DNA of 64,000 bases from Prostheceraeus crozeri. Its lineage: Eukaryota; Platyhelminthes; Polycladida; Euryleptidae. Under the pieces are notes generated by a model. That model did not search any database. It was not told the origin of the DNA and saw only the letters and a list, made by a program, of their open reading frames with translations. Below are positions 1 to 64,000 of this stretch, in pieces (position 1 is the first letter of the stretch; each line of letters begins with the position of its first letter). The stretch lies in contig CAJQUW010011496.1 in the NCBI GenBank assembly GCA_907163375.1, positions 1 to 64,000 of the forward strand, given 5' to 3'. The translations under genes and the position numbers were made by a program.

Positions 1-1549
1 ATCCAATGTAATGAAATTAATTTATTTATCAACATGATTCTAATGCAGAGACTAAGGATTGAATTCAGGTAGAAAGCTCTTATTACATAGCGCACTTTGT
101 AGACTATAGCCTTTATGCTCATAAGTCATAATACTTAGCTGACCATACAGCATTTACTTTACATGTATATCTACGCATACGTTGACTTTTTGGTCTATGT
201 AGGCATATGACTATATATGGGCTAAAAACAACATTCTAGGAAAGTTACTGCAAGTCAACGTGCTGACTGCAACTCTAAAGCTGAGAATTACGAGCATTGT
301 GGGTTCTCAATTAAGAATGACCTATCGGTAATGAATCAGGTTGACTATCAACTTTTAGTTTGGCTGGTCTGTTGCCGTACCCCACCCCCTTGGGGGTGCC
401 AGCTTACGGCACTACCACAACGCCACAACACAATATCCAATGCAAATGTAAACATCTTTTGTAACAGCGTAAAATATGATCACACGATATGAAGCAACCA
501 TTGTGAGTTTGTGATTGTGGACTCAGATTAATTAGTATTAGGAATAAGCTCTTTACATGAAAATCTTTGCGCACTGCCAAATAATAAACGGTCCTCTTCT
601 ATGTACTGTACATTAAAGAGCGGAATAATCAAATGATGAATTGTCCACTCATCGAATAATAAGTTCCTTGAACGACGAGTAAAACAATGGCGAACGTTTG
701 CAGCAGTCTTGATTTCCGCAAACCTCATTCATGGTAACCGGATATGCTTTTGTCTTGTTTTGATTGGCTCGTGAAGAAAAATTCAAGTTAGTTCTACTGA
801 TAAAAACCTGCGTAATCACAGCCTTTAAAGTAGTAATAGATTCTTAAAATGACAAATTTAATAATAACCTTTCATAAGCAGAAACTTTCATTATGATATG
901 ATTTCAGTGCAATAAAAAACAACATTGGCACTCAAAAAAAAATAAACTTCGATAAACTTCGGAGGAAATAAAAAATAAACTTCGGCGAAATTATTTCGTG
1001 ACAAAACCTTATTCACCGAGATATCCTTTCGACACGTATCGAGAGGACCTGCGGCCCCGGAATTGTAAAATCGACGACAGCTAACTCAACTGATGCTCTA
1101 GGATTGATAAGGACACAACTTAAAAAATTGACCGAGTGCACCTTTAAACAAAAAATGACATGTATAGGTTGATGTTCCCGCGGAGATGTTTTTTCGAACC
1201 CAGGAATCCTAGTTGTCCACTTCATCAAGAAGGCTGCCAGTAACAACTATTGCAGCTGCATCTCTCACTCGATCAGGAAGGTTCTTGGCGGGGGGGGATA
1301 TCGTGACATGGCTCAATATTTCCCATGACTTTGGTAGAGTTGCAATGAAATGCACCGAATCAGCGCTTCTACCCAAGCACATCGAAAAAAAAATACTATG
1401 TGTAACATTCATCATCCGGATGATTTTATACAGAAAAATCGCAAGAATGTATTTAGTGGTGGCAAGATATATTGCTCTTAACATCGGTGCCGAAACGCAG
1501 AAATGAAAATTTAGTGAACAAGAAGTGAAACAACGCTATTTGATACAAT
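1..1549. other. AT-rich stretch without recognised genes
   Basis: No open frame here resembles a known family. The longest (97 codons, 1213-1506, plus) has a frame of similar length on the opposite strand and no recognisable motifs. A short C-rich patch lies near 383-397. I see no tRNA, rRNA or terminal inverted repeats. Confidence 0.5.
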
Positions 1550-1555
1550 GAGATT

Positions 1556-1935
1556 GTATCCATGGCATAGTGGTTAAGTGCTTGCCTTAGCGATCTTTCG
1601 GTTCCAGTGGATCGAGCCCGAAAGTGTCATTAAGAGTTGCCCAAGGAAGTGCATCCGAGCTAAAAGATCACAAGTGCTCCAGATAAAATGTCTGATTTAC
1701 ATCGGCACTGTCCCCAGCCCCTGTATGAGAGAGTAGTGAAGTTTAAACCATCATTTTTGTTGAACATAAGATTTTTTAAAAATTACATGTTGAAACGATG
1801 TTATTTTTTAATTTTCGAAAGCAATTAGTAAGAAGTAAAGAAAGCCACACTGATTAATACATACTCGCTTCCAAGATTTACTTTTTTCATGAAGATCAGA
1901 AAATGAGCTAGGACTGTTTTCACATATTGTGATAC
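1556..1935 (+). repeat. tRNA-derived SINE, copy 1
   Basis: The head reads like a degenerate tRNA. An A-box-like TGGCATAGTGG is followed about 45 bases later by a B-box-like GGATCGAGCCC. A body with AAGTGCATCCG, a CAGCCCCTGTATGAGAG stretch and an AT-rich 3' part follow. The whole unit recurs in reverse orientation at 4238-4741, so it is a dispersed repeat and not a functional tRNA. The head and the GTGTCATT...GCATCCG segment are also shared with the SINE at 28018-28232, which suggests one family. Pol III transcription is inferred from the boxes only. Confidence 0.75.
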
Positions 1936-3647
1936 ACATAGTATTCAGTTCAGTGTTGTTTACTCAGCGTGTTATCGAACATATGCAATCTTGCCCGAGC
2001 GAATAACGTTTTAAATCGACACCATCACTTATCGGTAGTACGCACCGTCGAAGAAAAATGCAAATGTCCTTCGAAACACAGCCGTCAAGGCTCGGCGTAG
2101 ATGATCATGAGGATTCTGCATTCTGAAAGTCCAGCCTGAACGGTGTTAACAACAACATCGATGATTTCGTCAATTGGAACGTTGGTAAATAGGTAATGTT
2201 GCATCCAGTGACATCATGTGTCCGGCGTTATCTTGCAGGCTGTGAATATGATCCACGAAGGTAAAGCTGTCTTTGAGTTAAAACTGACCGTAGAAAGAGT
2301 GAACTCCTTACAGTTCGGACAGAATCCATGATGCCATCTTGTGCGGTAGGGAATAGGGGACGAATAAAACATTTATAGGGATTATAATAAAACATATATA
2401 AAGGATGGTGAAACCGGATAGGGGAATTTAAAGTTGGATCGCAAAGGTATCGGACTTTTGTGCACTTTTGGAAGTCCGAAAAGGCGTGGTATGGAGTATT
2501 ACGTGCTCCTTCAGCACAATTAGTGGTGATCAAAAAATCACAATCAAAAAAAGAACAGTGGTAAATCCCCATATTCATCCACTTGTCGAATTTTTTACTG
2601 TGAAGAGACCCTACTCGTGTTGTTTCGTCGCTCCCGGAAAATTGCTACCTCAACGACGATCCTCCACAATCTACAATGGAAGTTTCGTGAAATACTCGAG
2701 AAACCACATGATGTAATAGCTGTATACCATTCATACCCTGCTCGTTTGTATTGATTGAAAATAAAGCATTCCTGATTATTATTATTATTATCATCTCAGG
2801 AAGCCAACAAGTCCTTTATAAACACATTAGCTTCCTTGATAACGGTTGATTTTTGGGGGAGTTATTTGGGGGGGGGGGGTGCGAATCTTAAGCTGAGGCT
2901 CGTCTTGACTAATTTGGATGTCGGTCGGTAGGAATGTCCCTCACTTCCACAAACGTCCCTTTCGGACAAGGATAACCGACTCCCCATCCCTTATTCTGGT
3001 GACGAATTATCACTATTTCTTTATTACGCTTGAGTGCAATCAATGCGTCACTATGCCGACGCTGACTGTTATTACCAGGCTCAAAGTTGTAACGAGAATA
3101 GTTGCAGGAATAGTTTATTTAGTGTATTTGGAAAGTACGTTAATCGTACAAGGAAAAGTTTGACGGAGGCTTCTCAACCTCAATTTTAGAAAAACCAACT
3201 TTTACCGGCCTTTACTTGAGCTACTTACATCTTTAAAACATGTTCCATCAGCTCGAAAGATCGGTTTGGTCAAAACTTAATTCGAGCTCAAGCAAGACGA
3301 CATACATTCGGATGAACAGACGCTGGAGATAAAAAACAGACCTTGACTTGAAAAGGACTCTACATACTCGACAACGGCTATCCATTCGATCTTTCATTCA
3401 CAAGTGCCAGTCGTCAACCGCCAAAGTGATGGAGCACGGTTCTGAGAAGAAAAATGTTTACGCGACGTCGCCTTTTACTGGTCAACGCAACGAGACCTTG
3501 ATTCGGCACGCGAAACCCGTGTCACTCACGCGTATGCGTTTAATAACGGCGCGCGCACAGCTGAGACTTATTCTTCTCTCTACTTATCGGGTGCCTGTCA
3601 CGTTCTTCGAAAAGATCCAATCTCTGAAACTTCTATATACAATGTAT
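1936..3647. other. No recognised gene; (ATT)n and G-run
   Basis: The stretch holds an (ATT)n microsatellite near 2776-2791 and a homopolymer G run near 2870-2880. Open frames at 2228-2578, 2468-2716 and 2918-3163 have no family resemblance. The plus-strand frame at 3348-3659 lies directly upstream of the GIY-YIG relic that follows and may be decayed linker of the same Penelope-like element, but it shows no clear motif. Confidence 0.4.
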
Positions 3648-3945
3648 AACTACGGATAACAAAACTGTATTTGCTGCGAAGTTAAATACATAGGCAGGAC
3701 AGTGAGAAGATTATCTAAATCGCATTCGGGAGCACTTACTTATATGGTTGAAGAAGCAGTTAAGACATCTACCGTAATGTCATGCTGCATATGACGAGAC
3801 CAACATTCTTTCAGAGTTTCTTCCGCAGATTGCACAACCAGCCACACTTTGAAGATTATTGAAGCGCTGACCAGACTAAAATCTACGTCAGAAGCGGACC
3901 CTTGCGTACCAGAAGGAGACTTTACTATCATTAATTTTTGCCGTG
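3648..3945 (+). pseudogene. Penelope-like element GIY-YIG nuclease relic
   Basis: One frame reads NCICCEVKYIGRTVRRLS from about 3664. This is the cysteine pair plus YIG signature of the C-terminal GIY-YIG endonuclease of Penelope-like retroelements. After a frame change the final part of the domain (TLKIIEAL, where an arginine or lysine and a glutamate of the nuclease usually sit) reads from about 3848. Stops and shifts break it, so it is dead. No reverse transcriptase core is visible just upstream. The GIY-YIG signature is seen directly; membership in Penelope-like elements is inferred from that signature and from the many better-preserved copies in this window. Confidence 0.6.
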
Positions 3946-4237
3946 TTAACTTCATTTCTTTCTCATGTTTGGTCATCATTGTCCTGTTACTTATTTCTTA
4001 GCACTTCAGACATTAAAAATAGTTTTTCGTAATAAATTGAATCCAGGTTTCATGTCTTCTATTAGCTTCAATATCTATTGGTACCATCCAATTCTCATTG
4101 TAACAAATAACGTTGTTCACTATCTTGTTTTCACTAAATTTCATTTCTGCGTACGGGCACCGACTGAGAGCAGGCGAAATATATCTGCCACCACTAATGC
4201 AATCTTGCCGATTTTGTCTGTATAATAAATACTTTGT

Positions 4238-4741
4238 TGTATCACAATATGTTGAAAATAGGTCTCAAGCTCATTTTCTGATCTTCATGAAAAAAGTACA
4301 ATCTTGGAAGCGCGTATGTATTAATCCAAGGGTGTGGCTCACCAATTCGAAAACATAATTCATAACATCTTTCCAGCATATTCATACCGTGCCAAGTGAA
4401 CGTTCACACAACAGGTAGTCGCAAACAGAAAAAAAAATTACAAGCTGAGAATTGGGTGGCTTTCCTTTACTTCTTACTAATTGTTTCGAAAATTTAAAAA
4501 ATAACATTCGTTTCAACATGTAATTTAAAATCTTATGTTCAACAAAAAATGATGGTATAAACTTCACTACTCTCCTCATACAGGGGGTCTGGAACAGTGC
4601 CCATATTAAGTCCTAGAACATTATTATACTGGAGATATTTAGAACATGATCTTTTAGCTCGGATGCACTTCCAATGGCAACTTTTTAATGACACTTTCGG
4701 GCTATCGATCCTGTACCGAAAGATCTCTAAGGCAAGCACTA
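4238..4741 (-). repeat. tRNA-derived SINE, copy 2 (inverted)
   Basis: On the minus strand this matches 1556-1935 through the tRNA-like head (the GTGGTTAGTGCTTGCCTTAG region), the CAGGGG/TGAGGAGAGTAGTGAAG body and the AT-rich tail. It continues into the shared segment TCATGAAGATCAGAAAATGA. About 120 bases near 4341-4459 have no counterpart in copy 1, so this copy carries an insertion or copy 1 a deletion. The head carries several substitutions in the A and B boxes. Confidence 0.7.
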
Positions 4742-5780
4742 ACCACCGTGTGATTTAGCATTATCAGGGTTTTTTTTACAGGTATATGCTACGAGACACT
4801 GATCATTCCCACGGTCCACAACTCAAATCGTCTCAGATCGACTTTCATTAATGCACTGCCTAACGCACTCAGGATTTATAAGCAAAAACAGAAGTCATGA
4901 ATGCAGTATAGCATTTAGCATTTAGCAGTGAATTTTACTCGCGATTCTGCATGTGCGTATGCAAGGTGACTTTTCAAGTCTTGAAGTTAATTACTTGTAA
5001 CGGATGAACGTTCAAAATCCACGGTATAACTCGAAAATTCCACGGTGCAGAATGTGAACCGTGGAGCACCTTAAAAAAACAGTGGCATCATTTATTGTGT
5101 TTATTTCTACGCATAAAAGCACAAACTGTTAACAAAATATGGCCTGGTCTTCCTGCTTCAATGGCAACTACTGAATTTAATATGATGGAAAAATATAGCG
5201 TGAAAGGAACATCTATGGTCGCAACCGACAACCAATTCGTCGATGAAGAAGGCTCCTTATGCAACTTTTGGCAGTCGGCACGATAAATATCAATGCACAA
5301 ATGCACAAAGTCAATTTTTTTATGAAATTTTGGTAATTTGCCATTTTTAACGAACAAACAAATAAGGAAGAGGGTGGGTGACGACCAAACTTGAATTTTC
5401 TGAAAGCCTAACTAAAGCTAGAATGATAAAAGTGACCATAGCAGTGAGTTATCATGAATTCATAACGATGAACTCCAGCCATAGGCAATGAAATATACAC
5501 GAATGTTCAATATTTTGTGCATTATTTTTAGGCCAGAAGCTCTTCGCGCATGTGGGATCACTTATCTCCGACTTCGGCATTGAATGCATCAGGGTTAACT
5601 TATGCAAAAGTTTAGATGCTTGAAAGATGAACTACAGATAGAGCTGATCACAAAAAGCAAACCACCTAAATTTCACTGAGATTCAATCGATTCTCATGCC
5701 CTCCAATCGTGTCGCGCATCATTCGAGAGCTTGCATTCTCAGCTTTCAAATGAGCTGATAGATTGTATCCGCCATGTATT
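4742..5780. other. No recognised feature
   Basis: AT-rich sequence. Open frames at 5088-5357 (minus) and 5095-5286 (plus) overlap on opposite strands and resemble nothing known. I see no terminal repeats. Confidence 0.4.
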
Positions 5781-6627
5781 TGATGAGCACTGCTCAAAAT
5801 ATGAAAATCGTTCAAATTACAAATCGCAAATTTTCAAAAAGAAAACATCTGAGTATGATAATGAATCAAGCACGGGGAGAAAGCATTTTCTGAGCTTTCT
5901 TTTGACATGCTGTTCATATAACTTATAAAAAATTAGTGATATCGTGAGGTCATCACAAAATCATTACCTTTATGATTTTATGTTGACAATACTGTGCTCT
6001 CACTTTTTCATCAAAAATATTAGTGTTTGTTATCTTCAGAATATGTAAGTCTTCTTCAGAATTCTGTATAGAACGCGAACATGCACGATATATTCATATA
6101 AGTTCAATCGTTCTTTTTCAAACTTCTTCAATATTTTTTTCTCATTTCCACAAAAGTACACAAACAATGAAGGTAAACAATCGGCAGCTACTATGAGAGA
6201 ACAAAGACATGCCTTCGCCAATGGTCTTGTTGTGAACCTTCGTTCACTTTACATGGTGTTTGTTTACTTTGCGATAATGACAAAAATATTGAAGGTTTGA
6301 AAAACAACAGTTGAACTAAAATGAATCCAACTTATATATTCGCACTCTTTACATCGCAAGGGTTCTGAAGATATCAAACACTAACATTTTTGATGAAAAA
6401 TTGAGACCTTAGCATTTTCAACATAAAATCATAAAGGTCATGATTTTGTGATAACTTCACGATATCACTAATTATTTATTAGTTCACGGATTTCGATGAC
6501 CAGTATGTCAAAAGAGGTCAGAAAATGCTCTTTCTACCCGTGCATGAATCATGCTCACATGTTTTCATTTTGAAAATTTGCGATTTGTAAATTGAGTGAT
6601 TTTCATATTTTGAGCACTGCTCATCCG
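5781..6627. repeat. Inverted repeat, about 262-bp arms
   Basis: The left arm 5781-6041 is the reverse complement, with scattered mismatches, of the right arm 6363-6627. The spacer is about 320 bp. Landmarks are ATTAGTGATATCGTGA near 5933 and TCACGATATCACTAAT near 6457, and the GAGCACTGCTCA-type sequence at the outer ends. No coding motif is visible in the arms. It may be a foldback element or another head-to-head retroelement tail pair like those elsewhere in the window, but that is inference. Confidence 0.75.
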
Positions 6628-7567
6628 TTTTTATGATCAGCTCTGTATGATGGATTCTAAGGTTAAATTGAAAAGTGAAAATTTAGAGGGAGTTTTTGAG
6701 TCCATAAAACTTATGGGGCACGCAGGAACCCTGTCATTCATACGCCAACATTTAAAAATTCAGACGATATTTGCTCAAACATTCCTTTGCGCAGAATAAA
6801 TTACAATTTTGCTAAATGCGAATAAGCTGAAATAATAAGTCACTAACACATACTATGTACATGGTGATGCAATCTGTTTTCATGCTCATACATTTACATT
6901 GTCTTCTTCCACTGCAGTGACGCAATATTCAACCGATTGAAATTGACATCATTTTCAGTTATAGTTTTCTCCCGAATGAGAATCGACCAGTCAACAAAGT
7001 GTTACAATCACTCATACACATTTATCAGTTGAATATGCCTATCATAAATTTATCATGTTGTCAATTATGATTCATCGATCAATATCAGGAATCATTTGAT
7101 AACCAATGTATAGCGCTGACTTAATTCTTTTCACATGTTCTCTACATATATTATTCCTTTTGGATTATGTTACGTCAATGTCTTGATGACATAAAAATAC
7201 GATTTCCAAATTACATATCGAACAGTGACTAAAAATCAACGTAGCCGTGATTCGTCAAGTGTGAAGATGTCTATGATTTGCCGTTTTATAAATATTGTCT
7301 TGATAGGGAATGAAGATCATGCGGTCACGCGGTCAAGCATGCAACATCTGACGCCAGTTATCTAATTCCATCATAAATCTGTTATAATGTTTCCTGATGC
7401 TGCACTGGGGAAAGCTGATTTCGTACAGCCATAGACGAATAGTGACAGTAAGGACTGCGAAAACTTAGAAACTAATTTTCTAATAGATTTAATGGTAGAT
7501 TCAACATTCTGAGTCTACTTTTGATTCGTGCATAATAAGTTCATAAGCTGACAATGACAACAACGAT
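6628..7567. other. No recognised feature
   Basis: AT-rich sequence without a persuasive open frame, RNA gene or paired terminal repeat. Confidence 0.4.
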
Positions 7568-7690
7568 CTACAATATCGGGAATACTCTTAACAAAAGAGA
7601 TTTACCATTAAGACATAGGGTTTGATTTAATCTAGAAGTTTTATCAATTATTAACAAAGCTTCTACTATACAAGATTTAAATTCGCTGCA
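7568..7690 (-). pseudogene. Penelope-like element 3' fragment, inverted
   Basis: The minus strand encodes EFKSCIVEALLI, the end of a GIY-YIG domain, followed by a short tail to a stop at 7568. The same motif occurs on the plus strand at about 8415-8450 in the adjoining element (FKSRIVEALLIKNN). The two pieces are therefore oppositely oriented parts of one Penelope-like family, meeting head to head near 7690. Confidence 0.65.
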
Positions 7691-8480
7691 GCAGTCCAAT
7701 ATAAAGGTCACAGTAAAGAAAAGTAAAAATATGATTTTATCTTTGGATGTTGAAATTGACAAAAGTAATGGTCTAACCACATCGATTTTTAGGTAAGGTA
7801 CATGCAAGCCTACTAATGAATTATAATGCTACTTGCCCTATCCAATGGAAACGCACCCTTGTGGTAGGAATGCTACATAGAGCGTATAATGTATGCTCAA
7901 GCTGGAACATGTTCAACATAGAGCTAAAAAAATACTACAAAAATTCTATTAAGCAATTCCTATCCCATTGACCTCATCAACTCGTTCATAAAACAGTTCC
8001 TGTAAATAAAATATAGCACTGATAAAAAGCAATGAAGAAAGATGAATGGGAAGACACCAAATTTTTGATACTTCCATTTGTAGGTATAACATCCACAAAT
8101 TTCCGACGCAATTTCGCTAAATTATTTAGGAAATTGGACCATGATGCAAAAATAATATTCAACACTTAAAAACAGGACAGTATTTTTGTCTGAAAGAAAG
8201 CAAGTATGCTGATGCGATCATGCGTTGTTTATAATTTTGAATGTAGGGTTGATCCTGATACCCAAAATACTTGGGACAAACGAAACGCAGATTGCATCAA
8301 AGAATAAAGGAACATAAGAGGCAACTGAGCTGTAAGTAGCCATCTGAACATGTGGGCAAACTGCAGTTATGACATTAATAATCATTTTTCGGTTAAATAC
8401 ACAGGACGTAGCGAATTTAAATCTCGCATTGTAGAAGCTTTGTTAATAAAAAATAATTAAATTAAAAACATGACACGGTA
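7690..8480 (+). pseudogene. Penelope-like element, RT end plus GIY-YIG (decayed)
   Basis: Reading with frame changes, the plus strand shows the end of a Penelope-type reverse transcriptase (LDVEIDKSNGLTTSIFR, then CPIQWKRTLVVGMLHRAY and CSSWNMFNIEL). A gap follows, then the GIY-YIG nuclease (YLGQTKRRLHQRIKEHKRQL at about 8268-8330, and a terminal FKSRIVEALLI). These elements copy themselves through an RT linked to a nuclease that nicks DNA. The palm with the catalytic DD pair is absent, so this is a 5'-truncated copy. Stops and frameshifts make it inactive. It is preceded by an inverted tail fragment of the same family. Confidence 0.75.
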
Positions 8481-8659
8481 AAAAATCGAAGGATCCAGGA
8501 AACGGAAGATACCAAAGTTAAACCACTACCCTAGTGGAGAATCATGTAAATAATTAGGTAACTCAATGTTATTAATGATATTAATCAATGCTAACCTACC
8601 CCACTAAAGGGTAGGAAACGAAATACAAATAGAGGCTAGCCGACCTAACTTAAGACGGG

Positions 8660-9440
8660 AAGGGAAATAAATTTAAACTTACAATCAATTTTATTTTACA
8701 AACTAGGAACTAAAAGTAGAGTTCGTCATGGACATGACGAGAAGCTAACTAAAAAATACAAATAGCGAAAATCAATTTACGCATTTGTTGTTATCACCGC
8801 TTGTGTTAGCTGATGTCTATCGGGTAGATTTCAGAGAGAATCTTATAGAAGTGTTTGTAGTTAAACACACAAATGTGGCACCTTGTGGTACGAGGGAGAA
8901 GTTTGGCTAAGCCAAATCTCTATCTCGCTAGAAGCCCTGTCACGAACTTGAACTCCCTGTATGCTAAGAATAGGTCATCCAAGAGTGACCTGGAATTCCA
9001 ACACGTAGGGATGTCCGGAATTTGTCTGAAGACAAGTTCCCCGAAGGTGACAAAAGTGTCATCTAGGATGAAACTAATAGTCAGTGAGGAATAAGGCTTT
9101 GGACCAGCAGTGATATCCTCTGCACTTCTTATTCGAGAAGAAGGTTCTATAATAGCCAATGCATATGAAGCTCATGGAACTGCTAAAAAATTAACTCACA
9201 TCAGTCTCTCAAGGAGTCCTTAACCTGGTCTAAATTCAGATTCGTATAGAGTGTGAAGAAATCATAAACTTGCAAAGAGCGGCAATTCAAATCCGACATC
9301 CTGTCTAGAAACTCCCCAGAAAAGTTAATGCTCCAGAAGGCGTTCACACCCGAATTATGCTTGATGGAAAGGCAATAACAACTATACTTGTCCCGGACCA
9401 ATTGCAAACCTTTGTTCACAAATATGGCCAAATCTTTGGA
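8660..9440 (-). pseudogene. DFSTLY-type reverse transcriptase relic
   Basis: The minus strand encodes NAFWSINFSGEFLDRMSDLN and VYDFFTLYTNL (9201-9431), then FVTFGELVFRQ and LLDDLFLAYREF (8920-9159). A decayed stretch with FYKILSEIYPIDIS lies near 8840. These match, in order, the fingers, the palm A motif (usually DFSTLYT) and the B motif with following helix of a reverse transcriptase family I know from many invertebrate repeats and place near the Penelope-like group. The catalytic aspartate of the A motif is kept, but the (Y/F)xDD box is not recognisable. Stops and frameshifts show it is dead. The N-terminal part of the same family may be the relic at 30376-30924. Confidence 0.6.
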
Positions 9441-9713
9441 AGTGCTGTTCCTGGCACCAGCTATGAATCACAGCGTTGCCACCGGGCCTCGAGACCCCAT
9501 CCGCGCAGGCAGTGTATCGATGCCCAGTAATAAAAATTAAAGTCTAAAATCAAGCCTATGATATATTAGGAAATTGTATACGTGAGGGCTTACTTTTGTT
9601 CTATGAGGACAACATATTCGTTATTCCTGGAAAATATCTACTAAACAGTGGATTGGTATGATTTGTTTTTTAGCAATCACAAATGAATTTTTAAAGAAAG
9701 ATTTAGATAACAT

Positions 9714-10992
9714 TTTGTAAATGATATCATTAAATAATTAATCTTTCGACCCACGATCTTTTTCTTATTACGAAATATATTTCGGCGGACCGCCCTTGTC
9801 AATCAATTTTACAGCATAGCACAGTATGATTTGAAATCAAATTCAATAACATGCAACAAGAAGAATGTCAAAATATCATTGGTAAAGTTAAAGATAAGTC
9901 AAAGACAGAGAAGTTAAACGTTCATGAGCACATAGCACTTTTTATGTGCTACCTTTTCATCACATCTGTCATAGCATGTAATTATATACCATAGTCTCTT
10001 AATGCTGTAATGTCAATGTAGGCAATTTCGATTGATTCCATTCAGTTTTGTTATTGATGAGTGTCATTTGTTGTTGATTTTTGTTTCCGATTGTCACAGC
10101 TTGTTTTTCACATGCAGTGTCAAACTTGTTTTTCACATTTCCTAAAATTACAAAAGTGTTCTCTTTATTACAGCAACACCTAATTCGGTTTTGAAAAGAA
10201 AATGTGAAAAACAAGTTCAGGATAGCGGTTTAAGAATAAAGATCATCGAAAAAAACTGGAACAACGCTTAAATCAAAATTACAAAAATCCCATCCTTTTC
10301 AGAAAGCTAAATGTGAAAATGAATGTCTAGTATGTAAGTCAAACGGCAAAGGAAATTGTGAGACATCAGGAGTGACGTGTGAAATAGAATGTGACAATTG
10401 TAAAGCAATATATATGTGGGTGAGACGTCAAGAAATACAAAAAAGAGGGGAAATGAATCTGTCAAACAATTGAATGAAAAACAAGAAGCATCTGTATTAT
10501 GGAGAAACTGTGAAACCCAGCATGAAGGAATCAAACAAAATTTTAACTTGAACGTAACCTGGGTGTACCATAACAACGCAATGGAAAGACAGATCGCCGA
10601 AGCCGTAACAATCAGAAACAAAAATCAACAACAAATGACACTCATAAATAACAAAACTGAATGGAATCAATCGAAATTGCCTACATTGACATTACAGCAT
10701 TAAGAGACTATGGTATATAATTACATGCTATGACAGATGTGATGAAAAGGTAGCACATAAAAAGTGCTATGTGCTCATGAACGTTTAACTTCTCTGTCTT
10801 TGACTTATCTTTAACTTTACCAATGATATTTTGACATTCTTCTTGTTGCATGTTATTGAATTTGATTTCAAATCATACTGTGCTATGCTGTAAAATTGAT
10901 TGACAAGGGCGGTCCGCCGAAATATATTTCGTAATAAGAAAAAGATCGTGGGTCGAATGATTAATTATTTAATAATATCATTTACAAAATGG
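9714..10992. repeat. Head-to-head inverted repeat, about 385-bp arms
   Basis: The left arm, about 9714-10096, is a near-perfect reverse complement of the right arm, about 10604-10992. The arms include the last 30 or so codons of the GIY-YIG open frame and its 3' flank. Both 3' ends point outward. The right flank carries a hairpin (AGCACATA...TATGTGCT near 10752) and a GGGCGGTCCGCCGAAA segment near 10906-10921 that faintly resembles the second half of a hammerhead core. The spacer holds the rest of the coding region on the plus strand, so this is one longer plus copy preceded by an inverted 3' fragment. Confidence 0.85.
10206..10703 (+). pseudogene. Retroelement GIY-YIG nuclease with Cys-rich region
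   Basis: Reading with one frame change near 10415, the plus strand gives a KIIEKTGTTLKSKL linker, then a Cys-rich segment (CENECLVCKSNGKGNC, CEIECDNCKAIY) leading into GETSRN, the GIY-YIG signature. The chain continues to WRNCETQHEG, an AMERQIAEAV helix with a plausible catalytic glutamate and a terminal LINNKTEWN motif, and stops at 10703. The family differs from the other GIY-YIG nucleases in this window by its Cys pattern and the NKTEWN end. A 2-base insertion breaks the YVGET motif. I am sure of the nuclease resemblance, less sure of the parent element. Confidence 0.65.
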
Positions 10993-11161
10993 TATAATTT
11001 GTTTCATGGAAAATGTTTACGCATGGAAGGTCTCTGTTTCTGGTCTAGGTTTTTTGAATATCCAGTATTCTTGACCGTGTTTAAATATATTGTACAATTG
11101 TGAGCGATTTTAATGACATTTGCGAGTTTCATTTATTTGTATGGATTTGATTTTTAATGCA

Positions 11162-11738
11162 ATGGCAATTTGTGGTAGCGGAAGATGGGCGGAGTGAAAA
11201 AAGGGTGAATAGGAGAATTAGAGCAGGGGTCGGAGCCTATCAGAAAGTGGCAGGAGTGTTGGGAGACAGAAGGATCAGCAAAGATATCAGACGGAAAGTG
11301 TTAGAGGTGTGTGTAATTCCAGCAGTCATATATGGTCTGGAAACAATGGCGCTCACCAAAGATGAGCAAGATAGACTGCAAGTGTGCGAGAACAATTGAC
11401 TGAGGAGGTTGTGTGGAGTGAAGTTGGTTGACAGAAGAAAACTTGCAGAAATGAGACTCGAAGTTGGACTGAAACGAACGATGACTCAGAAGATTGTGGG
11501 AAAGAGACTATCTTGGGCCGGACATGTGGCAAGAATGAATGAGCAGAGGCTACCCAGGCGAATGGAGCAAGAAATGAGTGTGCGAAGAAGAGGAAGACCG
11601 AGAATTCGTTGGAGTGACTGTGTCAAAAGAGATTTCCAGAAGGCGGAGGAAGATTGGAGAAGTTGCAGAAGCGACTCAGAAGACAGAGTCGTATGGCGGA
11701 GAACTGTGCATAAGGTGATTGAAGTATGGAGCGGCTGA
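11162..11738 (+). pseudogene. LINE ORF2 C-terminus (post-RT region)
   Basis: The frame encodes the thumb and C-terminal region after the reverse transcriptase palm of a non-LTR retrotransposon: VCVIPAVIYGLETMAL, then RLSWAGHVARMNEQRLPRRM, RRRGRPRIRW and a tryptophan-rich end to the stop at 11738. The palm and endonuclease are missing because of 5' truncation. One in-frame TGA at 11397 falls where relatives usually have tryptophan (N-W-L-R-R), consistent with a TGG to TGA change. Clade assignment is uncertain. The copy cannot move by itself. Confidence 0.85.
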
Positions 11739-11934
11739 CATTTTACTTGACTGTGTTTCCTGATATCGTTTCATGTGGTGTTACCCTGATGGTTTGTGGA
11801 CTGTAGCTAGTTTGTATTTCCATGAATTTTATGATGTATATGAACTGTGTCCTTTTTATCTTGTTTGTATGAATCCCCCTACCCCATTTATATGGGAGAA
11901 AGGGGTTGTTAAAATAAAATAAATAAAAAATAAA
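11162..11934 (+). mobile_element. 5'-truncated LINE with 17-bp target duplication
   Basis: The sequence ATTTGATTTTTAATGCA occurs at 11145-11161 and again, perfectly, at 11935-11951. Between them lie the C-terminal part of a LINE ORF2, a 3' untranslated region and an AAATA-rich tail (11910-11934). This is the classic product of target-primed reverse transcription with 5' truncation. A perfect duplication and only one internal stop suggest a fairly recent insertion. Confidence 0.9.
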
Positions 11935-11951
11935 ATTTGATTTTTAATGCA

Positions 11952-12278
11952 CTGATAAAACTGTAGGAGAGAATGGGGAAACATGGCAGCATTTTTTAAA
12001 ATCATCCATCATGTCCAAATAATGAAAAAAAATTAAAACTTAATACTTTGCCCGTAATATACAGCGCATTTCTTAACTATTTTGTATTAGACAAAATTCT
12101 GCAGGATGCGCTCTTGAAATTCGAATTTGAATATTAATAGGCTCAAAAACTGCGATGTCACCCCATCAATGGGGTGATATGGCACTCGAAAGCGGTGACA
12201 TGGCAGTATTCAGTCTGTATCAATATCAAACATAACTTAACTAGCTCAATTTTACCACTTCTATCAGATCATATTTGC
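11952..12278. other. No gene; small perfect hairpin
   Basis: This holds a 9-bp perfect hairpin (TCACCCCAT, one base, ATGGGGTGA) near 12155-12175 and no coding signal. The last 8 bases (12271-12278) are the left target duplication of the large hAT element that follows. Confidence 0.4.
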
Positions 12279-12921
12279 AGGCTTTCAAGTGCACCTTAAC
12301 AAAAAAAGTAGGAAAAGAGTAGGATCCGAAAATCTGAGAAAGTAGGATGAAAGTAGGGTAGTCTACGGGGAAATTATGACGCATTTGTAAAAATCAAATT
12401 GAACACTTTGCGATACATAAAGTAAGCGTAGATACATTCGTCTGTCATCAAATGAACGAAACACTGGTGTAAATAACAGTATATCAGATATATTAAATGT
12501 TTTAAAACAATGTATCTGAAAACATCCATTTCAGAAAAACAATTATATTCATGCTTATCATACCAAAATATCCGCATAAGTATCAATATCGCAAGCAAAA
12601 ATACAAGTAAGTTCAAGATATGAGGAAATGCATTAAACAAATTAGAAATGTCAACCAGCAAAAATGTTTTTGGAATATTGAATTATTTACACATGATTCA
12701 AGTTAAAGCACTGAGGAAATGTAGAAAATTAAAACTGTCAATCAGTACTTACGATAAAAATTGTTGAACTGTTGAATCTAAATACACAAATTTCGAGTTT
12801 GTGTTTTGAGAAAATGTACTGGTATAGCAAATTACTGTTGTGCTCCTATAAAAATGTAGATATAGATGTAAGCACTCTCATTTGAAATTGCTGAAAAAAG
12901 GGAAACGCTGACATCAAAACA

Positions 12922-13365
12922 TCATCCCCATTTTCGTGCATTGATACATTTATCCAGAACTTTTCGTTGTTTCGCCTTAATTTCTTGCATCTCTTCATGC
13001 CTTTTCTCCAACGTCTCCCGAGTTAGTGACATTTTCTTCTTGGCTGCTTCGATCAGTCCCTGTACAACACAAACTTCCAAAAAGTCCTTCGATTTGATGG
13101 CTTCATGCAGGCGTTTTTCCGCGTCGTTATACAGATTCTCTGATGAACGCAGATCGTTTTGTGCCTTACTTTGTGCGGCAACTACACCGGGTTTTCTGCT
13201 ATCCAGTGTTATTTTTCTGTTCTCCGAAGCTTCCAGCGTCCGTCGTTTATATAACGATGTTTTCTTTCGCTCTTCTTCAAACTTTTCATCGCAAATTCTT
13301 TCCTTTCTGAGGCGATCCAAACAGAATAGGCGCGATAAGCAACTTTCCACTAGCAGTCGGCTGTC
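12922..13365 (-). pseudogene. hAT transposase coiled-coil tail (outer element)
   Basis: This open frame of about 145 codons is rich in Lys, Glu and Arg and should form a coiled coil (repeats such as KFEEERKKTS, NDAEKRLHEAIK, EEMQEIKAKQRK). By position it is the C-terminal tail of the outer hAT transposase. The same kind of tail follows the dimerisation region in the better-preserved hAT at 38254-40555 and in that at 42178-43691. The LINE at 13374-18802 separates it from the dimerisation region at 18803. The two sides differ in frame by one base, so decay is present. The tail's function is unknown; self-association is a guess. Confidence 0.65.
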
Positions 13366-13794
13366 ACTGACGTTGTGTGTTCACAGACTATGCGCAGTCT
13401 TTTGTGATTTTCTCATCGATCATCGCGTCGTTTGTTCTAATTTTTGATATCACGAGATTCTACATCTGGATCTGCAACGTCTGGTGGTCTTCGTTTTCTC
13501 CATCATCGATTCGCTCACCGGATATCCCGTGCTCAGCCTCAGAACGTGTTTGTGATCACGTCCGTTTGTGTCAAGGTCACTTGCGTCTTTGTGTCACAAC
13601 TCTTTCGCTTCTTCCCGCAAAGGCTATTCAAAGTGGTCGTCAATCATCGTCTCTTGTAGTATAAATCATCTCTTACTCATCGTATCTCATCTCTTATCTC
13701 TCTCTACTAGCCGAGTGTGTTACGCGTTTGAATTGCGATCTATTTTGATGCGTTTGAGTCCCTTCTTCCAACTTCTTTTGTGTTGGAACTAAAT

Positions 13795-14560
13795 ATGAAC
13801 TCAAATTCATCTACACCAGAGAAAAATGTCTCCATCTCAATCAATGAAGTGCGGAAAATGTCAGCAACTCAAATCGGTCGTTTATCCAAATCACAACTCA
13901 GTTCTGCTCTCATAAGTGCAATAGATGCTATGAACACAAAGAATCTATCTGATCTTCTCACTATTGATTCTTTCAAATCTAAGTTCAGTGAGATGACTGG
14001 TAGCATAAAAGAGGAACTGGTGATAGAAAACGAAAAACGAATTGAGGAACTTGAGAAAAATTTCTTGTCGAAGTTGGAGGACATCAAAACTTCTTTCGTT
14101 GAACGAATCGAACAGACGATTTCATCGGAGATGGATGTGAGGTTCCGATCTTCCGGAATATCTATGGAGAAAGAATTATTGAGTGAAATAGAAGATCGCA
14201 TCAGCAGAAGAAACAACTTGATAATTTTTGGATTACCAGAACGAGAGAATAGTGATATTGACTTTAAAAATATGTCTGACTTGTTGAAAGTACTTGACAA
14301 GGAACTTGATTCAACTTGTATAAAGCGAGCTTTTCGTGTTGGAAGAATTGGTAACATTAAGCCACTCCAATAAAGATCATTCTGGATTCTTTTGACACCC
14401 GCATGCGTCTATTGAAAGCTGGTCCTATGTTAAAGAAATCAACAGAGTTTTCCAGGACTTATATGCAGCCAGATTTAGGCCAACTCATAAACAGCAGGAG
14501 GAGAGAAGATTTTGCGTGATGAACTTCGATCTTTATGCAATATGGGTGAAGATGTTTACA
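13795..14560 (+). pseudogene. LINE ORF1 (coiled coil plus RRM-like)
   Basis: The ORF1 frame opens at ATG 13795; an upstream in-frame TTG is not needed. Residues 1-110 or so are polar and contain a predicted coiled coil (NEKRIEELEKNFLSKLEDIK). An RRM-like segment follows (RRNNLIIFGLPE). The frame breaks at 14371, then continues in another phase with IKIILDSFDTRMRLLKAG and a basic RRREDF end near 14515. This matches the nucleic-acid chaperone ORF1 of several LINE clades, which coats the element RNA. The product is broken by at least one frameshift. Confidence 0.7.
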
Positions 14561-14593
14561 TAAGAAAAGGCAAAGTCCTTTACCGTACGCAGC

Positions 14594-15954
14594 GTGTTTA
14601 GCAACGGAACTTATTGTGGTCGTTTATGTACTCCTAAACACCTTATGATCAATGCTCATTCTATTGTTTCAGCGGGAAAAATTGATGATCTCAGACTCAA
14701 TTGCTCCTCTATGAATCCTTACATAATAATTGTTACAGAATCATGGCTGAGTGATCTTCACGATAGTTCTCTTTTCCAAATCGAGGGTTATGATTTTCAG
14801 ATGTGACACAAGAAGTCGTTGTGGTGGTGGTGCTGCAGCTTGGGCATCATCGAATTTGAAAGTTTCTACTTTTTTGGATATCACTTCACCATCCTTTTCT
14901 GAGCGTATGTTCTTCAAACTAAATTACAATGGTCATTTATATTTTCTACTTGCCATGTGTGTGCCGCCTAATTCTACAGCATGTCGAGAATTGAATGAAT
15001 TCATTATTCACCATCTTGACAATATTACTGACAATTTATATTCCCCCCAATATTATAATTGGAGGCGATCTAAATGATTTTGATTATTCTACTGTTATGT
15101 GCTAATTTGATCTTCTTAATAAAGTTACGGTACCGACACGTTTCGATAGTATTTTGGATATTTTCCTTGTAAGTAAATCTTTGTGTGAAAGCTATAATAG
15201 TGCTGAAGTTGGACCTACTATTTTTAGTCATCGCAGAGGATCCCATTGTACAGTTTTGTTGAAACCTTTTGAGCAGATGCTTCAAAGTGGGTCTTCTGTA
15301 CATAAGCTGTTTGATTTCAGAAAGTCCTACATTGCAGATTTTTTATCTTCCCTCACTGATATTTCTTTTGAAAGTGTTAATGATGCTGTTGATATTGAAT
15401 CTAAAGTTCGAAACTTCTATGCCATTTTTCTTGAATGTGTTTTTCGTGTATACCAGTAAAAGAAGTCTCTATCAAAAAAAAGCAAGCCTTGGATGTCTCC
15501 CTTGGCAAAAGACATGGTCAATCGAAGGTGGAAGGCTTACCAATCGAGATTTTCAAGAATATAGTAGCCTGGAAATTAAATGCAAGGAAATTATTCAACG
15601 TTGTAAAGACAATCGGGCTCAAAGATATAAACAATCTTCAAAGACATTTGGCAAGTTGTTTCTCACTATAGACGCAAAATTGGCAATAATCTTATTGAAT
15701 CGCTGATTGCTCAATATTCTGATGCTGCTGTTGCTGCTAAGGAAATGAATCAAAGAATTATTGACAATTTTAGTGAGCACAGGGAATTTGAATTCAGTTT
15801 TGATGATGACTGGTGTCCTCTATCCGACCCAATGGATATTTTCATCTCTTAGATAAATTGTGTCTACGCAAAGCTACAGGAGCAGATGGGATTTCAGTTT
15901 TGACGATGAGTGGTGCCCTCTATCCGACCCAATGGATATTTTTCATCTCTTAGA
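14594..15954 (+). pseudogene. LINE ORF2 endonuclease and start of RT
   Basis: With several frame changes the plus strand reads as an APE-type endonuclease: MINAHSIVSAGKIDDLRLN, then TESWLSDL (the Glu-containing box), RCGGGAAAWA, IIIGGDLNDFDYS (the Asp/Asn box) and TRFDSILDIFL. A linker and the start of the RT (DKLCLRKATGADGIS) follow. The nuclease nicks target DNA to prime reverse transcription. The expected terminal SDH box is not clear (SHRRGSH at about 15225). The region 15786-15893 is repeated in tandem at 15894-15954 and again past the hAT insertion. Confidence 0.75.
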
Positions 15955-17441
15955 CAGTGGTCGTGGCGCGAATTTTCACCAATTTCGCGTGTTCGTGTTA
16001 GTAGTAATAATTATTTTAATAATGCGTAATACGAGCTTTATGGCTATAATGAGGTTGCTGGAAAAGCAGGGTGTCCACCACACGCTTTAGGAGTAAGTGC
16101 TTGAGAGCATCTCAGCGAGAACGTCTCTGATAAAATGTGATGGATTACTGACGCTGCATCAGCTTCAAATTAAGGAAATCTGCGACTAATTTGAGTTTAT
16201 GAGATGCTCACCGTAAAAGCCACTGCAGAAATACTCTCGTCTCGCATATCCATTATGAAAACAAAACCTCGAGAAATCAAAGAAAAGCAGCAAATATTCT
16301 GGAATTCCAATATGCATTTTATGTTCGCAAGTCCGATTTACATGAATATCGAAGTACATATATGGGCATAGTGTTGTCATGGGAGAGTCATAAATCAGTA
16401 CCCGATGATTTGCTGAAGGGAGATACAAGGCAAATACTACAGAGTTAGCTTTACGACATTCTTAAATACTTTGTCATTCACAATTGCTCTCTTTGACTCT
16501 GCTCTAGGTGCAAGGCATTTTCTGTTCCTTTTCTTTCTTTTCCAGGCTTTCTTGGATGTTTTCGAGCTTCAATCGGCGGGCGAACTTCAGTTCTTCACAT
16601 CGCTGATTTTCTTCATCTAATTATATATACGGAGTTGTTCTTGGAGAGCTTCACTTTTTCTTCTATCTTCCTTCTTTTCTTGGTTTTGCAGCCATGTTCA
16701 GTAAAAAGCATATGATGCATTGTACATGTATTTTATCCACTCATTCATCCACTCTCATATTTGAGCTATCAATTTTCTTACTTCTCAAAACGGATTTCAC
16801 AAATCGCCAAGGGCTCTCAGGGTTTCAGGTATCAGCGAGCGCTTCTTTTAGTCAATATGTCGGGTAGGTTTGTAAAACTCCTCTCTATTTCTGCGTTCCC
16901 TTGCGGCATAACAAAAACCGCCTTTGCGACTTTAACCAAAGTTGGCACTTTTCCGCTAACTCAGACCCTCTTCAAAATGTAGACGCATCGCCACGATTTT
17001 GAGAGGATCCTGACAGACTGCTTTGTTGTAGTCGGATTTCAGCTTCCAATCGAGATTTGTTGCTGTGACAAAGTACGGACGGTATCGATCGCGCCACTTG
17101 TAGTGAACATTTTCGAAATTTTCGTGGTCTTGCAATCGAGGGCCAACAAATCTACAAGACTTTAAGAAATTGTTTAAGAAACTTTTTCCTACATTATAGA
17201 AGTACAAAATATGTTTTTGGTGATACGCTGAATGTTAGAAAGTTCATATTATCAGTGGATGGGGTGTGACTATCAACATTTCTGTCGATGAATACATGCG
17301 AAAATGGCCAAAATAGCAAAATCAAACCTTCGAAATTTTGAAATGATGGACTTCGCATAATCTCATCATATTTCTCTTAAATTCGCGTATTCGCGTTTCG
17401 TTCGCGTAATACGCGAGGTTTTCGCGCCGCCACGACCACTG
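15955..17441 (-). mobile_element. Internally deleted hAT nested in the LINE
   Basis: The ends CAGTGGTCGTGGCG (15955-15968) and its reverse complement (17428-17441) are inverted repeats. The flanks CTCTTAGA (15947-15954) and CTTTTAGA (17442-17449) are an 8-bp duplication with one mismatch, as for hAT. It lies in the LINE RT frame, which resumes at 17442 with DKLSLHNATGAD. Only a lysine/glutamate-rich tail-like peptide survives on the minus strand, about 16440-16694 (EENQRCEELKFARRLKLENI), so the element lacks a transposase catalytic region. Confidence 0.8.
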
Positions 17442-18630
17442 CTTTTAGATAAATTGTCTCTACACAATGCTACAGGAGCAGATGAAGTTCCTAATCGCTT
17501 GTATCAGATTGCCGCACCGTTTATTTCTGAGCCATTGTGTCATATCATTAAAATATATTTTGTATCGTGTTGTGTCATCATTTTTTAAGTCATGTAATGT
17601 AACGCCCGTGCCTAAGAAGGGCAAGGTATGCATATAAAATCGAAGTCCTATCACTATATCCAGTGTACCATGTAAAATCCTCGAAAAACATATTTTGTCA
17701 CAAGCGCATTCATATATTGTCAAATGCACTCCGCCTTTTCAATTCGCTTGCAAACCGAAATCTGACTGCACCTGTGCATTGATTACTTTGCAAAACAACC
17801 TGACCCAAATGTTAGATGCCAAAGATAATACTGCGGCTTTGTTAATCACATGCGATTTTTCATGTGATTTTGATAGGGTCCGACATCATATTTTGGTAGA
17901 TAAAGTGTATAAATTGGATTTCCTTCCTGGTTTTATTCAGTGGATTTAGGTCCGTTAGGTCCGTTTTTGTTCCTTCTTTATTGTCATGATATCATACCAA
18001 AGCATTCTCTGACGAAGTATATTCAGTATGCGGATGATTTGAATATCTCATTCCTATTTCAAAAAGATGAACAAGAGTGGAAACTTCATGTTATGGAAGA
18101 AATTTCTAACATTCAGAAATGGTCCGAGAATAATGATCTTCTTCTTAATGCGGCAAAGCAAAAATTGTAATTTTTGGAAAGCAGAATTCCACTTGCAACG
18201 ATTTTTTTTCTAATTTATCGTTTAGTGTTGTCAAGAGCGCGAAAATACTAGGTGTCACATGGGACCAAGATATATCCTGGAGTTTATGTTTTAAAGAGAT
18301 TGAGCGTAAATGCTCAAGTATGTTTTTACTTAAGTCTCTAAAATATACTTGATGTCACTATGATTTGTGGAGAGTTTACTATAACATTATTGAAAGTTTG
18401 ATGTTGTATTCTACTACCCTTTTTGAAGTTCTGTCATCTGAAACGAAATCTAAGCTGTCTCGCATCTTTAAACGTTGTAAGAAAACAATTTGCAAACCCA
18501 GATGTATATGTTTGAATACTGTTGATAATCTGTCTGTCAAAAGGTCCAGAGCGTTTGAGTCGTTGTATACGAATTTAGGAGATCTATGTCATCCTTTGAA
18601 TATAATTTAGACCGACGCAATCCGTCGGAC
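17442..18630 (+). pseudogene. LINE ORF2 reverse transcriptase (continued)
   Basis: After the nested hAT the LINE RT continues with frame changes. Visible are NVTPVPKKGK (17590s), a CDFSCDFDRVRH A motif (about 17850), DLGPLGPFLFLLYCHDI of the B motif region (from 17941), YIQYADDLNISF with the catalytic YADD (about 18025) and NDLLLNAAKQKL (about 18135). A thumb/C-terminal frame follows (18365-18610). The palm is recognisable but stops and shifts occur throughout. The B motif QG pair is lost at the break near 17946. Confidence 0.75.
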
Positions 18631-18743
18631 GTGTTACGATTCCATTTTGTCGCACAACTCGTATACAAAATTACTTTCCAATAGCTTTCTTGCTAAGCGG
18701 TTATGTAAGACTCTGACATTGCTGTGTATTTTGACAAATATAC

Positions 18744-18776
18744 TGTCTCTGTCTCTCTCTCTCTCTCTTTCTCTCT
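18744..18776. repeat. (CT)n run at the LINE 3' end
   Basis: A CTCTGTCTCTCT-type microsatellite lies just before the LINE 3' boundary and target duplication. It may be the tail of the LINE or have grown from it. Confidence 0.7.
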
Positions 18777-18802
18777 TATGAGATCGTAATAATTAGGGCG
18801 AT

Positions 18803-19960
18803 ACTGACATGAGGAGCACATTTCCTTGGCCTATGGCTTTAACAGCATCCTTCACCAAGCGAAGACCGTTAACTGACTCATCTGGCAATAACACACGTTC
18901 GCTGGTAACAATGGCTTTGTTCTGAGATGGGCTTCTCTCAACGTCGACGCTACCGTGTGCAAGAGAGAAAACGCCATGCACAAACCTGATGAGAATTCGG
19001 TACCGTGGAATCCCAAGAGCATTCTTCTCTTGCAAAACAGTATTCCAGAAATCATCGATTCGCTTGTATCCTGATGCTTCGGTTTCCTTGTACCACTTAT
19101 CCGGAATTTCTTGTGCCTGATAAAGCTTGTATTCGTCAGCCAATACATCGATCTACGATTCATCGATGAATGACATCTGTCGTGGAGTGCGTGTTACTGA
19201 GTCGACTTCAATATACCGTTGCATTAGAGAATGCAATACGGCCAGATCTTTCAATATTCTGTTCTGTAGAGGAAGAAGGCTGATGAGAAATTCGGTTATG
19301 CGCTGGTAACATTTTCGGAATTTTCCAATTGCACCTATCCTTTGTTCCGGCCTCATCGCTTTCAATGCAACATTCCTTGCTGACTCTCTGACAACAATCT
19401 TTCCGTTCGACGACTGATTCTCCTCTACCTGTAAATCGACATGCAAGAGCTGATGACCTCTGCTATCCCCGACCGCATTCCGTGTCAGAAACCGAGGCAT
19501 GACAGCTCGTGTCAGTTCCGAGAGCTGCTCATAGAGGATGTGAACTATCGGCTCCTCTCTTTGAAAAAGAGTAAGAAAGGGATGAAAAATGTCTTCCAAA
19601 CTCGCTAAGAAATGCAATTGAACTTTGACTGAAGGGTCCTTCAGTTTCTGGCAAATTCTTCTCCAGCGTTAATTGACTTCCAATTTTTTTCTCGGTATTG
19701 CTTTGTCGAGCCTCTTAAGAAATATCTTTCAGGAAATATTCCTCAATTGCCTCCATCATGTGTAGCACCCGTTTCACGGCTGGGGGGATCAGTGTCAACC
19801 AACGACATTGCATGTGCCTGGTGAATGATCTTTCACCAAAGCCCATGTTCAGTTGTGTTTCCGAAAAATCTTCTCTTCGACATAGTGATGCCTTGAGGCA
19901 AGGTTGAACTTTGGGCTTTGGGTCGACCTTGGGTAAGTGATACAAAACTTGGGTCTTCTA
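18803..19960 (-). pseudogene. hAT transposase, C-terminal half (outer element)
   Basis: Minus-strand reading gives CRREDFSETQLNMG and RHMQCRWLTLIPPAVKRVL (19715-19945). After a short decayed bridge come a helical region (19153-19617) and a dimerisation-like region ending LAHGSVDVERSPSQNKAI and SVNGLRLVKDAVKAIG (18793-19143). The two longest parts share one frame and are split by a single TAG at 19153. The RWLTLIP and VERS(F)SxNK boxes are those of hAT transposases; dimerisation is needed for transposition. The LINE removes the tail from this piece at 18803-18810, and about 4.8 kb of insertions separate it from the N-ward piece at 24720. Confidence 0.8.
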
Positions 19961-19980
19961 TTAATGCTGCATATACTATA

Positions 19981-20589
19981 CTGTGAAAAAGTTTGGAAAC
20001 ACCTTTATGCAAACTTACTTTTTTCGATGTTCTCTAAAAGTACCTTATAGAATCTGTTAAATGCAAGCTTACTGGTAATCTATGTCAAAAGACATTTTCC
20101 AAAATGATTTCTGAATATATTACAATCTGTACAACTGTTTGTGATTCAATATTTTCTATGCCTTCCATTATTTTTCAAGCAAGCAGAAATACGATGTGTC
20201 ATTGATTCGATCAAAGCTCGACAGTAGTCGTAATCAGTGTCTTCAAACCATGCACGTCTAACGCTATCAACAAGCTCACTATACGAAGAGCAACTTTTCT
20301 TCGCGACGCAACTCTTCAGTTTAATCCAACAATGTTCAATCGGATTAAGATCCAGTGAGTTTCCAGGCCATTTTTCTAACCATTGAAAATTGGAGGAAGC
20401 AATCCAATCACGAACAAGTTTTGCGGAGTGGCAGGGAGCACCGTCTTGTTCCGAAAGGCAAAAGACTCAAAGCTTCCGACTATCTTAAAATTATACAGGA
20501 AAAAGTCCCCTACTTCATGTCAATTAGAAATAAAAGTATTCTTCAACAGGACGGCGCATTCATGAAGGTGTTTCCAAACTTTTTCGCAG
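19981..20589. mobile_element. Tc1-like derivative with inverted halves
   Basis: A 25-bp terminal inverted repeat with one mismatch (CTGTGAAAAAGTTTGGAAAC at 19981, its complement ending 20589) is flanked by TA on both sides. Inside, the minus strand (about 20150-20450) encodes the end of a Tc1-type transposase (DGAPCHSAKLVRDW, then LDLNPIEHCW with the catalytic Glu). The plus strand (about 20440-20565) encodes the piece that should precede it (ASDYLKIIQEKVPYF, SILQQDGA with the catalytic Asp). The two halves face opposite ways, so the element is a deleted, internally inverted derivative and cannot encode a transposase. Confidence 0.85.
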
Positions 20590-20591
20590 TA

Positions 20592-21065
20592 TAGTATACA
20601 AATACAGTTACAAAAATTAATATTTTGATTTGAATCTTAGGAGACCTATATGATAAGAGCATAAATCTCTGATTTTTCCAAAATTCCACTCAATTCACAG
20701 AATATTTCAAAAAATAAATACTTGTGATCATTAGCTATTTCATTCTAGGCTTGACAAACCCGAGCGTTGAAACTTCGTACATATTGTACTTCCTGTAAGC
20801 TCCCTGTACATATTGTACTTGTATTTTGGTGCATTAATGCATATTGAATTTTCTATATGCTTCATATATATTATTTCTTCACAGTTATCCGAACCCTTTA
20901 ACTGTCTGCGATAGACGACATTCCAAAAATAAATTCAATCCAATTTCATATTCTTAATATGTTTAACCATGCAATCACTACGTATATTATTTATTAAGTC
21001 TGTGTATATTTCTGAATCATAAAATGAAAACAATTGCTTTGCTATCAGCAATGTGTAATTCAATC
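20592..21065. other. No recognised gene
   Basis: AT-rich sequence with a short tandem of TACATATTGTACTTC/TG motifs near 20777-20821. It belongs to the unexplained insertion in the outer hAT. Confidence 0.35.
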
Positions 21066-21073
21066 ATATAAGC

Positions 21074-22941
21074 AGGCCTGTGATTAGCTTATTAGAAAAA
21101 TTGAGGAATTTTTTTGAAAAATTTGAGGAATGTAAACGGAGCCTAATATAATAATTGCAAGAAAAACTCCAAATTTTAACAGGGATTTTGGGCCAAACTT
21201 CATGAAGAAGGCAACCCCAGAGTTGACCACACTCTACACAATTTTGAAGTTATATGTATTACAAAAGGATATTTGCCTGGTCATAATTACTTTCCACGTT
21301 GTTGCGAAATTAATTTGTTACCTCAAGTACTATCTGCTTAGAATGTGTCGAACAGAGGATGTCAGATCCAGCTGTTGACATCGTTGTGCTTCACGCTATC
21401 GTCTCCAATTCAATTATGCTTGTCAGATTTGTATACTGAATTTTTTTTAATGTAGGAAATATCCTCAACTACATGCATCTGGGGTTTAGTAATGATTAAT
21501 TTTCACGGATTTAAGACAAATTTGGGAGGAGAGCAACCCGTAAGCATAGAAAGCTTAAAATCATTGACGGAATGCTTGTGGTTAAAAAAAGTCAGTAATT
21601 ATTTATTATGAAGGATACGCCACATTTCACACTAATTTATTAATAATATTACTTTATACTGCACAAGTTTTGGTGGCTCTTGTTTATCTGTTAGGCCTTT
21701 GATCACATCGCTCCGATCTACATTTAAATGAACATGAATTCTCTCATACGACACCAAAAACTGCTAGGAACAGGCTTGCCAGCTGAGTTGTTGGTCTCAT
21801 CTAAGCAAAGAGTGAAAGATTATCACCTCTATTCCCATGAAGTTCCGCGGAGATATTGACAACCACATCTTGCAGTAGACCCAGGTTGAAAATCTGCCAA
21901 CCCAGTACTATGTGGTTTGATGAATGTCTTAATTAATCCAAGTTCGCATACAACGATAAACAATCTGTGCATTACTTTCACACCAAGCTGTGATCAGCAA
22001 ATTATGAAAACGATCTATAAGTGGATAACTCATCCAGGATAAATGTCGGTCGTCAGACCCTGAAAAATGTAGCAGAAAACAGACTCATGGAATAGCAGAG
22101 CCTCATAAGCTTCCAACCTCCGCACGCTAGTGACCAGGAAGCAGATAGACACTAAATTTGGAGACCATCCGCTTTACCCCGTCGCATGCGTTCATGTTCA
22201 GCGGAAATAAAATGGAAGAGAATGAGTGAAACAAAAGCTTCAGTTGATAAGAGCACTGAAATCCAAGTGGGCTGGGATATCTATACGTTATCACATAATG
22301 GATATAGAGGATCGATAGCCTAAAGTTCTTTAAGAAGTACAGGCATGCATTTGGCAGCCATATAGTCGTAGAAACATATAATGAAGGCGGTGAAACCGGT
22401 TCAGAAAATTAATGAAAATAATTGAATAAGCATTTTACTGTTGGAATTCTACGCAAAATTATGAAGTTTGAAGAAAAAAAATTGCTTGTAGTGTTCAATA
22501 TACAATTTCGGTATACTGATCGCAGTGTTTCACTCATTAAATACGTGGAAGTGTTGCACTAAGGAGTTCGGCAGACAATAACTTCAGACAACTTCTCTGC
22601 ATAACAAAATAAGTTCGGACGAACCTGAACATTTGCAACCCTGTAGCTTCCAGAAATTAAAACGACGTGAAACAAAATCAAAGTATAAATCATGATTGAT
22701 TCATGTTTAGCAGTCAGGGTGTAGGATACATGTTATATGATTCTATCTTAGCCTCTTGATTGGAAGTTTACAGATAATCACCATTCGCTAAAAAACAATA
22801 CATTGTCCGACATTTAGTCTAAAATGTGTCACATTTGAGGAATTTCTTTTAGCTTAGCTATATTTGAGGAATTTTTGAGGATTTGAGGAGTGGAAAAAAA
22901 TTTTGAGGAATCTGAGGAATTTGAGGAGCAATCACAGGCCT
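21074..22941. mobile_element. Non-autonomous hAT with AGGCCTGTG ends
   Basis: The left end AGGCCTGTGATT (21074) and the right end AATCACAGGCCT (ending 22941) are inverted repeats. Near-duplicates ATATAAGC (21066-21073) and GTATAAGC (22942-22949) flank them, giving an 8-bp hAT-type duplication. Subterminal GAGGAATTT-type repeats occur at both ends (21102-21132 and 22836-22925). No coding sequence of any length is visible. The ends resemble those of the transposase-bearing hAT at 38254-40555 (AGGCCTGTGG, with similar AGAGGAA subterminal repeats), so that family is a plausible source of mobilisation. Confidence 0.75.
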
Positions 22942-23130
22942 GTATAAGCCAAATATATTCAGTTGGTCAGTCTATTAGTATATGTTCAATTATTGAAGGA
23001 AAGCTTTATAACGCAATACACGAACTAGGCTACTAATTACAGTTATTGCAATAAAAAAAATAGTTTCCCACTAATACCACACTTCTCCTTGGTCCAATAG
23101 CAATTTTGGCCAATAAAGAATCTCTATGTA

Positions 23131-24513
23131 CAGTCTCTTGCAAAAGTTTAAGAACACTTGCAAAAAACGCCAATTTTCATTTCAGTTCCATCCTATTAAT
23201 AATATTCATACAAATTTTAGAATGCATGAAATGAAATAATACAAAATGTATAAAACTGCTTCAAAAACTAATAGCGGTTCCAATAACCTTTACTTTCAAT
23301 GATGGCTGCCAGACGACGAGGGATTGACTTAACTAACTCCGCACAGTATTCTGTTGATAATTTCGTTGTCCAATCTGCCTTGATGCAATTTCTAAGTCAA
23401 TTGCACTCTTCGGTCGCATAGCTGCCACATGGTCCTTCATCACAGACCATAAATTCTCGATGGGATTACAGTCCGGAGAATTTCCGAGCCATTTGAGGAC
23501 ATTGACGGAATTTGAGCGCAACCAATCAGATACGATTTTGGCGTGGTGACATGGAGCGCTATCATGCATCAGTGTTTCTGTATTATGGATATCCATATGT
23601 AAACGAAGTTTGTCTTTTAGAACGTTGAGGTACATTTTACCGTTCATTGTCATTCCTGTAGGAAGGAAAAATATGCCGGCGCGACCTTTTGCAGACATTG
23701 AGCCCCAGACCATCTGCTTCATAGTCTGGATCACATAACGTGGATGGTGCATTGTCTTCGGCCATGCTTGATGCGACTACCAAATTGTTCGAATGTTGAC
23801 TCATCTGTCCATAAGACTTTTTCCCAATCTTCTGTTGTGTAGTGAAGATAGCGCCGAGCAAACTCTAAGCGAGCTTTCGCCATTTTGGGAGTGAGCTTTG
23901 GCTTTTTCGCAGGTCTGTAACTCTTAAGACCAAGATTATTACAGAGCCTTCTGGAAAGAGTAGATGAAGAGGCTTTGATTCCAGCTAAATGCACCTCAGC
24001 TTTGATTTCTCGCAGCGACATTGAAGGTTTCTTCATTACCATTCTCTTCAGTGTCCGTTCATCCCTCCTAGTTAGAGCTTCTGGACGACCAATTCAGGGA
24101 GAATCATTAAATGAGCCAGGCGCAGATTTCCGAATCGCCAAGTTTACTGAACATACAGAAATTCCCAGCTGTGCTGCTATTCGACGTTGACTCATACCAG
24201 CTTCTGCTAATATTGCTGCTTGAGCTCTCACTGTAGGCAGAATGGATTTTCTTCGACCCATCGTGCAGATTATCTTTCGAATGAACGAGTCTTTCCACTG
24301 CATTAGTATGTGCGGATAGTGTTACTAAAAATAGACTCTGGGCTTCCCACGATATTAATAGTAAATGATTTCTCTCTAAACATATCTATTGTGAAACGTC
24401 TCCAATAACAATGCCGTATGAGAAACCCGCTTTGAAAGATTCTGCAACATATACGTTGAGATACATAAAAAGATCAGAAAAGATAAGTGTTCTTAAACTT
24501 TTGCAAGAGACTG
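23131..24513 (-). mobile_element. Complete Tc1-like transposon
   Basis: The terminal inverted repeats are 29 bp and perfect (CAGTCTCTTGCAAAAGTTTA... at 23131-23159, complement at 24485-24513). Both ends are flanked by TA (23129-23130, 24514-24515), the Tc1/mariner target duplication. The length is 1,383 bp, normal for the group, and one transposase frame fills the minus strand. Confidence 0.95.
23268..24261 (-). pseudogene. Tc1-like DD34E transposase (broken)
   Basis: The frame starts at ATG 24261 (MGRRKS...), although an in-frame ATG also lies at 24303. N-terminal helix-turn-helix regions (AGMSQRRIAAQLGIS; STLSRRLCNNLGL) are followed by the catalytic core: LWTDEST (first Asp), LMHDSAPCHHAKIVSDW (second Asp) and SPDCNPIENLW (Glu). 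The transposase cuts and pastes its own ends at TA. There is one in-frame TGA at 24094 and frameshifts near 23745 and 23375. The corrected reading ends with ...GYWNRY at the stop 23268. Otherwise nearly complete, so a recently dead copy. Confidence 0.9.
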
Positions 24514-24719
24514 TAAGCACAAATACAAAGAATGCACTTCAATTACTTGATTCTTCTCATTTATTGAAACTTGGACTTGGGTTTTGGGCTTCGACCCAAA
24601 ACGTGTGTTGGGTGTACCCAATATAAGGTTTTGCCCAGCCTTGTGGGAGATCAGCAGGGGGGGGGGAGAAATTCGTACCCCCAGTGGGTAAAAACCCCGT
24701 TCGGAAAATCACTCCAACA

Positions 24720-25200
24720 CAAATTGTTTAGCTTCCTCTCAGAACTCCTTCACTCCGTCTCGAAAGACATTGTGAATTATACGAAGATTGCAGCGTATGA
24801 ATGGTGCAAGACCTCTATGACCAATCTCTCTCTTGTCCTCGTTGATTTTGTTCCAAATGGGTTTGCTGACGCTTGGACCATCTGAGCCTAAACTGATGAG
24901 CTGCTTTAGAGGCAGTTCGAATCCTTCTTCACTCAAAGTCTGAATAATGGCTTGAGAAACCTGGTCACCTTTGACATGGCCGAACATCAGAGCCTTCAAA
25001 AAACGAGCTTGAATTTGACCCGTTTTTCAGACCAATATCTGACAAGCAAGTCACATTGCTTCCGTTTTCGCGAATTTTCGGTTTTGTCAAACATCAGTGT
25101 GAATGCAACTCCAGATTCGCGTACATCTTTACACAATTCTCGTCGAAAGTGGACAATAGAGAGTTCTGAACATCACGCTAACGCACAATAATCTCTCAAA
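24720..25200 (-). pseudogene. hAT transposase, N-ward piece (outer element)
   Basis: The minus strand reads FTLMFDKTENSRKRKQCDLL (a DxT-type catalytic box), VRYWSEKRVKFKLVF, then KALMFGHVKGDQVSQAIIQT and LISLGSDGPSVSKPIWNKIN (the second acidic box) and CNLRIIHNVFRDGVKEF. This is the RNase H-like catalytic part of a hAT transposase of the DUF4371-like group. One frameshift lies near 24995. It leads on to the C-terminal pieces at 18803-19960 and 12922-13365 once the insertions are removed. The N-terminal zinc finger is not recognised. Confidence 0.8.
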
Positions 25201-25630
25201 ACGGACTAATGTAAAATGTTGTAAATTATATATTTTTCACACTAATCAATACGTATTGGTGTCGCATCACTACGTACCTCGTTGTTAAGTTTATGACTAA
25301 TAAAAATAAGGAATATAATGAGAGTGAGGGTGATTGGATGAGTACTTTGATGATGGTAGGACGCTAGATATTTTCGATATTTTGCATTTTTGTTTTTTAA
25401 AGTTTTCTAGTTATTCGTTGAATTCATTATCAAAATCACTGCTAATTAAAGAACATCCAAAATGTAGGTAAAAGCAGGTATTTCGAGGAAAAGTAGGTGC
25501 ACTTGAAAGCCTACATTTGCCATCAGGCCTACCTATGTGATTTCCTAGTTTTTCAAAATTAAAAAATAGGCAAAAATATTTTAACAAATTGTCACAAAAG
25601 GTCGTTCAGCCTACAGCTATGCATCTAAGC

Positions 25631-25690
25631 CAGGGGTGCGCAGCCCTTCACATTTTTCGGACGACATTCCGAAGGCCGAAAGAATAACGG
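25631..25690 (-). repeat. hAT terminal repeat (CAGGGGTGCGCAG)
   Basis: The CAGGGGTGCGCAG sequence followed by a CGGACGACATTCCG/CGGCCGCAC region is the common terminal sequence of ZBED5/GTF2IRD2-like hATs. It lies about 630 bp beyond the C-terminal stop of the transposase at 26315, so it is the likely 3' end of that element. The matching right end was not found. Confidence 0.55.
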
Positions 25691-28017
25691 CCGCACTTAA
25701 TGTGTGCAAACTACATGTAGGTCAACAGCTAATCCTTTTTATACTCCACCACTCGAATTAGCTTTCCCTGATGAGTCAGGCAGTGAAAATCGCATAAGGC
25801 CCTACTTCGTAAAGAATGAGTTCGCAATTTCACCAATATGCTACCCACGGTCATTTTTGACCCGGAAAGATTTAAACCTTAAGGTGTTATTAGCACTTGA
25901 AAAATTGAAAGCATGTTTTTGTAAGGGCAACCGAAGGAGAGGACACTTTACTGAGCTACTGTAATAACCGAGTTAATGAGTAGGGCCTACGTGTAAAGGA
26001 ATCACGAACCATACAAAATTCATTCATCACGGAGCCGGTCTCTTCTAGGCATTTACTCGTATATAGGCCTACGCATTTCTAGAAGATCGTATATAAGCCT
26101 CTCTACCCTGCGTTTTTATTGAAGTTATGAAGTATCTTATTATTACTAATCATGCAGTTCTTTCGCAACCCAAAACGTGAGCTTTGGATTTAATCATAAA
26201 TGTGAAATAAAAACACAACTGAAATTTTAACTTACCTTTTTCATGAAAATACACAAAATATAAACAGGTAGAAATACAGCATTTTGTAAAGAAATTACAA
26301 TATCAGTATAAGACTCAGTGACTAACTTGCTGCTGTCTGTCGTTAACCAAACTTTGAAAATCAGGCAGTTGAGAGGATGTCATTAAACGTAAACTATTCT
26401 CCAGATTGTTTTTAAGTGCGTCCGGTACTTGTTCTTTATGAACTTCAATTTAGAGAACGCTGCCTCGCAGGCGTATGTGTGCTTCCAAATAGAACTAAAA
26501 CCACAGAATTAGATTCATCTGCGCGCGCTTCGGTTTTCAAGAAAGGAAGAATTTTATGTAACCTTAATATCGAAATGGCACATCACAGAATTAGACAACT
26601 TGCTTCTTCTCGAATGGATAATTCGTGCATCGCTTGCTATTGGAAATGGAAAACAATAAGCTGTCAGCAGAGGACACCAGGGCCAGTGAGAGAGGCGTGA
26701 GTGCTGTGATATCACTTCGCACACACACCAAATCACACATCGATGCCCGGCTTCAATTCAGCGCATGCACTATAGTGAGCAATGCCGAGGAGAGGATGTG
26801 AAATCATCAAGTGAACTAATTTTCGTACGCCTGCTACTTTCTTTAATAATGATCGGAAGGGTCAACATTATGGAGAAAACTTGTGCGCAATGATCTGAAT
26901 TCTTCGAATCTGAAGGAATTTTGGCAATCGAAGCACTTTGCTGGAACTCACATTAATCCACAAGCGACGCACGACTTTTTTTCCTATGTCTGTAAGGTAT
27001 AAGGAATTCCTTTTTGCCCACTTAATAGGCTCCTCGATGTGCCGTCAATTTCGTATTAATCACACTTCTAGCAAACCGAAGCAGATAAACAAAATATTTA
27101 ATCCTGTGACTAAAACAGTTCGGACCAACTCTCGCAATCTTGGATATTCTACAGCTGATTTCCATATTTCATGTAAAATACCACCATTTTCGATCTGTTT
27201 CACAAGACAATCATTCGCCTTCAACTTGATCACTTCCATTTGAAGTTCGAATAGAACCTCTTCGATTTGGATCAGGTGTGGCAAGGCAACCAGTTTCATT
27301 TTAAGTGCAAGTGTGTTGAAGAAGTCGAACCGCGCATTAAATTCTTAGTTGATCGCATCAAAGACTTAGCAAAGTGACAGAAGGGAACGTATCCGGGTTT
27401 GATTTCTTCTTTCAAGAGCTCGGAAAGTTGAGGGAAGTGAAAATATTGTCGCTGCAGAATATGTTTCTTTAGAAAGCAGCATTTATCGGAGAACTCATGA
27501 ACCTTTCGATACAAGAAGCAGACTGTCAATGATTTCCCTTGCAAAGCAGTATTCAGGTTGTTGATGCACGTCAGAAGATCAACTAAAAATGCCAAAGAAA
27601 TAATTGAAGTCTCATCATCTAAAGGACAGTCGCGTAGAATAAAATGCACTTATTTCCTTTCGAAGTTGGAGAACACGAGACATCGCATCACCTTGAGACA
27701 ACCACCGGACAGACGTATGATACACGATATCTGCAGAATTTGCGCTGTCTTCTAAAAGTTGACGAAACTGGCGATGACAAAGTGCAGTTGAGCGAATGAA
27801 CACTATGATGCCTTGCTTTTTGCAGATGTCGTCAAAGTCAGCGATCCTAGCGCAGAGCACTTCTTGATGGATGATGCAGTTCAGCGAAATAACTGTGTCG
27901 ATTCGATGTTCCTCTTTCACTTGCTACTTTATTCGCGCAACGAAGCCACTTTCTTTTCCAACCATGGCAGGGGCTCCATCTGTGCACATGCCTCGTAAGT
28001 TGACTAGGTCTAACTTC

Positions 28018-28232
28018 TTTTTTTTTTTTTTTACGGATTTTACGTCACTTTTTACCCCTACTGGGGCCTTGGACGGTGCTGACTTAGGTCAGACTTTGTT
28101 TGGAGCGTTGTGGTGCTTTGTAGTCCGGATGCCCTTCCTGCCGACTTCCAATGACACTTTCCGGGTTCGACCTCTGGACCATGAGATCGCTAGTCCAAGT
28201 GCGCAACCACTGTGCCACGGACACCACAGTGT
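28018..28232 (-). repeat. tRNA-derived SINE with poly(A) tail
   Basis: On the minus strand the head CCGTGGCACAGTGGTTGCGC (A box) is followed by a GGTCGAACCC B box, an AAGGGCATCCG body and a terminal A run (T run on plus, 28018-28032). TAACTTC flanks it on both sides (28011-28017, 28233-28239), a short likely target duplication. It sits inside the ZBED5-like hAT. Head and body relate it to the SINE at 1556-1935. Confidence 0.85.
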
Positions 28233-28667
28233 TAACTTCGATTGAGTTAAATCATCCAATACAGAAATATGACTTCTCCTCGCGTATGGGTCGATAAAGT
28301 CGCCACAGAAAGAAGCTCTTCAGTTAGCTCAAAGGTCGAAGATAGGGAGATCTGGCTTACGGAACTCTTGTTCGAGACTAGATTTTTGCTGTCGAGCGAT
28401 GTTTGATTGTCGGCGTTGAATTATATCACCAGACAGATAATTTTTCGTACCCGCTTACTTTACCAGGTTGTAGACATTTTACGACGTCGAGAATACAATC
28501 TTTCACGATTTCACCATCCGAAAATGGTTTACCAGCGGCTCTATATGGGCCACTCTATAGGATACTTCGCTGAGTGTGTTCGCATACTTTGCAAAGGCGG
28601 TAACCATGCACGCAGATTTTTCTCTCCTCGCCTTGTAGATTTGTGATAGAGTGAGATTCGTGGGGAC

Positions 28668-29758
28668 TAGGGATTGCAATCTCGGGATCCCACGATCCCG
28701 AGATTAGACCAAAATCATCGGGATTACAATCCCGGGATTGCAAATAAGAATTTCAGGCTTGTGACTAGCAACAACAAAATGACATAATAGAGATATTTTT
28801 GTGTGAATTGTGACACGTCTGTTCAACATGTAACTTCACGGCTATTTCTGACATCAATGATTAAGTGTGTGTCCAATTCGTGTGTATATGACCTATTCTC
28901 CCACCACGTCACATGAAAATGAAGCCCGCTGTATGTTTCACACACATTTTCTGCCATACAGATGAATGGATTTCTCTTTTTCATGCGTCACGTTACATCC
29001 AACATGCAGTCAACGTACGAGATAGCGGCTTTAGGGAAGACCGCACGATGTCTCTCTAACGTGCGCTTAGACGTTAATGAATTCTATAGCTCTACTGAAA
29101 AAGAGGATTTGTTTTCTCATTATCACATGCTTCGAACTTCTATTGATGCGACAATGAAACCGGGTAAAACAGTGATTTGATGATCTCAAAGTCATGAAAG
29201 GCAACTTACCTATAACCTACAATTACAAATAATAAATAAATTATTTAAATATATGAGTAGACTATTAACATGTACCGGTACTGCACATGAAATTACAATT
29301 GACGATATGTAGAATAACTACACAAATAATCGCTAAACATCCATTGACATCTAATGCTCAAATATCGCCGAGTAGCAAACTTAGTGTAACGAAATATCAA
29401 TCTCCGGTTCTCTAGAAGATGGACATCGTTCGTAATTATACTTATTAAAGATGAAGGGGCTCGCCAGCGATCTACAACGTAAAAAGGGGTCGTACGGCGA
29501 AGAAAGTTGGGAACCACTGATATAGACTATATATAAGTTTTAAGGTTTTAAATCACCATAAATCGTTGCTTTAACAAAACTTAACACGAAACAATTGACA
29601 GTTCAATTCATGTATGGCTGTTGAATTTATAATATATAATATATCATACGTCAAATAGACCCGGAAGTATCTATAGTAGAGACACTATCAGAACTCTAGG
29701 ATCACGTCAATCCGGGGATCCCGGGATTGGAGAAAATGGACCGGGATTGAAATCCCTA
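28668..29758. mobile_element. Non-autonomous hAT (TAGGGATT ends) nested in hAT
   Basis: The ends TAGGGATTGCAATCTCGGGA (28668) and its imperfect complement (ending 29758) are inverted repeats rich in CCCGGGAT. Flanks GTGGGGAC and GTGACGAC share 6 of 8 bases. The interruption falls between the BED-like finger and the following helices of the ZBED5-like transposase, which confirms both boundaries. No transposase is visible. A second hAT-type end (CAGTGGTTCCCAACTTTC on the minus strand, ending 29519) occurs inside without a partner. Confidence 0.7.
29487..29519 (-). repeat. Solo hAT terminal repeat
   Basis: On the minus strand CAGTGGTTCCCAACTTTC is a widespread hAT end. No matching end was found, so it is a leftover, possibly captured by the surrounding element. 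Confidence 0.4.
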
Positions 29759-29833
29759 GTGACGACGGTAGTGTTGTTTCGCATTATCACTTTTTACGGT
29801 CTTAATTACTTCTTCGCAAATGAGACACTTCAT

Positions 29834-30375
29834 AAGTCCATTTGGTATCGCAGTAACAAAAATTCAACTTCCCAACTTTTATTGAATCGGTGTTTTTCTT
29901 CGAGTAACAATCGCTTTCTCTTCAAGAGCGCGATTCAATCCGTTGTTTCACATAAGCGCACAACACTACCGTTGCAGAAACTGATCTAGCAGGCATCCTT
30001 ATTCAGGTCATGGACTTGAAGCTGACGCGCGCGAACAATGCGAGCTAGTTACAGTTGTCCCTTTTGTTTCTTTTAGCTGATGACTCCGGCCATGAATGCA
30101 CATGAATGTAACTTCCCTAAGATATTCTATTCATGAGTTATCGAACTGCTTGAACGCCGTCATCGCGCCTGCAGGCGCGCATTTCTCCAAGCACCATGGG
30201 TATAAAGGTGTTCGACGGTTACAAAGTGACTAGTATTCTACTACAGTGACGATCATAGGCGTCGATTTAGTCTGAACTCAGGGGGGCTCAGTATGGCTTA
30301 ATTCCTCATATGGGCGCATTACTCATGCTCGCACACTTGTAAAACCATGTCCGCCAGAATCATATCAACACTGCT
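29834..30375. other. No recognised gene
   Basis: This is probably the 5' flank of the ZBED5-like hAT plus host sequence. A GC-richer palindromic patch (GCGCCTGCAGGCGC, near 30165-30178) is visible. A terminal repeat matching 25631 was looked for and not seen. Confidence 0.4.
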
Positions 30376-30924
30376 TTACCAGATATTCCATGTTGAAATA
30401 TCATATATACCGGCATTATATGATTTAAGTTGTGAAGCCAGGGTAGACCAGATGTTCGGTTGTGAAAAATTTCGCTTACCGCGGGTAAGCATGGTCACGT
30501 TCTGAACGGCATCGCGAATTGGTGCGTAAGTCTGATTACCAACAGTATTGAAACTGCTGAGGTCAAAGTCTAGTTCGTTCAAGAGGACAATAGGGTAATA
30601 CTTCTTACACACTATGACAAAATTGCTGGCGGCCTTATCTGGCAGAGTAATGATGTATTCCTTCTGAAAGTTTGAAATGAAGTTTCTACACTCCTAACAT
30701 CTTAGTACTTCCAGCGAATGCAAAGATGGAAAGTTAGTACTTAGGAAGGATATGCGATTATCCATTATCTTGAGGACAGCATCAGACCAATCCAGGAAGT
30801 CAGAATTCTTAAGGGCGCGCTTTCTACAGGACTCTCCAATAAAGGTAACTAATGCATTTTTAACGCCGACTTTAACAAAATCCCAAGACTTGTGAATAGG
30901 TTCTCTGTAATTGGTTATTGTCAT
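30376..30924 (-). pseudogene. Reverse transcriptase N-terminal relic
   Basis: Two open stretches in one frame (30694-30924 and 30376-30693) are separated by a single stop at 30694. The key segment YIITLPDKAASNFVIVCKKY (about 30607-30665) is the (V)PxDKAxNNxxxVCKxxY motif that opens the RT of the DFSTLY-type family whose palm relic lies at 8920-9431. No palm follows, so only the N-terminal part was inserted or survives. It lies on the same strand as the PA-domain exon and inside its presumed intron. Confidence 0.55.
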
Positions 30925-31034
30925 TGTCAGCTTATGAACTTATTATGCCTATTCATTGGTTGCACCTTTGCAAAAGTATTCCTACCTAGATTAATGACAA
31001 ATCTTCAGGAAAGAGTAGAATAAATATAACTCAC

Positions 31035-31649
31035 CTCGCTTGCTGGCCTTTATATTGGCGGCTCCAAACCCAGGTCCATTTGCAGTAAAGGTATTTCGAG
31101 AAGAAACTGATTTGGGCATTGGAGAGCCTTCGTTGCCATACATTATGACACCACTAGCATTACTTTTTTCGAAAAGGTTGGTGATCTTCTGGGAATTATC
31201 GCACCTGGTGCTGGCTTTCACGACAGCGATCCAAGGCCGACGACCAGGGTTGAGTATGTTACCACACGCGTCACCAGCCCCATCCAATGGATGTGATAAG
31301 GATTTTCCGGTATCAGGGGAGACGCTTCTGACAATTACCAGCAATCCGGACACTTCATTCGGATCATATGACCTCAACTCACTAGGGGGAGGATGGAGGA
31401 GGTGATTATGCTCTATATTCCTGGTTTGCCAAAATTTTTTCTGATCCTGTCCTCTGCGGCTAAACTCAGAGTCACTGTAATTCACCATAATACGAATTTC
31501 GTTCGTATGATGATACAGCTGAGGTGACATCTGCTCAACTGGTCGATCACTGGACATTCCACGAGAGAAATGAGCACTGCCGATGGTTTGCAGAAATAGC
31601 CAAGAATAGGCAAGCAGACCAAGGCTCCACATCGTTCGCTTGTCAGCTA
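31035..31649 (-). CDS. PA-domain protein exon (Goliath/RNF-like), partial
   Basis: This is the only host exon I can support. On the minus strand a TTTATTATTTTCAG acceptor ends at 31650 and the exon runs to a GTGAGT donor starting at 31034. The ATG at 31632 is the likely start: MWSLGLLAYSWLFLQ begins a signal peptide with a plausible cut near residue 20. About 199 residues follow. The C-terminal half resembles a protease-associated domain (RRPWIAVVKASTRCDNSQKI, then EKSNASGVIMYGNEG), as in Goliath, RNF13, RNF130/150 or ZNRF3/RNF43-type membrane E3 ligases. The transmembrane and RING exons are not in the window; the open frame past the donor is intron. Family is moderately sure, subfamily unknown. 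Confidence 0.65.
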
Positions 31650-32304
31650 CTGAAAATAATAAAGGAGAATTGTCTATTGGAGTACAATAGTTGTAAATAA
31701 AAGTCACCGATTTCATATCCAATGTGAAGTGACCAACTCAACTACTGAAATTTTGGTAGCGAAAGCTGAGTGAGGAATGGAATCGGCAACATGAAGTCTT
31801 AAAAGATGGCTCATAAATAGGAAGTTGCAAAAGATAAAATATACATGCATATTAGCTTAAGTAAAACAACAGAAGTCGCACGCACAGAGGACCTACGTGA
31901 GCTGCTGAGAGCTGTCATCGAAGCAACTTCGCACAAATAGGAAGTTGTATCAAATTACGAATATAGAATTTGCATCAGCAAGAATTTGAATATGTTTGAA
32001 AAAACATTTTCATTGATATAATGGGTTGTACGGTCATGTGTCCATTAGATCCTGGCGCCGACTACCCTTTGGATAGGGTTTAACATATTCCCGAATTTCA
32101 TAGAACCGATACTTTGAAGGAAGGAAAGAACGTATCGCATCTTGTTGGAAATTATTATCTGTACCCAGACTGACATGGCAACTGAACTGCCCAATTATTA
32201 ACTGCGTGAGAATCAACTATGAATTGCATTATGTTACAAGTAATAATGAAAACTACATACAATGAAAATGACCTTTTTCTGAATAATTATTATTTAATGA
32301 TAAG
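31650..32304. other. No recognised feature; upstream of PA-domain exon
   Basis: Presumed intron or 5' region of the PA-domain gene. No clear promoter element or second exon could be identified. Confidence 0.35.
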
Positions 32305-32306
32305 TA

Positions 32307-32471
32307 CAGTATAATCCCGTTATACCGTACACATAACATATTACCGGCAAAATATCCTATCTGACTTATATCAAAGCACCCTGGTTATAGCGTACACGAC
32401 TATAAGCACAATTGGATATAACGGACATTTTTCTCAATCCCATGAGTGTACATTATAACGGGATTATACTA
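32307..32471. mobile_element. Short pogo/Tigger-like MITE
   Basis: The left end CAGTATAATCCCGTTATA follows a TA. The right end TATAACGGGATTATACT is its complement over 17 bases. The length is about 165 bp with no coding. The CAGTATAATCCCGTTATA sequence is of the kind seen at pogo/Tigger-type ends. The right TA is not intact (ACTAAA). Confidence 0.7.
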
Positions 32472-32497
32472 AATTAATCAATCAATCAGTAAAGTCA

Positions 32498-32974
32498 ATA
32501 GAATAGCACTAAGCTTCCGAACAGAAACCACGTAATAAAAAACCAACAGTTTTTTGCAAGGCCTTTCACCTGCGTCTTACATACAGGCATCTTCAGGCAA
32601 TTGTGTTATTCTTCACATTTGAGATAATATATATACATCGTCAATTAACTTTCAAACATCACTGTCCAAGCATGTCAAATCAGTTAGCACATGATATGAA
32701 AGGGAATCTTTTCATCAAGTCTTAACAATAGGGAGTCACACCTGCTATTGTTAAGACTTGATGAAAAGATTCCCTTTCATATCATGTGCTAACTGATTTG
32801 ACATGCTTGGACAGTGATGTTTGAAAGTTAATTGACGATGTATATATATTATCTCAAATGTGAAGAATAACACAATTGCCTGAAGATGCCTGTAAGACGC
32901 AGGTGAAAGGCCTTGCAAAAAACTGTTGGTTTTTTATTACGTGGTTTCTGTTCGGAAGCTTAGTGCTATTTTAT
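32498..32974. repeat. Near-perfect foldback, 230-bp arms
   Basis: The left arm 32498-32731 and right arm 32745-32974 are reverse complements apart from a 4-base indel and a few end mismatches. The loop is 13 bases. Each arm carries a hammerhead-like motif in its 3'-outward orientation (plus at 32880-32908). The arrangement matches the outward-facing 3' ends of the head-to-head Penelope-like insertions elsewhere, so this is probably a very short example of the same event. No coding is present. Confidence 0.9.
32880..32908 (+). ncRNA. Hammerhead-like motif in foldback arm
   Basis: CTGAAGA, one T, then a stem GCCTG/CAGGT with loop TAAGACG, then GAAA. Compared with a canonical core (CUGAUGA...GAAA) the fourth core position is A and an extra U precedes stem II. 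The reverse-complement copy lies at 32568-32596. Activity is doubtful; the layout is the same as in the other Penelope-like 3' flanks here. Confidence 0.45.
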
Positions 32975-33330
32975 TGATTAAGTATGACCACGTTGAACAA
33001 TTAATCAGTAAAGTAATTAGCAATTTTACTAGCAAAGAATTATCTTGTTAATTAACAATTTAATTAGTAAAAAGCAAACTAATTGGCAGGAACCTCATAA
33101 GCTTTCAGAAGAGAACTCACAAACCATCGTTTCGTAGGCCAAAGTATGCACTCATCACTTAGATGTTGTCTTATGAACAGAAACGCAGTCTTGACCTTGT
33201 CTTTCGACAAAAATTGCCACCCGTCCACATTCCACCGAGGTTTGTTTTAATGTCAGAAATGATATAAACTAAACTAGAACAGAAAGTCAGGGTGGCCGCA
33301 TAAAATTATTGAAAAAATCGTGTATATTCG

Positions 33331-35378
33331 TGCATGCATTTCATCAAAATTCGTGTAGCCTCGCGTCTCAACAAAAATGCATAGCATTAATATAGTTGCA
33401 TAATAGCAGCATCAAGTTGGTCTCTGTTACATAATTATTTTCAATATATTTTAAATATGGTCAAAAACAAAGCTGTTAACGCTTTGAAATTTTTTGAGCT
33501 GTTTTATTATCGTAAAAGACGTTTTCTCTTTTATCGATACACAGTCCACAGTTCTCAAAACGATGTTGCTCTTCTGCGTAGATATAATTGCGCATGAAAT
33601 GTTAGTTAATCAATCTTTTGATAAATGCACTTTCGTAATACTAGTAGAACGAGTGCAGTTTTCTCTACTACCGCAGGTAGTGATAATTGAATCTACCGTG
33701 GTACAAATTGTGTGGAATTGCAGTACTATGACTGATTATCACCAACATCATGACAAGGTTACTAAACTCATGAAGATTGTGTATGACAGCAAACTTCAAG
33801 GAGATACTTTTTCAAGGACTGCTTTTTGTTTCATTCCGAAGATGAAAGTGACGTTGAGAGTGTTCAGTGATGTTCAGTGTGTTGAGTGAAATCCTTAATC
33901 ATCGAGAACTGTTTTTGCTGTAGCTACTATCCATCCAAAATGGCTGTTTTGTCAACCTTTGTTTTCTATATGGACATGCCGGTAACACAATTGTCACTTC
34001 GTATTTTCTATCACTAACCCGAATAATTTATTATTTGTTTCGTTCCGTTTTTTCCTTAATTTAGTATGACTTAATTATTTATTACTTCGAATGTGAACCT
34101 GTATATTGAAGCTAATTGAAAAGAAATGATAAGCAATCCGAAATAAATTATAAATGCCACTTTCAGTGATAATCAAACTTAATTTAGCATCTAACTTGAG
34201 ACTTTTCCTAAAAAGATGAATTTTTGGCTTACTAGTATTATATTTTTTACTTTAATTCGCCAAGTCTTTTATGGAAGATATTGATTTAATTCACAATAAG
34301 TACTAACGTAATTCTCATTAAATACATAAGAAACAAAAAACATAAAATCTATTTAATTTATGATCGATAAAAACGTTTTTGCAACCCCACTAAGAAGTAA
34401 GGAAAGAGTTTTTGATTAATATTCAGTTATAAAACTATTGAATGCACGGTTAAAAAAAAATAACAAAATTTAGTTAATGTCTTTTCAGAGAAAGTTCGAT
34501 CTCTCTTTTCTTTTTCCATTTTTTGTATACAGTAGATATCATGTCTTTCATGGCACGCATTTAATGCTTTTTTACTGCCATATAATATGCGTACACATGT
34601 GCATACATTAATCAGTAAGATACATAAATTTATTTTTTCTGTAATTTCACAAAACTCCGCCAACGTAAGTTAAACGATGCAAAAGGTTTCATTGCATGAA
34701 GGGAAAAAATTTCAAAAAATAAAATAATGAAAAAGAAGTATTCAAAAAATATTAAACTAATATTCCACAACATAAATTGTTTTCTTACTCCGTGTTATTT
34801 TATTTGATTAGAATATTCGGTATCTGGCTGTCCTTCTGAAGTTAGAGTATACGTTTATTGTTTTCCCGATTAATGTCGCTATATTTGAATTTGAATTGCA
34901 TCAAGTTACACTGTACATTTCCTTCCGCCCTGAAAAAAGAAAGCCACAACCCAGGGATGAAAACCCATGGTAGCAAAAATTCCAGAAAAATATTTCATCA
35001 AAATAAAATGAAAATTAAGGTTTATTTCCATCAAGAAAATCTAATCCGATCACTAGCTATTTTCGCAATATATTCGTTTAGAGTTTACGAAGGTTTCAGT
35101 CTTTGTGGTAACTCAGTAGGGGTCAACTATTTTCATTTCAGTTTCATTTATTATGAACTTATTTGACGGTCTTGTACTGGGCTTTATGCTATTTGCTAAT
35201 AATGCAATACATGGATATCAATCATTAACTTTTAAATTTGGCATTTTAAAATACAAGTAGCTATAATAGGCCTGTAAAATAAAACGAAATGAATATAATA
35301 GAGTAAAACAAAATAAAATATGAAGTCGCCAACAAATAATTGAATCTCCCAACATAATCAAATTTTTAGAAATTTGGA
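33331..35378. other. Interior of the hAT-like element, no gene recognised
   Basis: AT-rich. The plus frame at 33494-33889 (131 codons) and the minus frame at 34427-34663 match no family. A fragment near 34387-34418 (AAGAAGTAAGGAAAG...GATTAAT) resembles the 3' part of the SINE at 1556-1935. Otherwise nothing is seen. Confidence 0.35.
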
Positions 35379-37073
35379 TTGATATTTATTTACATGTGCA
35401 CATGGTTGGCAATCAAAGATCTAAAAAGAGACGATTCCATTATGATTGGTCCTGCTGATAAGGGGAATTGTGCTGTCGTTATGAACCGTTCTGATTATTT
35501 ACAGAAAATGTATACTATGCTTTCAGACTCTTCAACATACCAAATGATCAAGAAAGATCCTACGGCAAAGACAGAGAGAGACATGAATCGAATTCTACTC
35601 CGATTAAAGAGAGGGCAAATTCAATGATCGGCAATATTATGAAACCAGAAGTACTGATGCAAGTATTTCCCCAATTTATGGTTTGGTCAAGATACACAAG
35701 TTGGACTATCCTTTGAGAACAATAGTCTCCTTTTGTGGATCAGTGACATACAATTTGGCGAAACTGATTGCTTCTATTATTTCTCCACTGGTTGGAAATC
35801 AGAAACCAATGTCAGAAATGGTGGTTGAATTTTGTAATTTCCTGAAATCCGCACATATTCCAGAGGACTTAGAGATAGTATCGTGTGATGTAATTTCTTT
35901 GTTCACAAAAGTTCCGAGAGAATTGGCCGTTTCTGTGACAAAACAAAAACTTGAGATGGACCAAAACCTGGCTGAACGCACCTGTTTGACAGTGGATAAC
36001 ATCATTGAGCTGTTATCGTTTTGCCTGGAGGCTACTCAATTTTCTTTAAATGGCAACTTTTTATCGCCAAGTATTTGGCTGTGCCATGGGATCTCCTGTG
36101 TCTCCTATAATGGCAAATTTGACTATGGAGAGCGTTGAGAAACGCATGTTGTCTAACGCCAATTTCAATGTTCTCTATTGCAAACGTTTTGTCGATGACA
36201 CTTGGGTGGTGCTGCCTAAAGACAAGTTAGATGCCTTCATGAGTTCATCAATAAAGTCGAACCGTCTATTCAGTTTACCATGGAGAAAGAAGACGCAGAA
36301 CGGAAACTACCATTCCTTGATGTTGAGATACAGAGAAGGTTGGATGGTGGCATCAATTATACAGTTTATAGGAAATTAACTCACACCAACAAATATCTCA
36401 ACTTCCAATCACATCATCCTCCTGCACACAAACGGTCAGTGGTAAGAAGTCTGATGGATCGAGTCCAAACTCATTGCTCTGATCCACAGGACTCAGAAAC
36501 AGAAGCCCATCTGGTCGGGGGACGCGCTGAAAGGCTAATGGATATCATCACAATTTCATCAAGTCAAGTGGTGGATGTGGTCGTGCTGGTGAGACAAAGA
36601 CTGAGTGGAAATCTTCATGTTCTCTGCCCTATGTTTGTGGAGTCACTGACAAAGTAGCAAGAGTCTTGAGAGGCTGTAATGTCAACGTTCATTACCGTCC
36701 AGCTACCAGACTCTCAGATATCTTGCCCATTATCAAAGATCGGCCCCCTAAAGACAAGCGCAAAGGTGTGGTCTACAGACTGAACTGTAAGGACTGCGAA
36801 AAATGTTATGTGAGTCAAGCGGGAAATGCACTTTCTACTTGCGTGAAACAACACCGCTCCGCGAACAATCTTTGTCAGCCTGAGAAATCTGCCATTGCTG
36901 AACACGCAATCGATCAAGGTCATTGCATTGATTGGGGAAATCCGGAGATTCTTGTTCAACAAAGGCAGTACAGAGAGCGTCTATTTTTAGAATCAGTGCA
37001 CATCAGAAACAATGACTGTGTCAATAAAACAGAGCCGATTCCTTCCTGCTATCGAGGTCTGCTTCAGCAGTGA
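35379..37073 (+). pseudogene. Penelope-like element: RT and GIY-YIG nuclease
   Basis: Frames joined across at least four shifts read: IMIGPADKGNCAVVMNRSDY (RT entry, about 35440), YGLVKIHKLDYPLRTIVS (35680s), EIVSCDVISLFTKVP (A motif, catalytic Asp), FGCAMGSPVSPIMANLTMES (B motif, 36067-36126), CKRFVDDTWVVL (FVDD catalytic box, about 36180), FLDVEIQRRLDGGINYTVYR, then a Cys pair and CYVSQAGNAL where relatives have YxGxT, and the nuclease end to the stop at 37073. The RT is followed by the nuclease as usual in the group. The altered GIY-YIG signature and frameshifts make it inactive. It is inserted in the hAT-like element 33288-41931. Confidence 0.85.
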
Positions 37074-37171
37074 ACGATGATTTTATTGTTCTTATCTAAC
37101 TTTCTAATTAACGCTGATTTATCTTCATTCGATTCTCTTAAATGTAGATAGCATATCAAAATTGCTTACCT

Positions 37172-37202
37172 CTGATGATGTCCATCGTTCTGGCGGACGA
37201 AA
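37172..37202 (+). ncRNA. Hammerhead-like motif downstream of PLE
   Basis: About 100 bp after the PLE stop codon: CTGATGA (37172-37178), one T, stem GTCC (37180-37183) with GGAC (37195-37198), then GAAA (37199-37202). Stem I and stem III partners are not clear, so this is a partial hammerhead core. Hammerhead motifs near the ends of Penelope-like elements are established in the literature. Confidence 0.5.
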
Positions 37203-37329
37203 ATTCAGGAAATAAAGCATAGCACGCTGAGAACACTTCTGATTTGAAAAGTGCATGCACAAGAATGAATATTTTTCTGTTTGCAACTTTGGACAATTTT
37301 CTGACTCACATGTTGTCATTTGAACCTCT

Positions 37330-38240
37330 TACACAGACTTTCAATTCTAAACATCTTGCTCTCTTTTTTTTCAGTCGTTTCTCACGAGTACGCTCTCGCA
37401 TCGCTTTGACCAATTTTGCATCAAGTTCATCATACATAGGACATTATTTCTTTGGATATTCTACTAAATTACCAGCGTTCCTCTTATGACATATGATTGA
37501 CAGAACTGCTGATGGCGTACCTCCATCCTTGGGCGGAACTACGGCTTCACTATGTTCGTTATAGTGAAGTTTCCTTCAAACAGTGACACAGAAAAGCAAG
37601 ACAAAATCGCTTTGATGAATTAACAGAGACAGTAGAAGCTATTTCTAGAATTCTAAATCTTATCGAGTCGTTTGAAATTGACGGTGGCATCATCGTCTGT
37701 ATATAAAGTCGAAATTCGTGTTCAGTCTGTCCTGCATCGAGCAAACAAAATTCTCAAACTTCATAAAAAGAGTCTGAAACTAAATCAATGAATCAGTCAG
37801 TCGGCATCTGCCAGGATCTAGAGACTGAAAAAATAGTAGAACATAATTTGTGAGCTGTTTGTGTGTCATCAAATACTAATAAAGGAGATAAAGGGCCTTC
37901 GACGCCATCATTTGAATTTTACTGACACGCTTGGAATCCTTTTTGGTAGTGATTTTTTGATAGAAGTTATAGGGAGCTGTGCCCACGAAAACGTCTTTTG
38001 TCTCAAAGAACGATGACTTACTTTTCAGAGCAGCTTCATCGTTTGCAACCTTTTGAGCATTTCGAGAGTACAGTAATGCGAGTTAAAAGATCATAGATCA
38101 ATTTCTCCATCTCCGAGATCGCCAAATGTATTGCTATTTGTTAAGCGACAGTGTTGTGTTGATGATTTCTATGATTACTACCGAAGGTACACAATACAAT
38201 GCCAAAAGAGTACAATACAATAATGTGCGTAATTTAGCTA
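37330..38240 (-). pseudogene. Faint hAT transposase relic and basic tail
   Basis: The minus strand shows EMEKLIYDLLTRIT and SKSSFFETKDVFVGTAP near 37940-38120, similar in layout to the region before the dimerisation domain of the DUF4371-like hATs here. A basic coiled-coil stretch (KLVKAMRERTREKRLKKK) lies near 37360-37440. Many stops. It would be the C-terminal part of the transposase of the enclosing element. Confidence 0.35.
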
Positions 38241-38253
38241 TGGTATAATATGC

Positions 38254-40555
38254 AGGCCTGTGGCGCTTACTTACAAAAAATAGAGGAATTTTGACGCTAA
38301 AAATAGAGGAAGTGAAAAATGATTCTTTTGCAAAATTCTGACTTATTTGTGGTATGTGCAAGTGTTTGGAAAATTGCACAGCAAAAAACGGTTTTTCAAC
38401 TCAATGAATTGTCTCTAGAGCTAGTTCCCTATATACCGCTTGTCCCTCACCCCGCTAGAACCATTTAACTGAACACACATTTTTCCGTTGTAAATACATC
38501 CTATATATCTTTTTCTGTTCCCGTCAAGGAGCTCTCTTGGTTCTGATATGTTCTGTATATTCTGTTGGTGTGTGATTTACATATGGATTGAATAAAGAAC
38601 ATTTTAAACTATCTATTTATTGAAACAAATTAACAAGTTTGTGTAACATGCTTGTTATACAAATTGTTCAACGGCACTATGTATCAACTCCAGCATTTGA
38701 GAATTCTCTTGGCGGCATCAAAATCTGAAGAAGAAAGATTTGTACAGAGGATGTAGACTTCATGATGCAATATACTCGTGGACGTACCTTTGGAATAATA
38801 GCCTTTTTCTCAAGAAACTTAACATCAATTGTTTTTGAATGTAGATAGAGAGAAATCTGAAAGTGATCATTTAACCTTTAACAACGTAGTTTAGTCGAAA
38901 ATCAGTCGACTTACCATCTGCAATTTTACTTTGCTTAGGCAATGGCCTATATCTTGAATGAGACAGATTCTCCGTGAACTTTCGCTTATTTGAGTTCTGT
39001 ATATTTTGCATTTGTTGTATCTCATCCAGCTTCGTTTGAGCACTTTCCATCATAGCTTGTGCTACTCCAATATTCTCGACATTCTTATTTTGGATTTGCT
39101 GTTTTGATTTTTGCACTAGCTTCTTTCATCAAATTATTTGCCACGGACATTTCTCTCTCCATTATTCGATCCATATCGTGGAATTCCCGCAATCTTGAAT
39201 TGATATTTTCTTTTTCAATTTCGACCTGTTTTTGTTCCGCTTCCGCTTTGGATGTATCTTCCTTATTTTTTGACGCTTTTGATTTCTGTATGCTGTCTTT
39301 GTAGGTGGCTCGAGCAGCGGTCATTCTTTCTATCAGCGACTTTGTTATCGGCAAATGTTCAGGTTTCCCTCCCAACGACATCAAGCTGTCATTAATAGTT
39401 CTAAGAGTCTTAATACTTTGAAGAGACAAAGACGTTCTAGTAGTGACCATCAAGAACTTATTCCGTGAAAAGCCTCTTTCAACATCTGCACTTCCGTGAA
39501 AGAAGCACAATACTGCCTTACTCAACTTTGTCAAAATTGGGTACTTAATCTGTCCATCAGTCCGCTTAATTTGAAATACTTTGCTACAGTATGTGTCAAC
39601 TAGAACGGAAGAGTACCACGACTCCTGGATCAATGATTCGATGGAATATTGCATCCATTCATGCACGAGTGAATCAATCTCGTTTGGTTTCACAACAGCT
39701 TTCAAGTTTTGGCTTAATATTTTGACATGAGTCAATCCGTTTTCTTCCGTTCTACATGAAGGGCTCATGCACCGCAAAGACTTCAAAACAGGATTAGAAA
39801 GTGGGAGCTTTTTCAATAGGTGTCCCGCAACCGCGACGTAAAACCTTTTGACATCGGCCCGAAAACTCAAGTGCTGTGATGGAGTACACTGTTTGAGTAA
39901 CGATTCTGCTTTTACCCCTACGTGAATTGTCTCAAGTTGGTTTTCAGTACATTCCATGTTAATTTCTAAAAGCTGATGTCCTTCTTTTTGTGCAACAGTG
40001 TTCGGTCGGATGAACCTCAACAGTAACATTCTGATCAAATCAGACAACTGGGTGGGTGTACAATAAATGTACAAGCGGGCCTTCCGTTTGGAAAAAATGT
40101 TCAAATTTGTCAAAAACCGATGAAACAGAGACAATGAAATGGATTTTGGCTTCGAAAGTTCTATCCTGCAGTGCAGCTACCATTGTGTTGTATCGAGCGT
40201 TGGATGTGCAAATTTTGTTGTTCTGTTTTATAGACACTAGGGAATATTGCTTCCGTGCAACAAATTGTTCTGCTAATCTGATACACACAGGTCCTAGTGA
40301 CAGCATCATTAATGTAAACTCCACCTGTAAATTATATATATTAGATAACATTTAATCAATGTATAGGGACCAAAAAACACATTCGAAATCTGTTCGACGT
40401 ATACTTGTATATTTTCCCTACTGATGTCTTCAACAACGATACATCATTATCAACATTAATACATTTTTAGAGGAAATAGAGGAAATTTTCTAAAATAGAG
40501 CATTTAAGAGGAGAGGGACCAAAAATAGAGGAAATAGAGGACCTGCCACAGGCCT
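38254..40555 (-). mobile_element. hAT with AGGCCTGTGG ends
   Basis: The ends AGGCCTGTGGC (38254) and GCCACAGGCCT (ending 40555) are inverted repeats with AGAGGAA-type subterminal motifs on both sides. Flanks TAATATGC and GAATATGG share six central bases. The minus strand carries a long C-terminal transposase frame, but the catalytic N-terminal half is missing, so it is an internally deleted copy. It is nested in the 33288-41931 element. Confidence 0.75.
38871..40351 (-). pseudogene. hAT transposase C-terminal half with coiled-coil tail
   Basis: The open frame of 349 codons (39085-40134) is the best-preserved hAT protein in the window. It holds LSDLIRMLLLRFIRPNTVAQ, a helical middle, the dimerisation region CFFHGSADVERGFSRNKFLM, SIKTLRTINDSLMSLGG, and a Lys/Glu-rich tail (KAEAEQKQVEIEKENINSRL). 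A frameshift near 40080 links it to 40040-40351 upstream (FEHFFQTEGPLVHLLY), and another near 39100 continues the tail to 38871. The RNase H-like catalytic part is absent. The protein could at most dimerise. The tail type recurs in other hATs here. Confidence 0.8.
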
Positions 40556-40989
40556 GAATATGGAAAAAAGAAGGCAGCAATGCATCTCGCAATGATGATA
40601 TATGTATGAATGTTTTTGAAAGACATTTTTGAAATCTCAATCAGCGTATATCTACATGTGCATTCTTAGCATTGCTGCACGCATTTTTCCTACATTGCTG
40701 CCCAGTCAATTTCAATTACGCGCAATATTGTTAACAAAGATTTTTTCAGGCAACAATGTAGGACATTTTTCAGACGCTTACGCGCCCTCAAAAATCCATG
40801 TCATCCGTGACAAAGACATGGACTAATAGCAATACGTTGTTGCACTCAAAATTCACACAGCAATCGAGTACGCGCTAGCTGCTAGTTGCTTCATTTTTCG
40901 AACAACAACCCTACATTGGTTCTTTTCGTTGAAACATCTCGCGATAATCTGCAAGCGGCTCATCACATCTTTGTAAAATGTAGAATAGA

Positions 40990-41560
40990 AGAGTAATCAT
41001 AGTCTATTTTCTGTGATGTAATAGTAGCGAACAAATGCGTTCACGACGTAGACAATGCCTTGCTTGCCGCTGATCGACGTTGTTTCATCCACATAGCTCT
41101 GATGAGATAATCGCTCAGTCGCTGCAGATATACCAGTATTTGTTACGTCAATTTTAAGCACGCTCAGATCGTCATCAACACAAAAACTATGCAACAACAT
41201 GAACAAATTGAACCCTTCAATGAGTTCTTTCATCAACACAAGGTCGTTGAGCAAGCGATGAGGCAATCTTCTATTTTCCGCATTAATTCGGATACCTAAA
41301 GCGGAAGACAAAAATGACGAGTTTCTCGCTGATTCCCCACGGACAAATCAGTACGCAATGTATCAAAAAGGATTTCAAGATCACCGAATGACTTATCCAA
41401 CAGACGAGAAGCATTCTGCATAATGTGACAGATATCACCACCAATATCTACGATGTGGGGACATGACTTTTTCTGAAGTGAATGCAAAACACCAGCATGA
41501 TAACCGCGCATAACTGGACCAATTATCAGTGAAGACTGATGCCAAATTTGTAGGAGGAAT
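40990..41560 (-). pseudogene. hAT transposase middle region relic
   Basis: Frames at 41296-41511 and 40997-41311 read VMRGYHAGVLHSLQKKSCPH, IVDIGGDICHIMQNASRLLD and a helical region. The (C)AVMRG...HxxDxxGDxCHxxxNA layout is that of the DUF4371-like hAT group, just after the second catalytic box. It belongs by position and strand to the enclosing 33288-41931 element. The catalytic boxes themselves are not seen. Confidence 0.6.
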
Positions 41561-42177
41561 ATTCAACAGTACCCTACCCCTTCAATTTTTGTGACATCTT
41601 TACGAACATCGTGACCCATAAGAATTTTACTTAAAAACTCCGGAAAAACCTGAAAATTTCATCCCTGCCACTATCATGAAAAGTAGATCACATTTATTGT
41701 GTTGTTTAGAATTTATCCATGCATATTCCACCATTTCATGAAATCAGAAAATAAAGTAGCATATTTATAATCTTCAAAGCACAGTTTATGCTTCTTCCAA
41801 CAACTTACTGCCTTTGAATTTAGTGTATCATACATAAAATTCGATCACAATTGTGTATATTCGTGTACTTATTACCAACATTCTTGTATATTCGTGTATA
41901 AACATGAATTTCGTGCATATGCGGCACCCTGGAAAGTGGAATGTGATGCGGCTTGTTCTTCATCATACCAACCTTAGTAACTAGATACAGTTAACTTAGT
42001 TAACTGTATGACGAAGGAAAAAAGGCAAGTTCTTCATAAAATCGTAGTTAGATTTTGTTTTTGAGAACCAGGTGACCTATAAGCTTGTTGCTGTCTGGAG
42101 AGATGCACCGCTAATAATGATGTTGAAGTCTAGGAACAGGAGGTAGTGGTTCAATTTTCCTGGCATTGTGCCAAAAA

Positions 42178-43691
42178 CAGGGTGCCCGCGGCTTTTGGAC
42201 CATGAAATTCCAGGTTTTTCCAGGTATTTCAAGATTATATATTTCGTTATTTTTTTTTCATGTTGATTTTCGATGAACTGGATACCATCTACTCTATCAT
42301 GTTCTTAAGAAGAAAAAGTCAGATATAGGTATTTCTTTCGCATCAATTTAATGATATTTGATGTATTCGCAACATTTGATAATTTCTCATATTATTTTAT
42401 TCCTCATTCAAAAAATTATAAAATATAAAATCTACAAAACTACGATATATATGTATATAAATTGTACATGAAGATAAAAGGAAAACGATAGTGATTATGA
42501 TAACATCTATTGTGATGAAAGTTGCAGTTTGTTGTAAAGGTCACTTTAGCTTTTCATTATTTTTAGAGTCTCTGCCATTTTCTTGTTGATTGCATTCTCT
42601 TCTGCCTTCGCATTTGCCAAAACACCATTTTCCTTGCATCTCAACTCCTCCATTAAATCCTCAGCGTGCCTCTTTCGTTTGACTTTTTCATATGACTCAT
42701 GTGAAGTCGTTTTTTTTTAATTTCAAGTGCATTCCGATACCGCTGCCTAGCCAGACCTACGGACTTTTTAAATTCAGGTGTAATTGCAACGTTCAATGGA
42801 CACCGCAAGCATTCAAGTGATCGAACACCATGCGCTGAGCTATGAGAGATTGATTGTGTAAATTTACAACTAAGAAATTTTTGTTCACTGAAAAGCTGGA
42901 TTCGACAGAGCTATTTCCGTGTGACAAAATCAAATCATTTTGGTCACCGTCCAGAGATCTTTCATATCAGAATTTTCTCCAATGGCCTCAGCATAAAAAT
43001 CATCGAGTCTTTTGGAATTAGCTTTCATAGGCATTCACTTTCTCACCGAAAACAATATCCTCAAGAAGATTGGAATAGTGCTGCTTTGCTTTATCTGCAA
43101 TTTCTTCAGAAACGCGGTTGGCTTCTACTAAATTCTCTAACAATATCTGCATTCGTGCAAGACATGCAGCTTTACTGGGTTGTATACAAGATGGAGACAA
43201 TGCACTTGCTGCACGTACGATTGGAAAATGTAATGGACATCGTTCAAGAAACTTTCTGACAAGGGCAGACAGAAACATCTTGCAATCATTATAAAACTGA
43301 TTCTTCTGGCGTTGCTGCAAGTTTTTAAGTGCTTTGTTAGCACCAAACCCAACGTCAGGTTGAAACAATAAAGCATCACTTTTCAATGAAATATCAACAG
43401 CTGAAAGTTTTCGGAAGTTTGTCAAAGAATTCATAACTTCAGGTTTTACGAAGCGTTTCATGAGGTCTTTAATGAGCCGATCGAGATGCTCATACAAAAA
43501 TGGAAACATTGGTTTAGGAGACTGAAATTGTGTCAGAAATGGTTCTATCTGCAATGCGACAGATTTGAAGAAGTGCAGTTCAGCGATAAGAAAATTGAAA
43601 ACATTTTCAAAATTTCCAGGTTTTTGATATCCCAGCAGGTTTTTCCATGTTTATGGAGCAATATCAGTTTTTCCAGGTCGCGGGCACCCTG
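42178..43691 (-). mobile_element. hAT with CAGGGTGCCCGCG ends, 6-bp duplication
   Basis: The left end CAGGGTGCCCGCGGC (42178) and the right end GCGGGCACCCTG (ending 43691) are inverted repeats, with CCAGGTTTTTCCAGG subterminal motifs on both sides. A perfect 6-bp duplication CAAAAA flanks them (42172-42177, 43692-43697). The coding region holds only the C-terminal half of a hAT transposase. The ends share CAGGGTG and the 6-bp duplication with the 33288-41931 element. Confidence 0.8.
42546..43620 (-). pseudogene. hAT transposase C-terminal half
   Basis: The frame 43018-43554 (178 codons) reads QIEPFLTQFQSPKPMFPFLY and HLDRLIKDLMKRFVKPEVMN, then a helical part with CPLHFPIVRAASALSPSC. After frame changes come ILSHGNSSVESSFSVNKNFL (dimerisation region, about 42890), EFKKSVGLARQRYRNALEIK and a Lys/Glu tail ending KKMAETLKIMKS at the stop 42546. 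The order equals that of the hAT at 38871-40351. The catalytic half was lost in an internal deletion near the right end. Confidence 0.75.
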
Positions 43692-43822
43692 CAAAAAACA
43701 AGCGGGCACTCCTTTGTACTTGGAAGATGCCGTGACTAGTCATGACATAATGCCTTTGAGTTGAAAAGAGCCAGGAATTTCTGAGATGTCAATTATTATT
43801 TTTATTAAGATGTACAAATTTT

Positions 43823-43851
43823 TTTGATTACCATCCAGCAATCATCTTCAG
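43823..43851 (-). ncRNA. Hammerhead-like motif downstream of PLE fragment
   Basis: On the minus strand: CTGAAGA, one T, stem GATT/AATC around GCTGGATGGT, then AAAA in place of GAAA. It lies on the 3' side of the minus-strand GIY-YIG fragment (44060-44371), the same relative place as in other Penelope-like copies here. Degenerate, so probably inactive. Confidence 0.4.
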
Positions 43852-44059
43852 GTACAAATGACTAGGGTTGGTTTGAAATTTAAGAATTTGAAAATGATAT
43901 TTACAGTGATATGATGCGTTAGTATGCAGATATGAAGAGATTGTACTGGATCACGTATCTTTACCAGTAGCAAAATTTGACCTGACACGATTGAAGAATT
44001 CCATGCTAGAAGAAGTAGTGAAAAAATGAGAAGTTATCATTAGTAAAAAAGAAACTCAC

Positions 44060-44371
44060 GGTAACGGTCAAGTTCTGCTGTACTTTTTATTTTTGGCTTA
44101 TGTTTATTAATAATGGATGCTTCACGTAGTTTTAAATTTGCAATGTCATGATCGTGAGCCCGAATGTCAACATTGATGTCGAAATGTTGTACTTGATACG
44201 TTCGAATATGCTTAAATACGGAAGATGAAAGATTTCTGGCATGTTCTTTGAAGCGGACGTGAAGAGGTCGTATGGTGCTGCCAATATAAAATTCATCACA
44301 GTTGTTGCAGTGGATTTTGTAGATAGTGTTTCTTTGATTACATAATTTTTGTTTTTCATTTCACACTGCAT
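44060..44371 (-). pseudogene. Penelope-like GIY-YIG fragment, inverted
   Basis: The minus strand, with one frame change, reads KIHCNNCDEFYIGSTIRPLH, VRFKEHARNLSSSVFKHI and an end with LREASIINKHKPKIKS: a nearly complete GIY-YIG nuclease (Cys pair, YIG, Arg, Glu). It is the 3' end of a Penelope-like copy oriented opposite to the one starting at about 44400, giving a head-to-head pair. Confidence 0.75.
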
Positions 44372-44399
44372 TGGCTTCTTTTCGTTTCAGTTGTTAACG

Positions 44400-45810
44400 A
44401 AGTGTTTTATTGCGCCTTGTTAATGAAGAAATGGCATTATTGCAATAAGGTCCAAAATTCAACTTAGCAAGTTCTTTCACTGAAAACTCTAAAATTGACT
44501 TTCATATTCATTTTATTCGCTTCGCACACCAACTTGGTTTGAATGCTGAATTAGAAAACAAAATGAGAAATAATTTGATAGTCATACAACAAAAATATCC
44601 CTGCCATTCATGTCTGAGTATGCCACCTGCTAATAACGATATCGAGGCCAAACTTCATCAACTTCATTATTGCGAAATGAAGAAGATAGCTGAAGATGTG
44701 AAACTTCAACCAAAATATTCGAATGCTTCTTCGTCTGAAAAACAAATTCTAGAATATTTAAGAAGCAAAGACCCTACATTTCTACCTTCGGATAAAGAAA
44801 TCCGATTTTTTGTTGTAAAATAGTGACATTTACGAGGAAGCTGCAATGAATCATTTGGCAGATCTTTCTACACGTAACACGATTCCGCACTTAACCACTA
44901 AAACCATTGAACGGAAAAATAAATTGAGTTTGGAAAAGCATTGCTAAAGAAAGAAAATTTTCAAATTTTTATCATTAGTTATACCACATCTAGTGCTATG
45001 CCTCGATTTTGTCCATTTGATTGAAACCCATAAGCAAAGTGAAACAAGAACAATTAAAAATACGACCCCTGGTCTCAAACAATAAGGGACCGACCGAGAA
45101 ATTAGCGTTATTGATAATTTTTATAAAACAAGAACTTATTGATCGATTCAAACAAATTCTACTTTAGACTTTGCGTACGAAATTGAAAAAAAAGCAAATG
45201 AAACTATTTCTTTTCTGGATGTGTTGATCAAGCGTAGAATAACTTTGACTTTTTCTATATATCGTAAAGAAACAGCAACAAATTACTTGTCTGGACTTCA
45301 CTTCCTTTACAACAAAGCGATACAAAAATTTCAGTCATCAGAAGTTATCTCCATAGAGCTCTACATATAAGTTCAGACTGGACATCTTTTCAAGAGGAGA
45401 TAGAAAAGATTAAAAGGATACTTACCAACAGCCATGATCCCATGAGCATAATTGATGAACAAATAAAAATGATTCTGAAAAAAATATTTCAAAACGAAGG
45501 AAAAGTAGAAAAAACGAATGTCATTTTTTATTATAAAGGTCAATTGACATCAAATCACCGAGTGGAGGAAAAAAGAATCCAAAAAATTGTGAAAGACAAA
45601 GTAAAAGGAAAATTTGAATCATTTGATGTTAACGTAGGAGTCTACTACAAAAATTATAAGTTGGCGAATGCAATCAAAACGAAAATGGACTCGTTTCATT
45701 CAAACCACAATGTTGTGGTATCAATATTCTTTTTGCAATGAGAGCATGTGTAATAATGCTCATTATATGGGATTATACAACAAATTTAGTGAACGTGAGG
45801 ATGAAACAAC
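44400..45810 (+). pseudogene. Penelope-like element lacking the RT palm
   Basis: An N-terminal part (44539-44823, SSSEKQILEYLRSKDPTFLP) leads into EEAAMNHLADLSTRNTIP. The sequence then jumps, near 44940-45160, to DFAYEIEKKANETISFLDVL. The A, B and YxDD motifs that should lie between are missing, so the palm is deleted. It resumes with LTFSIYRKETATNYL, a frame 45442-45741 (linker with FYYKGQLTSNHRVEEKRIQK) and the start of the GIY-YIG (NNAHYMGLYNKFSER) near 45760, where it ends. The family looks like that of the inverted fragment beside it. Confidence 0.7.
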
Positions 45811-46166
45811 ATGAGAACAATGGTTCTATATAGGTTGAAAGGTGAATGTCTTACGTAACAAATCAATAAATTCAATGTACAATGGACTGAACAATGACAT
45901 GTATAATGAACATGAAGGAACAATACAGCTAGTGAAACTATAACTACAACTATTAGCAGACCTAAAAGTGCAGAGTTACCAGCAAGAAGAGTTTAGACAA
46001 CCAATAACTTGTTAAAGGCCTAACGCTAATCACATTAGCACCCTTTACACAATCTGAACTACAATTTTAAAAAAGACGACAATTATAGAACAACCCATCG
46101 AATTTCACTTGTTTGTTGAGTTTAGGATTCAATTTTTTAATGTAAAAAGCTTCTTTGTTATTGTAG

Positions 46167-47050
46167 GGGGGCGGGCGGCGCAAGGGGGCGGGGGGGCCAC
46201 CGGGGGAAAGGGGGGCCAGCGGCGGGGGGAGCGGGGGAGCGTGGCCAAACAGGCCCAAAGGGGGGGCGCGGGACAGGGGCGGGGCGGCCCGTGGCCCATG
46301 GGCAGACTGCCGCACGTCCGGGCCGAAGCGGCGGCGTGGGCAGGGGCGGGGGGGCCAGCAACAAGGGGCCTAAGGGGGTGCAAGGACCCGGGGGGCAATG
46401 CGGGGCCTGCAGGCGGGTTGCCCCCCAAAGGGGGGCAGGGGCGGGCGCGGGATGCGGGGGGGGGAAACGGGGGGGGGGGGGGGGCGGTGGCGCGGGGGCG
46501 GGTGGGTGCGGGGGGCAATACATGGGGGGGGGCGGAGGCACCCCGGGGGGGGGGGGGGACATGGGGCGCGGCAGGGCCGCAAGCGCCACACCCAAACGGC
46601 GGCGCGGCAAGGGGGCCAGCCCGCCCGGCAATAAAAAAGCGGCAAGGCAAAAAAAAAAAAGCGGGGCGGGGTGCCGGGCGGCCCAAATGGCGGCCAAATC
46701 CGCGGGGGGGCCAACAAATCCAGTCGCACCGGGGTCGAGGAGCACAAAAGGCAGCGCAAAGGCGGGGGGAGGGCAGGCCCCCGCGGGCTACCAACCGGGC
46801 GACAAATCCACCAGCAAGCTCGGGGGGGGGCGGGCGGGCCCGGCAACGGTGGCGGGCGTGTTGCGGGGGCCAAGGGGGGGCAAAACGCCCGGGGCGCCAC
46901 GCGGGGGGGCGTGGCAGGGGCCGGAACCAGTGGCGCACAAGGCAAAAGCGGGGGCGGGCGGGCAAGCAGCAAAGGGGGGCTAACGGCGGAGCCCGGTGCA
47001 AGTGGCCCGGACCGGCCAAATGGGGGGGCCCGGGGGCGGCGCAAAGGCAT
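46167..47050. other. Anomalous G-rich, T-depleted block
   Basis: About 880 bp consist almost only of G, C and A on the plus strand, with long G runs and very few T, in an otherwise AT-rich region. Sharp edges lie at about 46167 and 47050, with decayed Penelope-like sequence on the right. Long open frames cross it on both strands (346, 322, 230 and 230 codons), but they are Gly/Ala/Arg or Pro/Ala low-complexity products of base composition and are not genes. A consensus or base-calling artefact is the first explanation to exclude. Confidence 0.7.
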
Positions 47051-47089
47051 GGCAAATTCCATTCACTACTGTTGCCAGGATTACATCGG

Positions 47090-48010
47090 CAATACAATTC
47101 AAACGGTGATACAAAGATCGCCGAGATTTTGGGACTTATGGCTCTTTAAACTCTAATGTTTAGGTGTCTGAGAGTTTTACCAATGTAGGTAAAGTCCGAG
47201 GATCAACCTCACATGTGAAAACAATATAACAACACCTGATTTCAAACATTAAAGGAGTTCTGTCCTTGTTCGAAAAGTAAGCTTTTTCAAAACTTTGTGC
47301 AAGTGAACACCCACCTAACCTTGCTGTCAGGATCAATCCGATTAAAAATGACTCTGAAAGTCTCTTCTTAAAGAACAGAGACTGCTGTCCAAAAAAAGGG
47401 TAATTTTTACAACAACATGGCTGTAATGATTGATCAGACTTGACAGGAAGGGGTTAGAAAAGTTTTTATCTAGGAATTTATTGGTGGATATCCCAAGATG
47501 AATGAGCGACGGATCCCATTGGCTTTTGAAAATGTGACTACAGTTTATACAATTTCATTGTGGAAATTAAGCGCAGGAATTACAAACTCTTACATAAGCT
47601 CGGTTGATACAAGGTTTAGTAACAGGCCTCGTTTTCCATTGTAAAGGGGTCAAACAGGCAGCTTGTAATTTTCCAACACCAAGATTCGTGTACGTGGGTT
47701 TACGGTAGACAGTGGTGTTCACAACATTGCTTTCGATGTCTAAGTTTATATCCAAAAATGGAATGGACATTCATACCTATTTCATACAGTGAATTTGAGA
47801 TTATCCATGCCACGAGTTTTGATTATAATCAAGAAAGCCGAATGATTATCATCCTCTAAACCATCACAAGAATGTCGTCCACGTACCTAGCGATGAAAAC
47901 TTTACGTTTTCCGACAACTCTGCTTCCAAGTATTTTCTCCTCAAGTGACCCCACGAAGAGGGGTTACTTAAGGTTGGGGCTAAACGGACTGCCCATCGCA
48001 CTACAGACCA
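47090..48010 (-). pseudogene. Penelope-like element, RT end and GIY-YIG, inverted arm
   Basis: The minus strand reads, with shifts: MGSPFSP and FVGSLEEKILGSRVVGKRKV, RYVDDILVM (catalytic YVDD, about 47890), SIPFLDINLDIESNVVNTTV, YRKPTYTNLG, TPLQWKTRPVTKPCINRAYV (47567-47770), and a decayed nuclease with FTYIGKTLRHLNIRV near 47165-47210. From about 47370 to 48010 it is the reverse complement of 48575-49190, with mismatches. Stops and indels are frequent. Confidence 0.75.
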
Positions 48011-48029
48011 TCACGCTGAACATAACCAA

Positions 48030-49190
48030 AGTATAATTGAAGCCATAAAAAGAAATAAGTTGAAAGTTGTTACTTGAACAAATACATGTCAAAAACCGCA
48101 TGTGGGACTGAAAAACGTTCGGGAATTTTTATCAATCCAATAGCGCTTCCAATTGTGGCAAACTTTTACGGCACTGCTAAGAGTACATAAACAGGGTACT
48201 CCTTTGCGACCTATTGTCGACCAGTCCACAGGTACCATCTGAGTAATAACTTAGCGAAATATCTTAATCCACACCTATTTATTTGATACTGAGTTTTCAG
48301 ACCAAAGTAATAGTCAGTTTGATTGATGCTATCTCGAAATATCTATTCTCTCTCGCCTGAGTGACTCCAAGTTAGTTAGCTTTTTTGATATTGAGAGCTT
48401 GTTCACGAATGTCCCTCTTCGGATGAAACGATCAACATCGCATTGTGAGAAGGGTCTACAATGGTGATGGTCTTAAAACCGGCGTTTACCCGTTTAGGTC
48501 AAGATGTGTTTAGGAAATCCTTGCTCAAATTCGCTACTGGTGGCATTTTCAGCTTCAATGATACTTTTGTATGTTCGCGTTGATGGTCTGGCGATGGGCA
48601 GTCCGTTAGCCCAACCATAAGTAACCTCTTCGTGGGTTCACTGAGAGAAATACTTGAAGCTGAGTTTGTCGCGAACGAAAGTTTTACGCCCTAAGTACGG
48701 GGACGACATTCTTGTTGATGTTTGTGGTTGTGATCATTCGACTTTCTTGGATTATATTCAACTCGTCGGAATGATTATCTCAAATTAACTGTAGAAATAG
48801 GTATGAAGTCCATTCCATTTTTGGATATAAACTTAGACATCGAAAGCAATGTTGTGAAAACACCACTGTTCTACCGTAACCGACGTACAAGAATCCTGGG
48901 TGTTGTTGAATTACACGCAGCATGTTGACCCTTACAATGGAAAGAGGCTGTTACTAAAACCTTGATCACAACCGAGCCTTAGTAGTGTGTAATTACCTGG
49001 CTTAATTTCCACAATGAAATTGATTAAAATGAGTACAATTTTCAAAGCCAATGGATACCAGTCCTCATTTCCTAGGATAACACCAAAAAATTCCATAGAT
49101 TAAAAAAACTTTTCTAACCCTTCTGTTCAAGTCTGATCAATCATACAGCCTTGTTGTTAAAATTACTTTTTTTTGGACAGCAGTCTTGTT
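48030..49190 (+). pseudogene. Penelope-like element, RT, plus arm
   Basis: With frame changes the plus strand reads FYGTAKVHKQGTPLRPIVDQ (about 48170-48225), SFFDIESLFTNVPL (A motif, about 48375-48420), DGLAMGSPLAPTISNLFVGS (B motif, about 48580), a damaged YVDD region (48690-48720), then SIPFLDINLDIESNVV. It stops being recognisable near 49190 before any nuclease. The copy is the partner of the inverted arm 47090-48010, head to head. Confidence 0.7.
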
Positions 49191-50399
49191 CTCTGTTCTT
49201 CTCTCTGTTCCCTGCTTATTCTCTCTTCTGATCCGTAGAAAAGATCAACATACAGAAGGAAAGAAACAACAGAAGTTAACGGAAAGGTATCGTCAGACGT
49301 ATTGTAGACCTCGAAATCAAGAATAACAAAACAAAAATTACTATTAATGAGAAAGGAATTGGACTGCACACTTGATAAATATATCAATTAATTTTAACAT
49401 CGGGCTATTAAAAGAGAAAAATCGAATATTTAGTCCACAAAAATAAGACATTCTTTAATTAACCGTGTCATTCTTTTTAAAACCCGATTCTTTTGGCAAA
49501 TGGCGAAAATTATTATATATATATTATACTATAATTATATATATTATATAATATATTTTAATATATTTTAAGGTGGTAAAAAAATTAAAAAAGTTTGAAA
49601 AAGTCTACCTATCACACACGCATTTTGGATAAAGAAATGCTTAACGTCGGTATAGGACCCCTCCGCATGCCAATCTTCAGCGCGGTCCGATCATTTATTA
49701 TGGCGCCCCAAGTCACCGAACTTAATGTTGATATTCCAAACGCCTTGAATTCCAATTTGTGCTAATTACCGAATTCTAATTACTTGCATACTTACATGAA
49801 ATCACTTGTTACTGGTGTGTCCCATTTTATTTTTCTCCTCTATGCGGAATTATTGCATAGTATTCATCTCTTTAGTCGAAATACACATTGATTGAAGATC
49901 AGATATGAACTTTCAAAATTTTGAGAAATTAGTCATGCGTGACGCGCTGATAATGAAACCCGTTAAATGATTAGCCAATCAATCATAGCCCGGACACGTT
50001 GACAAAAATTTGTTGAATATAAAACTCAGGAATTGGTGAAATCAGGGTGTATTCCTGAGAATATTTAAACAAAGCAAAATGATCCATAAAACTGTATCAG
50101 GAAAGAATGGTTAATCTGGAATTCAACATTATTATCTAAGTTATGGCCTGCCATGTAGAATCATGGAAGTCGGAGAGATCGCATTGAGATTCGTAGTAAT
50201 TAAAGGGATCAATGCCCCATGTGTTTTGAATAATTGTCGCTCTCCAGAGTTATCAGGGAATCGATGACGCATGGGTGAACTACGATTAAATGAAAGAGGT
50301 ACTGACGTTGGTCTTCGTCTTTTGTGGAGAATGCGCGCTCGCCATTCCTGCATTAAGGATTACACTGCGCCTCAGTATAATACAAAATAGTTTTTTAAA
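49191..50399. other. AT-rich, no gene; AT tract 49512-49572
   Basis: It holds an imperfect (TA)n tract around 49512-49572 and no convincing coding frame. The minus frame at 49163-49387 and those near 50141-50508 overlap frames on the other strand and match nothing. Confidence 0.4.
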
Positions 50400-51217
50400 G
50401 TCCATTAGTAAGTTTTTTGAGGAATTTCACTTTCTCGATTCACTTTTGTGTAGTCCATCTCTCTCGTTCCAAGTAGATGGGTCAGCATTCAAGAAATCGA
50501 GTGGATAAACAATTGTATGAAAATAATCGTCGAGTGCTAGCCGATTCGCTGAAATTTCAGATGTTCTTTGAAGTGATATTGTGCAAATCTATGATCGGTC
50601 TTTTTGTAGGTTGAGGACTTCCTTCTGCCTGAAGAGCTACTGCCACTGCCCTTTTGGTGATGAGATCAATGGATTTCGTCAAAAAAACCAAACTTACCAA
50701 CTCCTCTCACAAAAACCAGAGATGACGACTGAAGGAATTCACAGCCGCCAAGGAGACAGGAGTGTCATGTTAAACAGCACGATCTTTAGAAAACTTCAAA
50801 ATCATTTGCTGGAGCAGACGCAGAGTTCGACATAGTGAACCAGTATGGGTTGCATAAAGAAACAACGAAGGTGACAAATCGTTCAATTCCTCTGAGTTGA
50901 AGTGATATTGAATTGATTGCGGAAAAGATAGATCTTCATTGCATATATGATCTTTGCCATCCATCGAGCCACCGATGGCAGGCATCAGGGCGCACTAAGT
51001 GCAATCCACGAGGAGGTACTTCGTGCATGACAACAAGTGTCAGCTCTAAGAGTTTCCGATAATCATCTCTTGGCTGCTTACAAAATTCAATAAATTCTTC
51101 TGATTGCAAAGGAAGCCTCTCAATAGGTTGAATGTTGCCCACATCCATTGAAGACCATTTCTGCTTGAGCCGCTTAAACATTTGGATATCTGGACCATTC
51201 GATGCGATTCCAGTCAA
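50400..51217 (-). pseudogene. Repeat-type ORF of unknown superfamily
   Basis: The minus strand reads GPDIQMFKRLKQKWSSMD, then QPRDDYRKLLELTLVVMHEV and PPRGLHLVRPDAC (50936-51217). After a frame change come VARWMAKIIYAMKIYLFRNQ (about 50905-50965) and AVNSFSRHLWFL (about 50715-50750). I recall similar open frames, with RDDYxELLEL and RHLWYLSEEL, as multicopy sequences in invertebrate genomes, but I cannot name the element class or a function. Stops and shifts show decay. Confidence 0.45.
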
Positions 51218-52084
51218 CTATCCATACGATCCATTCATTTAAAGCCTTATACCGTATATATGACAATTCCACTCCTAAACCTGAAACAACGATGGGGCAG
51301 GCATGTTTTCTCTTGGCCTGGCTCATCGCCTACGAGCTTATCCGCCCCAATGAACAGCAAGTGGAGAAAGGAATCATGTAAAGATGAGAACTGATCACTT
51401 CGACGTCTACGCCGAATTGAATTGTCTGTCAACTAACTGGTGATCCGGCAGGATCTTGACCGAATGCAGATTCAGTCGCAGTCGGAAATATGGGACAGGC
51501 ATTGCGTTATGTGGTCTTTGTTCGATCTAGGGCAAGAGATAGTTCACGGATGATTATATATATTTCTAGACTTGCAAGGTAATTGTGAAATCAGCCCTAC
51601 GATTGACTTCTACCACGGTTGTTATTGGTTTTCGCTTGCCTAAATTTCTCCAGTCTTGATATAAGTTTTCTAATTTTGTGTTGTGACTGGCTGACAGGAA
51701 TTCTAGCACGATTCCAGAATGTAATGAGTTCTTTGTCTACTAACGTGGCCGCTTCGCGTAAATTGTGTTTTTCTAAATCTCAGAAGGTAGAAAATACGTC
51801 GTAAGTATCTTCACCAGACAGATGGTAATTTTCCACTCTCAAGTTTTCTTGAAAAGTCTGCCCGTCGAGCCAGACGGTATCGTTCCTCGTTTCGCATTTT
51901 ATTGCAAACTGGACGCGCAATCATCATACCTGAAATAGAATCAACAAAAAAAAGTGATGATGAAAATGAAACATTTGAGTACATAGGTAACAATATCACG
52001 GCAGTGGTGGTCATTCCACAAACATATTAAGACAGTCAGTAGTATCAAATGCGATATGATATTTTTAAAGCAATAGAAAATGGA
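51218..52084. other. No recognised feature
   Basis: Small frames (51182-51394, 51619-51804 plus; 51811-52014 minus) match no family. The part next to the repeat-type ORF may be its decayed 5' half. Confidence 0.35.
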
Positions 52085-52165
52085 TTTGTGCCAAGCGATA
52101 CAGTGGTCTAACGGGTTAACGCGCCCTTCTGCCCTTAACCAATAAAATACCCTGGTTTCAAACCT
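52085..52165 (+). repeat. tRNA-like sequence, probably SINE head
   Basis: An A-box-like stretch (CAGTGGTCTAACGGGTTAA) and a B-box-like GGTTTCAAACC (about 52152) are spaced roughly as in a tRNA. No acceptor stem can be folded and the B box has an extra base, so this is a SINE head or tRNA relic. Confidence 0.45.
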
Positions 52166-53333
52166 GGCCTAGGATTTAGATCATGGTTTTAAGAAAAAAT
52201 GATTCGATCAACATGTACATCACAACTGCTTCGGATCTTGCATTATCTTTCTTTTCACTGTATTTTTTATAGCAGCATCAGAGTTTGATTAGCTGCTAGT
52301 TCTTGACATCAAATGATATCAAAATATAGACCTTACAATGTTAGACCTAGTTTATTCGGCTACAAAAACCATCAAAAACACTTAGTTTGACATATATACG
52401 CGTGTTAATATGAACTACATAAGCTGCTGGTCATGTTAGTATAGTATTGCAAATATCTGATATTGTCAATAGGCTACATACTGTAAATTGATATGAAGAA
52501 CCATGACGTTTCTCAAATTGACTAACTAGTATTAATCCGAGCATTAACAGTTATGTATCGCAAGACATTAAACTGATACTTTTTAAAAGAGTCAGGAATT
52601 AAGTCTAATCAAATAGCATACCACTTACCCTAATTGAGTATTAACTATCCGATGACATACTTTTTGAGAAAAAACCAGAGAAAAGACAATGCTTGCTATA
52701 TTTGGAAAACTATTTAAAGAAAACAGAACAAAAGATATAAACAAACTTCGAAAAGTATGAAAAAAAACTCAATTCATGAGTATTCAGCACTCTAAACAAA
52801 AAAATGATTTACTATAAACAACATGTTATCATCCACAAGTAGTATATAAGGGAATAGAGAATTCCACAAAATAGGGAAATTTTGTCAAAAATTTGGTAAC
52901 TTCAAGGCACGTTGGGCGGGCACCGGGCAATTTTACCTATATGGCTGAAAATTGGCATGAGTGCTTTCATACCAAAGGTCACAAAAGGCTACGTTGGGGT
53001 GAGAATTCGACCTTTCTTCGAACTTCTAGATTTTGCTATGTATTTGTTCGGACCAACCGCTATATACATCTACATACATACATAATATATATTACTCATA
53101 AGACTTGTAAAAGAGACAGTCGAAATATTTGTACATACATAATTGATCTATATTTATTGGTCTCGTTCAGTCTTGTCTTTTTTATTTATTTATATACATA
53201 GGAAAGATGTTCTCAGTAGTCTTGAATAATTTAAGCACAATAAAATATGTTGTACCTAAATTGGATTCAAGTCTGAGGATCGGACATCTTTCTATTCAAT
53301 GCCGCAGATGAACTGGCACTTTGCTAATCTTTA
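52166..53333. other. No recognised gene
   Basis: AT-rich. The plus frame 52893-53201 has repeated TACATACATA-type sequence and no family match. Confidence 0.4.
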
Positions 53334-53404
53334 TATATATATATATATATATAATATATATTTATATAATAATATATAAGTATTATATATATATCTTATA
53401 ATTA
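53334..53404. repeat. Imperfect (TA)n tract
   Basis: TATATA microsatellite with interruptions, directly before the MITE. The tract resumes after the MITE at 53752. Confidence 0.85.
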
Positions 53405-53749
53405 AGAAATGTGCGCTCCTGGCCCCACTTGTGCACCCCTGCCCCACGTATGAGCTTTTGCGGAATATGATTGTGCATTGATATGTACTGATGTGAAAGA
53501 AGTGCTATGGCTGTCAGAGAAACTCCAAATGCCTGGTCCGACGATTGCTGTAGGCCCTCAATTTTCGTATTTAGAGTTAGCTTTTGCGGAATATGATTGT
53601 GCTGTGATATATACTGATATGAATGAAGATATATGACAGTCAGAGCACCTCCAAATGCCTGGTCCGACGATTTCTGTAGGCCCTGGTCCCTTCATGTACA
53701 AGTGGGGCAGGAGAGTACAATTCTCGGTGGGGCAGGAGCGCACATTTCT
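53405..53749. mobile_element. MITE in a (TA)n tract, with internal tandem repeat
   Basis: A perfect 17-bp inverted repeat AGAAATGTGCGCTCCTG (53405-53421; complement 53733-53749) is flanked by TA (53403-53404, 53750-53751), as for Tc1/mariner-type MITEs. Inside, a segment of about 105 bp (from AGCTTTTGCGGAATATGATT to GTAGGCCCT) occurs twice, at about 53452 and 53578, a 126-bp period. No coding. Confidence 0.8.
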
Positions 53750-53751
53750 TA

Positions 53752-53772
53752 TTTATATATATATATATATAT
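53752..53772. repeat. (TA)n at PLE boundary
   Basis: TA microsatellite that abuts the outward 3' end of the inverted Penelope-like copy at 53773. Confidence 0.85.
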
Positions 53773-54870
53773 ATTTCAAAACCATCGTTCTCAGCAGTGA
53801 GATTTTATTCCGGACATGTTTCGGTATTTGATGTCATACCATCATCAGCGTTACAATCAAATGGTAAAAGCAGATACGAAATGGCTTATATACAAAAATG
53901 AAAAACTATGGTGAAATTTACAAATGAAGTCTGATTGGGTGAGATCCACTCCTCTCGTTAGCAAGTGTGTCAAAGTTGCTTTTGATCAATATCGTTTCTA
54001 GAATTTTAGGAAATTTAGTTCTACCGACGATGCTGAAATTCTCACGTGACGGATTGTGCACGTGCATAGATATCCCTGTAGGGGTCGGTTTACCAGAAAT
54101 GTGCTCGTTTATCCGAGTGGCTAAATGGCGTGTTGTAACGCCAACGTATCGCATTTGGCAGCGATCACAGTTGTAAAGGTACACAATATTAGATTTAAGC
54201 TCACTCGAAATAGCATCAACGTTCTGACAAAAATCAAGGGTTTTCAGAGTTTTGAAAATCAATCTAATTTTCAAGTTTTCAGGTAACGATTTATTGACAG
54301 TATAAATGCGTTTCTTTAGCTCTTCGACACGCTTGCTAAGAAAAGGGACATTCCAGTGAATAAATTTTAGATCATTCTCATGCTCGGTGTGTCTATTATT
54401 CGGCTTGCGTTCAACCTCATATTTGATTTTCAGCATTAACTTATCAGAGTAGCCATTCAACCGACTGAATTTCAAAATATCATCAATGACGTTATTTTTA
54501 ATGAATTCGTGAGAGCAAATACGGAAAGCTCGATAGAATAAAGAGCGGAAAGCCGCTACTTTATAAGAAAAAGGAGCCATTGCAGACGAAGGAATATACA
54601 TTCCGGTATTTGTATCTTTAAATGCAAAAGAGACAAATAAATCGCCATGATCAATGGTTACTTTTGTATCTAAAAACCTCAAGGAATCGTCTGACTGATA
54701 ATCAACAGTAAATTTGATGCTATCAATGTTCTGACAAAAATCAAGGGTTTTCAGAGTTTTGAAAATCAATCTAATTTTCAAGTTTTCAGTAACGATTTAT
54801 TGACAGTATAAATGCGTTTCTTTAGCTCTTCGGCACGCTTGCTAAGAAAAGGGACATTCCAGTGAATAAA
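53773..54870 (-). pseudogene. Penelope-like family A, inverted 3' fragment
   Basis: The minus frame 53918-54781 (287 codons) encodes the end of the RT (LRFLDTKVTIDHGDLFVSFA, RSLFYRAFRICSHEF), the linker (FIHWNVPFLSKRVEELKKRI) and the complete GIY-YIG nuclease (CDRCQMRYVGVTTRHLATRI, ending ...HPIRLHL). The 3' flank follows to 53773. A linker segment of about 145 bp is present twice, at about 54225-54370 and 54725-54868, so a rearrangement joined them. The palm is missing. Identity to the plus copies is very high by eye, so the cluster is young. Confidence 0.9.
53813..53848 (-). ncRNA. Hammerhead-like ribozyme motif, PLE 3' flank
   Basis: On the minus strand: CTGATGA, one T, stem GGTAT/ATACC around GACATCAA, then GAAAC-AT-GTC, the tiny stem III plus cleavage triplet GTC. 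Stem I would be weak (two GC pairs, then an internal loop). The extra U before stem II departs from the canonical fold. Hammerheads in Penelope-like ends are known; activity here is untested. Confidence 0.65.
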
Positions 54871-54872
54871 TT

Positions 54873-56437
54873 TCGTCTGGATCTCAGCCAGCGCGTCTTT
54901 AATGGATTGCCGCGAAAGTTCATAAAAGTAATACTGCCCCGCCCTACCGGCCGAGTCTAAACCTGAAAGATTCATATAAGAGCAATTTGTCGGAGTATCT
55001 TTGTCATCTATTGAAGCCATACTTACCAAAAACTTTTGTCATTAAAGACACGTTTGAGTTCGTTGATGAGATCAAAAAGTTTGATCTTGCTCAATTCGAA
55101 ACTGCAGAAATGTGCAGTTTTGATGTGACGAACTTATTTGGTGACGTTCCCGTGTCCAAAACCATTGATCAATATTTTGACGTTAATTGATTTTGATAAC
55201 TTCGACCTTTCTCGAACAGCTTTGAAAGAGTTGCTAAGTTTAGCGTGCACCAACATTATTTTTTTCTTTTAATGGCAATCTCTATACTCAGTTTGACGGT
55301 ATGGCTATGGGCTCGAAACTGGGTCCTACCATGGCTGCTTTCGCCATGGACAGTATGGAGCGCAATTCAAAAATTTTTCAGGCAACCAGCCGTTGTTTTA
55401 CAAAAGATATGTCGACGACTGTTTTTGCATTTTCGTAATAGAAAAGATAAGAAATTGATGAATTTTCTTGAGTTTATTGTATCAATTCGTTGAGCAACAG
55501 CATCAAATTTACTGTTGATTATCAGTCAGCGAGCACGATTCCTTGAGGTTTTTAGATACAAAAGTAGCCATTGATCATGGCGATTTATTTGTCTCTTTTG
55601 CATTTAAAGATACAAATACCGGAATGTATATTCCTTCGTCTGCAATGGCTCCTTTTTCTTATAAAGTAGCGGCTTTCCGCTCTTTATTCTATCGAGCTTT
55701 CCGTATTTGCTCTCACGAATTCATTAAAAATAACGTCATTGATGATATTTTGAAATTCAGTCGGTTGAATGGCTACTCTGATAAGTTAATGCTGAAAATC
55801 AAATATGAGGTTGAACGCAAGCCGAATAATAGACACACCGAGCATGAGAATGATCTAAAATTTATTCACTGGAATGTCCCTTTTCTTAGCAAGCGTGTCG
55901 AAGAGCTAAAGAAACGCATTTATACTGTCAATAAATCGTTACCTGAAAACTTGAAAATTAGATTGATTTTCAAAACTCTGAAAACCCTTGATTTTTGTTA
56001 GAACGTTGATGCTATTTCGAGTGAGCCTAAATCTAATATTGTGTACCTTTACAACTGTGATTGCTGCCAAATGCGATACGTTGGCGTTACAACACGCCAT
56101 TTAGCCACTCGGATAAACGAGCACATTTCTGGTAAACCGACCCCTACAGGGATATCTATGCACGTGCACAATCCGTCACGTGAGAATTTCAGCATCGTCG
56201 GTAGAACTAAATTTCCTAAAATTCTAGAAACGATATTGATCAAAAGCAACTTTGACACACTTGCTAACGAGAGGAGTGGATCTCACCCAATCAGACTTCA
56301 TTTGTAAATTTCACCATAGTTTTTCATTTTTGTATATAAGCCATTTCGTATCTGTTTTTACCATTTGATTGTAACGCTGATGATGATATGACATCAAATA
56401 CCGAAACATGTCCGGAATAAAATCTCACTGCTGAGAA
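54873..56437 (+). pseudogene. Penelope-like family A, 5'-truncated plus copy
   Basis: It starts inside the RT (SGSQPARLYGLPKVHK equivalent, frame-damaged) and reads FVIKDTFEFVDEIKKFDLAQ, MCSFDVTNLFGDVPVSKTID (A motif), GLAMGSKLGPTMAA-type B motif with shifts, a damaged YVDD (55412), then an open RT end and linker (55543-56001), a stop at 55999 (CAG to TAG) and the GIY-YIG (56041-56307). The 3' flank carries a hammerhead-like motif. It is nearly identical to 57425-58918, including the same T-run frameshift. Confidence 0.9.
56377..56412 (+). ncRNA. Hammerhead-like ribozyme motif, PLE junction
   Basis: CTGATGA (56377-56383), stem II weakened by a G to A change compared with 53813-53848 (GATAT/ATACC), GAAAC and ATGTC (to 56412). 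It sits between the truncated and the fuller tandem copies, where a pseudo-LTR hammerhead is expected in Penelope-like arrays. Confidence 0.6.
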
Positions 56438-56439
56438 CG

Positions 56440-58842
56440 ATGGTTTTGAAAAATATTACCCTGGGCGATCTTTCTTTGAAATTTATTTATTCAGCATTAG
56501 GCCCGCACACTCGCAAATTGGTAAATTCTACGATTCGCATTGCTGGCAAACATCTCCGAGCCGAACTTCGAGTCAAATGTCTAACAAAGCATCTGGTTCC
56601 AAAGTTCGCAAGATTCAAGGTTCCAGAAGCTCTCCAATCTTCCAAGTCTGCTATTCGCAAGGCTCACAGAAAGACCTTACAGAAGAATTTGGATGACGCC
56701 AACAAAGATGTAAGATTAAAATCTTACTTGGTGAGTGAATCTCTCAAGGCTTTTAGTGACAAAGAGAGTACTATGGTTCAGGCTATCCTGGAGCATAAAA
56801 TGAAACATTTAAGGACTCGAATTGAAAGTCTTCACTCTCGTAAACTTTCGTCTTTAGCAAAGAGTCAGAATCCTGTGATTCCTCCTTCTGATAGGAAGCA
56901 CAGTGGCACCTCTGTCATTAATCTTTCTTCATACAATTTGTCAGATGAAGAAATAGAGATCTTGTCTCGGTGTGTCTATGTGTTGGCCTAGAACTAAAGT
57001 TAATATGAACATTCAGAAAGCTGAAGCTGAGTCCCTTGTGCACCAGCTCAATCTAATTGATTCCAAATTGATCACAGATGATTTTCTGAGCAAAATACGT
57101 AATGCTTTCAAAAGTTATTTTTCTAGGAATGCTGTTCCTAAGATTTGGTTGAACAAAATCAAACGTCTTCGTGATTTATGCCGTAAGAAAGACATTGTGA
57201 TTTCAAAATTTGACCAAGGAAATGGCATTCTCATAGATGATAAAGATACCTATTTGAAAAAGATGGGTTCCATCCTATCTGATTCCACCAAGTTTAAATT
57301 GTACGTCGTTGACAAGCGCTGTAAGAAAAATCCCTTCATTTTTGAAGAGGATAAATTCAACAGAAAATTGGTTGAATTTGAAAAGAAAAAGTACATTAGC
57401 AGAGCCATTTCGTTAAAAATCAAATCGTCTGGATCTCAGCCAGCGCGTCTTTATGGATTGCCGAAAGTTCATAAAAGTAATACTGACCCGCCCTACCGGC
57501 CGATTCTAAACATGAAAGATTCATATAAGAGCAATTTGTCGGAGTATCTTTGTCATCTATTGAAGCCATACTTACCAAAAACTTTTGTCATTAAAGACAC
57601 GTTTGAGTTCGTTGATGAGATCAAAAAGTTTGATCTTACTCAATTCGAAACTGCAGAAATGTGCAGTTTTGATGTGACGAACTTATTTGGTAACGTTCCC
57701 GTGTCCAAAACCATTGATCATATTTTGACGTTAATTGATTTTGATAACTTCGACCTTTCTCGAACAGCTTTGAAAGAGTTGCTAAGTTTAGCGTGCACCA
57801 ACATTATTTTTTTCTTTTAATGGCAATCTCTATACTCAGTTTGACGGTATGGCTATGGGCTCGAAACTGGGTCCTACCATGGCTGCTTTCGCCATGGACA
57901 GTATGGAGCGCAAATTCAAAAATTTTTCAGGCAACCAGCCGTTGTTTTACAAAAGATATGTCGACGACTGTTTTTGCATTTTTCGTAATAGAAAAGAAAT
58001 TGAGAATTTTCTTGAGTTTATCAATTCGTTGAGCAACAGCATCAAATTTACTGTTGATTATCAGTCAGACGATTCCTTGAGGTTTTTAGATACAAAAGTA
58101 ACCATTGATCATGGCGATTTATTTGTCTCTTTTGCATTTAAAGATACAAATACCGGAATGTATATTCCTTCGTCTGCAATGGCTCCTTTTTCTTATAAAG
58201 TAGCGGCTTTCCGCTCTTTATTCTATCGAGCTTTCCGTATTTGCTCTCACGAATTCATTAAAAATAACGTCATTGATGATATTTTGAAATTCAGTCGGTT
58301 GAATGGCTACTCTGATAAGTTAATGCTGAAAATCAAATATGAGGTTGAACGCAAGCCGAATAATAGACACACCGAGCATGAGAATGATCTAAAATTTATT
58401 CACTGGAATGTCCCTTTTCTTAGCAAGCGTGTCGAAGAGCTAAAGAAACGCATTTATACTGTCAATAAATCGTTACCTGAAAACTTGAAAATTAGATTGA
58501 TTTTCAAAACTCTGAAAACCCTTGATTTTTGTCAGAACGTTGATGCTATTTCGAGTGAGCTTAAATCTAATATTGTGTACCTTTACAACTGTGATCGCTG
58601 CCAAATGCGATACGTTGGCGTTACAACACGCCATTTAGCCACTCGATAAACGAGCACATTTCTGGTAAACCGACCCCTACAGGGATATCTATGCACGTGC
58701 ACAATCCGTCACGTGAGAATTTCAGCATCGTCGGTAGAACTAAATTTCCTAAAATTCTAGAAACGATATTGATCAAAAGCAACTTTGACACACTTGCTAA
58801 CGAGAGGAGTGGATCTCACCCAATCAGACTTCATTTGTAAAT
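56440..58842 (+). pseudogene. Nearly complete Penelope-like element, family A
   Basis: N-terminal frame 56440-56991 (basic, ending LSDEEIEILSR); a one-base shift near 56975; RT frame 56972-57820 with IVISKFDQGNGILIDDKDTY, LYGLPKVHKSNTDPPYRPIL and MCSFDVTNLFGNVP (A motif Asp); a one-base loss or gain in a T run near 57810; frame 57849-58649 with MAMGSKLGPTMAAFAMDSME, YKRYVDDCFCIF (catalytic YVDD), RT end, linker, and CDRCQMRYVGVTTRHLATR; a one-base deletion near 58647; nuclease end at the stop 58840. All catalytic boxes are kept; only three single-base shifts break it, so sequencing error should be considered. Confidence 0.9.
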
Positions 58843-58918
58843 TTCACCATAGTTTTTCATTTTTGTATATAAGCCATTTCGTATCTGCTTTTACCATTTG
58901 ATTGTAACGCTGATGATG
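58843..58918 (+). repeat. PLE 3' flank cut within hammerhead core
   Basis: This repeats the 3' flank seen at 56308-56384 up to CTGATGATG (58910-58918) and stops there, where the mariner-like element begins. A short CAGGGTGAT repeat (58919-58927, 58931-58939) marks the junction. Confidence 0.75.
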
Positions 58919-58930
58919 CAGGGTGATATA

Positions 58931-60343
58931 CAGGGTGATTCAGTTCAGCCCGCCGGTAATAAAATAAGTGGTCTTTGATGGTTATTCGATATCTATGTAA
59001 GTTTCTGACAGCAAGAAAACGTCATCACGATATTGAATTGGCAATGAGATAATGCTGCATTGATTTCAAATTGCTACTTGCATAGATAGCTGTCTCGGGC
59101 AAGCTGTTATTAAATAGCATTTCTTCATAATTCAGTACAAAAGTCATTTCTGTCTATGCGAGATGAATTATCCTGGCTTCACTTATGAAGAAATCGCTGA
59201 TGTTGTGTCATGTTCTATTGCGTTTGATAATTGCGAAGCAGCACGAAGAGCATTCAATGAAAAATATAGAAAAGAAGCCCCACCTGTGAGAACCATTCGA
59301 GATTGGAGAATGCGGTTTAATCAAACTCTTAGTGTGCTTCCTATGAAGCATTCTGGTGGTCCTGGTAAGAGTCGACTATCTGAAGAAAAACAAAAAGAAA
59401 TTGTTGAAGCGTTTGGAGACAATCCGTGTAATTCACAGCGGATAGTTGCGGCGCAGCTCGACACGTCCCAATCATCGGTGCAAAGAGTATTATGCAATAA
59501 TAAGATTAAACCATTCAAATTTAGTCGAGTGCAAGAACTGAAGGAAATGGATTTCGAGCCTCGGTTGAATTTCTGCCGCACCGTTTTGCAGATGAACGAC
59601 GAAAATTCTGGCTGGTATCGAAAGATTGCATTCAGTGATGAAGCAGTTCTTCATTTAAATGGACAAGTAAATCTGCATAATTGTTTTTATTATGCAATGG
59701 AGAACCCACATAAGACATGCGCAAAGCCCCTCAAATCTCCATCAATTTGTTTTTGGGCAATGATTACTTTTGACTATGGCCTTGTTCATCAAGTCATTGA
59801 TGGAACAGTAACTAGTGAAAATTATTGTGATCTTCTTCAACAAACTGTTATCCCACTCCTTCGGAGAAAGCGGACATTGATTTACCAACAAGACGGAGCT
59901 CCGGCTCATTTCAGTCACGATGCAAGAGCACTGCTGAAAAAAAATCTTCAAGATCGCTGGATTGGTAGAGGTGGTCCACGGAATTGGCCATCTCGTAGTC
60001 CTGACTTAGCGATGAACGATTTTTGGTTATGGGGATACGCCCGGGATCATATCTACAAATCTCCAAGGCCAGAATCCATACATGAGCTGAGATATCGAAT
60101 TGAAACAGTGTTGGATTCCATTGACAAGCATACGATAAGACGCGTGTACACCAATTTCTTCAAGCGCTGTGAAGTATGTGTATCAGTACAGGGTGCTCAT
60201 TTCGAACACTTGTTGTGACTTCGTGAGCAGAAAATGATTCTAACTTTGTTAATAATACATTTTTGTAAGTTTTTGGAATAAATGCTAATAAATAGCAATA
60301 CCTGTGTCTAAACGCCATTCATTTTATTACCGGCGGGCTGAAC
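58931..60343 (+). mobile_element. Mariner-like element, DD41D type
   Basis: The left end starts CAGGGTGATTCAGTTCAGCC after a TA (58929-58930). GTTCAGCCCGCCGGTAATAA and its complement form the inverted repeat; the right side ends ...CCGGCGGGCTGAAC at 60343 and lacks the outermost bases, so the right end is truncated or overlapped by the next repeat. The transposase frame inside is intact. Confidence 0.8.
59163..60218 (+). CDS. Mariner-like transposase, intact, DD41D spacing
   Basis: An uninterrupted frame of 351 codons starts at ATG 59163 in the mariner-like element. Residues 1-110 contain two helix-turn-helix regions (EEIADVVSCSIAFDNCEAAR; AAQLDTSQSSVQRVLCNN). The catalytic core shows IAFSDEAVLHLNG (first Asp), YQQDGAPAHFSHDARALL (second Asp) and SPDLAMNDFWLWG (third Asp). 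Counting residues between second and third Asp gives 41, the spacing of the DD41D (rosa-like) branch of IS630-Tc1-mariner. The WVPHEL/YSPDL signatures of classic mariner are absent or altered. It should make a full transposase; whether the truncated right end can still be cut is doubtful. Confidence 0.85.
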   Translation: MNYPGFTYEEIADVVSCSIAFDNCEAARRAFNEKYRKEAPPVRTIRDWRMRFNQTLSVLPMKHSGGPGKSRLSEEKQKEIVEAFGDNPCNSQRIVAAQLDTSQSSVQRVLCNNKIKPFKFSRVQELKEMDFEPRLNFCRTVLQMNDENSGWYRKIAFSDEAVLHLNGQVNLHNCFYYAMENPHKTCAKPLKSPSICFWAMITFDYGLVHQVIDGTVTSENYCDLLQQTVIPLLRRKRTLIYQQDGAPAHFSHDARALLKKNLQDRWIGRGGPRNWPSRSPDLAMNDFWLWGYARDHIYKSPRPESIHELRYRIETVLDSIDKHTIRRVYTNFFKRCEVCVSVQGAHFEHLL

Positions 60344-60345
60344 AG

Positions 60346-60490
60346 ATGGTCCGGTGGCCTTGTGGTTAGAGGGCATGCTTGCACGTCTTCTAGCTCCAAC
60401 GTCGCTGGTTCAAACCTACCCACGACTGATGAGGCCCAACAGGCCGAAACATGTCTCGTGGTGGTTACATCTGTTGAGATTTGATCAAGG
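60346..60490 (+). repeat. tRNA-like/hammerhead composite element, copy 1
   Basis: The unit opens ATGGTCCGGTGGCCTTGTGG (A-box region, about 60353-60368) and has a good B box GGTTCAAACC at 60407-60416. A hammerhead begins four bases later (60420-60461). The unit then runs to ATCTGTTGAGATTTGAT. Copy 2 at 61165-61305 matches it along about 145 bp with about six differences, so the whole composite moves as one unit. It resembles SINE-like hammerhead elements such as the Schistosoma satellite and metazoan retrozymes, in which a Pol III promoter drives a self-cleaving RNA. Confidence 0.75.
60420..60461 (+). ncRNA. Hammerhead ribozyme, complete core
   Basis: Stem I: CCACGA (60420-60425) with TCGTGG (60456-60461), six pairs. 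Core CTGATGA (60426-60432). Stem II: GGCC (60433-60436) with GGCC (60442-60445), loop CAACA. GAAA (60446-60449), stem III of two pairs (A-C with G-T around AT), then GTC with predicted cleavage after C60455. All conserved core bases are present. The very short stem III suggests it works best as a dimer, as described for Penelope-like and retrozyme hammerheads. Confidence 0.85.
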
Positions 60491-61164
60491 AGATTTAGAT
60501 AATATATTAGATGGAAATTACGATCAGATGGAAACATGTGAAAGATATTCCTGAAGAGGCACTATTATCATACCCTGATTTACAATGTGGTACACTGCAT
60601 TTGTTGACCATTGTCAGGTTTCGAACTGGTTGATGAAGTCGTAACAACTAAAATAATGTCACATTCACAGGACGACGAGTGAGCGAAAGCAACATTCACG
60701 CTACAGAAGCAGTAAACAAATGGCGAACTGGTGAGAAAGTCTGCAAGTCAACACTGTTTGACACTCATGCATGATGACTCAGTGCAGTACGGTCGGAGTC
60801 GACAGGATTGTTTTCCCTGAAGCTAATCAATAAGCATCAACACGCTTACTCGCTAGTCGCTATTGTCATACAACAGCGCGTTAATCGTCCTGTGAGACTT
60901 CAGGTCACAGTAGTCCTTTGTGCTGATCTATGTGGTAAATCCTGCAGGATAAACAGCCGAAGTTTCCACTCCTGTTCGTATCTAGATCTCCTTGGATTTG
61001 ATAAATTTATAAGTTGCCAGGTTACTTGTCTAAACATGTAATGAGTAGCGCCTGCGTGAAGCGCCTCAATCTCGGATGCGGTATTAAGTGATTGCAGAAA
61101 GCAGTCCGCCCTCCACGTGCCTGCGTTAAAGCAGTGCCTTCCTGGCTAATTCACGCTCTCAACA
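60491..61164. other. No recognised gene between the composite elements
   Basis: It holds short open frames only (60808-61041, plus). No motif or terminal repeat recognised. Confidence 0.4.
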
Positions 61165-61305
61165 GAATGGTCCGGTGGCCTTGTGGTTAGAGAGAATGCT
61201 TGCACGTCCTCTAGCTCCAACGTCGCTGGTTCAAACCTACCCACGACTGATGAGGCCCAACAGGCCGACACATGTCTCGTGGTGAGTACATCTGTTGAGA
61301 TTTGA

Positions 61306-61335
<30 letters not shown>
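61165..61335 (+). repeat. tRNA-like/hammerhead composite element, copy 2
   Basis: Same order as copy 1: GGTCCGGTGGCCTTGTGG head, GGTTCAAACC B box, hammerhead at 61241-61282, ATCTGTTGAGATTTGAT, then a (TA)n run (about 61306-61335) that may be its tail. The run joins directly to the minus-strand Penelope-like fragment. Confidence 0.75.
61241..61282 (+). ncRNA. Hammerhead ribozyme, core mutated
   Basis: Stem I, CTGATGA, stem II and GTC are as in copy 1, but GAAA reads GACA (A to C at 61269). That adenine is part of the conserved core, so this copy is predicted to be inactive. Confidence 0.75.
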
Positions 61336-61336
<1 letters not shown>

Positions 61337-62307
61337 TTAACTGTTCTTATTTCGTTATCAAAGGATGACCAATCTGAACACAAAGACAAAGCTCGATGAA
61401 TATAGCTCTTGATGACAGAAATCTTGTAGCGCTCAGTTGTGAAGGAATTGAAATCAAGGCAAGTACCACCCGAAACCTTTTTCCGATAAACCGAGAATGT
61501 TAGGATATCATCACGTTTGACAAGAACATCCAAAAATTGTAACGTGCCATTCGTCTCAATGTCAAAGGTGAATTCTAAAACCGAGTTTTCTTTGAATCTA
61601 TCAATAATGAAGTTAAGATGATCATGTGATTGCAAAATAAGAAAGGTATCATCAACGTATCGAAAATAACATCTCGGTTTCACCTCACTTGGAAGATTGG
61701 AGAAAACTTGATTTTCAATGTAGGACATATAAAAATTGGCATAGAGAGGGCCAAGTGGTGAGCCCATGGAAACACCATCAATTTGCTTGTATAACTGCCC
61801 ATTCCAAGTAAACGGAGTTTGGGTTGTACAAAGTAGCAATAATTTCTCCATAATAGACTTAGGTATGCTGGGGGATGGAAGATTTGGATGCGAGTATAAT
61901 CTGGACAAGATAATATGTGTAGTTTCAATGACTGGAACATTAGTAAGGAGTCCGACGACATCCACTGAAGCCATCTTCCACTCAAGTTGCTGAGAGACAT
62001 CGATTTATTTACGAAATCAAAGGATGAGTCAGTCATGGAAGAAGAATCACAATAAGGCTTGATCAACCCACTCAAGTATTGACTTAACTCGTGAGTAACA
62101 GTTCCAACCATAGAAATAATTGGTCGAAGAGGAGGATCAGAAACACTTTTATTAACTTTAGGTAAACCGTAAAGGAATACCGGCCGAAAGTATGCGGTTG
62201 GTTTTTTGATTTTGATATTGTTGGATGAATTTGCAATGACATTATTCAATTCGCGCTTGAGTTTATCAGTTGGGTCACTTTGTAATGGTAGGAATTTCGA
62301 AGTGTCC
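61336..62307 (-). pseudogene. Penelope-like RT fragment, family B
   Basis: The minus strand reads SKFLPLQSDPTDKLKRELNN, VFLYGLPKVNKSVSDPPLRP and QYLSGLIKPYCDSSSMTDSS; after a shift near 61985, MASVDVVGLLTNVPVIETTH (A motif), YKQIDGVSMGSPLGPLYANF (B motif), CYFRYVDDTFLIL (catalytic YVDD), TLQFLDVLVKRDDILTFSVY and HRALSLCSDWSSFDNEI, where it runs into (TA)n at 61335. The RT core is nearly whole; the N-terminus (past 62307) and nuclease are missing. Sequence differs from family A. Both edges are (TA)n tracts. Confidence 0.85.
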
Positions 62308-62329
62308 AATAATATATATATATATATAT
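62308..62329. repeat. (TA)n between PLE and LINE
   Basis: TATATA tract at the junction of the PLE fragment and the 3' end of the minus-strand LINE. It may be the LINE tail or a pre-existing microsatellite. Confidence 0.8.
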
Positions 62330-64000
62330 TTTTACAGAATTTTCACCCCTAGCACAGCTATGAGCCATGAACGAAGCTAGGGGTTACTCAATGAAAAGTA
62401 ACAAATTGTATTATTTTAAATAAATAAAATAAAATAAAAACAGATCTGCTAATCTGATTAAGCTGTCCCCATCAGAAACCTATTCGCACGCCTCTTGAAA
62501 GTATCAAGATTGTATTGGTCAGGGAAAGTGGTCTGGGGAAGCTGATTCCAAAGCTGTGCCGTGCGAACAAAAAAGCTTTTCGAGCGACTCACAGTACGTG
62601 CGCGTTCTAAGCTCACATTATAGCATGTGAGTGCATTAGCTCTGCGTGTGCTTCTGGAGAAGATCCTAGGTTTGGGTACGCACTCATTTACTGCAGAGCT
62701 GCTTCTACCGAAATAGTACCTGTAGAAGAGACTGAGTGAAGCAACATCCCGTCTGACGGAGAGCGGCTGCAACTTGCTAGCAAGTTTTTCACCCATGAGA
62801 TTCTTGACACGTTTCTCAACCCGTTCAAGGAGGTTAAGATGCGTTTGTGGGGCGCCTGCCCACAGATGACAGCAATACTCCATCAGAGGACGAATAGTGG
62901 ACTTGTAAAGATAGCAGACAGTCTGTGGTGGAAGATAGCTGCTGGCACGATAGAGACTACCAATGCGTTGAGCTGCCTGCTTGCTAATGGATTGGATGTA
63001 TGGTTTCCATGACAAGTCTTTCGTAACCGCCAATCCAAGGAAGGAGATGGAATCTTGTTCTCTGATCCCATTATCTGACATTTTAATGCTATGATCATCA
63101 TCTCCTTTAAGTCGTGAGTGCAGAATACTCTGAGTTTTTGAAGGATTGAAGGAAACAAGCCAATTAGCGCCCCATTCTGAGACCCTGTGTAAGTCTTCAT
63201 TAAGAACGTCGCATAACTGCTGACGTTGCTGAGTGTTTTTAGCGAGTCGCTCATTGGAATTGAAGAGTTTTGTGTCGTCTGCATACATCACCAATTTACT
63301 TACTAGGCAGTCTGGGAGGTCGTTGATGTACAGCAGAAAAAGAGTGGGTCCCAAAATTGACCCTTGAGGAACTCCTGCATTGACAAACTTGGTGGAAGAC
63401 TTTTGGCCATCTAAGACGACAGATATCTGCCGGTCACTAAGGAAAGAAGCAAGAAGTTTGTGGAGTTGATTAGCAACTCCATAGGACTTTAGCTTCATAA
63501 GGAGTCCCTGATGCCAGACTTTATCGAATGCCTTGGAAATATCCAAGGCAACTAATCTCGTCTCACCTTGTCTGTCAAAGACACGACTCACATGTTCAGT
63601 GACATATGAAAGAAGATCTGCAGTTGATCGAGAGTACCTGAAGCCATACTGTTCTTCTGATAGAAGGTTCTGAGTTTCAAGGAAGTTAACAATGTGTTGG
63701 TTAATCACTGCTTCAAAAATCTTGCCAGCAATTGGAAGCAGGCTGATAGGACGGTAGCTAGATGGAAGAGATGAGTCAGAACCTTTCTTTGGAACTGGAA
63801 CCACGGAAGCTACTTTCCAACAAGAGGGAAACTCACCGGTGGATACACATCTACTGAACAGTTTAGATAAAAGTGGAGAAAGCTCAGGTGAGAGATGCTT
63901 GAAGACCGAAACCGGGATGCCATCTGGTCCACTAGACTTAGAGCTATCGAGACCGGCGATGATCTTTTTGACGTTTCGGACTGTGACTGAAGGAGAACTA
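62330..64000 (-). mobile_element. LINE, 3' part, runs off the window
   Basis: The ORF2 end, a 3' untranslated region of about 130 bp (with TTTTATTTTATTTTATTTAT on the minus strand and CTAGGGGTGAAAATTCTGTA) and a terminal A/TA tract. The 5' part lies beyond 64000. Confidence 0.85.
62458..64000 (-). CDS. LINE ORF2 reverse transcriptase (partial, open)
   Basis: Open from the window edge to the stop at 62458, at least 514 codons without a break. Before the GTG at 63804 the frame continues ([20 protein letters not shown]), so that codon is internal. RT motifs: [36 protein letters not shown] (A motif), [20 protein letters not shown] (B motif), [11 protein letters not shown] (catalytic YADD), [17 protein letters not shown] (thumb) and a C-terminal region ending with an aromatic [10 protein letters not shown] box. 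It copies its own RNA at a nicked target. Jockey/CR1-like layout; clade not certain. Probably the youngest LINE here. Confidence 0.9.

What the first reader, a model, noticed from the sequence alone, without database searches (positions are those of the whole stretch)
60346..61335. A Pol III-type head fused to a hammerhead ribozyme in a mobile unit
Two copies of a roughly 145-bp unit carry an A box, a good B box and, four bases later, a hammerhead fold with all core bases in copy 1 (60420-60461). The tight joining and the conserved borders suggest a SINE-like retrozyme, whose Pol III transcript would cut itself and could circularise. Copy 2 has a core mutation (GAAA to GACA at 61269), showing natural decay. 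Comparable composites are known in schistosomes and other metazoans; this sequence looks like its own family.
Basis: partly seen in the sequence, partly recalled or inferred. Interest (0 to 1): 0.85.

Follow-up and report, generated by a model that had tools for sequence, protein, structure and literature searches.

The report
Self-cutting RNA element with tRNA-like head
A short repeated DNA element in what looks like an animal genome joins a tRNA-like gene switch to a small RNA that can probably cut itself; such composites are known from blood flukes, so this looks like a further family of a known kind, and the two copies here are damaged.

Summary
Two copies of a ~145-bp unit (60341-60485, 61161-61306; 95% identical) carry tRNA-like A and B boxes and, 3 bases later, a type I hammerhead, with all core bases in copy 1 and A14 changed to C (61269) in copy 2. 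Rfam finds it at E 1.3e-4 (HH9), below the gathering score. The head is tRNA-like in sequence (yardstick recalled), not as a cloverleaf. Copy 1 folds as one closed RNA.

It works like schistosome Sm-alpha/Sj-alpha SINEs, or a retrozyme with a built-in promoter. This locus should not make circles today: one intact ribozyme, and a TTTT before copy 2. No target duplication was found; copy number, host, RNA and cleavage could not be tested.

The parts
60341..60485 (+). Copy 1 of the tRNA-headed hammerhead unit (main part; the 3' end continues at 61003-61011 after an insertion)
   Evidence: 95.2% identical to copy 2 over 146 columns; fold z -3.9, 0 of 200 shuffles as stable
60348..60416 (+). tRNA-like head: 7 bases GGTCCGG, A box 60355-60365, B box 60407-60416
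   Evidence: letters; local alignment to 14 recalled human tRNAs, best score 32, 1 of 500 shuffles and 0 of 1000 window pieces reach it; no tRNA by ARAGORN or Rfam
60413..60466 (+). Type I hammerhead ribozyme, core intact; predicted cut between 60455 and 60456
   Evidence: Rfam HH9 33.5 bits, E 1.3e-4 over the window, below gathering; helix I and II pair probabilities 0.62-1.0 in copy 1
60449..60454 (+). ACATGT, self-complementary helix III; too short for a good hairpin, suited to a dimer
   Evidence: letters; energies of dimer and monomer folds
60468..60475 (+). CATCTGTT, pairs with the unit's first 8 bases AACAGATG (60341-60348)
   Evidence: pair probabilities 0.79-1.0
60478..60485 (+). GATTTGAT, target duplication of the hAT-like insertion (second copy 60995-61002)
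   Evidence: copy 2 shows the uninterrupted site at 61299-61306
60486..60994 (.). 509-bp non-autonomous hAT-like insertion, ends CAAGGAGATnTAGATA (15 of 16 alike)
   Evidence: the hAT label rests on the 8-bp duplication and is an inference
61003..61160 (.). 158-bp spacer between the copies once the insertion is discounted; begins with copy 1's tail AAATTTATA
   Evidence: no second full copy in the window; folding support for its belonging to the element inconclusive
61161..61306 (+). Copy 2 of the unit, hammerhead core broken (A14 is C at 61269); flank TCTC 61157-61160 extends the end stem
   Evidence: Rfam HH9 25.9 bits, E 0.039
61307..61335 (+). AT-repeat tail of copy 2, abutting a truncated reverse-transcriptase (Penelope-like) frame on the minus strand

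Best explanation
The unit is a short non-autonomous retroelement: a tRNA-derived Pol III head whose body is a type I hammerhead, with an AT-rich tail. Inferred steps: Pol III starts near the first base of the unit, 14 bases before the A box, and reads through until a chance T run. The hammerhead cuts after C 60455. Because helix III is only the palindrome ACATGT, cutting should be most efficient when two hammerheads pair, either in two transcripts or in one transcript that spans two copies. Two cuts in one transcript would release a unit with 5'-OH and cyclic-phosphate ends that a host ligase could close; reverse transcription by a partner element (Penelope-like or LINE) would give new copies. 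Shown by sequence: the two copies, the boxes, the core, the insertion, the broken core of copy 2. Predicted by computation: the fold. Inferred: transcription, cleavage, circle, mobility. This locus today is a relic: copy 1 could cut its own transcript once, but it should not make a circle.
For: Two 95% copies with different flanks but the same ends (AACAG at the start; GATTTGATAAAT-TATA at the end). tRNA-like head. Hammerhead with all core bases and an internal loop in helix I. Closed fold of copy 1 with an 8-bp end stem, 0 of 200 shuffles as stable. No TTTT inside either unit; the first on the + strand after copy 1's start is at 60811. A palindromic helix III: a double-hammerhead dimer evaluates at -40.6 kcal/mol, against -12.0 for the monomeric hammerhead fold; a weak helix III and dimeric action are described for type I hammerheads (PMC7761336 and PMC6155905, passages read).
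Against: Only two copies, in one window. No target duplication for either copy or for the pair: best shared words are 4-5 bases, equalled by 63%, 98% and 70% of random pairs. The hammerhead is below Rfam's gathering score. No cloverleaf. Copy 2's fold is little better than chance (16 of 200 shuffles as stable). The dimer's advantage is small against the monomer's best free fold: -19.3 each, so -38.6 for two, and the best free fold of two strands (-41.4) is not the double hammerhead; tertiary contacts are not modelled. The monomer's best fold disturbs the core. No RNA data.
Confidence: 0.72

Rival explanations
1. (A special case of the best explanation.) The pair is one retrozyme insertion of about one and a half units: a 304-bp repeat (unit plus the 158-bp spacer) in tandem, later split by the hAT-like insertion. 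A transcript over both hammerheads would have released a 304-nt RNA able to circularise.
For: Cut site to cut site is 304 nt once the insertion is discounted, within the 170-400 nt of animal retrozymes (PMC7229834, abstract and sections 13, 14, 17 read). No TTTT lies between the copies outside the insertion. The spacer's last bases TCTC extend copy 2's end stem against GAGA. 2 of 200 shuffles of the whole 304-nt circle are as stable.
Against: With only the spacer shuffled, 19 of 300 circles are as stable, and 2 of 57 with window pieces of like G+C as spacer; the spacer alone folds no better than chance (25 of 200). So the spacer itself is not clearly selected. No target duplication around the pair.
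Confidence: 0.3
2. (The other special case.) Two independent SINE-like insertions that happen to lie 158 bp apart; no circle is or was made here, and the hammerhead only trims a Pol III transcript.
For: Both copies end in an AT-rich tail at the same place; the spacer has no other match in the window beyond a 20-base one.
Against: Nothing excludes the tandem reading; same strand, close spacing, and no target duplication for either copy.
Confidence: 0.45
3. A DNA-transposon-like repeat (MITE) whose inverted ends AACAGATG / CATCTGTT move it, with boxes and hammerhead as passengers.
For: 8-bp inverted ends in copy 1; 10 bp TCTCAACAGA / TCTGTTGAGA in copy 2.
Against: Sequence shared by the copies runs past the 3' arm to an AT tail; no target duplication; the arms fit a closing stem of the RNA equally well.
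Confidence: 0.07
4. Chance resemblance: a repeat of another kind that happens to match a hammerhead and the boxes.
For: The Rfam score is below gathering; no cloverleaf.
Against: Descriptor mean 0.01 per 64 kb in 200 simulations (pattern written after seeing the sequence); Rfam E 1.3e-4 over the window; boxes and hammerhead occur together in both copies.
Confidence: 0.04

Closest known systems
Sm-alpha and Sj-alpha SINE-like elements of Schistosoma (Ferbeyre 1998 and Laha 2000 not read; known here through passages of PMC2770079, PMC8490949, PMC4918200 and PMC3653858)
   Same: Short non-coding repeat with a type I hammerhead and, in Sm-alpha, a tRNA-related part; Penelope-like elements in the same genome (S. 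japonicum, PMC3653858 passage)
   Different: The Sm-alpha-like W36.2 element is 335 bp (PMC8490949) and schistosome repeats carry a full tRNA-Gln (PMC4918200); here the unit is about 150 bp, no cloverleaf is found, tRNA-Gln is not the best match (score 22 against 32 for Ile), the inner helix I starts 3 bases after the B box, and the B box's AACC pairs with GGTT as outer helix I. Sequence comparison with Sm-alpha could not be run.
Metazoan non-LTR retrozymes (PMC7229834 abstract and sections 13, 14, 17; PMC4918200 section 10)
   Same: Type I hammerhead with weak helix III, small self-paired RNA, repeated copies a few hundred bp apart
   Different: PMC7761336 (passage read) says retrozymes seem to harbour no promoter; this unit has Pol III-type boxes. 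(Later papers report a promoter in a plant retrozyme LTR: PMC9695139, PMC12029980, listing only.) No intact tandem repeat here.
Minimal hammerheads of Penelope-like elements and Terminons (PMC7761336 and PMC6155905, passages)
   Same: Very short helix III, likely dimeric action; a Penelope-like frame lies next to copy 2
   Different: This hammerhead has a helix I internal loop and lies beside, and on the other strand from, the adjoining frame.
Hammerhead HH9 (Rfam RF02275)
   Same: Best-scoring model, including the UACC stretch in helix I
   Different: Below its gathering score; the resemblance is of ribozyme shape, not evidence of descent.

Membership tests
Hammerhead ribozyme, type I | Core CUGANGA, GAA, H at the cut, three helices, open helix I | tested here: met
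   Copy 1 letters, Rfam E 1.3e-4 though below gathering, descriptor; copy 2 fails at A14
Hammerhead ribozyme, type I | Self-cleavage | not testable with these tools
   needs in vitro transcription
tRNA-derived SINE | tRNA-related head with A and B boxes | tested here: met
   by sequence: (yardstick tRNAs recalled); by cloverleaf not found
tRNA-derived SINE | Many dispersed copies | not testable with these tools
   no host genome held; 2 copies in the window
tRNA-derived SINE | Target-site duplications | tested here: not met
   no repeat above chance at either copy or around the pair; both loci are rearranged, so older duplications may be lost
tRNA-derived SINE | A-rich or simple-repeat 3' tail | tested here: met
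   AT tail after copy 2 (61307 to about 61335); AAATTTATA after copy 1
Sm-alpha / Sj-alpha | Sequence similarity to the schistosome elements | not testable with these tools
   their sequences were not in any paper or collection I could read
Metazoan retrozyme | Tandem repeats of 150-450 bp, each with a type I hammerhead | tested here: inconclusive
   two copies 821 bp apart, 304 once the insertion is discounted; second unit incomplete
Metazoan retrozyme | Circular RNA | not testable with these tools
   no RNA reads available
hAT-like non-autonomous transposon (60486-60994) | Terminal inverted repeats and 8-bp target duplication | tested here: met
   15 of 16 end bases alike; GATTTGAT on both sides; empty site in copy 2; no transposase, so other 8-bp-duplication families are not excluded

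The most novel reading that the evidence does not exclude
A retrozyme that carries its own Pol III promoter outside the schistosomes: a ~150-nt RNA in which the B box itself forms part of the outer helix I of the hammerhead, so that promoter and ribozyme share bases, and the palindromic helix III makes cutting depend on a second copy. This would supply the promoter that animal retrozymes are said to lack and would limit cutting to conditions of high transcript level or tandem copies.
Probability: 0.25. Interest if true: 0.6.

Novelty: new member of a known kind. Interest (0 to 1): 0.42.

Why it matters
Animal retrozymes make abundant small circles (PMC7229834), yet how they are transcribed is open: a review states that they seem to have no promoter (PMC7761336, passage read). 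Among animal hammerhead repeats, one survey reports a tRNA only in schistosomes (PMC4918200, section 10 read). A second tRNA-headed family would help to show whether the fusion arose once or repeatedly, and it is compact enough for direct tests of Pol III-driven cleavage.

Tried and rejected
Host genome: none held. Relatives: core, head and gapped-ribozyme patterns gave 0 stretches in viral contigs, and a B box plus core pattern gave 0 in genome contigs. A loose B box plus hammerhead-core pattern gave 1 stretch in viral contigs and 9 in genome contigs. Of these 10, 5 begin in the 3' part of an ARAGORN tRNA gene (L001, L003, L005, L006, L007). 0 of 10 has an Rfam hammerhead at gathering score (the window's own hammerhead fails that score too, so this alone is weak), 0 of the 5 without an ARAGORN tRNA has one at E up to 5, and 0 of 10 passes my structural descriptor, which the window's copy 1 passes. 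They are rejected as chance. Mariner-like and Penelope-like proteins: 2 and 3 stretches matched a peptide pattern in viral contigs, none encoded a relative by tblastn. A search of the fetched loci for the core gave 0 of 10.

Minimal hammerheads elsewhere in the window: the loose core pattern gives 2 matches, 60426 and one at 25768, and 26 of 100 shuffles give as many; only 60426 passes the structural descriptor. Target duplications: none above chance. The missing outer end of the mariner's right repeat was sought with up to 3 mismatches; 6 matches, none after either copy. The missing C-terminal part of the reverse-transcriptase frame beside copy 2 was not found in the window by tblastn with its closest relative there. 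Pfam: 4 of 10 frames sampled across the window have hits (RVT_1 twice, DDE_3 twice; one of each pair is below the curated cut-off); they do not name the host. Paper searches for tRNA-headed hammerhead SINEs surfaced only the schistosome ones; most subscription papers are missing from the library.

In one search the printed end-stem probabilities use a wrong offset and are void; one search repeats them correctly.

Full report
What is there. The two copies exist. Copy 1 is 60341-60485 plus a short tail at 61003-61011; copy 2 is 61161-61306 plus an AT tail to about 61335. They differ at 6 bases and 1 indel in 146 columns. One substitution is the A14 to C change in the hammerhead of copy 2 (61269), two are in its outer helix I, and three lie in the head. 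The sequences upstream of AACAG and downstream of the tail differ between the copies, so the borders are shared ends. Comparing one pair of copies cannot tell a unit's end from the end of a partial tandem insertion.

Head. Seven bases, GGTCCGG (60348-60354), are followed by an A box TGGCCTTGTGG (60355-60365) and a B box GGTTCAAACC (60407-60416). In a tRNA gene the A box starts at about base 8, as here, and the unit begins 14 bases before the A box, where Pol III usually starts (both general knowledge). ARAGORN and Rfam see no tRNA. In sequence, the head aligns with tRNAs from the D loop to the B box, with two gaps: the best of 14 recalled human tRNAs (Ile) scores 32; 1 of 500 shuffled heads (best of 14) and 0 of 1000 window pieces reach that. 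tRNA-Gln, the type named for Sm-alpha, scores 22, equalled by 10 of 500 shuffles. I read the head as a decayed, tRNA-derived Pol III head, which now folds as one long hairpin. Function of the boxes is inferred.

Ribozyme. The hammerhead is type I: helix I CCACGA/TCGTGG, an internal loop of TAC against T, then AACC/GGTT; helix II GGCC/GGCC with loop CAACA; core CTGATGA, GAA, cut after C 60455. Rfam's HH9 model aligns over its full length with 33.5 bits (E 2.7e-6 in 1.3 kb; 1.3e-4 over the window), under the gathering score of 52. The outer strand AACC is the end of the B box, so promoter element and ribozyme share bases. Helix III is the six bases ACATGT: as a hairpin it leaves 1-2 pairs, as a duplex of two copies it gives 6. 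A double-hammerhead dimer evaluates at -40.6 kcal/mol, against -12.0 for one monomeric hammerhead fold. Against this, the monomer's best free fold, which disturbs the core, is -19.3 (so -38.6 for two), and the best free fold of two strands, -41.4, is not the double hammerhead. Tertiary contacts are not modelled. Weak helix III and dimeric action are described for type I hammerheads (PMC7761336 and PMC6155905, passages read). In such a dimer, by the geometry of the fold (inference), the intact core of copy 1 would act on the cut site of copy 2, not on its own.

Whole unit. Copy 1 folds as a closed structure: AACAGATG/CATCTGTT end stem with pair probabilities 0.79-1.0, head hairpin and hammerhead region; -57.5 kcal/mol, z -3.9, 0 of 200 shuffles as stable. 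Copy 2 is weaker (z -1.5, 16 of 200). In copy 2 the flank TCTC lengthens the end stem against GAGA, which hints that the true 5' end may lie a few bases further out and that copy 1 lost it at its junction with the mariner-like element.

Surroundings. Between 60486 and 60994 lies a 509-bp element with inverted ends (15 of 16) and an 8-bp duplication GATTTGAT on both sides; copy 2 shows the uninterrupted site. It reads as a non-autonomous hAT-like insertion, so the copies were once 304 bp apart. Copy 1's first base follows directly on a mariner-like element whose right inverted repeat is cut short: the left repeat has the outer TACAGGGTGATTCA, and its complement is not found after either copy. 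Copy 2's AT tail abuts a reverse-transcriptase frame on the minus strand (61237-62004; RVT_1 E 2.4e-6, 27.9 bits against a cut-off of 29.6). I call it Penelope-like from recalled features of that family; Pfam says only reverse transcriptase. Its C-terminal part is absent from the other side. Neither copy nor the pair has a target duplication above chance.

How it probably works. From the anatomy: Pol III transcription, read-through to a chance T run (no TTTT in either unit; the first are at 60811 and 61478), self-cutting at 60455/60456, and copying by a partner reverse transcriptase. Whether circles form depends on the arrangement. If the 158-bp spacer is part of the element, a transcript over both copies, before the insertion and the A14 change, would have been cut twice into a 304-nt RNA. 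2 of 200 shuffles of that circle are as stable, but with only the spacer shuffled 19 of 300 equal it, and 2 of 57 with window pieces; this does not settle it. Today a copy 1 transcript should stop at 60811, before copy 2, and copy 2 is core-defective, so no circle is expected from this locus.

Known relatives. Sm-alpha and Sj-alpha of schistosomes are SINE-like elements with a hammerhead; Sm-alpha is related to tRNA-Gln-TTG (PMC2770079 passages), and the Sm-alpha hammerhead is active (PMC8490949 section 11). A survey of animal hammerhead repeats reports a tRNA only in the schistosome ones (PMC4918200 section 10). Retrozymes of a coral, a mussel and the axolotl make circles (PMC7229834, abstract and sections 13, 14 and 17), and they are said to seem to lack promoters (PMC7761336 passage). 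The unit here works like these and meets several defining features, but target duplications are unmet, and copy number and sequence relation to Sm-alpha are untested. I file it as a probable new family of the tRNA-headed hammerhead SINE kind. The host is not identified: no genome is held, and the mariner-like, Tc1-like and Penelope-like frames (labels partly recalled) say only that it is probably an animal. If the host were a schistosome or close kin, the element would be ordinary; if not, it would extend a combination so far reported, in what I could read, from schistosomes alone.

Noticed in passing
60486-60994: 509-bp hAT-like non-autonomous element with 15/16 inverted ends and 8-bp target duplication GATTTGAT, inserted in the 3' end of copy 1.
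   Followed up: yes
58929-60340: Mariner-like element with a long open frame (59118-60218; HTH_32, DUF4817 and DDE_3, all below their cut-offs); its right inverted repeat is cut short at copy 1.
   Followed up: partly
53918-58649: Three related reverse-transcriptase (Penelope-like) pieces, one inverted, 81% and 97% identical in protein to the 57792-58646 piece, with a 126-bp tandem repeat at 53453-53684 beside them.
   Followed up: no
46166-47050: About 880 bases nearly free of T and rich in G runs inside AT-rich DNA; looks like a low-quality stretch of the assembly rather than biology.
   Followed up: partly
35608-37073: A second, more distant Penelope-like family in frame-shifted pieces, with a possible GIY-YIG-like end (recalled motif; no Pfam hit for 36531-37073).
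   Followed up: no
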